Source: Herbiconiux sp. SALV-R1
GTDB lineage: Bacteria > Actinomycetota > Actinomycetes > Actinomycetales > Microbacteriaceae
Assembly: GCF_013113715.1 (NCBI RefSeq)
Contig: NZ_CP053344.1
Span: forward strand, 248,001-312,000
Length of the DNA: 64,000 bases
Reading direction: 5' to 3'
Part shown: in pieces, positions 1 to 64,000 of the stretch
Layout: every line of letters begins with the position of its first letter
Numbering within the stretch: position 1 is the first letter of the stretch
Notes under the pieces: generated by a model
What the model was told of the DNA's origin: nothing
Databases searched by the model: none
The model's input: the letters and a program-made list of their open reading frames with translations, nothing else
Program-made: the position numbers and the translations under genes

Positions 1-230
1 TCCACGCGCGCCCCGCCACCCTCTTCACGCAGGCCGTGGCGAAGTCAGGCGTGCCGGTCACCATCGCGAAAGGGGACGGCAAGGCGGTGAACGCCGCCAG
101 CATCCTCGGCGTCATCTCGCTCGGCATCGAGCAGGGCGACACCGTCACCCTCGCCTCCGACGCCCCCTCCTCCGACGCCCTCCTGGACGAGCTGGTGACC
201 CTGCTCGCCACCGACATGGACGCCCAGTGA
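1..230 (+). CDS. ptsH: Phosphocarrier protein HPr, 3' part (5' end outside window)
   Basis: Only the C-terminal 75 codons are present, because the reading frame enters the window at base 3. The first visible residues, HARPATLFTQAV, are the HPr active-site motif, and the first His (bases 3-5) is the residue phosphorylated by Enzyme I. The rest (AVNAASILGVISLGIEQGDTVTL) matches the HPr helix and Ser-46 region (AASILGVISLG). HPr is the small cytoplasmic phosphocarrier between Enzyme I and the sugar-specific EIIA. Its stop codon overlaps the start of ptsI, so the two are translationally coupled. The truncation is an edge effect and not a pseudogene. Confidence 0.93.
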   Translation, partial: HARPATLFTQAVAKSGVPVTIAKGDGKAVNAASILGVISLGIEQGDTVTLASDAPSSDALLDELVTLLATDMDAQ

Positions 231-1930
231 TGGTCGACGTCACCGACGGTGTGCTGACCGGCACCGGCATTGGCCGCGGCATCGCCGTGGGCACCGTGCT
301 GCGGATGCCCGACCCGCTCCCCGAGCCCGACGACGTCGCGAGCGCCCTCACCGCAGACGCCGAGAAGGAGCGCGCTCGCGCCTCGCTCGCGGCCACGGCC
401 GCGATCATCCGGCACCGCGGCGAACGCGCCGGCGGTTCGGCGAAAGACGTGCTCGAGGCCCAGGCCTTCATGGCCGAAGACCCCACGCTCATCGACGACA
501 TCGGGGTGCGCATCGACGCCGGCAAGACCGCCGAGCGCGCCGTGTTCGAGGCCTTCGCCACCTTCCGCGACCTGCTCGTGAGCATGGGCGGCTACATGGG
601 GGAGCGCGCCACCGACCTCGACGACGTGTCGCAGCGCGTGGTCGCGCACCTGCGCGGCGTTCCGGCTCCCGGGGTGCCCGACCCCGAGCATCCGTTCATC
701 CTCGTCGCCCGTGACCTCGCCCCCGCCGACACGGCCCTGCTCGACCTCGGCAAGGTGCTCGCGCTCGTGACGAGCGACGGCGGGCCGACCTCGCACACCG
801 CGATCCTCGCCCGCGAGAAGTCGATCGTGGCCGTGGTGGGCGTGAAGGATGCGCTGGGTCTCGCCGACGACACCGAGATCGTCGTCGACGCGGCGGCGGG
901 CACGGTCACCGTGGCCCCCGACGACGCGCAGCGCGCCGACGCCGTGGCGCGGGCGGAGGCGCTCGCCGCCTCCCGCACGCAGGCGACCGGCCCCGGTGTG
1001 CTCGCCGACGGCACCGCGATTCCCCTGCTGGCCAACCTTGGATCGGCCGACGGCGCGGACGATGCCGTGGCGAAGGGCGCGGAGGGTGTGGGCCTGTTCC
1101 GCACCGAGTTCCTCTTCCTCGACGCCGCGACGGCGCCGACCGTCGACGAGCAGAAGGCGCAGTACGTGCGGCTGCTGCAGGCGTTCCCGGGCAAGAAGGT
1201 GGTGGTGCGGGCGCTCGACGCCGGCGCCGACAAGCCGCTCAGCTTCCTCAACGACGCCGCCGAGGAGAACCCGGCGCTCGGCCTCCGCGGTCTCCGTGCG
1301 CTGCGCGCCAACGAGCCCATCCTGCGCGACCAGCTGACGGCGCTCGCCGCAGCCGACGCCGAGACCGAGGCCGACGTCTGGGTGATGGCGCCGATGGTGT
1401 CGACGGTCGAGGAGACCCGGTACTTCACCGCGCTCGCCCGGCAGCTCGGGCTGAAGACCGCCGGCGTGATGGTGGAGGTGCCGTCGTCTGCGCTGCTGGC
1501 CGACCGCATCCTCGCCGACGCCGACTTCGCGTCGATCGGCACGAACGACCTCACCCAGTACACGCTCGCTGCCGACCGGCTGCTCGGCTCGGTGGCCTCG
1601 TTCCAAGACCCGTGGCACCCCGCGGTGCTGAAACTCGTGGGCGAGGTCGGCAAGGCCGGCCGCGCCGCGGGCAAGCCCGTCGGCATCTGCGGCGAAGCCG
1701 CCGCCGACCCGCTGCTGGCCGTCGTGCTCGTCGGCCTCGGCGCCACCACTCTCTCGATGTCGCCGTCGGCCCTCGCCGACGTGCGCGCCGAGCTCGCACA
1801 GTACTCGCTCGAGCAGGCAGTCGCCTTCGCCGAGCTCGCCCTCCAGGCCTCGAGCGCCGTCGAAGCGCGCGCGGCCGTCACCGCAGCTGCATCACCCACC
1901 ACTCACACAGAAACGGAGCAGTCGTCATGA
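230..1930 (+). CDS. ptsI: Phosphoenolpyruvate-protein phosphotransferase (PTS Enzyme I)
   Basis: Cytoplasmic enzyme that takes phosphate from PEP and passes it to HPr, the first step of all PTS sugar uptake. The protein is about 566 residues, normal for the family. The phosphohistidine motif GGPTSHTAILAR lies near residue 185-196. The PEP-binding half carries GLFRTEFLF, ANEPILRDQL and the C-terminal GICGEAAADP with the catalytic Cys. Two starts are possible, GTG at 227 and ATG at 230, and both overlap the ptsH stop. I use the ATG, but the choice changes only one residue. The stop overlaps the mtlA start in an ATGA, so ptsH-ptsI-mtlA form one operon. The last 20 residues are a low-complexity Ala/Thr tail. 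Confidence 0.96.
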   Translation: MVDVTDGVLTGTGIGRGIAVGTVLRMPDPLPEPDDVASALTADAEKERARASLAATAAIIRHRGERAGGSAKDVLEAQAFMAEDPTLIDDIGVRIDAGKTAERAVFEAFATFRDLLVSMGGYMGERATDLDDVSQRVVAHLRGVPAPGVPDPEHPFILVARDLAPADTALLDLGKVLALVTSDGGPTSHTAILAREKSIVAVVGVKDALGLADDTEIVVDAAAGTVTVAPDDAQRADAVARAEALAASRTQATGPGVLADGTAIPLLANLGSADGADDAVAKGAEGVGLFRTEFLFLDAATAPTVDEQKAQYVRLLQAFPGKKVVVRALDAGADKPLSFLNDAAEENPALGLRGLRALRANEPILRDQLTALAAADAETEADVWVMAPMVSTVEETRYFTALARQLGLKTAGVMVEVPSSALLADRILADADFASIGTNDLTQYTLAADRLLGSVASFQDPWHPAVLKLVGEVGKAGRAAGKPVGICGEAAADPLLAVVLVGLGATTLSMSPSALADVRAELAQYSLEQAVAFAELALQASSAVEARAAVTAAASPTTHTETEQSS

Positions 1931-3519
1931 CAACGACGTCAGATACGAAGGCACGGGGAGGTGCCCGCGTCCGCGTTCAGCGGTTCGGCACCTTCCTCTC
2001 GGGCATGGTCATGCCCAACATCCCCGCGTTCATCGCCTGGGGCCTCATCACCAGCCTCTTCATCGCGACCGGCTGGTTGCCGAACGGCATCCTCGGCGGC
2101 TTCGGCAACGCCGACGCCATCGGCTGGGCCGGCGCGGCGACGACCCTGGCGCAGGCCGACGACGGCACGACCTTCCCGCAGTACGTGGGTCTGGTCGGGC
2201 CGATGATCACCTACCTGCTGCCGCTGCTCATCGCGAACACAGGTGGCCGCATGGTCTACGGTGCCCGCGGCGGCGTCGTCGGCACCATCGCGACCATGGG
2301 TGTCATCGTCGGCGCCTCGGTGCCGATGTTCATCGGTGCCATGATCATGGGCCCGCTCGGCGCCTGGCTGATCAAGCAGGTCGACCGCATCTGGGCCGGC
2401 AAGATCAAGGCCGGCTTCGAGATGCTGGTCGACAACTTCTCCGCCGGCATCCTCGGCTTCATCCTCGCGGTGGCGGGCTTCTTCGGCATCGCCCCGGTCA
2501 TCCAGGGGCTGTCGGCGGCGCTCGAGGCGGCGGTGAACTGGCTGGTCACCCTGGGCCTGCTGCCCCTCGCGTCGATCTTCGTCGAGCCGGGCAAGGTGCT
2601 CTTCCTCAACAACGCCATCAACCACGGCGTGTTCACGCCGCTCGGCGTGCAGCAGGTGGCCGAGAACGGCAAGTCCATCCTGTTCCTCATCGAGGCGAAC
2701 CCCGGCCCCGGTCTCGGCATCCTGCTCGCCTTCTCGATCTTCGGCATCGGCCTGGCGAAGGCGAGTGCGCCGGGTGCGGCGATCATCCAGTTCTTCGGCG
2801 GCATCCACGAGATCTACTTCCCGTACGTGCTGTCGAAGCCGCTCACCATCCTCGCGGCCATCGCGGGTGGTGCGACCGGTGTGTTCATCAACGTGCTGTT
2901 CCAGACCGGCCTCCGTGCGCCTGCCTCGCCCGGAAGCATCATCGCGATCCTCATCCAGACCGCGCCCGACAGCTACATCGGCGTCATCCTCTCGGTGATC
3001 CTCTCGGCCGCCGTGTCGTTCCTCGTCACCGCGGTCATCCTGCGGGCCAGCCGCAAGCGCGACCTCGAGCGGGAGGATGCGGGCGACCTGTCGGCAGCGA
3101 TCGCCAAGACCACGGCGAACAAGGGCAAGGAGTCGAGTGTGCTCGGCACCCTCTCCGCCGAGGGCGTGCCCGCGGGCGACGCCGAGGCCGTGGCCGAGGA
3201 GACGTCGCTGCTCACCGACACCCGCCCCATCAAGAACATCGTGTTCGCCTGCGACGCGGGAATGGGATCGAGTGCCATGGGCGCATCCGTGCTCCGCAAT
3301 AAGATCAAGAAGGCAGGCATCGACGGAGTCACCGTGGTGAACAAGGCCATCGCGAACCTCGAAGACGACGTCGACCTGGTGATCACCCAGCGCGAGCTCA
3401 CGCCGCGGGCGCAGGAGCGCACGCCGAGCGCGGAGCACGTGTCGGTGGACAACTTCATGAACAGCCCGCGCTACGACGAGGTCGTGGAGAAGCTGAAGGC
3501 ACAGGGCGCCGCCGAGTAG
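1927..3519 (+). CDS. mtlA: PTS mannitol transporter subunit EIICB
   Basis: Membrane permease and EIIB domain of the mannitol PTS, which imports mannitol and phosphorylates it to mannitol 1-phosphate. The start ATG at 1927 overlaps the ptsI stop (ATGA) and is preceded by GGAGC. The protein has 530 residues. Residues 15-380 are the EIIC membrane domain, including FLSGMVMPNIPAFIAWGLIT, the NHGVFTPLG region and GGIHEIYFPYVL, the last being the conserved GGIHE substrate motif. A charged linker follows, then an EIIB domain with FACDAGMGSSAMGASVLR, whose phospho-accepting Cys is residue 442. There is no EIIA domain at the C-terminus; EIIA is the separate next gene. An ORF extending upstream to 1612 is only an open frame inside ptsI. 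Confidence 0.96.
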   Translation: MTTTSDTKARGGARVRVQRFGTFLSGMVMPNIPAFIAWGLITSLFIATGWLPNGILGGFGNADAIGWAGAATTLAQADDGTTFPQYVGLVGPMITYLLPLLIANTGGRMVYGARGGVVGTIATMGVIVGASVPMFIGAMIMGPLGAWLIKQVDRIWAGKIKAGFEMLVDNFSAGILGFILAVAGFFGIAPVIQGLSAALEAAVNWLVTLGLLPLASIFVEPGKVLFLNNAINHGVFTPLGVQQVAENGKSILFLIEANPGPGLGILLAFSIFGIGLAKASAPGAAIIQFFGGIHEIYFPYVLSKPLTILAAIAGGATGVFINVLFQTGLRAPASPGSIIAILIQTAPDSYIGVILSVILSAAVSFLVTAVILRASRKRDLEREDAGDLSAAIAKTTANKGKESSVLGTLSAEGVPAGDAEAVAEETSLLTDTRPIKNIVFACDAGMGSSAMGASVLRNKIKKAGIDGVTVVNKAIANLEDDVDLVITQRELTPRAQERTPSAEHVSVDNFMNSPRYDEVVEKLKAQGAAE

Positions 3520-3543
3520 GCGACGCGAGGAGAGGAGCAGCCC

Positions 3544-3975
3544 ATGGCCGTACTGGAACCGTCGCAGATCCGCTTGTCGGGAACCGCGAAGACGCGTGAG
3601 GAGGCGATCGCCGAGGCGTCGGCGATCCTGGTGGAGGCGGGTGCCGTCGCGCCCGAGTACCTCGACTACATGCTGCAGCGCGAGGAGACGGTCTCGACGT
3701 ACATGGGCAACCTCCTCGCCATCCCGCACGGCACGAACGAGGGCAAGGACACAATCCTCGACTCTGCGCTCTCGTTCGTGCGGTACGACGAGCCGCTCGA
3801 CTGGGGCGGCGAGCAGGTGCGCTTCGTCGTGGGCATCGCCGGCAAGGACGGCGGGCACATGGAGATCCTCACCAAGATCGCCATCGTGTTCAGCGAAGAC
3901 GACGACGTCGAGAAGCTGCTCGCGGCCGAGAGCCCGGCCGAGGTGCTCGACATCCTCGGCGACCTCAACGAGTAA
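3544..3975 (+). CDS. mtlF: PTS mannitol-specific EIIA component
   Basis: Soluble EIIA that relays phosphate from HPr to the EIIB Cys of the neighbouring permease. It has 143 residues, typical of single-domain EIIA-Mtl. The phosphorylation motif NLLAIPHGTNEGKD has its active His at residue 62. The start ATG has a good ribosome-binding site (GAGGAGAGGAG) and lies 24 bases after mtlA. The order EIICB, EIIA, dehydrogenase is the split form of the fused CBA mannitol permease of enteric bacteria. No mtlR-type regulator is visible in the window. Confidence 0.95.
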   Translation: MAVLEPSQIRLSGTAKTREEAIAEASAILVEAGAVAPEYLDYMLQREETVSTYMGNLLAIPHGTNEGKDTILDSALSFVRYDEPLDWGGEQVRFVVGIAGKDGGHMEILTKIAIVFSEDDDVEKLLAAESPAEVLDILGDLNE

Positions 3976-3999
3976 CACAACACACCCAGGGAGTCACCC

Positions 4000-5151
4000 A
4001 TGAAGGCCGTCCACTTCGGCGCCGGGAACATCGGCCGCGGATTCGTGGGGCTCATCCTGCACGACGCGGGCTACGAGATCGTCTTCGCCGACGTGAACGC
4101 GGAGCTCATCGACGCCCTCGCGGCCTCGGAGAGCTACCGCGTCCACGCGGTGGGGGAGAACTCCTCCACCCGCACGGTCACCGGCTACCGCGCCCTCAAC
4201 AGCGGCACCGACACGGATGCGGTGGTCGCCGAGATCGCGACCGCCGACGTGGTCACCACGGCGGTCGGCCCCACCATCCTGAAGTTCGTGGCACCGGTGA
4301 TCGCCGAGGCGCTCGGGCGGCGTGACCCCGAGCTCCCGCCGCTCACCGTGATGGCCTGCGAGAACGCCATCAACGCGACCGATCTGCTGCGCGCCGAGGT
4401 GGTGGGTCGGCTCGACGGGGGAGAAGACGCCCCCGAGCTCACCAGGGCCGTCTTCGCGAACACCGCGGTCGACCGCATCGTGCCGAACCAGGCGCCCGAC
4501 GCCGGTCTCGACGTCACGGTGGAGGACTTCTTCGAGTGGGCGATCGAGGAGGGGCCGTTCGGCGACGCCGTCCCCGACATCCCCGACGCCCACTTCGTTC
4601 CCGATCTCGCGCCGTACATCGAGCGCAAGCTCTTCACGGTGAACACCGGGCACGCCACCGTGGCGTACCACGGCTGGGTCGAGGGGGCGTCGACGCTCGC
4701 CGACGCGCTGTCGATCCCCGAGGTGTTCGCCGAGGTGAAGGCCGTGCTCGAGGAGACCAAGGCGCTGCTCGTGGTCAAGCACGAGTTCGACCCGGCGACG
4801 CAGGAGGCGTACCTCGAGAAGAACCTCGTGCGCTTCGCGAACCCGTACCTCACCGACACCCCCGAGCGCGTGGGGCGCCAGCCGCTGCGCAAGATCTCGC
4901 GGCACGAGCGCTTCATCGGCCCCGCCGCCGAGCTCGCCGAGCGGGGGCTGCCGACGGATGCGCTGCTGCGGGCGGTGCGCTCCGCGCTCCGCTTCGACGC
5001 GCCCAGCGACCCGCAGACGGCCGAGCTGGCAGACCGCCTGTCGAGCCTCACGCCCGAGGCCTTCGCGACCGAGGTCTGCGGAATCGAGCCCGAGCATCCG
5101 CTCTTCGCCGCGCTGGTGGGCACTATACGCTCCGTCGACTCCTACCGGTGA
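4000..5151 (+). CDS. mtlD: Mannitol-1-phosphate 5-dehydrogenase
   Basis: NAD-dependent cytoplasmic enzyme converting mannitol 1-phosphate to fructose 6-phosphate, which completes mannitol catabolism. It has 383 residues, the usual size. The N-terminus [17 protein letters not shown] is the Rossmann dinucleotide motif. Further family motifs are the AxENAIN-like [20 protein letters not shown], and the catalytic region [17 protein letters not shown] with the conserved K and H residues. The ATG at 4000 follows an AGGGAG site, 24 bases after mtlF. It is the last gene of the operon, and a new promoter follows immediately for infA. Confidence 0.96.
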
Positions 5152-5180
5152 TTGCGCCCGGGCGTTTCTTAGCGTAAGAT
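5152..5180 (+). promoter_or_regulatory. Promoter for the infA-rpmJ-rpsM-rpsK operon
   Basis: A -35-like TTGCGC (5152-5157) and a -10 TAAGAT (5175-5180) are separated by exactly 17 bases, which fits a housekeeping sigma-70/HrdB-type promoter. It begins right after the mtlD stop and would give an mRNA with about 75 bases of leader before infA. The leader contains a small CGGCC/GGCCG hairpin (5197-5218). Confidence 0.6.
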
Positions 5181-5263
5181 CGATCTTTGGTGTTTTCGGC
5201 CTGTTTTCGAGTGGGCCGATTCTCCGCACGACCAGCACAGACTACTTGAGCGACAGTGAGGCA

Positions 5264-5485
5264 ATGGCCAAAAAAGACGGAGTCATCGAGATCGAGGGCG
5301 CAGTCGTCGAAGCTCTCCCGAACGCCATGTTCCGGGTGGAGTTGACGAACGGCCACAAGGTTCTGGCCCACATCTCGGGCAAGATGCGTCAGCACTACAT
5401 CCGCATCCTCCCGGAGGACCGCGTGATCGTGGAGCTGAGCCCCTACGACCTCACCCGTGGCCGGATCGTCTACCGCTACAAGTAG
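5264..5485 (+). CDS. infA: Translation initiation factor IF-1
   Basis: Small OB-fold protein that binds the ribosomal A site during initiation. It has 73 residues, exactly the usual length. Sequence features are [20 protein letters not shown], then [20 protein letters not shown] and [20 protein letters not shown] near the end, all diagnostic of IF-1. The ATG at 5264 was chosen because homology begins there; the frame stays open much further upstream only because it runs through mtlD. The ribosome-binding site is weak (GTGAGG). It is the first gene of the ribosomal cluster. Confidence 0.97.
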
Positions 5486-5554
5486 CCGCGCGCTGGAAAG
5501 TAACGGCCAGGCGGCATCCCGCCCGGTACGAGGACAGCGAAGAAAGAACAGATC

Positions 5555-5671
5555 ATGAAGGTCAACCCCAGCGTCAAGCCCATCTGCGAGCACTGCCGCG
5601 TCATCCGCCGCAACGGCCGCGTGATGGTCATCTGCAAGTCGAACCCGCGTCACAAGCAGCGTCAGGGCTAG
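5555..5671 (+). CDS. rpmJ: 50S ribosomal protein L36
   Basis: A 38-residue protein beginning [19 protein letters not shown] and ending PRHKQRQG. Cys11, Cys14, Cys27 and His33 form the zinc ribbon, so this is the zinc-binding (C+) type of L36. It lies between infA and rpsM, the standard bacterial position, 69 bases after infA. The gap upstream holds a short GGCGG/CCGCC hairpin. A GAAAGAAC stretch serves as a weak ribosome-binding site. Confidence 0.95.
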
Positions 5672-5700
5672 TAGCACCCGGCTCCGGCCGGTCTGAAGAG

Positions 5701-5788
5701 CAGAACCACGAACCCGAGCGATCGGGCGACACCCCAGGTGGAGGCCTGGGCACCGGTTCTGTCCGAAACCTCCACTCATCATCAGGAG
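5701..5788 (+). promoter_or_regulatory. Structured RNA leader of rpsM (three-way junction with predicted pseudoknot)
   Basis: Between rpmJ and rpsM the transcript can form three perfect helices. P1 pairs CAGAACC (5701-5707) with GGTTCTG (5755-5761). P2 pairs CCCGA with TCGGG (5713-5726) and closes with a GCGA loop, which is a GNRA tetraloop. P3 pairs CCCAGG with CCTGGG (5733-5750) and has loop TGGAGG. That loop (5739-5744) is fully complementary to CCTCCA at 5769-5774, giving a possible pseudoknot. The same CTCC (5770-5773) can instead pair with GGAG of the rpsM ribosome-binding site (5785-5788). This suggests a translational switch; the function is inferred. Confidence 0.55.
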
Positions 5789-5797
5789 ATAGCCACA

Positions 5798-6175
5798 ATG
5801 GCACGTCTAGCAGGAGTTGACATCCCCCGCGACAAGCGCGTGGAAGTCGCACTCACCTACATCTACGGGGTCGGCCGCACGCGCGCGCTGAAGACCCTCG
5901 CCGACACCGAGATCTCGGGCGACATCCGCGTGAAGGATCTCACCGACGACCAGCTCGTCGCGCTCCGCGACTACATCGAGGGCAACTACAAGGTGGAGGG
6001 TGACCTCCGCCGTGAGGTCGCCGCCGACATCCGCCGCAAGGTCGAGATCGGCTCCTACGAGGGCGTTCGCCACCGCAAGGGCCTCCCGGTTCGCGGTCAG
6101 CGCACCAAGACCAACGCTCGTACCCGCAAGGGCCCGAAGCGCACCGTCGCCGGCAAGAAGAAGGCCGGCCGCTAA
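5798..6175 (+). CDS. rpsM: 30S ribosomal protein S13
   Basis: Head protein of the small subunit that contacts 16S rRNA, the P-site tRNA and L5. It has 125 residues. It begins [30 protein letters not shown], a highly conserved start (here cited only as a family match). It ends with the basic tail [21 protein letters not shown]. The ATG at 5798 follows AGGAG at 5784-5788. The frame is open 60 bases further upstream, but that part is the structured leader and has no homology. The gene is probably controlled by that leader, as S13 heads the S4-regulated alpha operon in enteric bacteria. Confidence 0.97.
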
Positions 6176-6206
6176 ACGCGCCGACTGACAGGACCAGGAG
6201 AGAATT

Positions 6207-6605
6207 ATGGCAACCCCCAAGTCGGCCGTTCGCAAGCCGCGCAAGAAAGAGAAGAAGAACGTCGCCGTGGGCCAGGCCCACATCAAGTCGACCTTCAACA
6301 ACACCATCGTGTCGATCACCGACACCACCGGTGCCGTCATCAGCTGGGCCTCCTCGGGTGGCGTCGGCTTCAAGGGCTCGCGCAAGTCCACCCCGTTCGC
6401 CGCGCAGCTGGCCGCCGAGTCGGCAGCCCGCCAGGCGCAGGAGCACGGCATGAAGAAGGTCGACGTCTTCGTCAAGGGCCCGGGCTCGGGTCGCGAGACC
6501 GCGATCCGCTCGCTGCAGGCCGCGGGCCTCGAGGTCGGCTCGATCAACGACGTGACCCCGCAGGCGCACAACGGGTGCCGCCCGCCCAAGCGTCGCCGCG
6601 TGTGA
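6207..6605 (+). CDS. rpsK: 30S ribosomal protein S11
   Basis: Platform protein of the 30S subunit. It has 132 residues: a lysine-rich N-terminus ([18 protein letters not shown]), then [29 protein letters not shown] and the C-terminal [11 protein letters not shown] signature. The ribosome-binding site is CAGGAGAG, and it lies 31 bases after rpsM. The usual downstream rpsD (S4) is absent; a strong hairpin follows instead and rpoA comes next. The same arrangement is known in Streptomyces, where rpsD lies elsewhere. Confidence 0.97.
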
Positions 6606-6626
6606 CGTCCTTTCAGCACTGAAGAG

Positions 6627-6657
6627 CCGGCAGAGCGTGTTCGACACGCTCTGCCGG
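6627..6657 (+). terminator. Hairpin terminator or attenuator between rpsK and rpoA
   Basis: A perfect 14-base-pair stem, CCGGCAGAGCGTGT with ACACGCTCTGCCGG, closed by a TCG loop. No U-run follows, as is common for high-GC actinobacterial terminators. It would reduce read-through from rpsK into rpoA. Confidence 0.6.
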
Positions 6658-6695
6658 TGAAGTGGTTTCCCACAACTCAACACACCTCGTCACGT

Positions 6696-6717
6696 GAGTG
6701 TCATATAGCGGACACTC
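6696..6717 (+). promoter_or_regulatory. Inverted repeat in the rpoA leader
   Basis: GAGTGTC (6696-6702) and GACACTC (6711-6717) form a perfect 7-base-pair inverted repeat around an AT-rich centre containing TATAGC. The centre could be a -10 box for a separate rpoA-rplQ promoter, in which case the repeat would be an operator. Otherwise it is a leader hairpin ending 17 bases before the rpoA start. The sequence does not decide between these. Confidence 0.35.
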
Positions 6718-6734
6718 AGCCGAAAGGATAAACA

Positions 6735-7724
6735 GTGCTCATTGCACAGCGCCCCACCCTCACCGAGGAGAACATCTCCGAGTTCCGCTCGCGGTTCGTC
6801 ATCGAGCCGCTCGAGCCCGGCTTCGGCTACACCCTCGGCAACTCCCTCCGCCGCACCCTGCTCTCGTCGATCCCCGGCGCCGCTGTCACGAGCATCCGCA
6901 TCGACGGCGTGCTGCACGAGTTCTCCACCATCCCCGGTGTGAAGGAAGACGTCACCGAGATCATCCTCAACGTGAAGGGTCTCGTCGTCTCCTCCGAGCA
7001 CGACGAGCCGATCACCGCGTACCTGCGCAAGCACGCGTCGGGCGAGGTCACGGCAGCCGACATCTCGGCTCCCGCCGGTGTCGAGATCCACAACCCCGAG
7101 CTGGTCATCGCGACCCTCAATGACAAGGCGAAGTTCGAGCTCGAGCTCATCATCGAGCGCGGCCGCGGCTACGTCTCGGCGACCCAGAACCGCAGCGAGT
7201 TCTCGGAGGCCGGTCAGATTCCGATCGACTCGATCTACTCGCCCGTGCTCAAGGTCACCTACCGCGTCGAGGCCACCCGTGCCGGCGAGCGCACCGACTT
7301 CGACCGCCTCGTGGTCGACGTCGAGACCAAGCCCGCCATCACCCCGCGCGACGCCATCGCCTCGGCCGGCCGCACCCTCACCGAGCTGTTCGGTCTGGCG
7401 CGCGAGCTCAACACAGCCGCCGAGGGCATCGAGATCGGCCCCGCGCCGGTCGACGCCGTGCTCTCGTCGGAGCTGTCGGTTCCGATCGAAGACCTCGACC
7501 TCTCGGTGCGCTCGTACAACTGCCTGAAGCGCGAGGGGATCAACACGGTCTCCGAGCTCGTGGCACTCAGCGAGACGCAGCTCATGAACATCCGCAACTT
7601 CGGTCAGAAGTCGGTCGACGAGGTGAAGGACAAGCTCGTCGAGCTCGGCCTCTCGCTGAAAGACACCGTTCCCGGTTTCGACGGCGCCCACTTCTACGGC
7701 GGCTACGACGACGAGAACGTCTGA
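6735..7724 (+). CDS. rpoA: DNA-directed RNA polymerase subunit alpha
   Basis: Scaffold subunit of RNA polymerase. It has 329 residues. The N-terminal assembly domain includes [20 protein letters not shown] and [21 protein letters not shown] flexible acidic linker follows. The C-terminal domain starts near residue 245 ([19 protein letters not shown], then [15 protein letters not shown]) and contacts UP-element DNA and activators. GTG start at 6735 after AAAGGA. It pairs with rplQ downstream, 56 bases away. Confidence 0.97.
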
Positions 7725-7780
7725 GACGTCTCGCCACCGCTGATCGACACGACACACTGACCCACACCTGGAGATAAGAC

Positions 7781-8374
7781 ATGCCCAAGCCGACCAAGGG
7801 ACCCCGTCTCGGCGGAGGACCGGCGCACGAGCGCCTGCTGCTCGCCAACCTGGCTGCCGCTCTGTTCACCCACAAGAGCATCAAGACGACCGAGACCAAG
7901 GCGAAGCGGATGCGTCCGCTGGCCGAGCGCCTCATCACCTTCGCCAAGCGCGGTGACCTGCACGCCCGTCGTCGCGTGCTCTCCGTGATCGGCGACAAGA
8001 GCGTCGTGCACGAGCTCTTCACCGAGATCGCTCCGCTCGTCGCCGAGCGCGAGGGCGGCTACACCCGCATCACCAAGCTCGGCTTCCGCAAGGGCGACAA
8101 CGCCCCCATGGTGCAGATCGAGCTCGTGCTCGAGCCCGTCACCCCGAAGAAGAAGTCGGCGAAGGCTGCTCCGGCTGCGGCCGCCCCTGCTGCTGCCGAG
8201 GCTCCGGCCGAGCCCGAGGCCGAGGAGACCGCTGTCGAGGAGGCCCCCGAGGCCGCCGCCGACGAGGCTTCCGCGGCGTCGGAGTCGGAGGCCCCCGAGG
8301 CTGAGGCTGCCGACGAGGCTCCCGCGGCCGACGAGGCTCCCGCCGAGGAGACCGAGGAGAAGGACGCCAAGTAG
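7781..8374 (+). CDS. rplQ: 50S ribosomal protein L17 with acidic C-terminal extension
   Basis: Large-subunit protein near the exit tunnel. The first 120 residues are a normal L17 ([20 protein letters not shown], then [25 protein letters not shown], and [23 protein letters not shown]). The protein continues to 197 residues with a tail made almost only of Ala, Glu, Asp, Ser and Pro. Such tails are common on actinobacterial L17; enteric L17 stops near 127. The tail is predicted to be disordered. Its codons are strongly repetitive (GCC GAG GAG), which makes spurious reading frames on the other strand. Confidence 0.96.
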
Positions 8375-8390
8375 GCTCCTCCCGCTTCGC

Positions 8391-8429
8391 ACGAAGGCCC
8401 CGCACCCCGAAGGGTGGCGGGGCCTTCGT
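8391..8429 (+). terminator. Rho-independent-type terminator after rplQ
   Basis: ACGAAGGCCCCGCACCC pairs with GGGTGGCGGGGCCTTCGT around a CGAA loop, a stem of about 17 base pairs with one bulged G. It ends the ribosomal and rpoA operon. The next gene, truA, has its own -10 box just after it. Confidence 0.8.
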
Positions 8430-8444
8430 CGTAGACTCGACCGC

Positions 8445-9329
8445 GTGAGTCTCGAGAGCGGAACCCGGCGCATCCGGCTCGATCTCGGGTACGACGGCAC
8501 GGACTTCTCGGGGTGGGCGCGGCAGCCGGGGCTGCGCACGGTGCAGGGGGTGCTCGAGGCGACGCTCGCGACGCTGTTCCGGCGGCACCAGCCCGCGCCG
8601 CTGCTCACGGTCGCCGGGAGAACGGATGCGGGGGTGCACGCGCGCGGACAGGTCGCCCACCTCGATCTCGACGAGGGGCAGCTGCTCAGTCTGCGGCGGC
8701 GCAGCGACGGAGACTCGGGAACCGCGCCCGAGGTGCTCGCTCGGGTGCTGGCTCATCGGATGAACGGCATCCTCGGCGCCGACTCCGACGTGGTGCTCCA
8801 CTCGTCGACGCTGGCACCCGAGGGGTTCGACGCGCGCTTCGGGGCGGTCTGGCGGCGGTACGAGTACCGGGTGGCGGATGCGGCGACCCCGCGAGACCCG
8901 CTGACCCGGCGCGTGACCGTGCGGCATCCGGGTGCCCTCGACGCGGAGGTCATGGATGCGGCGGCGCGTGCGCTGCTCGGGCTCCACGACTACGCCACCT
9001 TCTGCAAGCCGCGCGAGGGGTCGACGACGATCCGCACGCTGCAGGCCTTCTCGTGGCGGAGGGGTGACGACGGCGTGCTCGTGGCCTCGCTGCAGGCCGA
9101 CGCCTTCTGCCACAGCATGGTGCGCGCCCTCGTGGGCGCGACCGTCGCGGTGGGGGCGGGGAGCCTCACGGGTGAGCAGCTGGTTCGCCTGCGCGACGAG
9201 CGGGTGCGCACCAGCGCCTTCCTGGTGATGCCGGCGAAGGGGTTGGTGCTCACCGAGGTGGGTTACCCGGGCGACGACGAGCTGCGCGCCCGCGCCGAGC
9301 AGACCAGGGCGCGTCGTGCGCTCATTTGA
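8445..9329 (+). CDS. truA: tRNA pseudouridine(38-40) synthase TruA
   Basis: Modifies uridines in the tRNA anticodon stem-loop. It has 294 residues. The N-terminal RIRLDLGYDGTDFSGWARQPG and the catalytic motif VAGRTDAGVHARGQVAH, whose Asp is the nucleophile, are both present. Further on are RRYEYRV and DAFCHSMVRALVGA. The GTG at 8445 is preceded by TAGACT (8432-8437), only 7 bases away, with no ribosome-binding site, so the mRNA is probably leaderless. It is slightly longer than enteric TruA because of an insert around residues 80-105. Confidence 0.95.
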   Translation: MSLESGTRRIRLDLGYDGTDFSGWARQPGLRTVQGVLEATLATLFRRHQPAPLLTVAGRTDAGVHARGQVAHLDLDEGQLLSLRRRSDGDSGTAPEVLARVLAHRMNGILGADSDVVLHSSTLAPEGFDARFGAVWRRYEYRVADAATPRDPLTRRVTVRHPGALDAEVMDAAARALLGLHDYATFCKPREGSTTIRTLQAFSWRRGDDGVLVASLQADAFCHSMVRALVGATVAVGAGSLTGEQLVRLRDERVRTSAFLVMPAKGLVLTEVGYPGDDELRARAEQTRARRALI

Positions 9330-9354
9330 CCACGTGGGTGGTATCGCGTAATCT
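9326..9354 (+). promoter_or_regulatory. Promoter of the rplM-rpsI-glmM operon
   Basis: TTGACC (9326-9331) and TAATCT (9349-9354) are spaced by 17 bases, an almost ideal sigma-70-type promoter that overlaps the truA stop codon. Transcription should begin near 9361, giving a leader of about 135 bases that contains two hairpins. Confidence 0.75.
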
Positions 9355-9386
9355 TGACCCTTGGTGTACGTGCTTTGCTGCGCGTC

Positions 9387-9442
9387 GCCCGAAGTTGAGC
9401 CCTCCATCGGGCGTGTTCCGGTTCGATCCGAACCCGGAACAC
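9387..9442 (+). promoter_or_regulatory. Double-hairpin leader upstream of rplM
   Basis: Two adjacent hairpins lie in the rplM leader. The first pairs GCCCGA (9387-9392) with TCGGGC (9407-9412). The second pairs GTGTTCCGGTTCG (9413-9425) with CGAACCCGGAACAC (9429-9442) around an ATC loop with one bulged C. A later CGAAC (9473-9477) can compete for the GTTCG strand. Leader RNAs that bind L13 are known in Bacillota (Rfam L13_leader). Similarity in role here is inference, since the sequences are not the same. Confidence 0.5.
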
Positions 9443-9495
9443 CCACCGGAGCGGGATTCACGAACTCCTCACTCGAACAAGAAAGCAGCACTACT

Positions 9496-9942
9496 GTGAC
9501 GCGCACTTACACCCCGAAGGCCAGCGAAGTCTCGCGCGGCTGGGTCATCATCGACGCTCAGGACATCGTTCTCGGCCGTCTCGCCAGCCACGCCGCGGCC
9601 ATCCTCCGCGGCAAGAACAAGGCGACCTTCACCCCCCACATGGACATGGGCGACTTCGTCATCATCGTGAACGCCGACAAGGTCGCGCTCACCGGTTCGA
9701 AGGCCGCGCAGAAGAAGGCCTACCGTCACTCGGGCTACCCGGGTGGCCTCAAGGCCGTCACCTACTCCGAGCTGCTCGAGAAGAACCCCGAGCGCGCCGT
9801 CGAGAAGGCCATCCGTGGCATGCTCCCGAAGACCGCCCTCGGCCGCGACCAGTTCCGCAAGCTGAAGGTCTACGCAGGCCCTGAGCACCCCCACGCTGCT
9901 CAGCAGCCCACCCCGTACATCCTCGACCAGGTCGCCCAGTAG
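9496..9942 (+). CDS. rplM: 50S ribosomal protein L13
   Basis: Early-assembly large-subunit protein of 148 residues. It has [16 protein letters not shown], then the [20 protein letters not shown] motif and [19 protein letters not shown]. The GTG at 9496 is chosen because homology starts with [11 protein letters not shown]. The frame is open back to 9361, but that part is the leader RNA. rpsI follows 47 bases later, forming the conserved L13-S9 operon. Confidence 0.96.
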
Positions 9943-9989
9943 CGTCCCGCGTTCGTTCAGCAGACTCAGACAAAGGACTTATCACTACC

Positions 9990-10475
9990 GTGGCGAAGAT
10001 CGCAGACCAGCTCGACGTGGCTCCCGAGAGCTACTCCACCGAAACCCCGGCCGACGAGGCGCCCCGCGCCCCCCGTGCCGTTCTCAACGTGTCCGGCGCA
10101 GCCGTCGGCCGCCGCAAGCAGGCCATCGCCCGCGTGCGCCTCGTTCCCGGTGCCGGCACCCTCACGGTGAACGGCCGCGAGTTCGAGCACTACTTCCCGA
10201 ACAAGCTGCACCAGCAGCTCATCACCGACCCGTTCAAGGTTCTCGACCTCATCGGCTCGTACGACGTCGTCGCGAAGATCACCGGTGGCGGCCCCTCGGG
10301 CCAGGCCGGCGCGCTCCGCCTCGCCATCGCCCGTGCGCTCAACGAGATCGACCGTGAGAACAACCGCCCGACCCTGAAGAAGGCCGGCTTCCTCACCCGC
10401 GACGCCCGCGTCATCGAGCGCAAGAAGGCCGGTCTCAAGAAGGCCCGCAAGGCTTCGCAGTTCTCGAAGCGCTAG
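9990..10475 (+). CDS. rpsI: 30S ribosomal protein S9
   Basis: Small-subunit protein whose C-terminal tail reaches the P-site tRNA. It has 161 residues. The first 35 are an actinobacterial N-terminal extension. The core follows: [42 protein letters not shown], and the strictly conserved basic end [12 protein letters not shown]. It begins at GTG 9990. glmM follows after 26 bases, as in many actinobacteria. Confidence 0.96.
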
Positions 10476-10501
10476 TCGCTCACCGAACCTCCGCTCAATC
10501 C

Positions 10502-11866
10502 ATGGCTCGCCTCTTCGGCACCGATGGTGTGCGTGGGCTCGCGAACCAGGACGTCACCGCCGACCTCGCTCTGCGCATCGCGCAGGCGGGGTCGCGGGTT
10601 CTGGGGGAGGCTGCGCGGCAGGCCGGTCGTCGACCGGTGGCCGTCGTCGCCCGCGACCCGCGTCAGTCGGGTGACTTCATCGCGGCCGCCGTGGCGGCCG
10701 GCTTCGCCAGCTCCGGTGTCGACGTGCTCGACGCCGGGGTGCTGCCGACCCCCGCGGCCGCGTTCCTCATCGCCGACATCGGCGCCGATTTCGGCGTCGT
10801 CATCTCGGCCTCGCACAACCCCGCCCCCGACAACGGCATCAAGTTCTTCGCCGCCGGCGGCAAGAAGCTGCCCGACGACGTCGAGATCGACATCGAGGCG
10901 GCCCTCGAGCATCCGCCCCTCGCCCCCTTCGGCGGCGACATCGGGCGCATCCGTCGCTTCGCCGACGCCGAAGACCGCTACGTGGTGCACCTGCTCACGA
11001 CGCTGACGCACCGGCTCGACGGCATCCACGTCGTGCTCGACTGCGCCCACGGCGCCGCCGCCGGCGTCTCGCCCGAGGCCTTCAGCCAGGCCGGCGCCCG
11101 CATCACGGTGATCGGCAACGACCCCGACGGCATGAACATCAACGACGGGGTGGGGTCGACCCACCTCGAGCTGCTCGCCCAGGCGGTACGCGACGCCGGA
11201 GCCGACGTGGGCATCGCGCACGACGGCGACGCCGACCGCTGCCTCGCCGTCGACGCCGACGGCAGGGTCATCGACGGCGACCAGATCATGGCCATCCTCG
11301 CCCTCGCGCGTCACGAGCGCGGTGCGCTGCGCGACGACACCCTCGTGGCGACGGTGATGTCGAACCTCGGCCTCAAGGTCGCCATGGCGAAGCACGGCAT
11401 CACGATGCTCGAGACCAAGGTGGGCGACCGCTACGTGCTCGAGGCCATCAACGAGAAGAACCTCAGCCTCGGCGGCGAGCAGTCGGGGCACATCATCTTC
11501 GCCGACCACGCCACCACGGGCGACGGCATCCTCACGGGCCTGCAGCTGGTGAGCCAGATGGCGGCCACGCAGAAGAGCCTCGCCGAGCTCGCGAGCGTCA
11601 TGAAGGTGTACCCGCAGACGCTCGTGAACGTGCGCGGGGTCGACCGCGACGGCGTCTCGAGCGACACCGTGCTCGCCGCCGCCGTCGCCGACGCCGAAGA
11701 CGAGCTCGGCGAGACGGGGCGGGTGCTGCTGCGCCCCTCGGGCACCGAACCGCTCGTGCGCGTGATGGTCGAGGCCGGTGACCAGGCGACGGCCGACCGC
11801 ATCGCGGAGTCGCTCGCCGAGATCGTGCGACAGCGCCTGTCGACCGGCGTGGAACGAGGGTTGTAG
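10502..11866 (+). CDS. glmM: Phosphoglucosamine mutase
   Basis: Converts glucosamine 6-phosphate to glucosamine 1-phosphate for UDP-GlcNAc and peptidoglycan synthesis. It has 454 residues. It starts [12 protein letters not shown], a family signature. The catalytic phosphoserine is Ser104 in [14 protein letters not shown]. The metal-binding loop is DGDADRC, and the phosphate-binding C-terminus is [14 protein letters not shown]. It lies at the end of the rplM-rpsI operon. Its partner glmS is 1 kb downstream, separated only by the reversed coaA. Confidence 0.97.
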
Positions 11867-11882
11867 CAAGCCCGCGGCTCGC

Positions 11883-12833
11883 TCAGAGCTTGCGGAGGAG
11901 GACCTTGTTGACGGTGTGGTCGGCGTCTTTCTGGAGCACGAGGGTGGCGCGGCCGCGCGTAGGGCGTACGTTCTCGAGGAGGTTCGGCAGGTTGATCGAG
12001 TTCCAGATGGAGCGGGCCGTGGCGCGCGCCTCGGTCTCCGACAGGCTCGCGTAGCGGTGGAAGTACGACTTCGGGTTCGCGAACGCGCCCTGCTGGAGCG
12101 CCAGGAAGCGGGTCTCGTACCAGTTCGCGATGTCGCTGGTGCGCGCATCCACGTAGATGGAGAAGTCGAACAGGTCGCTCACCGCCAACCGGTTCTCGGC
12201 GGGCGGCTGCAGCACGTTGAGGCCCTCGACGATGAGGATGTCGGGCTGACGCACCACGATCTGCGCCTCGGGCACGATGTCGTAGCTGAGGTGGGAGTAG
12301 AACGGCGCCCGCACCTCGGGATTGCCGCTCTTCACGGCTGAGACGAAGCGCAGCAGCGCGCGCCGGTCGTACGACTCGGGGAAGCCCTTGCGCTGCATCA
12401 GCCCGCGACGCTCGAGCTCGCGGTTGGGCAGCAGGAAGCCGTCGGTGGTGACCAGCTCGACGCGGGGCGTGTCGGCCCAGCGGGCGAGCAGCTCCCGCAG
12501 CAGACGGGCCGTGGTCGACTTGCCGACGGCGACCGACCCCGCGACCCCGATGACGAAGGGCGTCGACTTCGATCGCTCACCGAGGAAATCTGTGGTGGAG
12601 CGGTGCAGCTGCTGCGCGCTCGTGGCGTAGAGGTTCAGCAGCCGCGCCAGCGGCAGGTACACCTCGGTGACCTCGCGCAGGTCAAGCGGGTTGCCGAGCC
12701 CGCGCAGCTGCACGATCTCGGTCTCCTGCAGCGGCAGGGGAGTGGTGGGCGCGAGGGCCGCCCAGTGGGCCCGATCGAACTCGTGGAAGGGGCTGAACTG
12801 CGCGAAACCGGTGCTGTGTGCGGATTCGGGCAT
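11883..12833 (-). CDS. coaA: Pantothenate kinase, type I
   Basis: First and regulated enzyme of coenzyme A synthesis; it phosphorylates pantothenate. It has 316 residues, the normal bacterial type I length. The Walker A motif [12 protein letters not shown] is at residues 96-107, followed by [12 protein letters not shown] and the [10 protein letters not shown] and FSIYVDA segments. The start has GGAG 5 bases upstream. The gene is convergent with glmM (16 bases between the ends) and divergent from glmS. It interrupts the glmM-glmS neighbourhood seen in other actinobacteria. Confidence 0.96.
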
Positions 12834-12909
12834 AGAACTCCATCATGCCCGAAATCGCCGGATGCGCCGACCGACGGGCGCACAGCAACGCTCGGTTAGA
12901 CTCGCTCGC

Positions 12910-14757
12910 ATGTGTGGAATCGTGGGTTACGTCGGCAACAACAGCAGCGTCGAGGTGCTGCTCGGAGGGCTGCGCCGCCTGGAGTACCGCGGCTACGACT
13001 CCGCGGGTGTCGCGGTGATCGGCGACGACGGAACCCTCTCCACCCGCAAGCGCGCCGGCAAGCTCGCCGTGCTCGCCGACGACCTCGACGCCCGCCCGCT
13101 GCCCGACGGCGGCACCGGCATCGGCCACACCCGCTGGGCGACGCACGGCGGCCCCACCGACGGCAACGCGCATCCGCACCTCTCGGCCGACGGGCGCATC
13201 GCGCTCATCCACAACGGCATCATCGAGAACTTCGCCTCGCTCAAGCAGGAGCTGCTGGAGGCGGGCTACGCCTTCGACAGCGAGACCGACACCGAGGTGG
13301 CCGCCAAGATGCTCGGCCGCGAGTACGAGCAGGGCGACGGCCTGCCCGCCGCGCTCGGCCGTGTGGTGTCGCGCCTCGAGGGTGCGTTCACGCTGCTCGC
13401 CCTGCACCAGGACGAGCCGGGCGTGGTCGTGGGCGCCCGCCGCAACTCGCCGCTCGTGATCGGGCTCGGCGAGGGCGAGAACTTCCTCGGCTCCGACGTC
13501 GCCGCCTTCGTGGAGCACACGCGCCGGGCCGTCGCCATCGGGCAAGACCAGATCGTGGTCATCACCCCCGACGCCGTGACCGTCACCGACTTCGAGGGCG
13601 CCGAGGTCGAGGCGCACGAATTCGAGGTGTCGTGGGATGCGTCGGCAGCCGAGAAGGGCGGTTGGTCGAGCTTCATGGCGAAGGAGATCAGCGAGGAGCC
13701 GGAGGCCGTCGCCAACACCATCCTCGGCCGTGTCGCCGACGGGCAGGTCGTGCTGCCCGAGCTCGCCGAGCTCGACGAGACCCTGAAAGACATCGACCGC
13801 GTCATCATCGTCGCCTGCGGCACCGCGAGCTACTCGGGCCTGCTCGGCAAGTACGCCATCGAGAAGTGGGCGCGCGTGCCCGTCGAGGTGGAGCTCTCGC
13901 ACGAGTTCCGCTACCGCGAGCCCGTGCTCACGCCGCGCACCCTGGTGGTGTCGATCAGCCAGTCGGGCGAGACCATGGACACGCTGATGGCCGTGAAGTA
14001 CGCCATCGCGAACGGCGCGCGCACGCTGTCGATCTGCAACACGCAGGGCGCCACCATCGCGCGGGAGTCGGATGCGGTCGTCTACACACACGCCGGCCCC
14101 GAGGTCGCCGTCGCCTCGACCAAGGCCTTCGTGGCGCAGATCACCGCGCTCTACCTGTTCGGTCTGCACCTGGCGCGCGTGCGCGGGTCGATCGACGCCG
14201 AGGTCGGCCGCGACCAGCTCGCCGAGCTGCAGACCATCCCCACGAAGATCGCCCGGGTGCTGAAGAACGCGCCCGAGATCACGCAGCTGGCCAAGTGGAT
14301 GTCCGACTCGCGCGCCGTGCTCTTCCTCGGCCGCCACGTGGGCTACCCGATCGCGCTCGAGGGCGCGCTGAAGCTCAAGGAGCTCGCCTACATCCACGCC
14401 GAGGGCTTCGCGGCGGGCGAGCTGAAGCACGGCCCGATCGCGCTCATCGAGCCCGGTCAGCCGGTGTTCGTCGTGGTGCCGAGCCCGCGCGACCCGAACT
14501 CGCTGCACGCGAAGGTGGTGTCGAACATCCAGGAGATCCGCGCTCGTGGGGCGCGCATCCTGGCCATCGCCGAGGAGGGCGACGTGGCGGTGCTGCCGTT
14601 CGCCGACGAGGTCATCCGCATCCCGCTCGCCGCGCCGCTGTTCGAGCCGCTGCTCACCGTGGTGCCGCTGCAGCTGTTCGCGATGGAACTGGCCACGGCC
14701 AAGGGCCTCGACGTCGACCAGCCGCGCAACCTCGCGAAGTCGGTGACGGTCGAGTAG
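12910..14757 (+). CDS. glmS: Glutamine-fructose-6-phosphate aminotransferase (isomerizing)
   Basis: Makes glucosamine 6-phosphate from fructose 6-phosphate and glutamine, committing carbon to cell-wall amino sugars. It has 615 residues. Cys2 in MCGIVGYVG is the glutaminase nucleophile exposed after Met removal. The glutaminase domain contains RWATHGGPT. Two SIS domains follow (CGTASYSGL, SQSGETMDTL, GRHVGYPIALEGALKLKE), and the C-terminus DQPRNLAKSVTVE is typical. TAGACT (12897-12902) lies 7 bases before the ATG, so the mRNA is probably leaderless. There is no room for a glmS ribozyme. Confidence 0.97.
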   Translation: MCGIVGYVGNNSSVEVLLGGLRRLEYRGYDSAGVAVIGDDGTLSTRKRAGKLAVLADDLDARPLPDGGTGIGHTRWATHGGPTDGNAHPHLSADGRIALIHNGIIENFASLKQELLEAGYAFDSETDTEVAAKMLGREYEQGDGLPAALGRVVSRLEGAFTLLALHQDEPGVVVGARRNSPLVIGLGEGENFLGSDVAAFVEHTRRAVAIGQDQIVVITPDAVTVTDFEGAEVEAHEFEVSWDASAAEKGGWSSFMAKEISEEPEAVANTILGRVADGQVVLPELAELDETLKDIDRVIIVACGTASYSGLLGKYAIEKWARVPVEVELSHEFRYREPVLTPRTLVVSISQSGETMDTLMAVKYAIANGARTLSICNTQGATIARESDAVVYTHAGPEVAVASTKAFVAQITALYLFGLHLARVRGSIDAEVGRDQLAELQTIPTKIARVLKNAPEITQLAKWMSDSRAVLFLGRHVGYPIALEGALKLKELAYIHAEGFAAGELKHGPIALIEPGQPVFVVVPSPRDPNSLHAKVVSNIQEIRARGARILAIAEEGDVAVLPFADEVIRIPLAAPLFEPLLTVVPLQLFAMELATAKGLDVDQPRNLAKSVTVE

Positions 14758-14759
14758 TC

Positions 14760-15119
14760 GTGATCGTGGGAGTCGGGGTCGACCTGGTCGACGTGGCGCG
14801 CTTCACGCGCGCTCTGGAGAAGACCCCGAGACTCCGCGAGCGGTTGTTCGCTCCTGGCGAACGCGAGCTGCCGGTGCGGTCGCTCGCCGCCCGGTTCGCG
14901 GCCAAGGAGGCGCTCATCAAGGCGGTCGGGCACTCCACCGAGTTCCGGTGGCACGACATGGAGGTCGTCTCCGACGCCGAGCGCAACCCGTCGTTCGCGG
15001 TGTCGGGAGGGGTGGCCGAGGCGCTCGCCGCGATCGGTGCCACCCGCGTGCACCTCAGCATGACCCACGACGGCGGCTCGGCGATGGCGTTCGTGGTCGC
15101 CGAAGGCGGCGGCGCATGA
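14760..15119 (+). CDS. acpS: Holo-[acyl-carrier-protein] synthase
   Basis: Transfers 4'-phosphopantetheine from CoA to acyl carrier protein. It has 119 residues, the usual AcpS size. The metal-binding IVGVGVDLVDVARF and the second motif RFAAKEALIKAVG are present, followed by HLSMTHDGG. The start is GTG at 14760, two bases after the glmS stop; GTG at 14766 is an alternative. The stop overlaps the start of the first alanine racemase in an ATGA, so glmS-acpS-alr are cotranscribed. The nnrD gene often found here in actinobacteria is missing. Confidence 0.93.
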   Translation: MIVGVGVDLVDVARFTRALEKTPRLRERLFAPGERELPVRSLAARFAAKEALIKAVGHSTEFRWHDMEVVSDAERNPSFAVSGGVAEALAAIGATRVHLSMTHDGGSAMAFVVAEGGGA

Positions 15120-16312
15120 GCGGGGTCGGGGGCGCTAGTGGTGCGGCGGGCGCTGGTGATCTCGGGCGACAGAGCGGAACGGATGCGGGGCTGACGCCGG
15201 CGGGCGTGCCGGTGCTGCGCCGCGCGCACGTCGACCTCGGCGCCATCGAGCGCAACGTCGCCCACGTGGTGGCGACGGTGGCTCCGGCCGAGGTCATGGC
15301 CGTGGTGAAGGCCGACGGCTACGGCCACGGAGCGGTGGCAGCCGCGCGTGCAGCGCTCGCCGGAGGCGCGACGCGACTCGGCATCGCCGACGTCGACGAG
15401 GCGCTCGCGCTGCGGGCGGCCGGCATCGATGCACCCGTGCTCGCCTGGCTGCACGGCGCCGACCCCTCCTTCGTCGCCGCCGTCGAGGCGGGCGTCGCCA
15501 TCGGCGTGAGCACCGCGGCCCAGCTGCAGCGCGCCGCCGAGGCGGGTGCACCCGGCCGGCCGGCCACGGTGCACCTCAAGCTCGACACCGGCCTGGGGCG
15601 CAACGGGGTGGGCCGAGACGAGTGGGAGCCCGTGTTCGCGGCTGCCGCACGCGAGGTGGCCGACGGGCGCATCGTGGTGGAGGGCCTGTTCAGCCACCTC
15701 TCGGGGGCCGACGACGCCGAAGACCTCGGCCAGCTGGCCGCGTTCCGCGAGGCGCGCGCCCTCGCCTCGACCCTCGGCCTCGAGCCCACCGTCGAGCATC
15801 TCGCCTCGACGGCCGCCGCACTGCGGCTGCCCGAGACCCGGCTGGGCATGGTGCGCCTCGGCATCGGCCTCTACGGACTCTCGCCCTACGACAACGGCGA
15901 TGCCGCGGCCCTCGGCCTCGCCCCGGCCATGCGGCTGGAGACCCGGCTCATCTCGGTGAAGCGCGTGCCCGCCGGCATCGGGGTCTCCTACGGCTACACC
16001 TACCGGCCCGAGCGCGACACCTGGCTCGGCCTCGTGCCCCTGGGCTACGCCGACGGCATCCCCCGCCATGTCTCGAACCGGGGCTCGGTCTGGGTCGACG
16101 GCTCCGTGCATCCGATCGTCGGACGGGTGGCGATGGACCAGTTCGTCATCGACCTCGGAGAGCATCGCGCCGAGGTGGGCGACCGGGTCGTGCTCTTCGG
16201 CGACCCGGCGGAGGGGTACCCGAGCGCGCACGACTGGGCGCTCGCGGCCGACACCATCGGCTACGAGATCGTGACACGCCTCGGCGGCCGAGTGAAGCGG
16301 GTTCACGCATGA
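15116..16312 (+). CDS. alr: Alanine racemase (first of two tandem copies)
   Basis: PLP enzyme interconverting L- and D-alanine for peptidoglycan. It has 398 residues, with an unusual 34-residue Gly/Ala-rich N-terminal extension before VLRRAHVDLGAIERN. The PLP lysine is Lys65 in AVVKADGYGHG. The catalytic tyrosine is in GVSYGYTYR, and the PLGYADGIPR and GRVAMDQFVIDLG motifs are intact. The usual HxANSA motif reads HLASTAAAL here. It starts at ATG 15116 overlapping acpS, and its stop overlaps the second racemase. Either tandem copy could be the main Alr. Confidence 0.92.
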   Translation: MSGVGGASGAAGAGDLGRQSGTDAGLTPAGVPVLRRAHVDLGAIERNVAHVVATVAPAEVMAVVKADGYGHGAVAAARAALAGGATRLGIADVDEALALRAAGIDAPVLAWLHGADPSFVAAVEAGVAIGVSTAAQLQRAAEAGAPGRPATVHLKLDTGLGRNGVGRDEWEPVFAAAAREVADGRIVVEGLFSHLSGADDAEDLGQLAAFREARALASTLGLEPTVEHLASTAAALRLPETRLGMVRLGIGLYGLSPYDNGDAAALGLAPAMRLETRLISVKRVPAGIGVSYGYTYRPERDTWLGLVPLGYADGIPRHVSNRGSVWVDGSVHPIVGRVAMDQFVIDLGEHRAEVGDRVVLFGDPAEGYPSAHDWALAADTIGYEIVTRLGGRVKRVHA

Positions 16313-17427
16313 GCGCCGCGCCCGAGCGCGAGGCCGTGATCGACCTCGACGCCTTCCGCCGCAACGTGGCGACGCTCGCCGCGCTGGCGAGCCCCTCCGA
16401 GACCATGCTCGCGGTGAAGGCCGACGCCTACGGGCACGGCATGGTGCCGATCGCCCGCGCGGCGCTCGAGGCGGGTGCCCGCTCGCTCGCCGTGCTCGAC
16501 ATCCCCGCGGCGCTGACCCTCCGCGAGGCGGGCATCACCGCGCCGATCTTCGCCTGGATGCACGACCCCGACGCCCGCTTCGGTGAGGCCGCCGAGGCCG
16601 ACATCGACCTCGGCATCTCGGCGGTCTGGCAGCTGGATGCGATCGCGGCGGCCGGGGCCTCGAACGCGCCCCGGGTGCACCTCAAGGTCGACACCGGGCT
16701 GAGCCGCAACGGCGCGACCGAGGCCGACTGGCCCGCCCTGGTGGAGTCGGCGATCGCCCACGACCGGGCCGGTGCCGTGCGCCTGCACGCCGCCTGGTCG
16801 CACCTCGCCGACGCCTCGCCCGCCGACGACGCCGTCGCCCTCGCCAAGCTCCACCGCGCCGTCGAGGTCGCCGAGTCGCTCGGCGCGCGCTTCGAGCGGC
16901 TGCACCTGGCGGCGAGCTCGGCCGGCATCCGCGAGCCCGAGGCCAGGCTCGACCTGGTGCGCTTCGGCATCGCCGCCTACGGCATCTCACCCTTCGACGA
17001 CCAGAACGGGCGCGAGCTCGGCCTCGAGGGCGTGATGACCCTGCGCGCCCCGGTGGTCTCGGTGAAGCGGGTCGCCGCGGGCCACGGCATCTCTTACGGC
17101 CTCACCTACCGCACCGAGCGCGAGACCACCCTCGCCCTGGTGCCGCTGGGCTACGCCGACGGCATCCCGCGCATCGCCTCGGGCCGTGCCGAGGTGTGGA
17201 TCGGCGGGCGCCGCCATCCGATCGCCGGCCGCATCGCGATGGACCAGTTCGTGGTCGACCTGGGCGATCATCCGGTGGCCGTGGGCGACGAGGTGCTCGT
17301 CTTCGGCCCGGGCGACCGCGGCGAGCCCACCGCCGAGGAGTGGGCGGGCTTCGCCGACACCATCGGCGACGAGATCGTGGCCCGGGTGGGGCCGCGCGTG
17401 CGGCGCGTGTTCCGGGGGGAGCGGTGA
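16309..17427 (+). CDS. Second alanine racemase-family protein
   Basis: A 372-residue paralogue of the preceding gene in the same frame of the operon (ATGA overlap). All key catalytic elements are intact: PLP Lys37 in LAVKADAYGHG, catalytic Tyr in GISYGLTYR, PLGYADGIPR and GRIAMDQFVVDLG. The HxANSA motif is replaced by HLAASSAGI. Identity to copy one is roughly half by eye and is spread over the whole length, so this is an old duplication rather than an assembly duplicate. It may be a second alanine racemase or one for another amino acid. Its stop overlaps tsaE in a GTGA. Confidence 0.88.
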   Translation: MSAAPEREAVIDLDAFRRNVATLAALASPSETMLAVKADAYGHGMVPIARAALEAGARSLAVLDIPAALTLREAGITAPIFAWMHDPDARFGEAAEADIDLGISAVWQLDAIAAAGASNAPRVHLKVDTGLSRNGATEADWPALVESAIAHDRAGAVRLHAAWSHLADASPADDAVALAKLHRAVEVAESLGARFERLHLAASSAGIREPEARLDLVRFGIAAYGISPFDDQNGRELGLEGVMTLRAPVVSVKRVAAGHGISYGLTYRTERETTLALVPLGYADGIPRIASGRAEVWIGGRRHPIAGRIAMDQFVVDLGDHPVAVGDEVLVFGPGDRGEPTAEEWAGFADTIGDEIVARVGPRVRRVFRGER

Positions 17428-17951
17428 CGAGCGCCGACGGGCCGGACGAGGGCGGTGCCGCCGACGGTCTGCGCGGGCTCCCGCGCAGCATCAGCGTCGC
17501 CGATCCCGCCGAGATGCACCAGCTCGGCCTGCGGGTCGCCGCCGTGCTCACCGCGGGCGACGTCGTGGTGCTGACGGGCGATCTCGGAGCGGGCAAGACC
17601 ACCTTCACCCGCGGTCTCGGCGAGGGGCTCGGCGTGCGCGGCCCGGTCACCAGCCCCACCTTCGTGCTGGCACGCACGCATCCTTCGCTCGTCGGCGGCC
17701 CGGCGCTCGTGCACGTCGACGCCTACCGGCTCGCGAGCGCCCTCGAGCTCGACGACCTCGACATCGACTTCGCCCGCTCGGTCGTGGTGGTGGAGTGGGG
17801 GCGCGGCCTCGTCGAGGCGCTCACCGACTCCGCGCTGTCGATCGAGATCGACCGGCCGCACGGGGGCGGAACGGATGCGGGGGAGACCGACGACGCCCCG
17901 GTCGAGCCGCGGCAGGTGCGGCTCGAGGGCAGCGGCCCGCGCTGGAGCTGA
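17424..17951 (+). CDS. tsaE: tRNA t6A synthesis ATPase TsaE
   Basis: ATPase of the TsaBDE complex that places threonylcarbamoyl on A37 of ANN-decoding tRNAs. It has 175 residues. Walker A GDLGAGKTTFTRG is at about residues 52-64. TSPTFVLARTH and VHVDAYRL follow, and VVVVEWGRGL gives the Walker B-like region. GTG start at 17424 overlaps the racemase stop. A poorly conserved first 22 residues and a loose C-terminal tail flank the core. The alr-tsaE-tsaB-rimI-tsaD order is typical for actinobacteria. Confidence 0.93.
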   Translation: MTSADGPDEGGAADGLRGLPRSISVADPAEMHQLGLRVAAVLTAGDVVVLTGDLGAGKTTFTRGLGEGLGVRGPVTSPTFVLARTHPSLVGGPALVHVDAYRLASALELDDLDIDFARSVVVVEWGRGLVEALTDSALSIEIDRPHGGGTDAGETDDAPVEPRQVRLEGSGPRWS

Positions 17952-18004
17952 ACGGGTGCAGCCGTGCTGACGGCGGCATCGGCGCGGTCGCGTAGTCTCG
18001 TTCT

Positions 18005-18613
18005 GTGCTTCTCGCCCTCGACACCTCCGCCGGCACCTCGGTCGCCGTCGTCTCGGGAGACCTGGTGCTCGCCGAGCGCTCGACCGAAGACACCATGCGT
18101 CATGCCGAGGTGATCGGCGAGCTCATCGCCGACACCCTCGCCGACGCCGCGATCGACGCGTCTGCCCTCACGGCCGTGGTCGCCGGCATGGGCCCGGGGC
18201 CCTTCACCGGCCTGCGCGTGGGCATCGCGGCCGCGCGCGGCTTCGCCTGGGCGCGCTCCCTGCCCCTCGTGCCTGCGGTGAGCCACGACGCCGTGGCCTT
18301 CGAGGAGTGGGAGTCGGGAGCGCGCGGCTCGGTGCTGGTGGTGACGGATGCGCGCCGCCGCGAGGTCTACTGGTCGAGTTACGACATCGCCGACGCCGGC
18401 CCGGTGCGCACCGACGGGCCCGCCCTGTGCAAGCCTGACGAGCTGCCCTATCCGGAGTTCACCCGCATCGACGCCACCCAGGTGAGCGCCGGAGCGCTCG
18501 GGCGTTCGGCCCGGCGGTGGTTCGAGCGTGGCGACGAGCCCGAGTTCACCGAGCCGCTCTACCTGCGTTCACCCGACGTCACGATGCCGGGCCCGCGCAA
18601 GAGGGTGTCGTGA
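18005..18613 (+). CDS. tsaB: tRNA t6A synthesis dimerization subunit TsaB
   Basis: Inactive homologue of TsaD that holds the TsaBDE complex together. It has 202 residues: [15 protein letters not shown] at the N-terminus, HAEVIGELI, and the [23 protein letters not shown] block that defines the family. TAGTCT (17993-17998) lies 6 bases before the GTG start, so a separate leaderless transcript is likely in addition to read-through from tsaE. The stop overlaps the start of the rimI-tsaD fusion (GTGA). Confidence 0.92.
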
Positions 18614-20160
18614 CGGCCGCCGCCGAGCCCGCCGGCGACGTGGTGCTGCGCCGCGCCACCCTCGACGATCTCGAGGCGGTGATGGCGCTCGAGCGCCGCT
18701 CGTTCGAGAGCGACGCCTGGTCGAGCGACTCCATGGCCCGCGAGATCGACGGCGAGCACGGCCACTACCTGGTGGCGGTCGACGGCGCTGGAGCCCTGCT
18801 CGGCTACGCCGGTCTGCTGGCGCCGCGAGGCGGCGGCGACGCCGACATCCAGACCATCGCCGTGGCCGAGCACGCCCGCGGACGCGGGCTCGGGCGACGA
18901 CTCATGGTGAGCCTGCTCGCGGAGGCCCGGCAGCGCGGGGCGGAGAGCATCTTCCTCGAGGTGCGTGCCGACAACCCGGTCGCCCACGGGCTCTACCTCT
19001 CGCTCGGCTTCACCGACATCGCCGTGCGGCCGAACTACTACCAACCCGACGGAGTCGATGCGATCGTGATGAAGGCCGAACTCGGCGAGGTGCCCGCCCG
19101 CGAGCCCGTCGTGCTCGGCATCGAGACCTCCTGCGACGAGACCGGGGTGGGCATCGTGCGCGGCAGCACCCTGCTCGCCAACGTCATCGCCTCCTCGATG
19201 GACGAGCATGCGCGCTACGGCGGCGTCGTGCCCGAGGTCGCGGCGCGCGCCCACCTCGAGGCGATGACCCCCACCCTCGACGCGGCGCTCGCCGAGGCGG
19301 GCCTCGGCATCGACGAGATCGACGCCATCGCCGTGACCAGCGGCCCCGGCCTGGCCGGCGCGCTCATGGTGGGGGTGGGCGCCGCGAAGGCGCTCGCCGT
19401 CGCCACCGGCAAGCCGCTGTACGCCGTGAACCACCTCGTCGGCCACGTCGGAGCCGACGTGCTGGCCGACGAGCCGATCGAGTACCCCACCATCGCCCTG
19501 CTGGTCTCGGGCGGGCACACCTCGCTGCTCGTCGTGCGCGATCTCGTCGACGACGTCGAGCTGCTCGGCGAGACCATCGACGACGCGGCGGGAGAGGCCT
19601 TCGACAAGGTGGCGCGCATCCTGGGTCTTCCCTACCCGGGCGGGCCCCAGATCGACAGGGCCGCCGTGGGCGGCGACCCCAGGGCCATCCACTTCCCGCG
19701 CGGGCTGATGCACGCCAAAGACCTCGACGCGCACCGCTACGACTTCTCGTTCTCGGGTCTCAAGACCGCCGTCGCCCGCTGGGTGGAGCGCGCGCAGGAC
19801 GCCGGCGAGCCGGTGCCGGTCGCCGACGTGGCCGCCAGCTTCCGCGAGGCCGTCGTCGACGTGCTGCTCACCAAGGCGTTCCGCGCCTGCGCCGACCTCG
19901 GCATCCCGCGGCTCCTCCTCGGCGGCGGCGTGGTGGCGAATGCCAGGGTGCGCGAGGAGGCGGCGACGCGGGCCGCCGCTCAGGGCGTGAGCCTGCGCAT
20001 CCCGCCCCTGTCGCTGTGCACCGACAACGGTGCGATGATCGCGGCGCTCGGTGCGCAGCTCATCGCCGCCGGGCACGAACCGTCGACGCTCGGTTTCGGT
20101 GCCGACTCGACGCTGCCGGTGACCGAGATCCAGGTCGATCGGGCGCACTCACAGCCCTGA
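18610..20160 (+). CDS. tsaD: Fused ribosomal-protein-alanine acetyltransferase RimI and tRNA threonylcarbamoyltransferase TsaD
   Basis: One uninterrupted 516-residue reading frame carries two enzymes. Residues 10-153 are a GNAT acetyltransferase of RimI type ([21 protein letters not shown], the acetyl-CoA motif [30 protein letters not shown]). Residues 160-516 are TsaD, the catalytic t6A subunit ([38 protein letters not shown] with the metal-binding His pair, [46 protein letters not shown]). In most actinobacteria rimI and tsaD are separate adjacent genes. An in-frame ATG at 19069 could give free TsaD. Confidence 0.95.
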
Positions 20161-20198
20161 CCGGTTGTACTTCTGAGCCTGAAGTGTTACGCCGACCG

Positions 20199-20228
20199 TT
20201 GACACTGCCGGAACGCTGCTGCCACGAT
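20199..20228 (+). promoter_or_regulatory. Promoter for the first DUF4190 gene
   Basis: TTGACA (20199-20204), a perfect -35 consensus, is followed after 18 bases by CACGAT (20223-20228). Just upstream, ACTTC and GAAGT (20169-20185) form a short inverted repeat that could be an operator. The leader is about 35 bases with TTGGAG as ribosome-binding site. Confidence 0.55.
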
Positions 20229-20268
20229 GGGTCGGTCAAAGCGTTTCCCTCGACCTTGGAGCCCCACA

Positions 20269-20547
20269 GTGACTCAACCGAACCCCGGCTACACCCCCGC
20301 GGCGACCGGCCCGAAGACCAACGTCCTCGCCATCGTCTCGCTCGTGATCTCGATCCTGGGCTTCAACGTGATCGCCATCATCCTCGGCGCCATCGCTCTG
20401 AACCAGATCAAGAAGACCGGCGAGTCGGGCCGCGGCCTCGCGATCGCCGGCATCATCATCGGTGCCATCTCGATCGTCATCTGGATCATCGCAATCATCG
20501 CGATCGTCGCAGCGGGCGCCGCCAGCACGACCATCACCACGTACTGA
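20269..20547 (+). CDS. Small DUF4190 membrane protein
   Basis: A 92-residue protein with a short Pro/Thr-rich N-terminus and two membrane helices. The motif NVLAIVSLVISILGFN, then LGAIALNQIKKTGESGRGLAIAGIIIG, is the DUF4190 signature of two hydrophobic segments around a conserved G-x-x-AL-x-QI-x-x-TGE-x-GRG-AIAG loop. The start is GTG 20269 behind TTGGAG; an in-frame ATG at 20227 sits on the promoter's -10 and is unlikely. Function is unknown. A longer relative follows 99 bases downstream, so the pair looks like a local duplication. Confidence 0.85.
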   Translation: MTQPNPGYTPAATGPKTNVLAIVSLVISILGFNVIAIILGAIALNQIKKTGESGRGLAIAGIIIGAISIVIWIIAIIAIVAAGAASTTITTY

Positions 20548-20646
20548 TCGGATGGGCGCAGGTGGCGGAGACGCCGCCTGCGCCTAATCTGTTAACCGGG
20601 CCGGCCGGCAACCGCCGCGTGGCCGTCGACGCAGAAGGGCAGTCCC

Positions 20647-21156
20647 GTGAGCGACTCCAACAACACCACTCCGAGCGGCAGCGAGCCGTCGGTTCCCCCG
20701 GTGCCGCCGCCTGGCGGTTACCAGCAGCCTCCGGCGCCGTCTTACACGCCGCCGCCGGCTCCGGCCTACCAGCCGCAGTCCGCTCCGCCGCAGCCGGGAG
20801 CGACGCAGCACCCCGGGTACGGGCAGCAGCCGCCTCAGGCCGGCGGCTACGGGCAGCAGCCCCCCGCCCAGCAGCCGTACTACGGCTACCAGGCCCCGGC
20901 GGCACCGCCCACCAACACCCTGGCGATCGTCACGATCATCCTGGCGTTCCTGTTCTCCATCGCGGGAATCGTGACGGGGCACATCGCCCTCAAGCAGATC
21001 GACCGCACCGGTGAGTCGGGCCGCGGCCTCGCGAAGGCGGGACTCATCCTGTCGTACGTGTTCACCGGTCTCGGTGTTCTCGCGGTGATCGCCTACATCG
21101 TGTTCTTCATCTTCATCTTCGCGGTGGCGGGAACGGGCACCTACTACAGCTACTGA
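20647..21156 (+). CDS. DUF4190 membrane protein with Pro/Gln-rich N-terminal domain
   Basis: A 169-residue protein. Residues 1-90 are a low-complexity Pro, Gln, Tyr and Gly-rich region with repeated YGQQP and YQQP units, predicted to be disordered and cytoplasmic. Residues 95-165 are the two-helix DUF4190 unit (TNTLAIVTIILAFLF, GHIALKQIDRTGESGRGLAKAGLI), closely matching the preceding small protein. It begins at GTG 20647 behind GAAGGGC. Proteins with this layout are common in actinobacteria, but no function is established. The Pro-rich part may mediate protein contacts. Confidence 0.86.
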   Translation: MSDSNNTTPSGSEPSVPPVPPPGGYQQPPAPSYTPPPAPAYQPQSAPPQPGATQHPGYGQQPPQAGGYGQQPPAQQPYYGYQAPAAPPTNTLAIVTIILAFLFSIAGIVTGHIALKQIDRTGESGRGLAKAGLILSYVFTGLGVLAVIAYIVFFIFIFAVAGTGTYYSY

Positions 21157-21222
21157 GCGCCCCGTGCGGCTCGAGGCCGTCGGCGACCGGATGCTCGGCA
21201 TCCGCGCCGGCGGCCTTCGTCG

Positions 21223-22419
21223 TCACGAGGTGGTCGGCACCCGCTCGACGAGCAGCGCGCGGTGGACTCCGTCGACACGGGTGAGCACCACGGTGGCCGA
21301 CACGGAGCCCTTCAGCGCGAGCCGACGGCGCAGCGCGGCCGGATCGACGTCGGTGCCGCGCTTCTTGATCTCGAGCGTGCCGATGTCGCGCCGCTTCAGC
21401 TCCTTCTTGAGCGCGGCCTCCGAGGCGGGCAGCACCTCGAGCACGCGGAACGCCGTGGCGAACGGGGTGGGCGCGAGCTCGTCGCCGGTGAGGTAGGCAA
21501 TGCCGGGCGAGACCATCCCTGCGCCCAGTCGTTCGGCGAGCTCGCCGAGCAGGCGCGCCCGGATGAGCGCGCCGTCGGGCTCATAGAGGTAGGCGCCCAG
21601 CTCGCGCACCTCGGCGTCGGGGCTGTCGGCCGGTGCGGAGAGCTCGGCGGCGCCGTCGGCCGTGAGCACGAGGGCCGAGCGGCGCACCTCGTCGCGAGCG
21701 AGGGCACCGAACCACAGGCCCATCTCGACCAGCTGCCCGTCGACCGAGACCCACTGCGCCTCGGCGTCGGCGGGGATGAGGTCGCGATCCAGGCCCGGGC
21801 CGAGCTTCACCCCGGTGGGGAGGCGCGCGGCGAGCGAGAACGCGAAGTCGAGCGAGGGGGAGTAGTCGTCGGGCCGGGTGAGGCGGCTCGTGTTCGACGT
21901 GCCCGAGGTGCGGCGGGCGGGGTCGAGGTAGACCCCGTCGTAGCCCGCGAGGTCGAAGCCCTCCGCGTCGCCGAGCACCACCTCGGTGCCCTCGAAGGCC
22001 GCGAGGTTGTAGCTCGCGAGCGCGGCGGTCACCTCGTCGCGCTCGACACCGGTCACCGCGATGCCGAGCGCCGCGATCGCGAGGGCGTCGGTTCCGAGGC
22101 CGCAGCCGAGGTCGGCCACCCTGCTCACTCCGGCATCCCGATACCGGCCGGCGTGCAGGGCGGCGACGCGCAACCGGGTCGCCTGCTCGAGGCCGGCCGG
22201 GGTGTAGAGCAGCCGGTCGGCGAACGGGCCGAACTTGGCCGCCGCCTTCTCGCGCAGCCGCGCCTGGGTGAGCACCGCAGACACCAGCTCGGGCGGGTGG
22301 CCCGCCTTGCGGAGGGCTGCGACCTGGGCGGAGCCGCCGCCCGCGGTGTACCTGGGGAGGGCGTCGAGCAGTCTCAGACCCTCGGGGGTGAGCAGCCGTG
22401 CGAGCTCCGCCATGTGCAT
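21223..22419 (-). CDS. Class I SAM-dependent methyltransferase with THUMP-like domain
   Basis: A 398-residue protein. The central Rossmann methyltransferase domain has VADLGCGLGTDALAIAALG as the SAM-binding motif I, VTGVERDE as motif II and GYDGVYLDPARRT as the acidic DPARR motif. The C-terminal 80 residues (TLEIKKRGTDVDPAALRRRLALKG) match the THUMP-like domain found in this family, which suggests an RNA substrate, though none is known. The start ATG has TACGGT (22431-22426) 6 bases upstream and no ribosome-binding site, so it is probably leaderless. It is divergent from groES. Confidence 0.88.
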   Translation of the reverse strand: MHMAELARLLTPEGLRLLDALPRYTAGGGSAQVAALRKAGHPPELVSAVLTQARLREKAAAKFGPFADRLLYTPAGLEQATRLRVAALHAGRYRDAGVSRVADLGCGLGTDALAIAALGIAVTGVERDEVTAALASYNLAAFEGTEVVLGDAEGFDLAGYDGVYLDPARRTSGTSNTSRLTRPDDYSPSLDFAFSLAARLPTGVKLGPGLDRDLIPADAEAQWVSVDGQLVEMGLWFGALARDEVRRSALVLTADGAAELSAPADSPDAEVRELGAYLYEPDGALIRARLLGELAERLGAGMVSPGIAYLTGDELAPTPFATAFRVLEVLPASEAALKKELKRRDIGTLEIKKRGTDVDPAALRRRLALKGSVSATVVLTRVDGVHRALLVERVPTTS

Positions 22420-22450
22420 CCGGCAACCGTATCAAGGCGGTCCGCTTGTC

Positions 22451-22475
22451 TGGCACTCACGTTGCGCGAGTGCCA
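22451..22475 (+). promoter_or_regulatory. CIRCE-like HrcA operator 1 of groES
   Basis: TGGCACTC-N9-GAGTGCCA is a perfect 8-base inverted repeat with the 9-base spacing of the CIRCE element (TTAGCACTC-N9-GAGTGCTAA). It overlaps the -35 box of the groES promoter (TTGCGC, 22462-22467), so HrcA bound here would block RNA polymerase. Confidence 0.85.
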
Positions 22476-22491
22476 ACAGTGCCTCTAAACT
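22462..22491 (+). promoter_or_regulatory. groES promoter
   Basis: TTGCGC (22462-22467) and TAAACT (22486-22491) are separated by 18 bases. The promoter lies between and overlaps the two CIRCE elements. Transcription would begin near 22498, inside operator 2. Confidence 0.65.
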
Positions 22492-22495
22492 CGCA

Positions 22496-22522
22496 TTAGC
22501 ACTCTCCAATCGCGGGTGCTAA
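22496..22522 (+). promoter_or_regulatory. CIRCE HrcA operator 2 of groES
   Basis: TTAGCACTC-N9-GGGTGCTAA matches the CIRCE consensus at 17 of 18 positions. It covers the expected transcription start of groES. A second HrcA site here would allow tight cooperative repression that is released on heat shock. Confidence 0.9.
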
Positions 22523-22559
22523 CCCAGACGTTTTGTAACTGAGAAAGAAGAGGTCAACC

Positions 22560-22856
22560 GTGTCGGTCTCCATCAAGCCGCTCGAGGATCGCATCGTCAT
22601 CAAGCAGGTCGAAGCTGAGCAGACCACTGCTTCCGGTCTCGTCATCCCTGACACCGCCAAGGAGAAGCCCCAGGAGGGCGAGGTCGTGGCCGTGGGCCCC
22701 GGCCGCATCGACGACAACGGCAACCGCGTGCCGCTCGACGTCGCCGTCGGCGACAAGGTCATCTACTCCAAGTACGGCGGAACCGAGGTCAAGTACGCCG
22801 GGGAAGACTTCCTCGTGCTCTCGGCCCGCGACGTGCTCGCGGTCGTCGTGCGCTGA
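22560..22856 (+). CDS. groES: Co-chaperonin GroES
   Basis: Heptameric lid of the GroEL folding chamber. It has 98 residues: [45 protein letters not shown] and [16 protein letters not shown] are all classic. It begins at GTG 22560 with AGAAAGAAGAGG upstream. No groEL follows; a terminator and rarD come next, so the partner chaperonin must be encoded elsewhere, as in several actinobacteria. Regulation by HrcA through two CIRCE elements is clear from the upstream sequence. Confidence 0.97.
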
Positions 22857-22871
22857 CGCACCACCTCTCTC

Positions 22872-22909
22872 AGAAGAACCCGAGCGGCTCCGGTCGCCCG
22901 GGTTCTTCT
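22872..22909 (+). terminator. Terminator after groES
   Basis: AGAAGAACCCG (22872-22882) pairs with CGGGTTCTTCT (22899-22909), an 11-base-pair stem with a 16-base loop. It ends the monocistronic groES transcript. Confidence 0.8.
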
Positions 22910-22981
22910 GCGTTCGGGCGCGGTGCGACGAGCGCGCGCCCGCGGTGCGGCGGCATGTTCGTGGCGGAGTAGAGTGACGCG

Positions 22982-23941
22982 GTGACCCACCCCGCCCCGC
23001 CCGACCGACTCTCGATCGGCGGAACGGATGCGGAACGCACCAGGTCTGGACTCGTCTACGCCTTCGGCGCCTACGTGCTGTGGGGCGTGTTCCCGCTCTA
23101 CTTCCTGCTCATGCGGCCGGCCGGGGCGTTCGAGGTCGTGGCCTGGCGCATCCTGTTCTCCCTCGTCTTCTGCGCGGTGCTGCTCACGGTGACCCGGGGG
23201 TGGGGCGCGCTCGGCCGCATCGTGCGCCAGCGCAGACTGCTGCTGCTGATGGGGCTCGCGGGCGCACTCATCTACGTCAATTGGCAGACCTACATCCTCG
23301 CGACGCTCAGCGGGCAGGTGGTGGAGAGCTCGCTCGGCTACTTCATCAACCCCATCGTCACCGTGCTGCTCGGCGTGCTGGTGCTCCGCGAGCGGCTGCG
23401 CCCGCTGCAGTGGGCAGCCGTGTCGGTGAGCGTCGTCGCCATTCTCGTGCTCGCCATCGCCCACGGCTCGGTGCCCTGGATCGCCCTCGTGCTCGCCGGC
23501 TCCTTCGGCCTCTACGGGCTGGTGAAGAAGCACGTCGGGCCGCGGATCGACGCCGTGAGCGGCCTCACCCTCGAGACGGCGTGGCTCGCCCCGGTGGCCG
23601 TCGTCGTGCTCGTCGTCGTGGGGCAGACCGGCGGTCTCGCCTTCGGCGCCCACGGCTGGGTGCACGCGGTCATCCTGGTCTCGTCGGGGGTCGCCACCGC
23701 CGTTCCCCTCCTGCTGTTCGCCTCCGCCACGCGGCGTCTGCCGCTCGTGGTGGTGGGGCTGACCCAGTTCATCGCCCCGGTGCTGCAGTTCGTGATCGGT
23801 GTCTTCGTGCTGCAGGAGCCCATGCCCGTCGCGCGCTGGATCGGGTTCGGCATCGTCTGGGTCGCCGTGGTGCTGCTCGTCATCGATATGGTGAGGGCGG
23901 CGCGCAGCGCGCGGCCCGACCCCGTGGAGCAGCCCATCTGA
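22982..23941 (+). CDS. rarD: EamA-family transporter RarD
   Basis: Membrane protein of the drug/metabolite transporter superfamily. It has 319 residues and about ten helices, arranged as two EamA repeats. The start of the core, GLVYAFGAYVLWGVFPLYFLL, and SSLGYFINPIVTVLLGVLVLRERL are typical of RarD. Its substrate is unknown; the name comes from a chloramphenicol-sensitivity phenotype in other bacteria. TAGAGT (22970-22975) lies 6 bases before the GTG start, so it is probably leaderless. The first 18 residues are hydrophilic and not conserved. Confidence 0.9.
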   Translation: MTHPAPPDRLSIGGTDAERTRSGLVYAFGAYVLWGVFPLYFLLMRPAGAFEVVAWRILFSLVFCAVLLTVTRGWGALGRIVRQRRLLLLMGLAGALIYVNWQTYILATLSGQVVESSLGYFINPIVTVLLGVLVLRERLRPLQWAAVSVSVVAILVLAIAHGSVPWIALVLAGSFGLYGLVKKHVGPRIDAVSGLTLETAWLAPVAVVVLVVVGQTGGLAFGAHGWVHAVILVSSGVATAVPLLLFASATRRLPLVVVGLTQFIAPVLQFVIGVFVLQEPMPVARWIGFGIVWVAVVLLVIDMVRAARSARPDPVEQPI

Positions 23942-23961
23942 GCGGTTAGGCTGGTGCGAGC

Positions 23962-24759
23962 ATGACCCGAGAAGCCCCGACTCGGCCGAGCCGCCGACCC
24001 GCCCCGCGCAGCGCCACCACGCTCGCCTCGGCCGTCGTCGCGCTGGTGGCACTGGGGCTGGCACTGACGCTCAGCGGATGCGTGGGCGACGCCGGCGCCC
24101 CCGAAGACGACACGGCTCCCGCCCCCATCGCCACCATGGGTCAGCCCATCCCGACCGGCGACGGGGTGCTCACGATCGGCGCTCTCGTTCCGCTCGCGGG
24201 CGCCGACGCCCCGGTGGGACAGGCGGCGCTCGCCGGCATGGAGCTCGCGGCGCGCGACATCCACACCGCGGGAGGCGTGCCGGGAACGCGGCTCGTCATC
24301 ATCCATGCCGACGCCGCCGCCCCGGGCGCGCTCGCGGGTCTCGTGGCGCGGGGCGCCGACGTCGTCGTCGGCGCGGTCGGCGGCGACGCGCTCGTCACCG
24401 CCGGGAACGACGGCAGTGCCGCGGGAGTCGCCGTGCTGGGGCTGCAGCCGGGCACGGGCGTCGACGACGCGGCGTTCGACGAGCGGCTGTTCGGGTCGGA
24501 CCCGGGGCTCACGTCGACGGCCTCGGGCGTCGAGGGGTACGACGCCGTCGTGCTCGTCGCGCTCGCGGCGCTCGCCTCGGGCGACGACGGGGCCGTGTCG
24601 ATAGCCCGGTTCCTGCCCGAGGTCTCGGTGGGCGACACCGAGTGCGCCAGCTTCGGGGCGTGCTCCGACGCGCTGCGATCCCGGCTCGGCGTTCGCTACG
24701 CCGGGGCGCTCGGCACCCTCCCCGCCACCGCGCCTGTGCTCGCGGGCGCCACCGGCTGA
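23962..24759 (+). CDS. Single-lobe LivK-like lipoprotein
   Basis: A 265-residue secreted lipoprotein: twin-Arg-like N-terminus, hydrophobic segment, lipobox LSGC with Cys40. Residues 58-150 resemble the first lobe of the next gene's solute-binding protein (LTIGALVPLAGADAPVGQ aligns with its LKIGSILPTTGSLAFLGP). The following part then jumps directly to that protein's C-terminal segment (GYDAVVLVALAAL, then ECASFGACSDAL with its conserved Cys pair). About 140 residues of the second lobe are missing, yet the frame is intact. It is unlikely to close around a ligand normally. TAGGCT lies 9 bases before the ATG. Confidence 0.8.
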   Translation: MTREAPTRPSRRPAPRSATTLASAVVALVALGLALTLSGCVGDAGAPEDDTAPAPIATMGQPIPTGDGVLTIGALVPLAGADAPVGQAALAGMELAARDIHTAGGVPGTRLVIIHADAAAPGALAGLVARGADVVVGAVGGDALVTAGNDGSAAGVAVLGLQPGTGVDDAAFDERLFGSDPGLTSTASGVEGYDAVVLVALAALASGDDGAVSIARFLPEVSVGDTECASFGACSDALRSRLGVRYAGALGTLPATAPVLAGATG

Positions 24760-24792
24760 GCGCAGGTCACCGGAAGGTAACGATTCGGTCGC

Positions 24793-24808
24793 GTTACATG
24801 CATGTAAC
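24793..24808 (+). promoter_or_regulatory. Perfect 16-base palindrome, candidate GlnR-type activator site
   Basis: GTTACATGCATGTAAC is a perfect palindrome and fits the GTNAC-N6-GNAAC layout of actinobacterial GlnR nitrogen-regulator sites. It is centred about 52 bases upstream of the predicted transcription start of the solute-binding protein gene, a normal activator position. A further GTAAC lies at 24777-24781. GlnR binding is inference. Confidence 0.5.
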
Positions 24809-24817
24809 ACCGACGTA

Positions 24818-24846
24818 TTGTTCGCGCGCCGATTGCCGCATAACGT
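24818..24846 (+). promoter_or_regulatory. Promoter of the solute-binding protein gene
   Basis: TTGTTC (24818-24823), a 17-base spacer, then TAACGT (24841-24846). It gives a leader of about 57 bases ending in the strong ribosome-binding site AAAGGAGCACC. Confidence 0.6.
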
Positions 24847-24909
24847 GAACCCACGGTCGATTCTTCGAGTCTGCCGAGAAAACTGCAATCACTTCTCTAA
24901 AGGAGCACC

Positions 24910-26268
24910 ATGAGCGTATTCGCGAAGGTCACCACCTCGCGCTCGAAGCCCCTGTCGATCGTTGCGGGAGTCGCGGCGTTCAGTGCCACCGCACTGCTGC
25001 TGGCTTCCTGCGCATCGTCAAGCCCCAGCACCGACGGTGGGGAGACGACGGCAGCCGCCCTGTGCGGCCCCGACGCGGCGACCGCAGCAGCCGACGTCAC
25101 GCCCGCCACTCCCGAGGCCGTGCAAGACCGCGCGGTGAGCCTGAAGATCGGCTCGATCCTCCCCACCACCGGTAGCCTCGCCTTCCTCGGCCCGCCCGAG
25201 ATCGCGGGCGTCGACCTGGCCGTCGCCGAGATCAACGCCTCGGCACCCGGCGTGCTGGGCGGCAACGTCGAGGTCATCCACCGCGACTCCGGCGACACCA
25301 CCACCGACATCGCCACCCAGTCGGCGACCGACCTGCTCAGCCAGGGCGTCGCGGGCATCGTGGGTGCCGCGTCGTCGGGTGTGTCGTTCACCTTCATCGA
25401 CCAGGTGACCGGTGCACAGGTCGTCCAGGTGTCGCCCGCGAACACCTCGCCCGACTTCTCGACCTACGCCGACGGCGGGTACTACTTCCGCACCGCTCCG
25501 TCCGACGTGCTGCAGGGCCGCGTGCTCGGCAACCTGATCGTCAACGACGGCGCCACCAACGTGGGCATCATCTACCTCAACGACGCCTACGGCTCCGGCC
25601 TCGAGCAGAACGTCACCACCGCCATCGAGAACGCCGGCGGCACCGTCGTCGCCTCGGAGGCGTTCAACGAGGGCGACAGCCAGTTCAGCGCTCAGATCGA
25701 CGCCGTCGTGGCCGAAGACCCCGACGCCATCGCGGTGATCGCCTTCGACCAGACCAAGGTCATCATCCCCGAGCTCGTCGGCACCAAGGGCTTCGACGGC
25801 AGCAAGGTCTACTTCGTCGACGGCAACCTCGCCGACTACTCGGCCGACTTCGACGAGGGAACACTGAACTGCGCCAAGGGCACCCTGCCCGGCGTGCTCG
25901 CCGACGACAGCTTCAAGGCGAAGCTTCTCGGCATCAACCCCGACCTCACCGACTTCAGCTACGGCGCAGAGTCGTACGACGCGGTGAACCTGATGGCGCT
26001 CGCCGCTGTCGCGGGTGGTTCGGCGACCGGCCCCGTCATCCAGGCCAACATGCAGGCGGTCTCGGAGGGCGGCACCAAGTGCACCTCCTTCGCCGAGTGC
26101 GCCGACCTGCTGGCCGCCGGTGAAGACATCGACTACGACGGTGTCTCCGGCCCCATCACCTTCGACGAGAACGGTGACCCGACCGAGGCCTACATCGGTA
26201 TCTACCAGTACGGCCAGGACAACACCTACGCTCCGCTGAACGTGGAGTTCGGCTCGCTCGCGGGCTGA
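24910..26268 (+). CDS. livK: Branched-chain amino acid-type ABC transporter substrate-binding lipoprotein
   Basis: Extracytoplasmic receptor of an HAAT-family importer. It has 452 residues. The signal peptide ends in the lipobox LLASC (Cys34). After a Ser/Thr linker comes a full two-lobe Leu/Ile/Val-binding fold: LKIGSILPTTGSLAFLG, AGVDLAVAEINA, GIVGAASSGVSF, VGIIYLNDAYGSGLEQN and ESYDAVNLMALAA. The ATG at 24910 has a strong AAAGGAG site. The permease and ATPase genes (livHMGF) lie 1.3-5.5 kb away on the other strand. Substrate could be branched-chain amino acids, other amino acids or amides. Confidence 0.92.
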   Translation: MSVFAKVTTSRSKPLSIVAGVAAFSATALLLASCASSSPSTDGGETTAAALCGPDAATAAADVTPATPEAVQDRAVSLKIGSILPTTGSLAFLGPPEIAGVDLAVAEINASAPGVLGGNVEVIHRDSGDTTTDIATQSATDLLSQGVAGIVGAASSGVSFTFIDQVTGAQVVQVSPANTSPDFSTYADGGYYFRTAPSDVLQGRVLGNLIVNDGATNVGIIYLNDAYGSGLEQNVTTAIENAGGTVVASEAFNEGDSQFSAQIDAVVAEDPDAIAVIAFDQTKVIIPELVGTKGFDGSKVYFVDGNLADYSADFDEGTLNCAKGTLPGVLADDSFKAKLLGINPDLTDFSYGAESYDAVNLMALAAVAGGSATGPVIQANMQAVSEGGTKCTSFAECADLLAAGEDIDYDGVSGPITFDENGDPTEAYIGIYQYGQDNTYAPLNVEFGSLAG

Positions 26269-26290
26269 CCCCAGCTCGACGGCTGAGTCG

Positions 26291-26323
26291 GAAGGCCCGG
26301 TTCCCCTCGGGGGCCGGGCCTTC
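26291..26323 (+). terminator. Terminator after livK
   Basis: GAAGGCCCGG pairs with CCGGGCCTTC, extended by CCCC/GGGG inside, giving a stem of about 14 base pairs. The next gene has its own -10 box immediately after it. Confidence 0.78.
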
Positions 26324-26340
26324 TGCTGTACCCTGCCGCT

Positions 26341-26973
26341 GTGGCCGACACCGCACCCGCCAAGACCGACTTCAAGAAGACCCTCGACTGCTACCGGGCG
26401 GAGCGCGGGCGGTTCAGGGTGATCGACGTGCCGCCGCTGCGGTACCTGATGGTCGACGGCAGCGGCGACCCGAACACCTCCGACGACTTCACCCGGGGCG
26501 TCGAGGCGCTCTACCCCCTCGCCTACCGGCTCAAGTTCGCCAGCAAGCGCGACCTCGGCCGCGACTACGTCGTCATGCCGCTCGAGGGGCTCTGGTGGGC
26601 CGACGACATGGCGAGCTTCACCACGGCCCGCGACAAGTCGCGCTGGAGCTGGACGCTCATGATCATGGTTCCCGAGTGGACGAGCGACGACGCCTTCGCC
26701 TCGGCCGTCGACGCCGTGGCGTCGGCAGGCTCTGAGGCGCCCGCTGCGCTGTCGGCGGTGCGGATGGAGACCCTGGAGGAGGGGCGGGTCGTACAGACGC
26801 TCCACGTGGGCTCCTACGACGACGAGGCGCCGCTGCTCGAGCGCCTGCACGACGAGTTCATCCCGCAGGAGGGGCTGCGGATGCGCGGCCGCCATCACGA
26901 GATCTACCTCAGCGACCGACGGCGCACGGCGCCCGACCGGCTCAAGACCATCCTGCGGCAACCCGTGGAGTGA
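26341..26973 (+). CDS. GyrI-like small-molecule-binding domain protein
   Basis: A 210-residue cytoplasmic protein related to stand-alone GyrI-like/SOUL-fold ligand-binding domains (COG4832 type). Supporting stretches are RFRVIDVPPLRYLMVDGSGDPN, LYPLAYRLKFASK, YVVMPLEGLWW, the LHVGSYDDEAPLLERLHDEF segment and GRHHEIYLSD near the end. Such proteins bind amphipathic small molecules, and some act as hydrolases of cyclopropanoid compounds. The substrate here is unknown. TACCCT (26329-26334) lies 6 bases before the GTG start, so it is probably leaderless. Its 3' end overlaps the convergent next gene by 32 bases. Confidence 0.85.
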   Translation: MADTAPAKTDFKKTLDCYRAERGRFRVIDVPPLRYLMVDGSGDPNTSDDFTRGVEALYPLAYRLKFASKRDLGRDYVVMPLEGLWWADDMASFTTARDKSRWSWTLMIMVPEWTSDDAFASAVDAVASAGSEAPAALSAVRMETLEEGRVVQTLHVGSYDDEAPLLERLHDEFIPQEGLRMRGRHHEIYLSDRRRTAPDRLKTILRQPVE

Positions 26974-27526
26974 CCGCGTCGGAGACCCGCAGCCAGTCGT
27001 CGACGGTGGCGAAGTCGAACGGGTCGACGATCGACGCCTCGCCGTCGACGATGGTGTAGCCCGACACCCTGCCGTCGGCTCGCCGGTAGTTGCCCACCTC
27101 GATCGCGATGCCGCCGATCTCGCCGCGGAACCGGCGGAGCGCTCTGCCCGGGCCGTCGGAGAAGCGCAGCCCGGGAACGCCCGGCGATGCGGCGCCTCGC
27201 TCGTAGCGGAGCCCGTTGCTCTCGGCGACGGCGGCGAGCCGGTACTCCCGCACGAAGGTGCGGAGCCTCGTGCCCCTCGCGCACAGGACGGCGCCGAGGG
27301 CCGACCCCGCCGAGAGCACGACACCGACGATCACCAGACGGGGCGGTGCACCCCAGGCCCGGAGGCCCAGCGTGACGGCCGCGAACAGCACCATGAGCGC
27401 CGTGTAGCTGACCCCGCCGAAGCAGGGTCGCACCCGAACCCGGGGGTGGAGGCCGCTGCGGTCGCGCCGGTGCTCGCGGAGCTGGGAGCGAGTGGGTCGG
27501 CAGGCGAGGGGACGCAGATCGAGCAT
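26942..27526 (-). CDS. Hypothetical membrane protein
   Basis: A 194-residue protein I do not recognise. It has a basic, Arg-rich N-terminus (about 35 residues), two membrane helices (SYTALMVLFAAVTLGLRAWG and LVIVGVVLSAGSALGAVLC) and a soluble C-terminal half with IAIEVGNYRRADGRVSGYTIVDG. The last part suggests a small beta-rich domain seen in other actinobacterial membrane proteins of unknown role. TAATCT (27537-27532) lies 5 bases upstream of the ATG. The end overlaps the convergent GyrI-like gene. Confidence 0.68.
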   Translation of the reverse strand: MLDLRPLACRPTRSQLREHRRDRSGLHPRVRVRPCFGGVSYTALMVLFAAVTLGLRAWGAPPRLVIVGVVLSAGSALGAVLCARGTRLRTFVREYRLAAVAESNGLRYERGAASPGVPGLRFSDGPGRALRRFRGEIGGIAIEVGNYRRADGRVSGYTIVDGEASIVDPFDFATVDDWLRVSDAVTPRVAAGWS

Positions 27527-27529
27527 GAG

Positions 27530-27542
27530 TGAGATTATCTCA
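27530..27542 (-). promoter_or_regulatory. Palindromic candidate operator over the -10 box
   Basis: TGAGAT-T-ATCTCA is a perfect 6+6 palindrome with one central base. It sits exactly on the -10 sequence TAATCT of the hypothetical membrane protein gene. A regulator bound here would block transcription. The regulator is unknown. Confidence 0.45.
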
Positions 27543-27593
27543 TCTCATGCCCGATCGCGCGAGGGGCAGTGCCCCGGTGGCAGTAACCCGGAG

Positions 27594-28418
27594 TCAGTGC
27601 CCCTGGTCGGCGGCGAGGGTGCCGAGGTACAGCTCGATCACCTTCGGGTCTTTCATGAGCTCGCGGCCGGTGCCGGTGTAGGCGTCGCGGCCCTGGTCGA
27701 GCACGTAGGCGCGGTCGCAGATCTGCAGGCAGCGCCGGGCGTTCTGCTCCACCATGATCACCGAGACGCCGGCGCGGTTGATCTGGTGCACGCGCATGAA
27801 GGTCTCGTCCTGACGCACCGGCGACAGGCCCGCGGAGGGCTCGTCGAGCAGCAGCACCGAGGGCTCCATCATGAGCGCCCTCCCCATCGCCACCATCTGG
27901 CGCTCACCGCCCGAGAGCGAGCCGGCGCGCTGCTTGCGCCGCTTGCCGAGCTCGGGGAAGAGGGTGGTGACGAAGTCGAAGCGCTCGGCGAAGATCGTCG
28001 GCTTCTGGAACAGCCCCATCTCGAGGTTCTCCTCGATGGTGAGGCTCGGGAAGACGTTGTTGTTCTGCGGCACCATGCCGACGCCCTTGGCCACGAGCTT
28101 GTTGGCCTTGAGGCCGGTGATGTCCTCTCCCTTCAGCACCACGCGCCCGCCGCGGATCTTGATCTGGCCGAAGATCGCCTTGAGCACCGTCGACTTGCCG
28201 GCGCCGTTCGGGCCGATGATGCCGATGAGCTCTCCCGGGAACGCCTCGATCGTGCATCCGTTCAAGATGTTCACGCCGGGGAGGTAGCCGCCCACCAGGT
28301 TCTCGGTCTTCAGCACCGCCTCGCCGCGATCGGTCGGGGCGAGGGTGTGCCCGCGGGAGGGCTCCTGGGCGAGCAGCTCGGTCTCGTCGTTGACCTCGTT
28401 CGGGTTGATGTCGCTCAT
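27594..28418 (-). CDS. livF: Branched-chain amino acid-type ABC transporter ATP-binding protein LivF
   Basis: One of two ATPases of the importer. It has 274 residues. A 36-residue hydrophilic N-terminal extension precedes the core LKTENLVGGYLPGVNIL. Walker A GIIGPNGAGKST, signature LSGGERQMVAMGRAL, Walker B SVLLLDEPSAGLSP and switch His region VIMVEQNARR are intact. The start codon at 28418 overlaps the livG stop (ATGA). It is the last gene of livHMGF. The longer open frame upstream is a shadow of livG. Confidence 0.94.
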   Translation of the reverse strand: MSDINPNEVNDETELLAQEPSRGHTLAPTDRGEAVLKTENLVGGYLPGVNILNGCTIEAFPGELIGIIGPNGAGKSTVLKAIFGQIKIRGGRVVLKGEDITGLKANKLVAKGVGMVPQNNNVFPSLTIEENLEMGLFQKPTIFAERFDFVTTLFPELGKRRKQRAGSLSGGERQMVAMGRALMMEPSVLLLDEPSAGLSPVRQDETFMRVHQINRAGVSVIMVEQNARRCLQICDRAYVLDQGRDAYTGTGRELMKDPKVIELYLGTLAADQGH

Positions 28419-29407
28419 CGATCCTTCTCCTCGCGCGGCGCCTGGCCGGAGTCGCCGTACCCACCGGCGTCGGCGGTCTCGGGGTGCGCATCGTGCGCCT
28501 TGCGCTCGGCCTCGAGCACCGGGTTCGGGCCGTCCTCCATGAGGTCGCCGAGGTCGGTGTCGTGGTGGGCGCCGAGGTAGGCGTCGATCACCGCGGGGTC
28601 TTTCATGACGGTCTCGGGCGGGCCCTCGGCCACCACGCGGCCCTCGGCCATCACGACCACCCAGTCGGAGATGTGCATCACCATGTGCATGTCGTGCTCG
28701 ACGAAGAGCACCGAGGTGCCGTCGTCCTTGAGGTTCTTGATGTGCCCGAGCAGCGACTGCGTGAGCGCCGGGTTCACCCCGGCCATCGGCTCGTCGAGCA
28801 TGATCAGCTGCGGGTTCGACATGAGCGCGCGCGCCATCTCGAGTAGCTTGCGCTGACCGCCCGACAGCGAGGCCGCGTAGTCCTCCCGCTTGGCGTCGAG
28901 CTTGAAGCGCACGAGCAGCTCGTCGGCCTTGACCGTGTTCTCCTCCTCCTGCTTCTTCCACAGGCCCTTGAACAGCGAGGCGAACAGCTTCTCGCCCTTC
29001 TGGCCGGTGGCGCCGAGCAGCATGTTCTGCAGCACCGAGAGGCGGCCGAGCGACTTCGTGAGCTGGAAGGTGCGCACCATTCCCGCGCGGGCCACCTTGA
29101 ACGCCGGCACGCCCGCGAGCGACATGCCGTCGAACTCCCAGGTGCCGGTGTTCGGCTTGTCGAAGCCCGTGAGCAGGTTGAACATCGTGGTCTTGCCGGC
29201 ACCGTTCGGGCCGATCAGGGCCGTGATCTTGCCGCGGGGGATCTCGAGGTGCTTCACGTCGACGGCCTTCAGGCCGCCGAACTGACGGGTGACGCTGTCG
29301 GCGATGACGATGGGGTCGACCTTCGCGCATCCGGGACCGACCTCGCCCTTGACGAGCGGATGCGTGAGACCTGCGACGGGAGCCGTCGACTCTGCTGGAT
29401 TAGACAC
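28415..29407 (-). CDS. livG: Branched-chain amino acid-type ABC transporter ATP-binding protein LivG
   Basis: The second ATPase, of LivG type. It has 330 residues. Walker A ALIGPNGAGKTT, the LivG-type sequence FQLTKSLGRLSVLQNMLLGA, signature LSGGQRKLLEMARAL, Walker B LIMLDEPMAGVNP and FVEHDMHMVMHISD are present. A C-terminal acidic tail of about 50 residues after YLGAHHDTDLGD is not part of the usual core. The start overlaps the livM stop by 8 bases. Confidence 0.94.
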   Translation of the reverse strand: MSNPAESTAPVAGLTHPLVKGEVGPGCAKVDPIVIADSVTRQFGGLKAVDVKHLEIPRGKITALIGPNGAGKTTMFNLLTGFDKPNTGTWEFDGMSLAGVPAFKVARAGMVRTFQLTKSLGRLSVLQNMLLGATGQKGEKLFASLFKGLWKKQEEENTVKADELLVRFKLDAKREDYAASLSGGQRKLLEMARALMSNPQLIMLDEPMAGVNPALTQSLLGHIKNLKDDGTSVLFVEHDMHMVMHISDWVVVMAEGRVVAEGPPETVMKDPAVIDAYLGAHHDTDLGDLMEDGPNPVLEAERKAHDAHPETADAGGYGDSGQAPREEKDR

Positions 29408-30377
29408 TGAAGGACAACTCCTTCTTGTTACCGAAGATGCCTTGCGGCCTGAAGATGACCAGGAGCATCAGCGCGACACCGACGAGGATGAAGCGGATCT
29501 GCCCGGCCTGGGTGGTGGAGAGGAACCCGAGGGCCCCCGACTCGATGGCGCCGTAGAGGATGCCCTGGGTGAGCGAGAGCACGACCCAGAAGATCATCGC
29601 GCCGACGATCGGGCCGAAGATGGTGGCCGCGCCGCCGAGCAGCATGATCGTCCAGATGAAGAAGGTGAGACCGGTGGTGTAGTTCGCCGGCTGCACCGCC
29701 CTCGGGAGGATGAAGATGATGCCCGCCACCGAGCCGAGCACGCCGCCGATGACGAGGGCCTGCATCTTGTAGCTGTAGACGTTCTTGCCGAGGCTGCGCA
29801 CCGCATCCTCGTCTTCACGGATGCCCTTCACCACACGGCCCCACGGGCTCCGCATGAGCAGCCAGATGAGCACGCTGGCGAGCACCACCAGAGTCCAGCC
29901 GACGATGCGCACCCACCAGTCGTACTCGTTGTAGGTGAACGGGCCGAAGCCGTAGGTGCCCTGCGGGATGGGGTTCACCGCCGCGAAGGTGCCCTTGAAG
30001 CCGGAGAGGCCGTTCGCCGCGCCGGTGAAGTCGGTGAGGCCCGTCGTGGTGACGATGTACCTCACCACCTCGGCGGAGGCGATCGTGACGATGGCGAGAT
30101 AGTCGGCCCTCAACCTCAGGGTCGGGATGCCCAGGATGAACGCGAAGATCACCGAGCAGACGATGGCGCAGAGCACGGCGACGATGAGCGGAGCACCCGC
30201 GAGCGTCGGGATGGCGAAGCCGTACGCGCCGATGAGCAGGAAGGCGGCCTGACCGAAGTTCAGGAGGCCCGTGTAGCCGAAGTGCACGCCGAGGCCGATC
30301 GCCGCGAGGGCGTAGGCGGCCGTGGTCGGGCTGATGAGCTCGCCGACGGCGTTGCCGAAGATGTTTCCCCAGTCCAT
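29400..30377 (-). CDS. livM: Branched-chain amino acid-type ABC transporter permease LivM
   Basis: Integral membrane subunit of 325 residues with about eight helices. Diagnostic LivM motifs are HFGYTGLLNFGQAAFLLIGAY, then LRLRADYLAIVTIASAEVVRY, and the cytoplasmic loop MRSPWGRVVKGIREDEDAVRSLGKN that docks with the ATPases. The start ATG has GGAGAGAC upstream, 14 bases after livH. The protein is somewhat shorter than enteric LivM because it lacks the N-terminal extra helices. Confidence 0.93.
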   Translation of the reverse strand: MDWGNIFGNAVGELISPTTAAYALAAIGLGVHFGYTGLLNFGQAAFLLIGAYGFAIPTLAGAPLIVAVLCAIVCSVIFAFILGIPTLRLRADYLAIVTIASAEVVRYIVTTTGLTDFTGAANGLSGFKGTFAAVNPIPQGTYGFGPFTYNEYDWWVRIVGWTLVVLASVLIWLLMRSPWGRVVKGIREDEDAVRSLGKNVYSYKMQALVIGGVLGSVAGIIFILPRAVQPANYTTGLTFFIWTIMLLGGAATIFGPIVGAMIFWVVLSLTQGILYGAIESGALGFLSTTQAGQIRFILVGVALMLLVIFRPQGIFGNKKELSFSV

Positions 30378-30379
30378 GA

Positions 30380-33481
<3,102 letters not shown>

Positions 33482-33498
33482 GCGCCGGGGGCGTTCAG

Positions 33499-33559
33499 AA
33501 CCGCAAACCTCGCGGCAACCGGCCCGCCTACGGCGTCGGTCGCCGCGAGGTTTGCGGTT
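33499..33559. terminator. Long inverted repeat between convergent guaB and lipoprotein gene
   Basis: AACCGCAAACCTCGCGGC (33499-33516) is perfectly repeated in reverse complement at 33542-33559, an 18-base-pair stem with a 25-base loop. Short extra complementarity extends it outside (GCGTTC with GAACGG). It sits exactly between two converging genes and probably acts as a terminator in both directions, but its length also fits a dispersed palindromic repeat. Confidence 0.7.
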
Positions 33560-33579
33560 TCGAACGGCGCCAGGGCTGG

Positions 33580-35616
33580 CTAGGTGCCGGCGACGGGCGC
33601 GGCGAGGCCGAGGAAGGCCACGATGTGGTGGCCGCCGGGGTTGGTCTGGATGGGCTCGAGCTGCCAGTTGTTGGTGACCCAGACGTTGCCAGACGGGTCG
33701 ACGACCGTGCCGGTGCTGCGTTCGAGGCCATCGAAGGAGAAGCCCGTGCCGTCGGGGGAGAGCGGATCGCCGGTCGCGCTGCCGGGCGGGCAGGTCGAGG
33801 GGTCGTAGCCGCAGAAGGCGACGAGGCGCTGACCTGAGAACTCGGCCACCCAGACGTTGCCGTCGCCGTCGGTCGTGATGCCCCACGGCGTCGCGACGCC
33901 TCCGCCCTGGAACGGCCCGGTGAGGGTGCCGGTCGCGGCGTCGATGGACGAGACGGAGCCCGTGGCCGCCGGGCCGACCTCGGGGCGGTCGGGGCACGGG
34001 AGCGTGATGGCGCCCGAGTTCGCGATCCACACGTTGCCCTCGGCGTCGCTCGCGATGCCCATCGGGCGGTCGAGCCCGGAGCCCGTGAACGGTGAGCCCG
34101 CGATGGGGGTGCCGTCGCGGTCGAGCACGGCGACCGAGCTGCTCGCGGTGCCCGTGGCGAAGATGTTCGTGCCGTTGTCGACGAGGCCGAAGGCCTGGTC
34201 GAGGCCGAGCCCGTCGATGACGCGCGCCTGCTCGGGGTCGCGGTCGGGGTAGACGGTGAGCGTGCTGGTGTTGCAGTTGGCGAACCAGAGCGAGCCCTCG
34301 TCGTCGATGATCGTGCCCTGCGGCCAGTTCAGCTCGCCCGCCGTGATGCCGGTGTCGCCGGTGAGCGGCGTGCCGTCGGCCTGGAACAGCGAGACGCTGT
34401 CGTGCGGGGGCTGCTCGTCGTCGGGGCATCCGGGGGCAGGGGCGGCGAAGCCGTAGTTGCTCACCCAGACGTCGCCGGTCTCAGGGTCGATCACCACGCC
34501 GAAGCCCGAGCCGCTCAGCCCGCCGCCCTGATAGGGCGACCCGTCGACGAACTGCCCGGTCGGCGAGAACTTGAACAGCTCGTCGCTCGCGCACACCGCG
34601 GTGTTCGGGTCGGAGCCGTACTCGTAGTTGTTGTTCACCCAGATGTTGCCGTCTGAGTCGACCGCGAAGTTGCCCGGGCCGTCGAGCGACTGGCCGTCGC
34701 CGTCGAAGCGGAGCGCGAGCGTCCACGCATCCGGGGCTGTGGCCAGCCCGGGCTGCGAGGGGAGCGCGCCGCGCTGCGCCAGGTCGAACAGGTCGACGAC
34801 GGATGCCGCCGGGTGCTTCGCGATCTCGGCGAACGCCTGCAGGGTGTCGCCCGGGCGCTCGCCGCCTTCGGGTGTTGCGGCCACCAGCAGATCGGCGCAG
34901 GCTCCGTCGTCGGCGACGCAGGCCGCGAGCATGCTGACGAGCGACTGGAACGCGGGGAGGGTCGAGGTCTCCGAGCCGTTCGGGCTGCTCGAGATGACCT
35001 CGGCGAGTTCGCCGCTGGCCGGGTCGACGAGGTTGCCGGCCATGCCCGCCGAGTTGACGACGCCGGGGGCGACTCCGCTGATGCCGTCGGGGCCGACGAA
35101 CTGCGCCATCGCGAAGCCCGTGGCGACGGTGGTGCGCTCGTTCACCGCGAGGCCGACGGGCGTGCTCGAGGCCGAGGTGGACGAGCTCGCTCCGGATGCT
35201 GTGGCGCGGCCAGGTGCGGAGATCGCGGTGGAGTCGCGCGGGTCGGCGATGACGCTCGCCAGCACGGCTTTCCTCGCATCGCCGAGCGGCGTCGCGACCA
35301 CGTAGACCACGGAGTCGTCGCCGATCTCGGATGCTGCGGCGATGTCGAGCGGGATGGAGAACGTGCCTCGCGCACCGGTCTCGGCGGCCCCCAGCTCGCG
35401 CGCCGCGCGCTCGCCGTCGCCCGACTCGTAGGCCACCACCCGCCACTCGCTCGCCTGCGCCTCCGCCGCGAGCGGCACGACGGCCCCGGTGAGCGTCGCT
35501 CCCGTCGGGTCCTCGCCCGTGGTGCACGCCACGAGCCCCGCCCCCAGCAGCGCGAGACCCGCCACGACTGCCGCTCCCCGCGCCGCCCGACCCTTCGACC
35601 CTGCAGTAGCCACCAT
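33580..35616 (-). CDS. Secreted lipoprotein with NHL/Vgb-type beta-propeller
   Basis: A 678-residue protein exported and lipid-anchored (lipobox GLVAC, Cys31). Residues 32-290 are a poorly recognised Ala/Ser/Thr-rich region. Residues 300-670 contain repeated blade motifs of the type D-x-D/E-GN-x-W-V-x-N (DSDGNIWVNN, DAEGNVWIAN, DGDGNVWVAE, DPSGNVWVTN), forming a propeller like those of NHL or virginiamycin-lyase-like proteins. Several Cys residues in the blades may form disulfides. No catalytic residues can be assigned, so a binding role outside the membrane is likely. A TAGAAT box lies about 20 bases upstream of the ATG. Confidence 0.82.
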   Translation of the reverse strand: MVATAGSKGRAARGAAVVAGLALLGAGLVACTTGEDPTGATLTGAVVPLAAEAQASEWRVVAYESGDGERAARELGAAETGARGTFSIPLDIAAASEIGDDSVVYVVATPLGDARKAVLASVIADPRDSTAISAPGRATASGASSSTSASSTPVGLAVNERTTVATGFAMAQFVGPDGISGVAPGVVNSAGMAGNLVDPASGELAEVISSSPNGSETSTLPAFQSLVSMLAACVADDGACADLLVAATPEGGERPGDTLQAFAEIAKHPAASVVDLFDLAQRGALPSQPGLATAPDAWTLALRFDGDGQSLDGPGNFAVDSDGNIWVNNNYEYGSDPNTAVCASDELFKFSPTGQFVDGSPYQGGGLSGSGFGVVIDPETGDVWVSNYGFAAPAPGCPDDEQPPHDSVSLFQADGTPLTGDTGITAGELNWPQGTIIDDEGSLWFANCNTSTLTVYPDRDPEQARVIDGLGLDQAFGLVDNGTNIFATGTASSSVAVLDRDGTPIAGSPFTGSGLDRPMGIASDAEGNVWIANSGAITLPCPDRPEVGPAATGSVSSIDAATGTLTGPFQGGGVATPWGITTDGDGNVWVAEFSGQRLVAFCGYDPSTCPPGSATGDPLSPDGTGFSFDGLERSTGTVVDPSGNVWVTNNWQLEPIQTNPGGHHIVAFLGLAAPVAGT

Positions 35617-35714
35617 GGCGACCCCCGTTCCGACGCGATTCTAGTGTCGGGCGGTCGCCGGATGGGAGGTCAGAACGAGAGAGCCGATCACCGATCAGTC
35701 GGCAGCGCCGGCGA

Positions 35715-36077
35715 TCAGGAGACCGCGATGCCCGCCGTGACGAACGCCGCCTCGAGCGGTGCGAACCACAGGACGAGAGTGAGCGCGTCGATGCAGAGCG
35801 CCACGATCGGCAGCAGCCGCCGAGCAGCCCCCTCGCGAAGAGCGCGGACTGCGTTTACCGCGCTGATGCTCACCAGCGCGACGATGGCGCACACCTCCAC
35901 GAGCATCACCACGGCCGCGGGCCCGAACGTGATCGACGCCCGAGTGTCACCCGCCGGCACCACGAAGCCCAGCAAGGCGATCGCGGTGGCGAGCACCGGC
36001 GCAGCGATGGCGAAGACCAGCGAAACGAGGGCTTGGCGGCTGGCAGGAGCGGCGGGCTGTGACTGAGCGATGAGCAT
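35715..36077 (-). CDS. Hypothetical small membrane protein
   Basis: A 120-residue protein with three predicted membrane helices (ALVSLVFAIAAPVLATAIALLGF, AAVVMLVEVCAIVALVSISAV, LLPIVALCIDALTLVLWFA). I recognise no family. TAGGGT (36088-36083) lies 5 bases before the ATG and supports it being a real, leaderless gene. The neighbours on both sides read in the same direction but have their own starts. Confidence 0.6.
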   Translation of the reverse strand: MLIAQSQPAAPASRQALVSLVFAIAAPVLATAIALLGFVVPAGDTRASITFGPAAVVMLVEVCAIVALVSISAVNAVRALREGAARRLLPIVALCIDALTLVLWFAPLEAAFVTAGIAVS

Positions 36078-36165
36078 GCCTCACCCTACGATCCGCCGTC
36101 GAGAGAGCGAGATGAGTAGTGTCTGCTCAACCGCCACGGGCGGGCCCGGACAGCGGCGGAAGGGG

Positions 36166-37395
36166 TCAGGCCACCTGGGTGGGGTGGAGGTGGGAGTCGA
36201 GCCAGGAGAAGGCGGCGGCGTGATAGAGCTGGCGGGCGCCGGTCTCGCAGTGCTGGTCGGCGGACTGGGCGGCGGTGAAGAGGAGGATCTCCTTCTCGCA
36301 GGTGAGGGCGTCGTAGAGCTCGGGGGCCGAGGCTCCGATGTCGTCGCCCTCGGCGTGCACGACGAGGGTGGGGCAGGTGATGCGCTCGGCGAAGCCCCTC
36401 AGGGTGAACGAGCGGGCGACGCGGAAGAACTCCATCGTGTCGTCGACGTCGTGGGCGTAAAGGTTGCGGCGGAGCGCCCAGCCGCCGGTGGGGCTCTTCT
36501 CCATGCGCTCCACCATCGCCTCGACGAGCTTGCGCGCCGCCTCGTTGCCGTCGGGGATCTGCCCGCGCAGCAGCTTCGGAACCCGCGACACCGCCGCGTC
36601 GAAAAGGTCGAACGCCCCCGAGTCGGCGATGCACGCCGCCACCCGGTGCTCGCCACTGGCCGCCCGCGGGGCGAGGTAGCCGCCGAGGCTCAGCCCGATG
36701 AGTGCCACCCGGGCCGGGTCGACGTCGTCGCGCTCGAGCAGCCAGTCGATGACGGGGGTGACGACGTTCTCGTAGTCGGGCCGGAGTGGGAGGCCCTGCT
36801 CGACCAGCACCGAACCCTGTCCGGGCCCGTCGAAGGCGAGCACGTTGTAGCCGCGGTCGAGCGCGGCCCGCGCGTTCCAGAAGTAGAGCTCCTCGGTGGT
36901 GCCGTCGTAGCCGTCGACCAGCACGACCGTCGCCCGCTTCGCCCGCGCATCCGGAGCATCCGCCGCCACCGCACTGAAGAAGTACCCCGGCAGCGTGGTG
37001 CCCTCGTACGGGATCTCGACGGTCTCGACGGGCGTGTCGAAGTGCGTGATCGCCCGCCGGAACGCCTCCCGCTGCCGCGCGATGCTCGCCGGCAGCCTCG
37101 GGTCGACGGGCCGGGCGAGGAACACCGAGCCCGCCGTGCGGAAGTACGTCGTGGCGCGCAGGAAGGCCAGCCGCGCCGTCTCGCGCTCGCCGCGCGACTC
37201 GGCGGTCACCCCCACCGCGTAGGCGGCCTCGGCCGCGGCGTTCCACTCCGCGTGCCAGCTGTCGAAGTCGGTGCCCTTGACCCGCCGGGCGATGGCGACG
37301 GTCTCGAACACCTCCGCGCCGCCGAAGGATGCGGTGGAGGCCGCGCGCAACGTCTGCGCGTCCAGCAGGTCGTCGGTGACAGCGAAGCCGCTCAT
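36166..37395 (-). CDS. Alpha/beta hydrolase (FrsA/pseudooxynicotine hydrolase-like)
   Basis: A 409-residue serine hydrolase. An N-terminal helical lid domain (about 1-140) precedes the core. The core has VVLVDGYDGTTEEL, YNVLAFDGPGQGSVLVEQ, the nucleophile elbow LIGLSLGGYLAPR (GxSxG), VVHAEGDDIGA with the acidic residue, and a C-terminal catalytic His region near DQHCETGARQLYH. This layout fits 2,6-dihydropseudooxynicotine hydrolase and FrsA-like enzymes; the substrate is unknown. The ATG at 37395 has TACGCT (37407-37402) 6 bases upstream. A longer frame to 37479 would overlap guaB3 and is unlikely. Confidence 0.86.
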   Translation of the reverse strand: MSGFAVTDDLLDAQTLRAASTASFGGAEVFETVAIARRVKGTDFDSWHAEWNAAAEAAYAVGVTAESRGERETARLAFLRATTYFRTAGSVFLARPVDPRLPASIARQREAFRRAITHFDTPVETVEIPYEGTTLPGYFFSAVAADAPDARAKRATVVLVDGYDGTTEELYFWNARAALDRGYNVLAFDGPGQGSVLVEQGLPLRPDYENVVTPVIDWLLERDDVDPARVALIGLSLGGYLAPRAASGEHRVAACIADSGAFDLFDAAVSRVPKLLRGQIPDGNEAARKLVEAMVERMEKSPTGGWALRRNLYAHDVDDTMEFFRVARSFTLRGFAERITCPTLVVHAEGDDIGASAPELYDALTCEKEILLFTAAQSADQHCETGARQLYHAAAFSWLDSHLHPTQVA

Positions 37396-37453
37396 GGCGT
37401 CAGCGTATCGGCGGCCGGTGCCCGGGAGCGAGGCCCCGATAGGATGAGGCGTG

Positions 37454-38572
37454 ATGGAAATTGAAATCGGCCGTGCCAAGCGGGGGCGCCGCGTCTATTC
37501 GTTCGACGACATCGCGATCGTGCCCTCCCGTCGCACGCGCGACCCCGAAGACGTCTCGGTGAGCTGGGGCATCGATGCCTACCACTTCGACATCCCGGTG
37601 CTCGGCGCCCCGATGGACTCCGTCGTCTCGCCGCAGACCGCCATCATGATCGGCCAGCTCGGCGGCGTGGGCGTGCTCGACCTCGAGGGCGTCTGGACGA
37701 GGTACGAAGACCCCGAGCCGCTGCTCGCCGAGATCCGCGAGCTGCCCGAGGGCCGTGCCACCGAGCGGATGCAGCAGATCTACGCCGAGCCCATCAAGCC
37801 CGAGCTGGTCACCGCCAGGCTCGCCGAGATCCGCGCATCCGGTGTCACCGTCGCGGGCGCGCTGTCGCCGCAGAACACGCAGGAGCTGTACGAGACCGTG
37901 GTCGCCGCCGGCGTCGACCTGTTCGTCATCCGCGGCACCACCGTCTCGGCCGAGCACGTGTCGAAGAACGTCGAGCCGCTCAACCTCAAGAAGTTCATCT
38001 ACGAGCTCGACGTGCCCGTGATCGTCGGCGGCGCCGCCACCTACACCGCGGCCCTCCATCTCATGCGCACCGGCGCCGCGGGCGTGCTCGTGGGCTTCGG
38101 CGGCGGCGCGGCCTCCACCACGCGCGCCACCCTCGGTATCCACGCCCCCATGGCCACCGCGGTGGCCGACGTCGCCGGCGCCCGCCGCGACTACATGGAC
38201 GAGTCGGGCGGCCGCTACGTGCACGTCATCGCCGACGGCGGCCTCGGCACCTCGGGTGACATCGTGAAGGCCATCTCGGTCGGTGCCGACGCCGTCATGC
38301 TCGGCACCGCTCTGGCGAGGGCGACGGATGCTCCGGGTGGCGGTTGGCACTGGGGCCCCGAGGCCCACCACTCGCAGCTGCCGCGCGGCAACCGGGTGCA
38401 CGTGGGCAGCGTGGCACCGCTCGAGCAGATCCTCTACGGCCCCTCCCCGGTGGCCGACGGCACGGCCAACCTCATCGGAGCCCTGCGCCGCTCGATGGCG
38501 ACCACGGGCTACTCCGACCTCAAGGAGTTCCAGCGGGTCGAAGTGGTGGTCGCCCCCTACCGGCTCGACTGA
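37454..38572 (+). CDS. guaB3: GuaB3-family IMP dehydrogenase-related protein
   Basis: A 372-residue TIM-barrel protein without CBS domains, beginning MEIEIGRAKRGRRVYSFDDIAIVPSRRTRDP (only part cited), typical of the GuaB3 group found next to guaB in actinobacteria. PVLGAPMDSVVSPQTA, VIADGGLGTSGDIVKA and GADAVMLGTALARA match the IMPDH fold. At the position of the catalytic Cys of GuaB (GSICTTR) this protein has GAASTTR, with Ser221. It starts at ATG 37454 (or GTG 37451), with TAGGAT 8 bases before the ATG. Confidence 0.92.
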   Translation: MEIEIGRAKRGRRVYSFDDIAIVPSRRTRDPEDVSVSWGIDAYHFDIPVLGAPMDSVVSPQTAIMIGQLGGVGVLDLEGVWTRYEDPEPLLAEIRELPEGRATERMQQIYAEPIKPELVTARLAEIRASGVTVAGALSPQNTQELYETVVAAGVDLFVIRGTTVSAEHVSKNVEPLNLKKFIYELDVPVIVGGAATYTAALHLMRTGAAGVLVGFGGGAASTTRATLGIHAPMATAVADVAGARRDYMDESGGRYVHVIADGGLGTSGDIVKAISVGADAVMLGTALARATDAPGGGWHWGPEAHHSQLPRGNRVHVGSVAPLEQILYGPSPVADGTANLIGALRRSMATTGYSDLKEFQRVEVVVAPYRLD

Positions 38573-38637
38573 CCTCCTACTACCGTGGGGTGCAGAAGGA
38601 GCCAGCTCCTGGCTGCTCTGCGTCGAAGGAGAGTCAC

Positions 38638-40368
38638 ATGGCCACGCACACCTCGGTATCGCACTCCACGAAGATCGGTCCCGAGGAACGCGCCAAGGCC
38701 ATCGAGACCCTCAAGGAGAAGGAGCTCGACATCCTCGTCGTCGGCGGGGGGATCGTCGGCACCGGTGCGGCTCTCGACGCGGTGACCCGCGGTCTGCGGG
38801 TGGGCATGGTGGAGGCGCGCGACTGGGCGTCGGGCACCTCGAGCCGCTCGTCGAAGCTCGTGCACGGCGGCATCCGGTACCTCGAGCAGCTCGACTTCAG
38901 GCTGGTGCGCGAGGCGCTCATCGAGCGCGGGCTGCTGCTGCAGCGCATCGCCCCGCACCTGGTGAAGCCGGTGCGCTTCCTCTACCCGCTGCACAAGCGC
39001 GTGGTGGAGCGGGCCTACATCGGCGCCGGGATGCTGCTGTACGACATCTTCAGCTACTCCGGTGGGCGCCCTCCCGGAGTTCCGCACCACAAGCACCTGT
39101 CCCGGCGTCAGGTGCAGCAGCTCATCCCGAGCCTGTCGAAGAACGCGCTCGTCGGCGGCATCACCTACTACGACGCGCAGGTCGACGACGCCCGGTACGT
39201 CTCGACCCTCGCCCGCACCGCCTCCTCCTACGGCGCCCACGTGGCGAGCCGGGTGAAGGTCGAGGGCTTCCTCAAGGTGGGCGAGCGGGTGGTCGGCGTG
39301 AAGGCGCACGACCTCGAGACCGGGGAGCGGTTCGAGATCCGCGCCAAGCAGGTCGTGAACGCCACGGGCGTGTGGACGGACGAGACCCAGTCGATGGTGG
39401 GGGAGCGCGGGCAGTTCAAAGTGCGCGCCTCGAAGGGTGTGCATCTCGTGGTGCCGCGCGACCGGTTCCAGGGCAAGTCGGGGCTGCTGCTGCGCACCGA
39501 GAAGAGCGTGCTGTTCGTCATCCCGTGGGGCAGGCACTGGCTCATCGGCACCACCGACACCGACTGGCACCTCGACAAGGCGCACCCGGCGGCGACGGCT
39601 GCCGACATCGACTACATCCTCGAGCACGTGAACAAGGTGCTCGCGGTGCCGCTCACCCGCGAAGACGTCGAGGGCGTCTACGCCGGGCTCCGGCCGCTGC
39701 TCGCGGGCGAGAGCGACCAGACCTCGAAGCTCTCGCGCGAGCACCTCGTGGCCCACTCGGTGCCCGGGCTCGTCGTGATCGCGGGCGGCAAGTGGACCAC
39801 CTACCGCGTGATGGCGAAGGATGCGATCGACGCCGCCGTGTCGGCCCTCGACGGTCGCATCTCACCGTCCGTCACGCAGGACATCGCGCTGCTCGGAGCC
39901 GAGGGGTACCAGGCGGCGTGGAACAAGCGGCACAAGATCGCGCGCAAGTTCGGGGTGCACCCTGTGCGCATCGAGCACCTTCTGAACCGCTACGGCACGC
40001 TCACCGACGAGCTGCTCGACCTCATCAAGGGCGACCCGTCGCTGGCCGACCCGCTGCCCGGGGCCGACGACTACATCGGCGCCGAGGTGGTCTACGCCGC
40101 GTCGCACGAGAGCGCGCTGCACCTCGACGACGTGCTCGCCCGCCGCACCCGCATCTCGATCGAGGCCTGGGACCGCGGGGTGTCGGCGGCGCCGGTCGCC
40201 GCGCGCCTCATGGCGGGGGTGCTCGGGTGGGACGAGGAGACGATCGACCGCGAGATCGAGGTCTATCTCGAGCGGGTGGCCGCCGAACGGGCGAGCCAAG
40301 AGCAGCCCGACGACGAGTCGGCGGAGCGCATCCGCCTCGAGGCCCCCGACATCGTCGACGCCGACTGA
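38638..40368 (+). CDS. glpD: Glycerol-3-phosphate dehydrogenase (FAD-dependent)
   Basis: Membrane-associated enzyme oxidising glycerol 3-phosphate to dihydroxyacetone phosphate, passing electrons to quinone. It has 576 residues. The FAD motif is ILVVGGGIVGTGAALDAVTRG, followed by GTSSRSSKLVHGGIRYLEQ. WLIGTTDTDWH and GVYAGLRPLL are also diagnostic. The ATG at 38638 has AAGGAGAG upstream. It lies 65 bases after guaB3. glpD next to guaB genes is the same arrangement as in mycobacteria. Confidence 0.95.
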   Translation: MATHTSVSHSTKIGPEERAKAIETLKEKELDILVVGGGIVGTGAALDAVTRGLRVGMVEARDWASGTSSRSSKLVHGGIRYLEQLDFRLVREALIERGLLLQRIAPHLVKPVRFLYPLHKRVVERAYIGAGMLLYDIFSYSGGRPPGVPHHKHLSRRQVQQLIPSLSKNALVGGITYYDAQVDDARYVSTLARTASSYGAHVASRVKVEGFLKVGERVVGVKAHDLETGERFEIRAKQVVNATGVWTDETQSMVGERGQFKVRASKGVHLVVPRDRFQGKSGLLLRTEKSVLFVIPWGRHWLIGTTDTDWHLDKAHPAATAADIDYILEHVNKVLAVPLTREDVEGVYAGLRPLLAGESDQTSKLSREHLVAHSVPGLVVIAGGKWTTYRVMAKDAIDAAVSALDGRISPSVTQDIALLGAEGYQAAWNKRHKIARKFGVHPVRIEHLLNRYGTLTDELLDLIKGDPSLADPLPGADDYIGAEVVYAASHESALHLDDVLARRTRISIEAWDRGVSAAPVAARLMAGVLGWDEETIDREIEVYLERVAAERASQEQPDDESAERIRLEAPDIVDAD

Positions 40369-40474
40369 GGCGCCAGGGGCCAGCTGCCCCGACGCGCCTC
40401 CTGCACATCGCGCCGCCGGTGCGCGTTCTCCACAGCCCAGGGCGAACACCGGCGGGGCCGTGCTGCCCCTCGCG

Positions 40475-40513
40475 TAAACTGGTCTCACCGCCGTTCGAGT
40501 TCTCCCGGCGGTG
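40475..40513 (+). promoter_or_regulatory. -10 box and 5'-end hairpin of the antiporter operon
   Basis: TAAACT (40475-40480) is a probable -10 box. Right after it, CACCGCCG (40486-40493) pairs with CGGCGGTG (40506-40513) across a 12-base loop, so the mRNA would begin with a perfect 8-base-pair hairpin just before the GAGGAGA ribosome-binding site. No full-length c-di-AMP riboswitch is present. Confidence 0.45.
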
Positions 40514-40531
40514 ATTCCTGAGGAGACAGCA

Positions 40532-41062
40532 ATGGTCGACGTTCGGCGGGTGAAGCTTCCCGGCGTGGGGGTGCTGCACACCTTCATCACCTCAGACGGA
40601 GGAAAGGTGGGCGTGATCGCCCACCGCTCGGGTCACAGCGACCTCATCACCTTCGCCGACGACGAAGACGGCCCCAACAACACGAAGGTCTCGCTCCGGC
40701 TCTCCGACGACGAGGCGCACACCCTCGCCGAGCTGCTCGGCGGTACGCAGATCACCGAGTCGCTCTCGGCGCTCGACCAGATCCCCGGCCTCTCCATCGA
40801 CTGGTTCACCGTCGACTACGAAGACCACATCGCCGGCCAGCCGCTCGGCTCGCCCGCCGAGCGCGGCATCGCAGGCCTCACCGTGGTCGCCGTGGTGCGG
40901 GGCGACTCCACCAACCCCGCCCCCGCCTCCGACTTCAAGGTCTTCCCCGGCGACACCCTCGTCGTCGCCGGCTCGCCCGAGAAGGTGGCGAAGGCGTTCA
41001 ACTTCTTCCGCACCGGGGAGATCAAGAAGCCCGTGGTCGTCGACGGTTCGCCCGGCAGCTAG
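40532..41062 (+). CDS. Cation:proton antiporter regulatory subunit (KhtT/TrkA-C type)
   Basis: A 176-residue cytoplasmic protein. The N-terminal half (VKLPGVGVLHTFITSDGGKVGVIAHRSG) is the domain found in KhtT-like antiporter partners. Residues 85-165 are an RCK-C (TrkA-C) domain (GIAGLTVVAVVRGDSTNPAPASDFKV in part, then FPGDTLVVAGSPEKVAKA), which binds small ligands, c-di-AMP in several homologues. It is followed after 12 bases by the membrane antiporter, as in KhtTU. The start is ATG 40532 behind GAGGAGA; the ATT/GTG codons further upstream lie in the hairpin. Confidence 0.88.
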   Translation: MVDVRRVKLPGVGVLHTFITSDGGKVGVIAHRSGHSDLITFADDEDGPNNTKVSLRLSDDEAHTLAELLGGTQITESLSALDQIPGLSIDWFTVDYEDHIAGQPLGSPAERGIAGLTVVAVVRGDSTNPAPASDFKVFPGDTLVVAGSPEKVAKAFNFFRTGEIKKPVVVDGSPGS

Positions 41063-41074
41063 GGGCATCCGCGT

Positions 41075-42661
41075 ATGCACCTCGGCCCCGACCTCCTCGT
41101 TCTCGGAGTCCTGTTCGTCATCGCCTATGTGCTCGGTCGCCTCGGCAAGTCGATCGGCCTCCCGGCCATCCCCGTCTACATGGTGGTCGGGCTCCTCGCG
41201 AGCCCCTACTTCGAGTGGTTCCCGCTGGAGTTCGCGCACGGCGAGTACATCGAGCTGATCGCGGTCTTCGGGCTCATCCTGCTGCTGTTCAACCTGGGCC
41301 TCGAGTTCGACCAAGACGAGTTCTTCTCCAACGCGGGCAAGCTGCTCATCTCAGGCGGCTCCTACATCCTCATCAACATGGCGGTGGGCTTCGCCTTCGG
41401 GTTCCTGGTGGGCTGGGGCACGCGGGAGGCGCTCGTCATCGCTGGCATCACCGCGACCTCCTCCAGCGCCATCGTCACGAAGCTGCTCATCGAGCTCAAC
41501 CGCCTCGCCAACCGCGAGACGCCGATGATCCTCGGCGTCACCGTCGTCGAAGACGTCTTCATCGCCATCTACCTGGCGATCGTGTCGGTGGTGCTCTCGG
41601 GCGAGACCGAGATCTGGCTCGTCATCGGCAAGCTCGGCATCTCCTTCGTCTTCCTCGTGGTGATGTTCTCGGTGGCGCGGTGGGGCGGCAAGGTCGTCTC
41701 GAGGCTGTTCCGCACCAAGGACGACGAGCTGTTCACCATCCTGTTCTTCGGTCTCGCCATCATGTTCGGCGGCCTCGGCGACATCCTCGGTGTGACGGAT
41801 GCGATCGGCGCCTTCCTCATCGGCCTGGTGCTCGGTGCGACCCGCTATCGCAACAAGATCGAGCACATCGCCATCCCGTTGCGCGACGTGTTCGGTGCCT
41901 TCTTCTTCCTCAACTTCGGGCTCGGCCTCGACCCCACCGCGTTCCCCTCCGTCATCCTCCCGGTGGTGCTGGCGGTGGTGATGACGATGACGCTCAACGT
42001 CATCGGCGGCCAGTTCGTGGCGTGGCTCAACGGCTTCGGTCCGCAGGCCGGCATCAACACCGCGGCCATCCTGCAGAACCGCGGGGAGTTCGCGCTCATC
42101 CTGGCGACCCTGGCCCTGGCCGCGGGGCTCGACGAGCGCATCCAGCCCTTCGCTGGTCTGTACGTGCTCATCATGGCCATCCTCGGGCCCATCCTCGCCG
42201 TCAACTCCGAGCGCATCGGCAGCTTCGTGCTCGGCACCGAGCGCAAGGCGCGGGCCAAGGCGGCAGCCGCCGCGGCGACGGGCACCGTCGGTTCGGGGGC
42301 GACCGCCGGTTCGGGGGCGACCGTCGCGGCGGGGGCCGTCGCGGGGAGCGGCAAGACGCAGCGCGACCTGGAGGCCGACGAGGCGATCGCGCTCATGGAA
42401 GCGGCGACCGCGGGGCCTGCAGGGCGAGTCGTCTCCGGCTACTCCGACGACGACGTCGACAGCCCCGACGAGGAGCCCGGCGACGATCGAGACCGCGGTC
42501 CCGACGTCTACGGTGACTACGACGACTACGACGCCGATCGTGCGGCCGGCGCGGAGGCCGTCGTGCCGGCCGGTGCCGAGCACGACCGCCTCATCGAGCA
42601 GGCGATGCTGCAGTCCGACGAGCACGATCCGCGATCCCGAGCGAGAGACGACGAGTATTGA
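41075..42661 (+). CDS. CPA2-family cation:proton antiporter (KhtU/KefB-like)
   Basis: Membrane antiporter, probably exporting K+ in exchange for protons. It has 528 residues with 12-13 helices in the first 390 (LLVLGVLFVIAYVLGRLGKSIGL, AVFGLILLLFNLGLEFDQDEF, ATSSSAIVTKLLIELNRL, FLNFGLGLDP, AILQNRGEFALIL). The C-terminal 130 residues are a disordered Ala/Gly then Asp-rich tail with a duplicated GSGAT unit instead of a TrkA-N domain, consistent with a separate regulatory subunit. The stop overlaps the next gene's TTG start (TTGA). Confidence 0.92.
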   Translation: MHLGPDLLVLGVLFVIAYVLGRLGKSIGLPAIPVYMVVGLLASPYFEWFPLEFAHGEYIELIAVFGLILLLFNLGLEFDQDEFFSNAGKLLISGGSYILINMAVGFAFGFLVGWGTREALVIAGITATSSSAIVTKLLIELNRLANRETPMILGVTVVEDVFIAIYLAIVSVVLSGETEIWLVIGKLGISFVFLVVMFSVARWGGKVVSRLFRTKDDELFTILFFGLAIMFGGLGDILGVTDAIGAFLIGLVLGATRYRNKIEHIAIPLRDVFGAFFFLNFGLGLDPTAFPSVILPVVLAVVMTMTLNVIGGQFVAWLNGFGPQAGINTAAILQNRGEFALILATLALAAGLDERIQPFAGLYVLIMAILGPILAVNSERIGSFVLGTERKARAKAAAAAATGTVGSGATAGSGATVAAGAVAGSGKTQRDLEADEAIALMEAATAGPAGRVVSGYSDDDVDSPDEEPGDDRDRGPDVYGDYDDYDADRAAGAEAVVPAGAEHDRLIEQAMLQSDEHDPRSRARDDEY

Positions 42662-43527
42662 GCACCACCGCCCCGCCCCTGGTCTCCCTGGCCTCCATCA
42701 TGAGGCGGCCCCGCTGGATCGCCACGCTCGTGCTCGCCCTCGCGATCGCGGGCGGCTTCGCGGCTCTCGGCCAGTGGCAGCTCGAGCGGGCGGTGTCGAG
42801 CGGTGAGGTGACGAGCGGGCAGTCGGAGACGGTCAAGCCGCTCGAGACGGTCGCCGAACCGCAGGCGCCCGTCATCGAGACGCAGGCCGCCCAGCGCGTC
42901 GAGGTGGCCGGGGCGCTCGTGCCGAGCGGCTTCGACGTCATCTCGGGCCGCCTCAACGACGGCGTCAGCGGATACTGGGTGATCGGCCAGATGAAGGTCG
43001 ACCGGCCCGCCGACACCTACCTCGCCGTCGCCCTCGGCTGGACACCCGATCTCGAGACCGCCCGGGCCACCGCCGCCGAGCTCACCGACCGCGGCGCCGG
43101 CGTCTCCGGCGACTTCACCGGCCGTTATCTGCCCACCGAGGGTCCCGTCGTCTCCGACGCGCAGCGCGGCAGCAGCGCCGACCCGATGGGCGACTCCACC
43201 TTCGAAGCGCTCGACACCACCATGTCGATCGCCGTGCTCGTCAACCGCTGGCCCGAGTTCGACGACACGGCCGAGGTCTATGGCGGCTACCTCGTGCTCG
43301 ACGAGGCACCCGCCGGCCTCGAGGCGATCGACTCGCCCGAGCCCGACCGCTCGGTGCAGGTGAACTGGCTGAACATCTTCTACGCGGCCGAGTGGGTGGT
43401 GTTCGCGGGCTTCGCCGTCTACCTCTGGTACCGCCTGGTGCGCGACGCCTGGGAGCGCGAGAACGAGGAGGCGCTCGAGGCGGCGGAGGCCGCCGGTGGC
43501 AGCGGGGCCTCAGCCGAGCGAAGGTAG
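42658..43527 (+). CDS. SURF1 family cytochrome oxidase assembly protein
   Basis: Two-helix membrane protein that helps assemble heme-copper oxidase. It has 289 residues. The N-terminal helix is followed by the hallmark GQWQLERAV, and the C-terminal helix lies in WLNIFYAAEWVVFAGFAVYLWYR, with an extracytoplasmic domain between (VSGDFTGRYLPTEGP, the YGGYLVL motif). The start is uncertain: TTG at 42658 overlaps the antiporter stop, and ATG at 42700 would still keep the first helix. The C-terminal 25 residues are acidic and variable. It forms a conserved trio with DUF3817 and guaA. Confidence 0.88.
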   Translation: MSTTAPPLVSLASIMRRPRWIATLVLALAIAGGFAALGQWQLERAVSSGEVTSGQSETVKPLETVAEPQAPVIETQAAQRVEVAGALVPSGFDVISGRLNDGVSGYWVIGQMKVDRPADTYLAVALGWTPDLETARATAAELTDRGAGVSGDFTGRYLPTEGPVVSDAQRGSSADPMGDSTFEALDTTMSIAVLVNRWPEFDDTAEVYGGYLVLDEAPAGLEAIDSPEPDRSVQVNWLNIFYAAEWVVFAGFAVYLWYRLVRDAWERENEEALEAAEAAGGSGASAERR

Positions 43528-43536
43528 GCTTGACCC

Positions 43537-43995
43537 ATGGCCCTCGCCCCGAAACCGAAAGACTTCCCGCGCATCCGGGGTGCCCTGAAGTTCTACCAGG
43601 TCGCCTCCGTCATCACCGGTGTGATGCTCCTGCTGCTGTGCGCCGAGATGATCGTGAAGTACACCCCGCTCGCGGTCGAGCTCGAGCTCGGCGGCCCGCG
43701 CGGGTTTCTCGCCTTCGTGCCCGAGGGCACCGTGGTGGCGGTGAACCTCAGCACGGGCATCCTCATCGCCCACGGCTGGTTCTACGTGGTCTACCTGTTC
43801 TCCGACTTCCGGCTCTGGAGCCTCATGCGCTGGCCGTTCTGGAAGTTCGTGCTGATCGCCCTCGGCGGCATCATCCCGTTCCTCTCCTTCTTCCTCGAGG
43901 CCCGCATCGCCCGTGAGGTGAAGGGCTACCTCGCCGCGCGCGAGGCCGAGATCGCAGACCCCGCCGACCCCCGACCCGTGGAGGCCTCCCATTAG
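43537..43995 (+). CDS. DUF3817 integral membrane protein
   Basis: A 152-residue protein with three membrane helices: [21 protein letters not shown], a segment around [22 protein letters not shown], and [22 protein letters not shown]. The last stretch is the DUF3817 signature. Function is unknown. It is consistently placed before guaA in actinobacteria. TAGGCT (43525-43530) lies 6 bases before the ATG, so it is probably leaderless. Its TAG stop overlaps the proposed ATT start of guaA. Confidence 0.88.
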
Positions 43996-45616
43996 CGCAG
44001 CAGACGCGCCCCGCGCAGCAGACACCCCCGACCACGAGGAGCTCACCCGCCCGGTGCTCGTCGTCGACTTCGGAGCCCAGTACGCCCAGCTCATCGCGCG
44101 CCGGGTGCGCGAGGCGAGCGTCTACTCCGAGATCGTGCCGCACTCCATCACGGCCGAGGAGGTCGCGGCGAAGAGCCCGGTGGGCATCGTGCTGAGCGGC
44201 GGCCCGTCGAGCGTGTACGAAGAGGGCGCCCCGGCGCTCGACCCCGGCATCCTCGAGCTCGGCGTGCCCGTGATGGGCATCTGCTACGGCTTCCAGGTGA
44301 TGGCGAAGACCCTCGGCGGCGAGGTGGCGAAGACCGGTGCCCGCGAGTACGGCTCCACCGACATGGCGGTCGACCAGGCGGCGGATGCTGCGGCTGCGGC
44401 GCTCCTCGACGGCCAGCCCCTCGGGCAGACGGTGTGGATGAGCCACGGCGACTCGGTGGTGAAGGCCCCCGAGGGCTTCTCGGTGCTCGCCCGCACGGAG
44501 TCGACCCCCGTCGCCGCCTTCGCCGACCCCGAGCGCGGGCTCTACGGCGTGCAGTGGCACCCCGAGGTGAAGCACTCGCCGTTCGGTCAGCAGGTGCTGG
44601 AGAACTTCCTGCACCGCGCCGCCGGCATTCCCGCTGACTGGAACCCGGGCAACGTCATCGCCGACCAGGTCGCGGCCATCCGCGCGCAGGTGGGCACCGG
44701 CCGCGTCATCTGCGGTCTCTCCGGCGGGGTCGACTCGGCGGTCGCCGCCGCGCTCGTGCACGAGGCCGTGGGCGACCAGCTGGTCTGCGTCTTCGTCGAC
44801 CACGGGCTGCTGCGCCACGACGAGCGACGCCAGGTCGAGGAGGACTACGTCAAGTCCACCGGTGTGCGCCTCGTCACGGTGGATGCGCGGGAGCAGTTCT
44901 TGAACGCCCTCGCCGGGGTCACCGACCCGGAGCAGAAGCGCAAGATCATCGGGCGCGAGTTCATCCGCACCTTCGAGCAGGCGCAGGCCGACCTCATCGC
45001 CGAGGCGGCTGCCGACGGCGACCCCATCAAGTTCCTCGTGCAGGGCACCCTCTACCCCGACGTGGTCGAGTCGGGCGGCGGCAGCGGCACCGCGAACATC
45101 AAGAGCCACCACAACGTGGGCGGCCTCCCAGAAGACCTGCAGTTCGAGCTCGTCGAGCCGCTGCGGGCCCTGTTCAAAGACGAGGTGCGCGCCATCGGCC
45201 GCGAGCTCGGACTCCCCGAAGAGATCGTCGCTCGCCAGCCGTTCCCGGGCCCCGGCCTCGGCATCCGCATCGTCGGCGAGGTGACCTTCGAGCGGCTCGA
45301 GCTGCTGCGCCAGGCCGACGCCATCGTGCGCGCCGAGCTCACCGCCGCGGGCCTCGACGCCGAGATCTGGCAGTGCCCCGTGGTGCTCCTCGCCGATGTG
45401 CGCTCGGTGGGTGTGCAGGGCGACGGCCGCACCTACGGCCACCCCATCGTGTTGCGCCCGGTCTCGAGCGAAGACGCGATGACCGCCGACTGGACGCGGG
45501 TGCCCTACGACGTGCTGGCCCGCATCTCGAACCGCATCACCAACGAGGTGGCGGGCGTCAACCGCGTGGTGCTCGACGTCACGTCGAAGCCGCCGGGAAC
45601 CATCGAGTGGGAGTGA
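43991..45616 (+). CDS. guaA: GMP synthase (glutamine-hydrolyzing)
   Basis: Converts XMP to GMP with glutamine and ATP. The amidotransferase domain has [42 protein letters not shown] with the nucleophilic Cys, and GVQWHPEV. The ATP-pyrophosphatase domain has [15 protein letters not shown], and the C-terminus ends with [14 protein letters not shown]. Only GTG 44054 is a standard start, leaving no residues before the first strand and no good ribosome-binding site. An in-frame ATT at 43991 has GGAGG 6 bases upstream, overlaps the previous stop and adds the 21-residue front part usual in actinobacteria, so I prefer it (541 residues). Confidence 0.93.
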
Positions 45617-45654
45617 CGCGCTGACGTCGCCCCGGCTGCGGCTCCGGCTTGGGC

Positions 45655-45714
45655 CGAACGGCCCGTCGCGCGCCCTCTGACGACAGTCACGAGCGGCTCG
45701 CGACGGGCCGTTCG
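45655..45714. terminator. Bidirectional terminator between guaA and the acyltransferase gene
   Basis: CGAACGGCCCGTCGCG (45655-45670) and CGCGACGGGCCGTTCG (45699-45714) form a perfect 16-base-pair stem with a 28-base loop. The right arm lies inside the last codons of the convergent gene. Confidence 0.75.
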
Positions 45715-46703
45715 TCGTCACGGTCGCGAGGCGCGCGCCGCCACGGGCGCTGGGTGCTGATGCGCGCCACCAGCCACTCGAGCGGGCCCTGTCGGAAGAC
45801 CAGGCGGTAGAGGCTGCAGACGACGAGCGTGGTCACGGCGAAGGCGACGAACAGCGGCACGCTCTGCCACGCCAGCCACTCCTCGGAGTCGTAGTTCTCC
45901 ACGTACCACCAGAGCGCCACGATCTGCGCCGAGTACACGGTGAGGGGCATGGAGCCCGTGGCCCACAGGGGTTGCAGGATGCGTGTGACGGCCGTGCGCA
46001 TCCGTCGCCCCGTCGACTCGGTGAGCGCCGTGAACAGGCCGATCACCGCCACCGCCACCGCGCCGGAGGAGATGACCTCGAAGGTGCTGTCGTCGTGGGC
46101 GGAGACGGGCTCGCCGAGCGCTGTCGCGGTGGTGTAACCCGCGAGGGCGACCACGGCGCCGAGGGTGAGCAGGAGCAGCTGGGTGCGACGGAGGTCGACG
46201 CCGCAGCGGGCGATGAGGAGGCCCAGGGCGATGTAGGCGAGCCAGACCGGGGCGGGGTAGGTGCCGAGGATCCAGCGGCTCGGGAAGTAGAGGAACGGGT
46301 TCGCCACGGAGGAGACCGGCAGGGCGGCCTCGGTGTCGACGGCGGCGGTGAGGGTCTCGACCAGCCACGGGCCGCCGAACGCTGCCGCGGCCGCCACCAC
46401 GGCGAGCACCCAGCGCGGGGCGACCAGGAGGGGAATGGCCACCAGGAACAGGAAGCCGTAGGTGTCGAGGATGATCGCGATGGGGGTGTCGAGCAGGGTG
46501 AGCGCGACGCCCAGCACGATGAGGAGGGCGCCGCGGATCGCGACGATGCGGGCGGCGCGCCAGCGGGTGCCGGGGGCGGGACCTCCCTGGCCGCCCGTCA
46601 TGAGGCCGAGGGAGACGCCGGCGATGGTGGCGAAGAGGATGGACGAGCGGCCGTCGAAGACGCTCTCGGCGTCGCCCTCGGGCACGGTGTGGGCGTAGAA
46701 CAT
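45687..46703 (-). CDS. Heparan-alpha-glucosaminide N-acetyltransferase/DUF418-like membrane protein, 5' end unclear
   Basis: At least 338 residues and about ten helices. Homology begins before the only standard in-frame start (ATG 46703): the preceding codons read ARIIGLDLARGLALLG, joining MFYAHTV to make the conserved first helix of this family (R-x-x-GLD-x-ARG-x-A-x-x-G). No ATG, GTG or TTG occurs in that frame between there and the upstream terminator. GTG 46795 opens a neighbouring frame of Pro codons. The true start may be a rare codon, or a base may be lost or gained in the GCC/ACC repeat. Later motifs include SMPLTVYSAQIVALWWYVEN. Substrate unknown. Confidence 0.75.
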   Translation of the reverse strand: MFYAHTVPEGDAESVFDGRSSILFATIAGVSLGLMTGGQGGPAPGTRWRAARIVAIRGALLIVLGVALTLLDTPIAIILDTYGFLFLVAIPLLVAPRWVLAVVAAAAAFGGPWLVETLTAAVDTEAALPVSSVANPFLYFPSRWILGTYPAPVWLAYIALGLLIARCGVDLRRTQLLLLTLGAVVALAGYTTATALGEPVSAHDDSTFEVISSGAVAVAVIGLFTALTESTGRRMRTAVTRILQPLWATGSMPLTVYSAQIVALWWYVENYDSEEWLAWQSVPLFVAFAVTTLVVCSLYRLVFRQGPLEWLVARISTQRPWRRAPRDRDDERPVASRS

Positions 46704-46831
46704 GCCGAGGAGGGCCAGGCCGCGGGCGAGGTCGAGGCCGATGATGCGGGCGGTGGTGGAGGCGGCGGCGGTGGCGGTGCGGGTGGCGGTGCCACTGCGG
46801 GCGCGCGTGCCGTTGCTGTCGCCGGAACGCG

Positions 46832-46863
46832 GAACGGGGCCGCCCGGCTGGGCGACCCCGTTC
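46832..46863 (-). terminator. Terminator after the Bax-inhibitor-1-like gene
   Basis: GAACGGGG pairs with CCCCGTTC, with inner GCCC/GGGC pairing, just beyond the stop codon at 46892. It marks the upstream limit for the start of the next gene on this strand. Confidence 0.65.
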
Positions 46864-46891
46864 TCGTGATCGGAGGAGTTCGTGCTGCGTC

Positions 46892-47704
46892 CTAGTTTCG
46901 GAAGATCGCGATGATGCGCAGCAGCTCGAGGTAGAGCCAGACGATCGTGGTCATGAGGCCGAAGGCGCCCGACCAGCCGTACTTGCGGGGAGCGCCGCTG
47001 CGCACACCGCGCTGGATGGCGTCGAAGTCGAGCACGAGCGAGTAGGCGGCCATGATGACGACGAGCACGCCGATGACGAGGCCGATCCAGCCGCTGCGCA
47101 GGCCGAACGGGTCGGTGACGACGCCGGTCATCATGAGGATGAGGTTGAGCAGCGAGAACACCATGTAGCCGACCATGGCGATGAGGAAGATCTTCGTGGC
47201 ACGCTTCGAGGCGCGGATCTTGCCGTTCGCGAAGAGGGCCAGGGTGACGCCGAAGACGGCGACGGTCGCCAGCACGGCCTGCAGCACGATGCCGCCCCAG
47301 CGAGCCTCGAAGAAGCCCGAGATGGCACCGATCGCCAGACCCTCGAAGGCCGCGTAGAGGAAGATGAGCGGAACCGAGGGCTCGCGCTTGAAGGCGTTGA
47401 TGAGACCGAAGACCAGGCCGCCGATGAAGCCGCCGATCATGAGACCGAGGCCGAGCACGGTGGGAACCGGCATGTTCGACAGGAAGCCGACAACGGCGGT
47501 GACCAGGAAGACCGCGAAGAGCCCGACCGTCTTCACGATCGTGTCTTCGTAGCTCATGCGGTCGGTCTCCGACGGCGTGGCCGACGGACGGTCGTAGAGC
47601 TCCTGCAACCCGTCGGCGCTGATCGTCGGCGTCTGAGCGGCGGCTTTGCCGTTGAAGATTGGGTTTTTCGCGAAGGCGGGGTTGCTGGACGATGCTTCGG
47701 CCAT
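46892..47704 (-). CDS. Bax inhibitor-1/YccA family membrane protein
   Basis: A 270-residue protein of the actinobacterial YccA-like branch. A soluble N-terminus of 65 residues has the family motif NPAFAKNPIFNGK and then MSYEDTIVKTVGLFAVFLVTA. Seven helices follow, including GGFIGGLVFGLINAF, FLYAAFEGLAIGAISGFFE, and the last LVIGVLVVIMAAYSLVLDFDAIQRGV with the conserved acidic Asp pair, ending in ELLRIIAIFRN. Related proteins are pH-gated calcium leak channels; the function here is unknown. The ATG at 47704 has AGAGAG upstream and is preferred over GTG 47743. Confidence 0.9.
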   Translation of the reverse strand: MAEASSSNPAFAKNPIFNGKAAAQTPTISADGLQELYDRPSATPSETDRMSYEDTIVKTVGLFAVFLVTAVVGFLSNMPVPTVLGLGLMIGGFIGGLVFGLINAFKREPSVPLIFLYAAFEGLAIGAISGFFEARWGGIVLQAVLATVAVFGVTLALFANGKIRASKRATKIFLIAMVGYMVFSLLNLILMMTGVVTDPFGLRSGWIGLVIGVLVVIMAAYSLVLDFDAIQRGVRSGAPRKYGWSGAFGLMTTIVWLYLELLRIIAIFRN

Positions 47705-47806
47705 GTCAGTCTCTCTGTGAAAGGTGAGGGTGATCGTGGTCACCTCAATCTACTGCACCGATTTCATGAATCGCCTGGTAGTACGCCCACGGCGTACGGT
47801 GGGGGC

Positions 47807-48862
47807 GTGACGCAGAACACGCCCGCGCGGCCGCTCGTGATCGGCCATCGAGGGGCGAGCGGATACCGCCCCGAGCACACCGAGGCCGCCTATCGGCTCG
47901 CCTTCGCGCAAGGGGCCGACGCGGTCGAGCCCGACGTGGTGTTCAGTCGCGACGGGGTGGCCGTGGTGCGGCACGAGAACGAGATCTCGGGCACGACCGA
48001 CGTGGCCGCGCATCCGGAGTTCGCCGACCGCCGCACCACCAGGTCCGTCGACGGCGAGGAGCTTACCGGCTGGTTCACCGAAGACTTCACCTGGGCCGAG
48101 CTCAGCACGCTGCGGGCGCGGGAGCGCCTGCCCACGCTGCGACCCGAGAGCGCCTCGCACGACGACGCCTTTCCGCTGCTGCGCCTCGTCGACGTGCTGC
48201 GGATCGTCGACGAGGTCGCGGAGGAGACCGGGCGGGGGGTCTTCCCGGTCGTGGAGGTCAAGCACGCGAGCCACTTCGACGCGCTCGGGCTGCCCGCGGC
48301 GGAGCTGGTGGCGCGGGCGCTCGAGGAGTCAAGGTGGGCCGGCCGGGGCGGGCAGACAGGGCCGACCGGGCGGCTTGTCGTCGAGTCGTTCGAGCAGACC
48401 GTGCTGGGGGAGTTGCGGATGCGCGGGGTCGACGCCCGGTACATCTATCTGGTCGAGGCGCACGGCAAGCCTTTCGACCAGGTCGTGCGCTGGGGTGACG
48501 CAGCGGTGGGCTATCTCGACCAGCTCACCGATGCATCCCTCTCGCAGCTGGCTGCCGAGGTCGACGGCATCAGCCTCGACAAGGCCCTCATCCTGCCGCT
48601 CGACGCCGACGGAAACTCGACGCGGGTGAGCGACGTGGTGGCGCGCGCGCACGGGGCGGGACTCGAGGTGTACACCTGGACGCTGCGGCCCGAGAACGCC
48701 TTCCTGCCGCGCGACATGCGCATCGGGCGCTCGTCGTCGGCGTTCGGGCAGTGGCAGCGGGAGTACCGCACCATCATGGCCAGCGGCGTCGACGGGGTCT
48801 TCGCCGACCACCCCGACCTCGCCGTCGTCGCCCGCGGGGGCGGTGTCGGAGGCGGCGCCTAG
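47807..48862 (+). CDS. Glycerophosphodiester phosphodiesterase
   Basis: Hydrolyses glycerophosphodiesters to glycerol 3-phosphate and an alcohol. It has 351 residues. The catalytic entrance VIGHRGASGYRPEHTEAAYRLA is present, with metal-binding VEPDVVFSRDGVAVVRHENEI, later VVEVKH, and the C-terminal AHGAGLEVYTWTLR and GVDGVFADHPD. It lacks a signal peptide, so a cytoplasmic role is likely. The GTG at 47807 is chosen because TACGGT (47795-47800) lies 6 bases upstream; an earlier ATG at 47717 gives no homology. A link to glpD is plausible through glycerol 3-phosphate. Confidence 0.92.
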   Translation: MTQNTPARPLVIGHRGASGYRPEHTEAAYRLAFAQGADAVEPDVVFSRDGVAVVRHENEISGTTDVAAHPEFADRRTTRSVDGEELTGWFTEDFTWAELSTLRARERLPTLRPESASHDDAFPLLRLVDVLRIVDEVAEETGRGVFPVVEVKHASHFDALGLPAAELVARALEESRWAGRGGQTGPTGRLVVESFEQTVLGELRMRGVDARYIYLVEAHGKPFDQVVRWGDAAVGYLDQLTDASLSQLAAEVDGISLDKALILPLDADGNSTRVSDVVARAHGAGLEVYTWTLRPENAFLPRDMRIGRSSSAFGQWQREYRTIMASGVDGVFADHPDLAVVARGGGVGGGA

Positions 48863-48874
48863 ACTTGGTGCAGC

Positions 48875-51295
48875 ATGAGCGACGCCACCGATCAGACCAC
48901 CAGGAGCAGCATCCCGATCATCCTCGACGGGCCCGCCGGGCCGCGGGATGACGGAGGTGACCCGCTGCTCGACGGGCTGAACCCCGAGCAGCGCGAGGCC
49001 GTCGAGTACCGCGGCCCCGCCCTGCTCATCGTCGCGGGCGCCGGCAGTGGCAAGACGCGGGTGCTCACGCACCGCATCGCCGGGCTGATCAGGAGCGGCG
49101 AGGCGTGGCCCAGTCAGATCCTCGCCATCACCTTCACCAACAAGGCCGCGGCCGAGATGCGCGAGCGCGTCGGGCACCTGCTCGGCCAGGTGGCGGAGGG
49201 GATGTGGATCTCGACGTTCCACTCGGCGTGCGTGCGCATCCTGCGTCGCGAGGCCGAGAACTTCGGCTTCACCAAGAGCTTCACCATCTACGACTCGCAA
49301 GACTCGCGGGCGCTCATCAAGCGCATCATCAAAGACCACCAGGCCGACACCTTCGGGTTCACGGTGTCGCAGGTGGCCGCGAAGATCTCGAAGCTCAAGA
49401 ACGAGCTCTCCGACGTGGAGTCGTACGCCAGGGGCGCGAACTTCTCCGACCCGCAGGAGGCGAAGTTCGTCGAGATGTTCGGTGCGTACACGCGCGCTCT
49501 GCGCGAGGCCAACGCCTTCGACTTCGACGATCTCATCAGCCAGACCGTGTTCCTGTTCCGGGCGTTCCCGCAGGTGGCGGAGCGCTATCAGCGACGGTTC
49601 CGGCACATCCTCGTCGACGAGTACCAAGACACCAACCACGCGCAGTACGCGCTCATCCGTGAGCTCACCCGGCCGCCGGAGTCGAACGAGCTGACCGGGC
49701 TCGCCGCGTTCGGCGGCGGGGGTGCGTCGCTCACCGTGGTGGGTGACTCCGACCAGTCGATCTACGCCTTCCGCGGCGCCGACATCCGCAACATCGTCGA
49801 GTTCGAGCGCGACTTCCCCGGCGCGCAGGTGGTGCTGCTCGAGCAGAACTACCGGTCGACGCAGAACATCCTCACCGCGGCGAACTCGGTCATCTCGAAC
49901 AACTTCGACCGCAAAGACAAGAAGCTCTGGACTGCCGTGGGCGACGGCGAGAAGATCGTGGGCTTCACCGGGTACTCCGGGCACGACGAGGCGCAGTTCG
50001 TCGCCGACGAGATCGCGAAGCTCCGCGATGCGGGAATGCCCTACAACGAGATCGCGGTGTTCTACCGCACGAACTCGCAGACGAGAGCGCTCGAAGAGAT
50101 CTTCATCCGTTCCGCGTTGCCCTACCGGGTGCTGGGCGGCACGAAGTTCTACGAGCGCGCCGAGATCAAAGACGCGATGGCGTACCTCACGAGTGTCGCG
50201 AATCCGTTCGACGCGCTCGCGCTACGGCGCATCCTGAACACCCCGAAGCGCGGCATCGGGCCCGCCACCGAGACCCAGCTGGCCTCCTTCGCCGAGCGCG
50301 AGCAGGTGAGCTACCGCGAGGCCATGCGTCGTGCGTCTGAGCTCGGGCTCGGGCCGAAGGTCACGGGGGCGATCCTGCAGCTGGCGGCGCTGCTCGACGA
50401 AGCCGCCGAGCTGGTCGACCCTGAGCGCGACGGGGGAGAGGCGACGGTGAGCGAGGTGCTCACGCTGCTCATGGAGAAGAGCGGGTACGTCACGAGCCTG
50501 CGCGCCAGTCGCGACCCGCAAGACGAGGCGCGGGCCGAGAACGTCGAAGAGCTCGTGGCCGTGACGAAGGAGTTCAACCGCAACAACCCCGACGGCACGC
50601 TGCTCGACTTCCTCACAGAGGTGTCGCTCGTCGCGGCCGTCGACGACCTCGACGACTCCAGCGGCACCGTGTCGCTCATGACGCTGCACACCGCGAAGGG
50701 GCTCGAGTACGACGCGGTGTTCCTCACCGGCATCGAAGAAGACCTGCTGCCGCACCGCATGTCGGCGAGCGAGCCGGGTGGGCCGGCCGAGGAGCGGCGA
50801 CTGTTCTATGTGGGCATCACGCGGGCCCGCAAGCGGCTGTACCTGTCGCTCGCCATGACGCGGGCGCAGTTCGGTGAGACCGCGGTGGCGATGCCGAGCC
50901 GGTACCTGCAGGAGATTCCGGCGGAGCTCATCGACTGGATCCAGTCGCCCGGCATGGCCACCTCGCGTGGCGGCACCGAGCCGCGCGCCCTCAACGCCCA
51001 GCGCGGGCGGGGTGGTTCGGGCGGCATCTCGCGGTGGAACACCGACAGCGGCTACGGCATCCCGCCCGGTCCGCCGCGGCCGAAGACCGAGTGGGCCAAT
51101 CGGGTCACCGGCCAGGTGCGCGACAACGGTGACCTCGAGCTGGCTCCCGGCGACCGCATCACGCACACCGACTTCGGCGAGGGCCGAGTGAACCAGGTCA
51201 CCGGCGAGGGCGCCAAGCGTGTCGCCCACGTGCACTTCGACTCCGCCGGCCCCAAGAAACTCCTCATCAAGATCGCCCCCATCGAGAAGCTCTGA
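48875..51295 (+). CDS. pcrA: ATP-dependent DNA helicase PcrA/UvrD
   Basis: Superfamily 1A 3'-5' helicase for repair and replication-transcription conflicts. It has 806 residues. A 30-residue variable start precedes LLDGLNPEQREAVEYRGPALL, then Walker A AGAGSGKTRVLTHRIA, motif Ia, DEYQDTNHAQYALI (motif II), VGDSDQSIYAFRGAD (motif III), NYRSTQNIL (motif IV), LMTLHTAKGLEYDAVFLTG (motif V) and VGITRARKRLYL (motif VI). The C-terminal Tudor-like domain (HTDFGEGRVNQVTGEG) contacts RNA polymerase in homologues. TAGACT lies 9 bases before the ATG. It sits next to sucCD as in mycobacterial uvrD1. Confidence 0.96.
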   Translation: MSDATDQTTRSSIPIILDGPAGPRDDGGDPLLDGLNPEQREAVEYRGPALLIVAGAGSGKTRVLTHRIAGLIRSGEAWPSQILAITFTNKAAAEMRERVGHLLGQVAEGMWISTFHSACVRILRREAENFGFTKSFTIYDSQDSRALIKRIIKDHQADTFGFTVSQVAAKISKLKNELSDVESYARGANFSDPQEAKFVEMFGAYTRALREANAFDFDDLISQTVFLFRAFPQVAERYQRRFRHILVDEYQDTNHAQYALIRELTRPPESNELTGLAAFGGGGASLTVVGDSDQSIYAFRGADIRNIVEFERDFPGAQVVLLEQNYRSTQNILTAANSVISNNFDRKDKKLWTAVGDGEKIVGFTGYSGHDEAQFVADEIAKLRDAGMPYNEIAVFYRTNSQTRALEEIFIRSALPYRVLGGTKFYERAEIKDAMAYLTSVANPFDALALRRILNTPKRGIGPATETQLASFAEREQVSYREAMRRASELGLGPKVTGAILQLAALLDEAAELVDPERDGGEATVSEVLTLLMEKSGYVTSLRASRDPQDEARAENVEELVAVTKEFNRNNPDGTLLDFLTEVSLVAAVDDLDDSSGTVSLMTLHTAKGLEYDAVFLTGIEEDLLPHRMSASEPGGPAEERRLFYVGITRARKRLYLSLAMTRAQFGETAVAMPSRYLQEIPAELIDWIQSPGMATSRGGTEPRALNAQRGRGGSGGISRWNTDSGYGIPPGPPRPKTEWANRVTGQVRDNGDLELAPGDRITHTDFGEGRVNQVTGEGAKRVAHVHFDSAGPKKLLIKIAPIEKL

Positions 51296-51324
51296 CGGCC
51301 CCGGCCGCCAGCTCCCCGCGACGT

Positions 51325-51378
51325 CCTTACGGACAAAGTCCGTCCCAACCCACGTTCCGTCGGACTTTGTCCGCAAGG
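51325..51378. repeat. Inverted repeat A in the pcrA / surface-protein gap
   Basis: CCTTACGGACAAAGTCCG (51325-51342) and CGGACTTTGTCCGCAAGG (51361-51378) are reverse complements with one mismatch, separated by 18 bases. Each arm also contains its own small palindrome (CGGAC-AAA-GTCCG). It probably works as a terminator, or as part of a dispersed palindromic element. Confidence 0.7.
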
Positions 51379-51422
51379 GAGTGGATGCGCGGGTGGCCTC
51401 GGGAGGTGGACTGCACATTCTC

Positions 51423-51468
51423 ACGGAAAAAGTCCGTGATGACCTACGTCTTCACGGACTTTTCCCGT
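51423..51468. repeat. Inverted repeat B, related to repeat A
   Basis: ACGGAAAAAGTCCGTGA (51423-51439) and TCACGGACTTTTCCCGT (51452-51468) are reverse complements with one mismatch and a 12-base loop. It shares the ACGGA-A/T-rich-TCCGT core with repeat A. The run of T on the reverse strand suits termination of the surface-protein gene or of pcrA. Confidence 0.7.
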
Positions 51469-51505
51469 CAGAAGATGTCTGCGGCGCGCGGCCGGCCGGG
51501 TGCCC

Positions 51506-53419
51506 TCAGGGGCGGCGGCCCACGACGAGGCCGAGGGTGCCGAGGGCCATCATGATGGCGACGACCAGGCCGGCGATGCCGAGGGGCGGCGGTGTGAGGC
51601 CGGTCTGAGCGAGGCTCCCGGCAGGGGGCGTGCCCCCGCCGGGAGGCGACGCCGCGGGCGGGCCCGACGCGGGTGCCGGAGGCGTCGCCGCGGGCGGGGT
51701 CGGCGGCGGGGTCGGCGAGGGCGGCGGGGTCGGAGCCGGGAAGCGCACCGACTCGCTCGCGTGCACGCGGTGGTCGGCGAAGGCCGACACGACCGGGGTG
51801 GTCGCGAAGCGGTCGGTCGACGGCACCGAGTCGACCACGAAGTAGTAGAAGCCGGGAGCCGACACCTCGACGCACGGCGACTCGTGGGCGCCGTCGCCGA
51901 GCACCGTGGTCGTGACGCTCCCGGCGACAGGGTAGTCGTGCCAGCCCTCGGGCTCGGCACCCTCGGCGGGTTCGTGGTCGAGCGGGCCGAGGAGGGTGGA
52001 GACGACCTCGATCGGCGGTGCCCCCGACGGCAGGCCCGACACGAGCAGGCGATCGCTGACGCATCCCGGCGCGCTGAGCTCGCCCGTCGAGGCCGTCGAG
52101 GCCGTCGTCTCGATGATCGGGGTCGCCGGAACGAGCGTCGTCTCCGACGCCACCCCGAACTCCGACGTCCAGCCCTGGAGCCTCCCGCCCCCACGTTCGG
52201 GCGGGGTCTTGCGTGGGTCGATGGAGTCGACCCACACGTAGAACCCGGCGGCGGGCACCGTGCACTCTGGGCTGTCGTAGCGACCGGACCCCGTGGTGAC
52301 AGCGGTCTCGACCTCGCAGACGACGGGCGCGTCTGCGGGAACCGTGGAGCTCCGCACCGGCCTCGTACCGAACGGCCCGAGCAGCCTGCTGCTCACCACC
52401 ACAGGGATCGGCGCGAGCGTGCCGTCGGCCGCCCGGTACACACCCCACTCGCCGCCCGTCGGGGAGTCGGGGTGCGCCGAGACCTCCAGCCGATCGTGAA
52501 GGCCCGCACCCGCCGCCGCGACCGCCGCGCTCGTGATCGTCTCGACCCGCGGGCGGAACGGGCGGGGGTTGGGAACCGAGTCGGAGGCCGAGGCGCTCGC
52601 CGAGGTGGGGAAGGGCGACTGCACCAGCAGGCTCTGCGTTCCACCCCGGTTCTGCGCGAGCCGGAACCGCGGACCGTACGGCAGATCGGGATAGCTCACC
52701 GACACCGTCACCGCCGACACCGCGCGGCCCGAGTCGGGAACGATCTTCACCAGGGTGCCGTTCACCACCGCCATCGTGCGGGCCCCGTTCTCGAAGGTGG
52801 CGCCCCGCAGCTCCAGGGTGCCGCGATGGCTCGCGGGAGGCGCCTGCGCGGGCCCGGCGAGATGGTCGACGACGAGGTCGGTGACCACCAACCCCGCGTC
52901 GAGTCGCAGGTCGAGAGTGGCCCTGACGCCCCGGGAGGCGCCCTTCGCCCCGTCGGCCTGCCGCAGCATCCGATTCGCGAGCTCGAGCACCCGGTCGGCG
53001 TCGCCGTTGGCGCGCTGGGCGAAGTAGGCCTGGTCGTGCCCGGCGAGGCCCGTGATCGTCCAGGTGGCGAGCTGCGCCGCCACAGCCGTGACCGCGTCGC
53101 CCGGCGCACCCCAGGTGCGTGAGAGATACGCGAGCCGCGCCGAGTCGTCGGGCGAGAACAGCGCCGCGCTCGACCCGTCGAGGTAGTCGAACGAGGCGCC
53201 GGAGGGCGCGGGTTTCTCGACGTCGATGCAGTAGCCCATGTTGCCGTCGTCGAGCTCGTAGTTGCCGATCCACGACGCACCGTCGGCGAGCCACATCGAC
53301 CCGCGGCCGTGCGCGATCTCCTGCACCGCGACGGCGGGCAGGGCGGTGGCCAGGGCGAGCCCGGGCAGAGGCAGGAGCGCGGCGGCGACCAGGGCGAGGA
53401 TGCGGAGGATGCGGTTCAT
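51506..53419 (-). CDS. Putative thioester-domain surface protein with LAXTG sortase motif
   Basis: A 637-residue secreted, wall-anchored protein. The signal peptide is ILRILALVAAALLPLPGLA. After it comes MGYCIDVEKPAP (Cys64) and, 52 residues on, VAAQLATWTITG (Gln116), which resemble the Cys and Gln motifs of thioester domains that bond to host or surface groups. Two similar beta-rich repeats follow (ATTP-like stretches around CEVETAVTTGSGRYDSPECTVPAAGFYVWVDS cited in part). A Pro-rich spacer, SLAQTG, a membrane helix and RRP end the protein, a class E sortase (LAXTG) signal. No sortase is in the window. Confidence 0.72.
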   Translation of the reverse strand: MNRILRILALVAAALLPLPGLALATALPAVAVQEIAHGRGSMWLADGASWIGNYELDDGNMGYCIDVEKPAPSGASFDYLDGSSAALFSPDDSARLAYLSRTWGAPGDAVTAVAAQLATWTITGLAGHDQAYFAQRANGDADRVLELANRMLRQADGAKGASRGVRATLDLRLDAGLVVTDLVVDHLAGPAQAPPASHRGTLELRGATFENGARTMAVVNGTLVKIVPDSGRAVSAVTVSVSYPDLPYGPRFRLAQNRGGTQSLLVQSPFPTSASASASDSVPNPRPFRPRVETITSAAVAAAGAGLHDRLEVSAHPDSPTGGEWGVYRAADGTLAPIPVVVSSRLLGPFGTRPVRSSTVPADAPVVCEVETAVTTGSGRYDSPECTVPAAGFYVWVDSIDPRKTPPERGGGRLQGWTSEFGVASETTLVPATPIIETTASTASTGELSAPGCVSDRLLVSGLPSGAPPIEVVSTLLGPLDHEPAEGAEPEGWHDYPVAGSVTTTVLGDGAHESPCVEVSAPGFYYFVVDSVPSTDRFATTPVVSAFADHRVHASESVRFPAPTPPPSPTPPPTPPAATPPAPASGPPAASPPGGGTPPAGSLAQTGLTPPPLGIAGLVVAIMMALGTLGLVVGRRP

Positions 53420-53556
53420 GCGACGAGACTGACCGCGAGAAGCGCACCCGCCCGCCGGCGACCGCCGATCTGTGGACGAATGTGCCCTCGGCGGCACCGG
53501 TGCAGAACTGGCCGGGAGCGACCCGGCCGGCGGCAGGACGCGCCTCGTCGCGGGGG

Positions 53557-53639
53557 TAGAGTGCTAGATGGTGTCCGGAGCGATGGAGGGGACACTCCTT
53601 TTGTCGCGCCGTCCTTCACATCCCGGTTCCCTGCCGGGA
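53557..53639 (+). promoter_or_regulatory. sucCD promoter region and hairpin leader
   Basis: TAGAGT (53557-53562) may be the -10 box. The leader of about 105 bases carries two hairpins: GTGTCC (53571-53576) with GGACAC (53590-53595), followed by TCCTTTT, and TCCCGG (53621-53626) with CCGGGA (53634-53639). The first resembles a weak intrinsic terminator because of the T-run. The 130 bases upstream of it (53420-53556) hold no gene that I can support. Confidence 0.35.
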
Positions 53640-53673
53640 CGACGAGTCGAATGCGGATTGGAAGAAGACCAGC

Positions 53674-54849
53674 GTGGATCTATTCGAGTACCAGGCCCGA
53701 GACCTCTTTGAAAGCTACGGCGTTCCCGTGCTGCCGGGCATCATCGCCGACACCCCCGAGGAGGTCAGGGCCGCTGCGGAGAAGCTCGGCGGCGTCACGG
53801 TGGTCAAGGCGCAGGTGAAGATCGGCGGCCGCGGCAAGGCCGGCGGCGTGAAGGTCGCGAAAGACCCCGAGGCGGCGGAAGAGGCAGCGAAGGCCATCCT
53901 CGGCCTCGACATCAAGGGCCACGTCGTCAAGCGCGTGATGGTCGCGGGCGGCGCCCGCATCGCGCAGGAGTTCTACTTCTCGGTGCTGCTCGACCGGGCC
54001 AACCGCTCCTACCTCTCCCTCACCAGCTACGAGGGCGGCATGGAGATCGAGCAGCTCGCCGTCGAGCGCCCCGACGCTCTCGCCCGCATCGAGGTCGACC
54101 CCATCGCGGGCATCGACATCGAGACCGCTCGCCGCATCGCCGTGGAGGCGAAGTTCCCCACCGAGCTGATCGAGAAGGTCGCCCCCGTCTTCGTGAAGCT
54201 CTGGGAGGTCTACAAGGGAGAAGACGCCACCCTGGTCGAGGTCAACCCGCTGGTGCTCACCGAGGAGGGCGACGTCATCGCCCTCGACGGCAAGGTCTCG
54301 CTCGACGAGAACGCCGGCTTCCGTCACCCGGGCCACGAGGCGCTCGAAGACGCCGACGCCGCCGACCCGCTCGAGGCCAAGGCCAAGGCCAACGACCTCA
54401 ACTACGTCAAGCTCGACGGCGAGGTCGGCATCATCGGCAACGGTGCAGGGCTCGTCATGTCGACCCTCGACGTCGTCGCCTACGCCGGTGAGAACCACGG
54501 CGGCGTGAAGCCGGCCAACTTCCTCGACATCGGTGGTGGAGCATCCGCCGAGGTGATGGCCAACGGGCTCGACGTCATCCTGGGCGACGAGCAGGTGAAG
54601 AGCGTGTTCGTGAACGTCTTCGGCGGCATCACCGCCTGCGACGCGGTGGCCAACGGCATCGTCGCCGCCCTCGGCATCCTGGGCGACACCGCCTCGAAGC
54701 CGCTCGTGGTGCGCCTCGACGGCAACCGGGTGGAGGAGGGCCGCGCCATCCTGCGCGAGGCCGCCCACCCGCTGGTCACTCTGGCCGCCACCATGGACGA
54801 GGGCGCCGACAAGGCCGCCGAGCTGGCTGCTGCAGCCGCTGCGAAGTAA
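53674..54849 (+). CDS. sucC: Succinate-CoA ligase [ADP-forming] subunit beta
   Basis: TCA-cycle enzyme subunit that binds nucleotide and succinate. It has 391 residues. [22 protein letters not shown] is the ATP-grasp start, and [40 protein letters not shown], then [17 protein letters not shown] and [18 protein letters not shown] are diagnostic. The GTG at 53674 follows GAAGAAGACC. sucD starts 18 bases later. The pair makes succinate and ATP (or GTP) from succinyl-CoA. Confidence 0.97.
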
Positions 54850-54867
54850 GCGAAGGACGAGAGAACA

Positions 54868-55773
54868 ATGTCGATTTTTCTGAACAAGGATTCCAAGGTC
54901 ATCGTCCAGGGCATCACGGGCGGTGAGGGCACCAAGCACACCGCCCTCATGCTGAAGGCCGGCACCCAGGTCGTCGGCGGCGTGAACGCGCGCAAGGCCG
55001 GCACCACCGTGGCCCACACCGACAAAGACGGCAATGCCGTCGAGCTCCCCGTGTTCGGCACCGTGAAGGAGGCCATCGAGGCCACCGGCGCCGACGTCTC
55101 CATCGCCTTCGTGCCGCCGGCATTCTCCAAAGACGCCATCATCGAGGCGATCGACTCCGAGATCCCGCTGCTCGTCGTCATCACCGAGGGCATCCCCGTG
55201 CAGGACTCGGCCGAAGCCTGGGCCTATGCCAAGGCCAAGGGCAACAAGACCCGCATCATCGGCCCGAACTGCCCCGGCATCATCACCCCCGGTGAGTCGC
55301 TCGTGGGCATCACCCCGGCGAACATCACCGGCAAGGGCCCGATCGGGCTGGTGTCGAAGTCGGGCACGCTGACCTACCAGATGATGTACGAGCTGCGCGA
55401 CCTCGGCTTCTCCACCGCGATCGGCATCGGCGGCGACCCCATCATCGGCACCACGCACATCGACGCGCTCGCCGCGTTCGAGGCCGACCCCGAGACCAAG
55501 GCGATCGTCATGATCGGCGAGATCGGCGGAGACGCCGAGGAGCGCGCCGCCGACTTCATCAAGGCGAACGTCACCAAGCCGGTCGTCGGTTACGTGGCGG
55601 GCTTCACCGCGCCCGAGGGCAAGACCATGGGCCACGCGGGTGCCATCGTCTCCGGCTCGGCCGGCACCGCCCAGGCCAAGAAGGAGGCCCTCGAGGCCGC
55701 CGGCGTCAAGGTCGGCAAGACCCCGAGCGAGACCGCCGCCCTCCTCCGCGAAGTGTACGCAGCGCTGGGCTAA
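54868..55773 (+). CDS. sucD: Succinate-CoA ligase [ADP-forming] subunit alpha
   Basis: CoA-binding, phosphohistidine subunit. It has 301 residues. [19 protein letters not shown] is the CoA-binding start, followed by [39 protein letters not shown] and the active His in [21 protein letters not shown] 54868 is preceded by GGACGAGAG. A terminator follows. Confidence 0.97.
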
Positions 55774-55789
55774 AGCCGCAGAACACACA

Positions 55790-55820
55790 CGAAGGGGCCG
55801 TGCCGAGCGCGGCCCCTTCG
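55790..55820 (+). terminator. Terminator after sucD
   Basis: CGAAGGGGCCG (55790-55800) pairs with CGGCCCCTTCG (55810-55820), a perfect 11-base-pair stem with a 9-base loop. Confidence 0.85.
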
Positions 55821-55860
55821 GTGTTCCCGGATGCGGTGGCCGGTCTGCCACAATGGTGCG

Positions 55861-56391
55861 GTGACGGAGAACGCGGCGGCGGTGGCGGCCTCGAAGGTGC
55901 CGAGTCTGTACCGGCGGCTGAGGCACGAGCTGGTGACGGCGGAGGCCATCTACGGCACCATCCTCATCGCCGCCCTCATCGTCATCGTCGAAGACGACGA
56001 GAGCGACTTCTCGCTGCTCGTCACCGTCGGCACCTCGAGTTTCGTGTTCTGGATCGCCCACGTCTTCGCCGCCACGGTGGCCCACCACGGCAAGCTCGGG
56101 GCCACCGAGATCCCGCTCGGCGAGTCGCTCGCCCACGCCGTGAGGCACTCGGCGGGTCTGCTCACCTCGGCCATCCTCCCCATCGTCATGCTCGCGCTCG
56201 GCGCCGCCGGCATCATCCCCGAAGACGTCGCCTACGATCTCGCGCTCTCCGTCGGTGTCGTCGTGCTCTTCCTGCTCGGCATCCTCGCCTTCGCCGAGCG
56301 CGGCGCGAAGTGGTACGTGTGCTTCCTCGGCGGTTTCGTCACCGCGATGCTGGGAGTCGCCGTGATCCTGCTCAAAGCACTGTTGCACTGA
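55861..56391 (+). CDS. Hypothetical four-helix membrane protein
   Basis: A 176-residue protein of no family that I can name. A soluble start (SLYRRLRHELVTAEAIYGTIL) leads into four helices: IYGTILIAALIVIV, LLVTVGTSSFVFWIAHVFAATVAHH, a central SAILPIVMLALGAAGIIP, and two closely spaced helices at the end (VGVVVLFLLGILAFAE, GFVTAMLGVAVILLKAL). HxxH-like histidines occur at AHVFAATVAHH. The start is GTG 55861, 6 bases after CACAAT (55849-55854). It lies between sucD and perM, where mycobacteria also carry small genes. Confidence 0.72.
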   Translation: MTENAAAVAASKVPSLYRRLRHELVTAEAIYGTILIAALIVIVEDDESDFSLLVTVGTSSFVFWIAHVFAATVAHHGKLGATEIPLGESLAHAVRHSAGLLTSAILPIVMLALGAAGIIPEDVAYDLALSVGVVVLFLLGILAFAERGAKWYVCFLGGFVTAMLGVAVILLKALLH

Positions 56392-56429
56392 GGCTCCGGA
56401 TGCGCGGCTGACGGTAGGCTCGGGCAGGC

Positions 56430-57845
56430 ATGAACCGCGCAACCACCGTCTTCCTCTCCGCCCTCGACGCGGTCATCGTCGTGGCCATCGGCCTCGGCAT
56501 CCCCCTCATCCCCCTCACGGTGATGTGGGCGGTGCAGTTCGGCCTCTCGGTCGACTGGCTGGCGTTCTGGCGAGCCGCCGGCGACCTGTGGCTGCTCGGC
56601 AACGGCGTCGACCTGCGGCTCGCGATCGACCCGGCACTGGCCCTGCGCCTCGGCGTCGCCGGTGCCGAGACGCCGTTCGAGGTGGGCATCGCGCCGCTCG
56701 GTTTCGCGCTGCTCACGCTGCTGCTCGGCACGCGTTCGGGGCGCCGCCTGAGCGCGACGCCCTACCCCGTGACGGGCGCGGTGGTGGGGGTCGTGGTGCT
56801 GGCGGCTCTGGGGCTCGCCGTCGCCTTCGGCGCCCGCGACGACGCCGCGATGCCCTCGATCGCCCAGAGCACCGTGTTCCCCGCCGCCGTCTACGCAGCG
56901 GGTCTTGCCATCGGCTACGCCTGGAAGGCGCGTCGCTCGCCGTCGCGCGAGCCCGCTCCCGACGCGGTACTCAGCCGGCGGTGGCGGTCGGCGATCGCCT
57001 CGGTGCCGGAGACCGAGCGCAGCCTCGTCGCACTCGCGCTGCGCGGCGGTGCGCTGACGGCCGCGACGGTCGTCGGCTTCTCGGCGCTCGCGATGGCCGT
57101 CATCCTGGTCGCCAACTTCTCGTCGATCGTCGCGCTCTACGAGAGCCTGCAGGCGGGCCTCCTCGGCGGCATCACCCTCACGCTCGCGCAGCTCGCCCTG
57201 TTGCCCAACCTCATCGTCTGGACGGCGAGCTGGTTCGTGGGCCCCGGCTTCGCCCTCGGCGCCGGATCGGGCGTCTCGCCGCTCGGCACCCAGCTCGGCC
57301 TGGTGCCCTCCCTCCCGGTGCTGGGTGCCCTGCCCCAGGGCACGCCCGTGCTCGGATTCGTGGGGCTGCTGGTGCCCGTGGCGGCGGGCTTCCTGGCGGC
57401 AGCCGTGCTGCGCCCCGTGTTCCTGCGGGCGGTCGCGGGCCGTCAGCTCGGCGGGGCGCGGGGGCGGGCCGTGCGGTTGGTCGGAGTAGCGGTGGGGATC
57501 GGCCTCGTCGGTGCGAGCATCCTCGCGCTGCTCGCGCTCTGGTCAGGCGGCGCGGCGGGCCCGGGGCGGCTCGCCGAGGTCGGCCCCGACGCGGGCGCCG
57601 TCTGGCTCTGGGCCTTCGTCGAGCTCACCGTCTCCTCGGCGCTCGGCCTCGTCGCCGGCGCGACGTCGTCGGGTGCGGGTGCGGCCGCAGGTGCGAGCGC
57701 GGGCGCGAGCCCGCGCTCGGCCTCGGCCTCCGGCGCAGGCGCGGCCTCCACCCTGCACACCGCGCCGATCGACCGCACCGCCCCCGTCGACCGCCCGGCG
57801 CCGCCCTCCCGACGAGAGGCCCCCGCCGCGCCGGATACACTGTGA
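56430..57845 (+). CDS. perM: PerM/DUF6350-family integral membrane protein
   Basis: A 471-residue membrane protein with about ten helices and a Ser/Ala/Pro C-terminal tail. I assign it mainly by context: between sucCD and purN-purH, exactly where Mycobacterium tuberculosis has perM (Rv0955), a protein needed for persistence and linked to the divisome. Sequence support is the membrane layout and the short conserved start LSALDAVIVVAIGLGIPLIPLTV (in part). TAGGCT (56415-56420) lies 9 bases before the ATG, so it is probably leaderless. Its stop overlaps the purN start (GTGA). Confidence 0.82.
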   Translation: MNRATTVFLSALDAVIVVAIGLGIPLIPLTVMWAVQFGLSVDWLAFWRAAGDLWLLGNGVDLRLAIDPALALRLGVAGAETPFEVGIAPLGFALLTLLLGTRSGRRLSATPYPVTGAVVGVVVLAALGLAVAFGARDDAAMPSIAQSTVFPAAVYAAGLAIGYAWKARRSPSREPAPDAVLSRRWRSAIASVPETERSLVALALRGGALTAATVVGFSALAMAVILVANFSSIVALYESLQAGLLGGITLTLAQLALLPNLIVWTASWFVGPGFALGAGSGVSPLGTQLGLVPSLPVLGALPQGTPVLGFVGLLVPVAAGFLAAAVLRPVFLRAVAGRQLGGARGRAVRLVGVAVGIGLVGASILALLALWSGGAAGPGRLAEVGPDAGAVWLWAFVELTVSSALGLVAGATSSGAGAAAGASAGASPRSASASGAGAASTLHTAPIDRTAPVDRPAPPSRREAPAAPDTL

Positions 57846-58441
57846 CGGTGCTCTCGCTCCTCGTCCTGATCTCCGGGGGTGGCTCGAATCTCCGCGCGCT
57901 CCTCGACGCCGCGACCGACGCCGAGTACCCGGCGCGCGTGATCGCCGTCGGCTCCGACACGGATGCGCCCGGCCTCGCCCACGCCGAGGAGTACGGCGTG
58001 CCGTCGTTCACCGTCGTCCCGACCGCTTTCGAGTCGCGCGAGGCCTGGGGCGCCGAGCTGCTGGCCCAGATCGAACGCTGGTCGCCTGACCTCGTCGTCT
58101 GCGCCGGGTTCATGCGCATCCTGCCGCCCGTCGTGGTGGCCACGCTCACCCCGCGCATCATCAACACGCATCCGGCCCTGCTTCCGGCGTTCCCCGGGGC
58201 GCACGCCGTGCGCGACGCGCTGGCCGCGGGCGTCGACACCACGGGCGTGACCGTGCACGTGATCGACGAGGGCGTCGACACGGGCCCCGTCATCGTGCAG
58301 CAGTCGGTGGCCGTCGAGCCCGGCGACACCGAGCACGAACTGCATGAACGCATCAAGACCGTCGAGCGGGCCCTGCTGGTGCAGGCCGTGCTCGACATCG
58401 CCAACGGACACGTCGACCTCGAGGAGACAGCAGCACGATGA
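57842..58441 (+). CDS. purN: Phosphoribosylglycinamide formyltransferase
   Basis: Third step of purine synthesis, using 10-formyltetrahydrofolate. It has 199 residues. [18 protein letters not shown] is the phosphate-binding start. [15 protein letters not shown], the catalytic region [23 protein letters not shown] with the key Asn and His, and [14 protein letters not shown] with the catalytic Asp are all present. The start is GTG 57842 overlapping perM, and the stop overlaps purH (ATGA), so perM-purN-purH are one transcript. Confidence 0.95.
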
Positions 58442-60120
58442 GTGGCCCCCAGCACGACCCGAGCCTCTACCGCCACCGCGACACGGTGCCGATCACCAGG
58501 GCGCTCATCTCCGTCAGCGACAAGACCGGGCTGGTCGATCTCGTGCAGGCGCTCGCCGCGAACGGGGTCGAGATCGTCTCGACCGGGTCGACGGCGAAGA
58601 GCATCGCCGACGCGGGCGTGTCGGTCACCGAGGTGTCGAGCGTCACCGGCTTCCCCGAGTCGCTCGACGGGCGTGTGAAGACGCTGCACCCGGGGGTGCA
58701 CGCCGGAATCCTCGCCGACCTGCGCCTCGAGTCGCACGAGAAGCAGCTGGGCGAGCTCGGCATCCGCCCCTTCGACCTCGTCGTGGTGAACCTCTACCCG
58801 TTCCGTGAGACGGTCGCCTCGGGCGCCGCCCCCGACGCCGTCATCGAGCAGATCGACATCGGCGGGCCCGCGCTCGTGCGCGCCTCGGCGAAGAACTTCG
58901 CCAACGTCGCCATCGTGGTCTCGCCCGACCGTTACGACGACGTCATCGCCGCCGCGGCCACGGGCGGCACCGCGCTGGAGCTGCGCCGCGAGCTCGCCGC
59001 GCAGGCCTTCGCCCACACCGCCTCCTACGACACGGCGGTGGCCGGCTGGTTCGCCGAGCAGCTGGGCGGCGAGACGAGCGAGGCGATCGCCTCGGCCGAG
59101 GCGGGCGTGCAGGGTGTCGGCGGCATCGAGGGTGCGCCTGTTCCGGATGCTCCGGCCGGCTTCCCCGAGACCCTCCAGGTCGAGGCCACCAAGACCGCCA
59201 CCCTCCGCTACGGCGAGAACTCGCACCAGGAGGCGGCCCTCTACGCGCTCGCCGACGGGCACGGCATCGCGCAGGCTGTGCAGCTGCACGGCAAGGAGAT
59301 GTCGTACAACAACTACGTCGACGCCGACGCCGCCGTGCGCGCGGCCTTCGACTTCGACGAGCCCGCCGTCGCCATCATCAAGCACGCGAACCCCTGCGGC
59401 ATCGCCGTCGCGTCTCGTTCGATCGATGCGCAGCACGCCATCGCCGACGCCCACGCCAAGGCTCACGCCTGTGACCCGCTGTCCGCCTTCGGCGGCGTCA
59501 TCGCCGCCAACCGCACCGTGACGCTCGCCATGGCCGAGACGGTGAAGGACATCTTCACAGAGGTGCTCGTCGCGCCAGCCTTCGAGGCGGAGGCCTTCGA
59601 GGTGCTGAAGACGAAGAAGAACCTGCGCCTGCTCACCCTCCCCGAGGGCTTCGGCCGCGAGGCCACCGAGCTCCGCCAGCTGAGCGGCGGCTTCCTCGCC
59701 CAGACCCCCGACGGCTTCGGCGGGCTCGACCGCACAAGCTGGACGCTCGCCGCAGGCCCCGCCGCCGACGAGGCGACCCTCGACGACCTCGAGTTCGCCT
59801 GGAAGGCCTGCCGCTCGGTGAAGTCGAATGCCATCCTGCTCGCCTCGAAGGGCGCCTCCGTCGGCGTCGGCATGGGTCAGGTGAACCGGGTCGACTCCTG
59901 CCGGCTCGCCGTCACGCGCGCCGGCGACCGCGCCGCGGGGTCGGTCGCGGCATCCGACGCCTTCTTCCCCTTCGCCGACGGGCTCGAGATCCTGCTCGAG
60001 GCCGGGGTGAAGGCGGTCGTGCAGCCGGGTGGCTCGGTGCGCGACGAGGAGGTCGTCGCGGCTGCCGAGAAGGCCGGAGTGACGATGTACTTCACCGGAG
60101 AGCGTCACTTCTTCCACTGA
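58438..60120 (+). CDS. purH: Bifunctional AICAR transformylase/IMP cyclohydrolase
   Basis: Last two steps of IMP synthesis. It has 560 residues. The cyclohydrolase domain starts [19 protein letters not shown] and includes [20 protein letters not shown] and [10 protein letters not shown]. The transformylase domain includes [28 protein letters not shown] and the C-terminal [21 protein letters not shown], ending with TGERHFFH. An insert around residues 218-245 is usual for actinobacteria. The product IMP feeds the guaB and guaA genes seen upstream. Confidence 0.96.
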
Positions 60121-60187
60121 ATCCACTGGGCCGACGTCCAGGATGCACTGGGCCGGCGCCCAGTCCGCATCACCTAAGGTCGTCTCT

Positions 60188-61393
60188 ATGTCCTCGTACC
60201 GGCTCCGCTCGCTCCTGGCATCGGTGGCCGCAGCGGCGGTGATCGCCGTGATCGCGCTGCTCGTGGCCGACCTGGCCTACTTCATCGCGAACAGCCAGAA
60301 CCCCCAGGTCTTCCCGGTCTACAGCGAGTACTTCCTCAACTCGACACTGCTGCTGTTCCTGTTCACCGCCGTGTTCGGGCTGGTCGGGGCGTTCCGGCGC
60401 TGGTACACCGCGCTCATCGCGGGGGTGGTCTCCTCGGTGCTCGCCGCACTCGTGGGCACCGGGGTCTCGGCGCTCGTGGCCGGCATCGCCTTCGACGCCA
60501 TGGTCGTGCCGCTCCTGCAGACCATGGTGGGCAACAACCTGCTGTTCGTGCTCGGCGGCACCATCGCATCCGTCACCGTCGCCCGGCGCATCCACGCCGC
60601 CATCGCCATCAGCGAGCAGGAGGAAGTGCTGAAGAAGAAGTACGTGCTGGTGCGGCGGCCGGCGGAGAGCCTGGCCCAGGGCGTCGTCACGCACATCGAG
60701 CGCAGCGAGGTCGACGTCGACCTGGCGGAGGAGCAGTGGGAGGCCTATCTCGCCGCGCTCACCGGTGCGGGGTGGGAGCCCGTCGAGGTGCCCGTCGCCG
60801 ACGAGCTGCCCGACTCGGTGTTCGTCGAAGACGCCGTCGTGATGTTCGGCGCCCTCGCCGTGATCGGCAGCCCGGGCGAGGAGTCGCGGGTGGGGGAGCT
60901 CGACGCGGTCGAGGCGAGCGTCGCGGGCCTCGGGCTCGAGGTGGTGCGCATCGAGCGGCCCGGAACCCTCGACGGCGGCGACGTGCTGAAGATCGACTCC
61001 ACGGTCTACGTGGGCCGCGGCGGGCGCACGAACTCCGACGGCATCCGGCAGCTGCGTAAGATCCTCGCGCCGCGGGGCTACTCCGTGGTGGCGGTTCCGG
61101 TCACCAAGGCGCTGCACCTGAAGAGCACCGTCACGGCGCTGCCCGACGGCACGGTCATCGGCTACCGGCCGCTCGTCGACGACCCCTTCGTGTACGACCG
61201 CTTCCTCGAGGTGCCCGAGCCGAGCGGCGCCCACGTGGTGGTGCTCGCCGACGACACCGTGCTGGTCGCGGCCTCCGCGCCCGAGTCGGCGCGGCTCATC
61301 GAGGGCCTCGGCTACCGGGTGATCTCGGTCGACATCTCGGAGTTCGAGAAGCTCGAGGGGTGCGTCACCTGCCTCTCCGTGCGGGTGCGATGA
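60188..61393 (+). CDS. Membrane-anchored dimethylarginine dimethylaminohydrolase-family protein
   Basis: A 401-residue protein with two parts. Residues 8-135 hold four membrane helices (LLASVAAAAVIAVIALLVADL, LLLFLFTAVFGLVGAF, a long ALIAGVVSSVLAALVGTGV segment and LLFVLGGTIASVTVARRI). Residues 150-401 are a complete dimethylargininase/amidinotransferase fold: SVFVEDAVVMFGALAVI, GTLDGGDVLKI, YVGRGGRTNSDGI, the His region ALHLKSTVTALPDG and the C-terminal nucleophile Cys395 in VTCLSV. The enzyme normally hydrolyses methylated arginine to citrulline and is soluble. TAAGGT lies 7 bases before ATG 60188. Confidence 0.88.
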   Translation: MSSYRLRSLLASVAAAAVIAVIALLVADLAYFIANSQNPQVFPVYSEYFLNSTLLLFLFTAVFGLVGAFRRWYTALIAGVVSSVLAALVGTGVSALVAGIAFDAMVVPLLQTMVGNNLLFVLGGTIASVTVARRIHAAIAISEQEEVLKKKYVLVRRPAESLAQGVVTHIERSEVDVDLAEEQWEAYLAALTGAGWEPVEVPVADELPDSVFVEDAVVMFGALAVIGSPGEESRVGELDAVEASVAGLGLEVVRIERPGTLDGGDVLKIDSTVYVGRGGRTNSDGIRQLRKILAPRGYSVVAVPVTKALHLKSTVTALPDGTVIGYRPLVDDPFVYDRFLEVPEPSGAHVVVLADDTVLVAASAPESARLIEGLGYRVISVDISEFEKLEGCVTCLSVRVR

Positions 61394-61410
61394 GCGATTC
61401 GTCACCGTGC

Positions 61411-61488
61411 TTGCGTCGTCCGGCTGCGGGAGCTAGCCTGTAAGGCTGCCACGACGCCGACACCCCCTCTACGGGGGTATTCGTCGCG
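61411..61488 (+). promoter_or_regulatory. Promoter and leader hairpin of the ABC exporter operon
   Basis: TTGCGT (61411-61416), a 17-base spacer and TAGCCT (61434-61439) form a promoter. Downstream, CGACG and CGTCG flank ACCCCC/GGGGGT (about 61452-61488), an interrupted hairpin in the leader. AGCC-TGTAA-GGCT overlaps the -10 and could be an operator. The gene starts at 61519. Confidence 0.5.
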
Positions 61489-61518
61489 CCCCCGGGCAGC
61501 ACGACGAAAGACGAGAGC

Positions 61519-63357
61519 ATGACCACCCCGCACGACCAGAAGCCCACCGGAACAGTGGCGGTACTGGCACGTCTGCGACCCTTCGCGAAGCAGGCGCTGC
61601 CGCGCATCTACACGGCGATGGTGGTCTCCCTGCTCGCCTCGCTGGTCGCGCTCGCCATTCCGCAGGTGCTGCAGTGGCTCGTCGACGGCCCGCTCGCCGA
61701 CGGCGACGAGCGCCAGATCTGGCTGGCCGGCGGCATCGTGCTCAGCCTCGGTGTGCTCGAGGCCGTGCTCATCGGTCTGCGCCGTGCCCTCGTGCTGACG
61801 CCGGGCACCCACGTCGAGGCGCGCATGCGCAACGCGCTGTACGCCCAGCTGCAAGACCTGCCCGTGTCGTTCCACGACCGCTGGCCGAGCGGGCAGCTAC
61901 TTTCGCGTGCCGTCAGCGACCTCAACCTCATCCGCCGCTGGCTGTCGTTCGGGCTCGTGCTGCTCGTCGTGAACGTGCTCACGCTGCTCGGCGGCGTCGC
62001 CATCCTCATCAGCCTGAACGGGGTGCTCGGCCTTATCTTCCTGGCCGCGGCCATCCCCGTCATCCTCTACAGCTTCTCGTTCGAGCGCCGGTATTCGGAT
62101 GTCGCCCGCCGCAGCCAAGACCAGGCCGGCGATCTGGCCACCAGCGTCGAGGAGTCGGTGCACGGCATCCGTGTGCTGAAGGCCTTCGGCCGCAGCCGCT
62201 ACGCGCTGAAGCGCTTCGAGCGCCAGGCCGAGGAGCTGCGCGGCACCGAGATCGAGAAGGCCAAGGCCATCGCCGGCATCTGGCTCTACCTCACCCTCAT
62301 TCCCGACGTCGCCTTCGGCGTCTGCCTGGTCACGGGGGTGTGGCTCGCCTCCACCGGGCAGACCTCGGTGGGCCAGCTCGTGGCGTTCTTCGCCACCGGA
62401 ACGGTGCTGCTGTTCCCCATCTGGTCGATGGGGTACTTCCTCGCCATGACGCTCGACGCGAAGACCGCCACGCAGCGCTTCTTCGAGGTGATGGACGAGC
62501 GCAACACCATCACCGACCCCGAGTCGCCCGAGACGGTGGTCGACGGGCGCGGGGAGCTGGTGTTCGACGCGGTGCACTTCCGCTACCAGGACGCACCCGA
62601 GCGCTTCCCCGACCTGCTCGACGGGGTCGACCTCACCGTGCGGCCGGGCGAGACCATGGCGCTCGTCGGCCTCACCGGTTCGGGCAAGTCGACGCTCACC
62701 GCGCTCACCACCCGGCTCTACGACGTCACCGGCGGCGCCGTGCGGGTCGACGGCGTCGACGTGCGGCGGATGCGACGGGAAGAGTTGCGCTCGCGCGTCG
62801 CCATGGCGTTCGAGGAGGCCACCCTGTTCAGCCAGACGGTGCGCGAGAACGTGCTGCTCGGCCGGCCCGAGGCGTCGGAGGCCGAGCTGCGCGAGGCGCT
62901 CGAGATCGCCCAGGCGAGCTTCGTCGACGACCTGCCCGAGGGTCTCGACACCAGGGTCGGGGAGGAGGGACTCAGTCTCTCCGGCGGCCAGCGTCAGCGC
63001 CTCGCGCTGGCCCGTGCCATCGCGGCCAAGCCGAGCATCCTGGTGCTCGACGACCCGCTCTCGGCCCTCGACGTCGACACCGAGGCGCTGGTCGAGGCCG
63101 CGTTGCGCCGGGTGCTCGCCACCACGACGGCGCTCATCGTGGCGCACCGCCCGTCGACGGTCGCGCTCGCCGACCGGGTCGCCCTGCTGCAAGACGGGAA
63201 GGTCACGGCGGTGGGCACGCACTCGGAGCTGCTGGCGACGAACGAGCACTACCGCTTCGTGATCTCGAGCCTGGAGGCCGAGGCCGCCGCCGACGCGACC
63301 GGAGCAGCCGCCGCACAGACCGACACCGACACCGAACGAGAGGGGGTGGCACGATGA
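61519..63357 (+). CDS. ABC exporter half-transporter (degenerate-site subunit)
   Basis: A 612-residue fusion of six-helix membrane domain (about 30-320) and ATPase domain (340-580). Coupling-helix and domain features include [22 protein letters not shown] and [16 protein letters not shown]. Walker A is [11 protein letters not shown], signature [15 protein letters not shown], and Walker B reads [12 protein letters not shown], with Asp where the catalytic Glu normally stands. That is typical for one partner of a heterodimeric exporter such as TM287/288. The stop overlaps the next gene in an ATGA. The substrate, drug or lipid, cannot be told. The C-terminus is a Ala/Thr/Asp-rich tail. Confidence 0.92.
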
Positions 63358-64000
63358 CCGACGCATCCGTCAGCGGGGTCGAGGGCGAGGAGCGCGACGA
63401 CCTCAGCCGCGCCGAGAGCAAGCAGATCAGGGCCAGGTCGCTGCGCCTGCTCGGCTCGCTCGTGCACCCGATGCGCGGGAGCCTCGCCCTCAGTATTGTC
63501 GTGGTCGTCATCAGCACCGTGTCGCAGGTGGCGGGCCCCGCCATCATCGCCTACGGCATCGACACCGGGCTTCCTGCCCTGCTCGACGCCGACTGGATGC
63601 CCGTGGCACTCGCCGGGGTGGCCTACCTGCTCGCCGGCATCACGGGCGCCGGGCTCATCGCCTGGTTCACGGTGCTGTCGGCGCGCATCAGCCAGGCCAT
63701 CTTGTTCGACCTGCGCCGCCGGGTCTTCCTGCACACCCAGAAGCTGAGCCTCGAGTTCCACGAGAGCTACACCTCGGGCCGCATCATCTCGCGCCAGACC
63801 AGCGACCTCGACGCCATCCGGGAGCTGCTCGACTCGGGCATCAACCAGCTGGTGCAGGGCGTGCTCTACATGCTGTTCACGGCGGTCGCGCTGTTCCTGC
63901 TCGACGTCGAGAGCGGGCTCATCCTGCTCGCCTCGCTGGTGCCGCTCGCGGTGCTCACGCGCTGGTTCCAGGTGCGGTCGCAGCGCATGTTCCGGCGCAC
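63354..64000 (+). CDS. ABC exporter half-transporter, partner subunit (3' end outside window)
   Basis: The first 215 codons of a second exporter protein. A charged N-terminus of 30 residues leads into the membrane domain ([28 protein letters not shown] in part, then [21 protein letters not shown]). The conserved [27 protein letters not shown] stretch is the first coupling-helix region. The ATPase domain lies beyond the window, so I cannot check whether it carries the intact catalytic Glu expected of the partner subunit. The start ATG overlaps the previous stop. Confidence 0.92.

Follow-up and report, generated by a model that had tools for sequence, protein, structure and literature searches.

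The gap between rpmJ and rpsM in Herbiconiux sp. SALV-R1 contains a structured RNA leader that we predict, with a probability of about 0.8, to be a ribosomal-protein leader of the rpsM-rpsK-(rpsD)-rpoA-rplQ mRNA that acts on translation. Comparative sequence analysis indicates that its fold is clearly genuine, beyond chance, and that the leader is probably a cis-acting element ancestral in the class Actinomycetes.

In the window (the whole 64,000-nt stretch of DNA that was analysed), reading frames and homologues gave the gene order rpmJ, rpsM, rpsK, rpoA, rplQ, all on the + strand, with a gap of 126 nt between rpmJ and rpsM. The DNA resembles that of Microbacteriaceae, and the closest named match to its rpsM is from a Herbiconiux MAG, at 99% identity. 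The leader is preceded by rpmJ (L36; 5555..5671), placed by its reading frame and by the tblastn order in relatives, and followed first by rpsM (S13; 5798..6175), placed by its reading frame and homologues and starting with ATG at 5798; rpsK (S11; 6207..6605), rpoA (6735..7724) and rplQ (L17; 7781..8374) were assigned from their reading frames and the gene order in relatives. The single PF00163 (S4) match in the 4.52-Mb genome is rpsD at G000:C1:1705308-1705934, 1.45 Mb off, in agreement with the original prediction that rpsD lies outside the operon. The leader, also on the + strand, begins with the 5′ strand of helix P1, GCAGAACC (5700..5707), whose partner is GGTTCTGT (5755..5762), together giving seven Watson-Crick pairs and one G-U. 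Within P1 stand hairpin P2 (CCCGA-GCGA-TCGGG, 5713..5726), with five pairs and a GNRA loop, the junction segment CGACAC (5727..5732) and hairpin P3 (CCCAGG-TGGAGG-CCTGGG, 5733..5750), with six pairs. The P3 loop TGGAGG (5739..5744) is complementary to CCTCCA (5769..5774), and these are the 5′ and 3′ strands of a pseudoknot that ends 9 nt before the Shine-Dalgarno (SD) core of rpsM, AGGAG (5784..5788), itself recognized by position and by complementarity to the 16S 3′ end. The three helices of 7, 5 and 6 pairs and the pseudoknot complementarity were thus exactly where they had been predicted, with the G-U of P1 as an extra pair.

To assess the fold by comparison, 80 Micrococcales loci were retrieved via rpsM and their rpmJ-rpsM gaps were read; 34 had a clear P1, and from these 21 relatives (one of them, L064, titled only as an actinomycete MAG) were aligned with the window by sequence-only MAFFT (alignment A1). 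Pair counts were taken on MAFFT alignments, since helix parsers misplaced P1 or P3 in some loci. Over the 22 rows and 24 pairs of A1, 95.8% of cells were paired against 81.3% in shuffled alignments, double changes occurred at 13 of the 24 pairs and the covariation measure was 0.440 compared with 0.143; none of 500 shuffles reached any of the five measures, and registers slid along the alignment paired only 32-54%. This signal came mostly from P1 (98.9% of cells paired; double changes at 5/8 pairs), P2 (89.8%; 4/4 counted pairs) and P3 (100%; 3/6 pairs), and RNAalifold, when the structure was not supplied, recovered the same three helices in the window's form of the leader. The length and loop of P2 varied among the relatives, its GNRA loop not being general, and GACAC of the junction segment (5728-5732) was invariant in all 22 rows. 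The pseudoknot helix was nearly constant in A1, with a double change at one of six pairs, three pairs that never vary and an outermost pair broken in 11 of 21 rows; being so little varied in close relatives, it draws its covariation support from a class-wide alignment, A3. Compensatory changes among homologues, whose absence had been named as the refutation of the original prediction, were abundant in A1, in A3 and in a third alignment, A4; all three were made by sequence-only MAFFT from partly overlapping rows, and in each none of 500 shuffles reached any measure.

The distribution of the leader was determined by two routes. A covariance model built from A1 (R1) scored at least 47 bits in 56 of 81 sources, 22 of those being the model-building rows, and the remaining 25 scored below 24 bits or matched in part only or away from the leader; many of these have an additional helix between P3 and P1. 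Over 296 class genomes R1 matched 39 at E<=0.01, including all 14 from the window's family; of 32 matches that could be placed, 31 lie immediately 5′ of rpsM (the exception being G284), and seven more were unplaced. The window genome has one strong copy (91.9 bits); its next match reaches 21.4 bits and lies elsewhere, so that the rpsD that moved away is not preceded by a copy of its own. As the second route, a class sample of 60 genomes from 32 family groups (the window's family besides) was anchored on rpsM, and reading of the gaps placed a P3 hairpin with pseudoknot before rpsM in 59 of the 60. This figure rests on reading because a relaxed finder may accept a hairpin other than P3: the strict rule found 50 of 60 class gaps (75 of 1,200 shuffled gaps) and the relaxed rule 52 of 60 (168 of 600 shuffles), and the corresponding Micrococcales counts were 50 of 80 (45 of 1,600) and 61 of 80 (180 of 800), the misses of the relaxed rule there being mostly 5-pair pseudoknots. 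Bulges or mismatches in stem or pseudoknot were seen in L150, L179, L180, L189, L196, L197 and L205, and the one genome without the leader, a draft (L163, G009), has an rpmJ-rpsM gap of only 81 nt and no P3 hairpin.

The class-wide alignment A3 holds 64 rows that begin at P3 (the window, four Micrococcales loci and 59 class genomes, L163 being omitted because it has no P3), five of them anchored by hand and one, L200, with a misaligned 3′ strand. In P3 and the pseudoknot together 95.1% of its cells were paired, against 85.7% in shuffles, and double changes were found at 11 of 13 pairs: at 6/6 in P3, of which 99.0% of cells were paired, and at 5/7 in the pseudoknot. Loops as different as CACCGGG, UCAAAGG, CACGAGG and CCAGAGG are each matched by their own 3′ strand. 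The pseudoknot usually lies near the SD, a position that is not required, since in L172 and L181 its strand ends 60 and 72 nt 5′ of the start codon; L181 has an additional hairpin, GTCAGCGAC...GTCGCTGAC, that separates the pseudoknot strand from the SD.

Alignment A4 comprises 14 leaders from families with an operonic rpsD, picked for a common P1-P2 pattern. From these RNAalifold independently yielded a four-way junction, P1-P4, of 21 pairs, 15 with double changes; over 32 named pairs including the pseudoknot, 84.5% of cells were paired compared with 71.3% in shuffles, and the pseudoknot alone gave 56.1%, a low value that results from the misplacement of its strand in part of the rows. Thus the structured leader with junction and pseudoknot stood as predicted, while the three-way junction proved to be the form of the window's family (Microbacteriaceae), which is best read, from the comparison, as a variant that lost P4. 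Outside the class, in the same phylum, the rpmJ-rpsM gap measures 1-47 nt in 19 of 20 genomes, the other (L272) having a repetitive gap of 129 nt, and these short gaps suggest that the leader arose in the class Actinomycetes. A conserved block, CAACT[GC]AA[TCA]A, was also seen in 31 of the 80 and 7 of the 60 gaps (1 of 1,600 and 1 of 1,200 shuffles), at a median of 120 and 142 nt 5′ of the start codon, respectively; it is absent from the window and is perhaps a start or processing site.

Autogenous leaders of ribosomal-protein operons usually take the form of a junction with a pseudoknot beside the ribosome-binding site (RBS). As is general for ribosomal-protein leaders, the element is consistently found before a ribosomal-protein gene and its structure is backed by covariation. 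The comparison shows that P1, P2 and P3, with P4 in most of the class, form the junction and that the P3 loop makes a pseudoknot with a downstream strand. The predicted mechanism is as follows: an excess of a ribosomal protein encoded by the operon would bind the junction and stabilize the pseudoknot; the 30S subunit would then be unable to start, or would be trapped in an inactive complex; and rpsM would be repressed, with the following cistrons repressed too through coupling. Control is placed at translation because no terminator follows the leader: between 5100 and 6000 on the + strand there was neither a terminator nor a sigma-70-like promoter, and attenuation by a terminator was rejected on this ground. 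That the leader can be expected in the mRNA is consistent with data from Mycobacterium tuberculosis, in which, according to the part of the source available, the rpsM 5′ untranslated region (UTR) of 216 nt is transcribed and strongly expressed; the same source aligns it with the 5′ UTR of rpoA (PMC3207917). Of the ribosomal-protein-binding leader in the original prediction, the conserved leader before rpsM is borne out, and the binding of a protein is what we infer.

Among known systems the nearest is the Alpha_RBS of Escherichia coli (RF00140), which binds S4 and resembles the present leader in standing before rpsM of the same operon with a pseudoknot near the RBS. The window reached only 16.9 bits with this model, below the gathering score of 38, many of the aligned letters being rpsM coding sequence, and none of 16 class-wide loci matched it at E<=0.5; membership was rejected, in line with the original view that the site is distinct from that of E. 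coli. The leaders differ furthermore in that the pseudoknot is here carried by a three- or four-way junction, in that the operon of the window organism has no rpsD (a gene that is operonic in 45 other class genomes) and in that the E. coli pseudoknot comprises the RBS, as described in the accessible text of PMC10931766, whereas here it stands before the SD. The S4 leaders of Clostridia and Fusobacteriales also lie 5′ of rpsM-rpsK-rpsD-rpoA-rplQ, with S4 assigned by precedent in the available part of the source (PMC7247131); they belong to other phyla, and the present leader gave no Rfam match apart from the weak Alpha_RBS one in the window and has no conserved GUAA. The Firmicutes rpsD leader, which binds S4 in Bacillus subtilis, is likewise the leader of a ribosomal-protein gene, from a genome in which, as in the Microbacteriaceae, the alpha operon does not contain rpsD, but it precedes rpsD itself and has no pseudoknot (PMC10931766, accessible text), whereas the present leader lies before rpsM and has one. 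It carries GUAA (PMC7247131, available part), which was found in 0 of 22 A1, 2 of 14 A4 and 2 of 64 A3 rows.

The L17-Actino-Proteobacteria leader RF03132 shares operon and phylum with the present element, but it is a separate motif of 56 positions before rplQ, with no match before rpsM. It served as a positive control in the 16 class-wide loci, none of which had an Rfam leader at the rpsM site at E<=0.5; two of the 16 carried RF03132 before rplQ (L173:2835-2891 and L193:781-832). The mycobacterial S15 leader of rpsO is another actinobacterial leader, whose pseudoknot is strictly required for repression according to the part of the report available (PMC8470358); it has another gene and another ligand and is likened here by description only. 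No Rfam 15 family reached its gathering score in the window, and we found no description of this leader in the literature searched, which was mostly the main text of freely accessible articles (among them PMC7247131, PMC11109978, PMC6429828, PMC2864571, PMC8388888, PMC3207917, PMC8470358 and PMC10931766). By these comparisons the leader appears to be a new fold among ribosomal-protein leaders.

Which protein would bind the leader was approached through the history of rpsD. S4 is present somewhere in all 60 class genomes, and of the 59 in which its position could be read, 45 have rpsD within the operon. In a tree built from S13, S11 and RpoA with 69 rows (59 genomes of the class plus 10 of the 80 Micrococcales loci; L205 was kept out, its contig ending before the rpsD position), the operonic state of rpsD changes at least four times, three of these changes being forced by well-supported branches. 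The leader was kept in all 24 rows without an operonic rpsD, compared with 44 of 45 rows with one. That the leader outlasts operonic rpsD weakens S4 as the ligand and favours S13 or S11, to which we give a chance approaching even. S13 and S11 are not known as primary binders of 16S rRNA, which counts against them.

S4 as the ligand, acting from its new locus and repressing rpsM in trans, is possible and ranks slightly behind S13 or S11. It is the proven ligand at E. coli rpsM, where it acts by entrapment with the pseudoknot (PMC10931766, accessible text), and the assigned ligand of the Clostridia and Fusobacteriales leaders of the same gene (PMC7247131, available part), and every class genome encodes it, most of them within the operon. 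Against this, the leader was retained without operonic rpsD over three to four changes, and the 14 class genomes that lack an operonic rpsD retain an S4 of a divergent type, with PF00163 scores of 68-82 bits compared with 96-123 for operonic S4; the S4 of the window genome, which is of this type, is 38-46% identical to operonic S4s. GUAA, by which the Firmicutes S4 leader imitates 16S rRNA, is not conserved here, being absent from 22/22 (A1), 12/14 (A4) and 62/64 (A3, counted from P3) leaders with the last 25 nt excluded. A ligand other than S4, S13 and S11 is unlikely. Both types of S4 occur together in five of the 60 genomes, from four families (G001; G014 and G114; G139; G175), and these genomes are likely an intermediate of rpsD relocation.

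Also counting against S4 at rpsM, the non-operonic rpsD of the Microbacteriaceae has its own, different structured leader, seen in the window genome (L207, upstream of G000:C1:1705934 on the minus strand) and in L208-L236. It has a variable hairpin with double changes at 5/5 pairs in alignment A5 (23 aligned rows of the 30 loci; L223 and L234 were omitted for length, and L214, L220, L226, L231 and L232 were missed by the pattern), and in its loop, for example UGUAGCC, AGCC is complementary to an upstream GGCU, a pattern present in 25 of the 30 loci. GGCU and AGCC are invariant in 23/23 aligned rows, and hence this pairing is itself without covariation support; no Rfam match was found among the 11 of these loci that were searched. 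A different element, GUACGUCCGUGAGNCGCGA, stands at rpsD of L220, L226, L231 and L232. Elsewhere, a palindrome like TTAGGTTAGGCTCACCTAA was observed 5′ of the divergent rpsD in L251, L252, L253 and L255; we take it to resemble the box of an iron regulator (DtxR/IdeR), and metal control of the S4 paralogue is possible. As a tentative reading of these histories, a class-old leader with S13 or S11, not S4, as its ligand may balance the alpha operon where rpsD has left, the rpsD of the Microbacteriaceae having gained a separate leader.

Another explanation is that the structure has no ribosomal protein as its ligand and serves translation or mRNA processing directly, through 30S docking, stability or cleavage in the rpmJ-rpsM gap. 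Structured leaders can work without a ligand, and the conserved block found in part of the gaps may represent a processing or start site; the combination of junction and pseudoknot is, in general, typical of autogenous leaders, however, and the unpaired junction bases that are invariant in the 22 rows suggest recognition, which makes a function without a ligand improbable.

The original prediction further held that the downstream strand pairs exclusively either with the P3 loop or with the SD, so that CCUCC would alternate between an on state and an off state. In the window CTCC and GGAG of the SD are indeed complementary (four pairs; duplex about -6.7 kcal/mol), and RNAfold draws an SD hairpin when the pseudoknot is disallowed; the pseudoknot itself has -8.6 kcal/mol with six pairs and -11.3 kcal/mol with a seventh pair borrowed from P3. 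The strand and the SD region have a mean of 3.9 complementary bases across the 64 rows, a complementarity to be expected because a GGAGG loop requires a CCUCC strand. In the 23 of 64 A3 rows without a GGAGG loop, the pseudoknot had 5.74 pairs with a row's own strand compared with 3.75 with the strands of other species, whereas the match of strand and SD was no better with the own SD (3.83) than with those of others (4.12), and the SD hairpin had double changes at 0 of 3 predicted pairs. The pseudoknot thus covaries and the pairing with the SD does not; SD sequestration was rejected as a conserved mechanism, and we regard the alternation as quite improbable, even more so than a function without a ligand.

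That the complementarity arose by chance, or from a sequence constraint acting on the DNA, has next to no probability: single-sequence folding energy lies within that of shuffles (z -0.37; 65/200 at least as stable) and was dropped as evidence, but the systematic compensatory changes in A1, A3 and A4 and the RNAalifold results refute this explanation, and a coding constraint is excluded by the variable length of P2.

What is known of ribosomal-protein feedback is built on E. coli and the Bacilli. The present leader spans 32 sampled family groups in addition to that of the window, one genome lacking it, and it would be a frequent unannotated RNA of actinomycete genomes. Furthermore, it has outlived operonic rpsD on at least three to four occasions, and genomes with rpsD inside and outside the operon thereby provide a natural experiment on the ligand.
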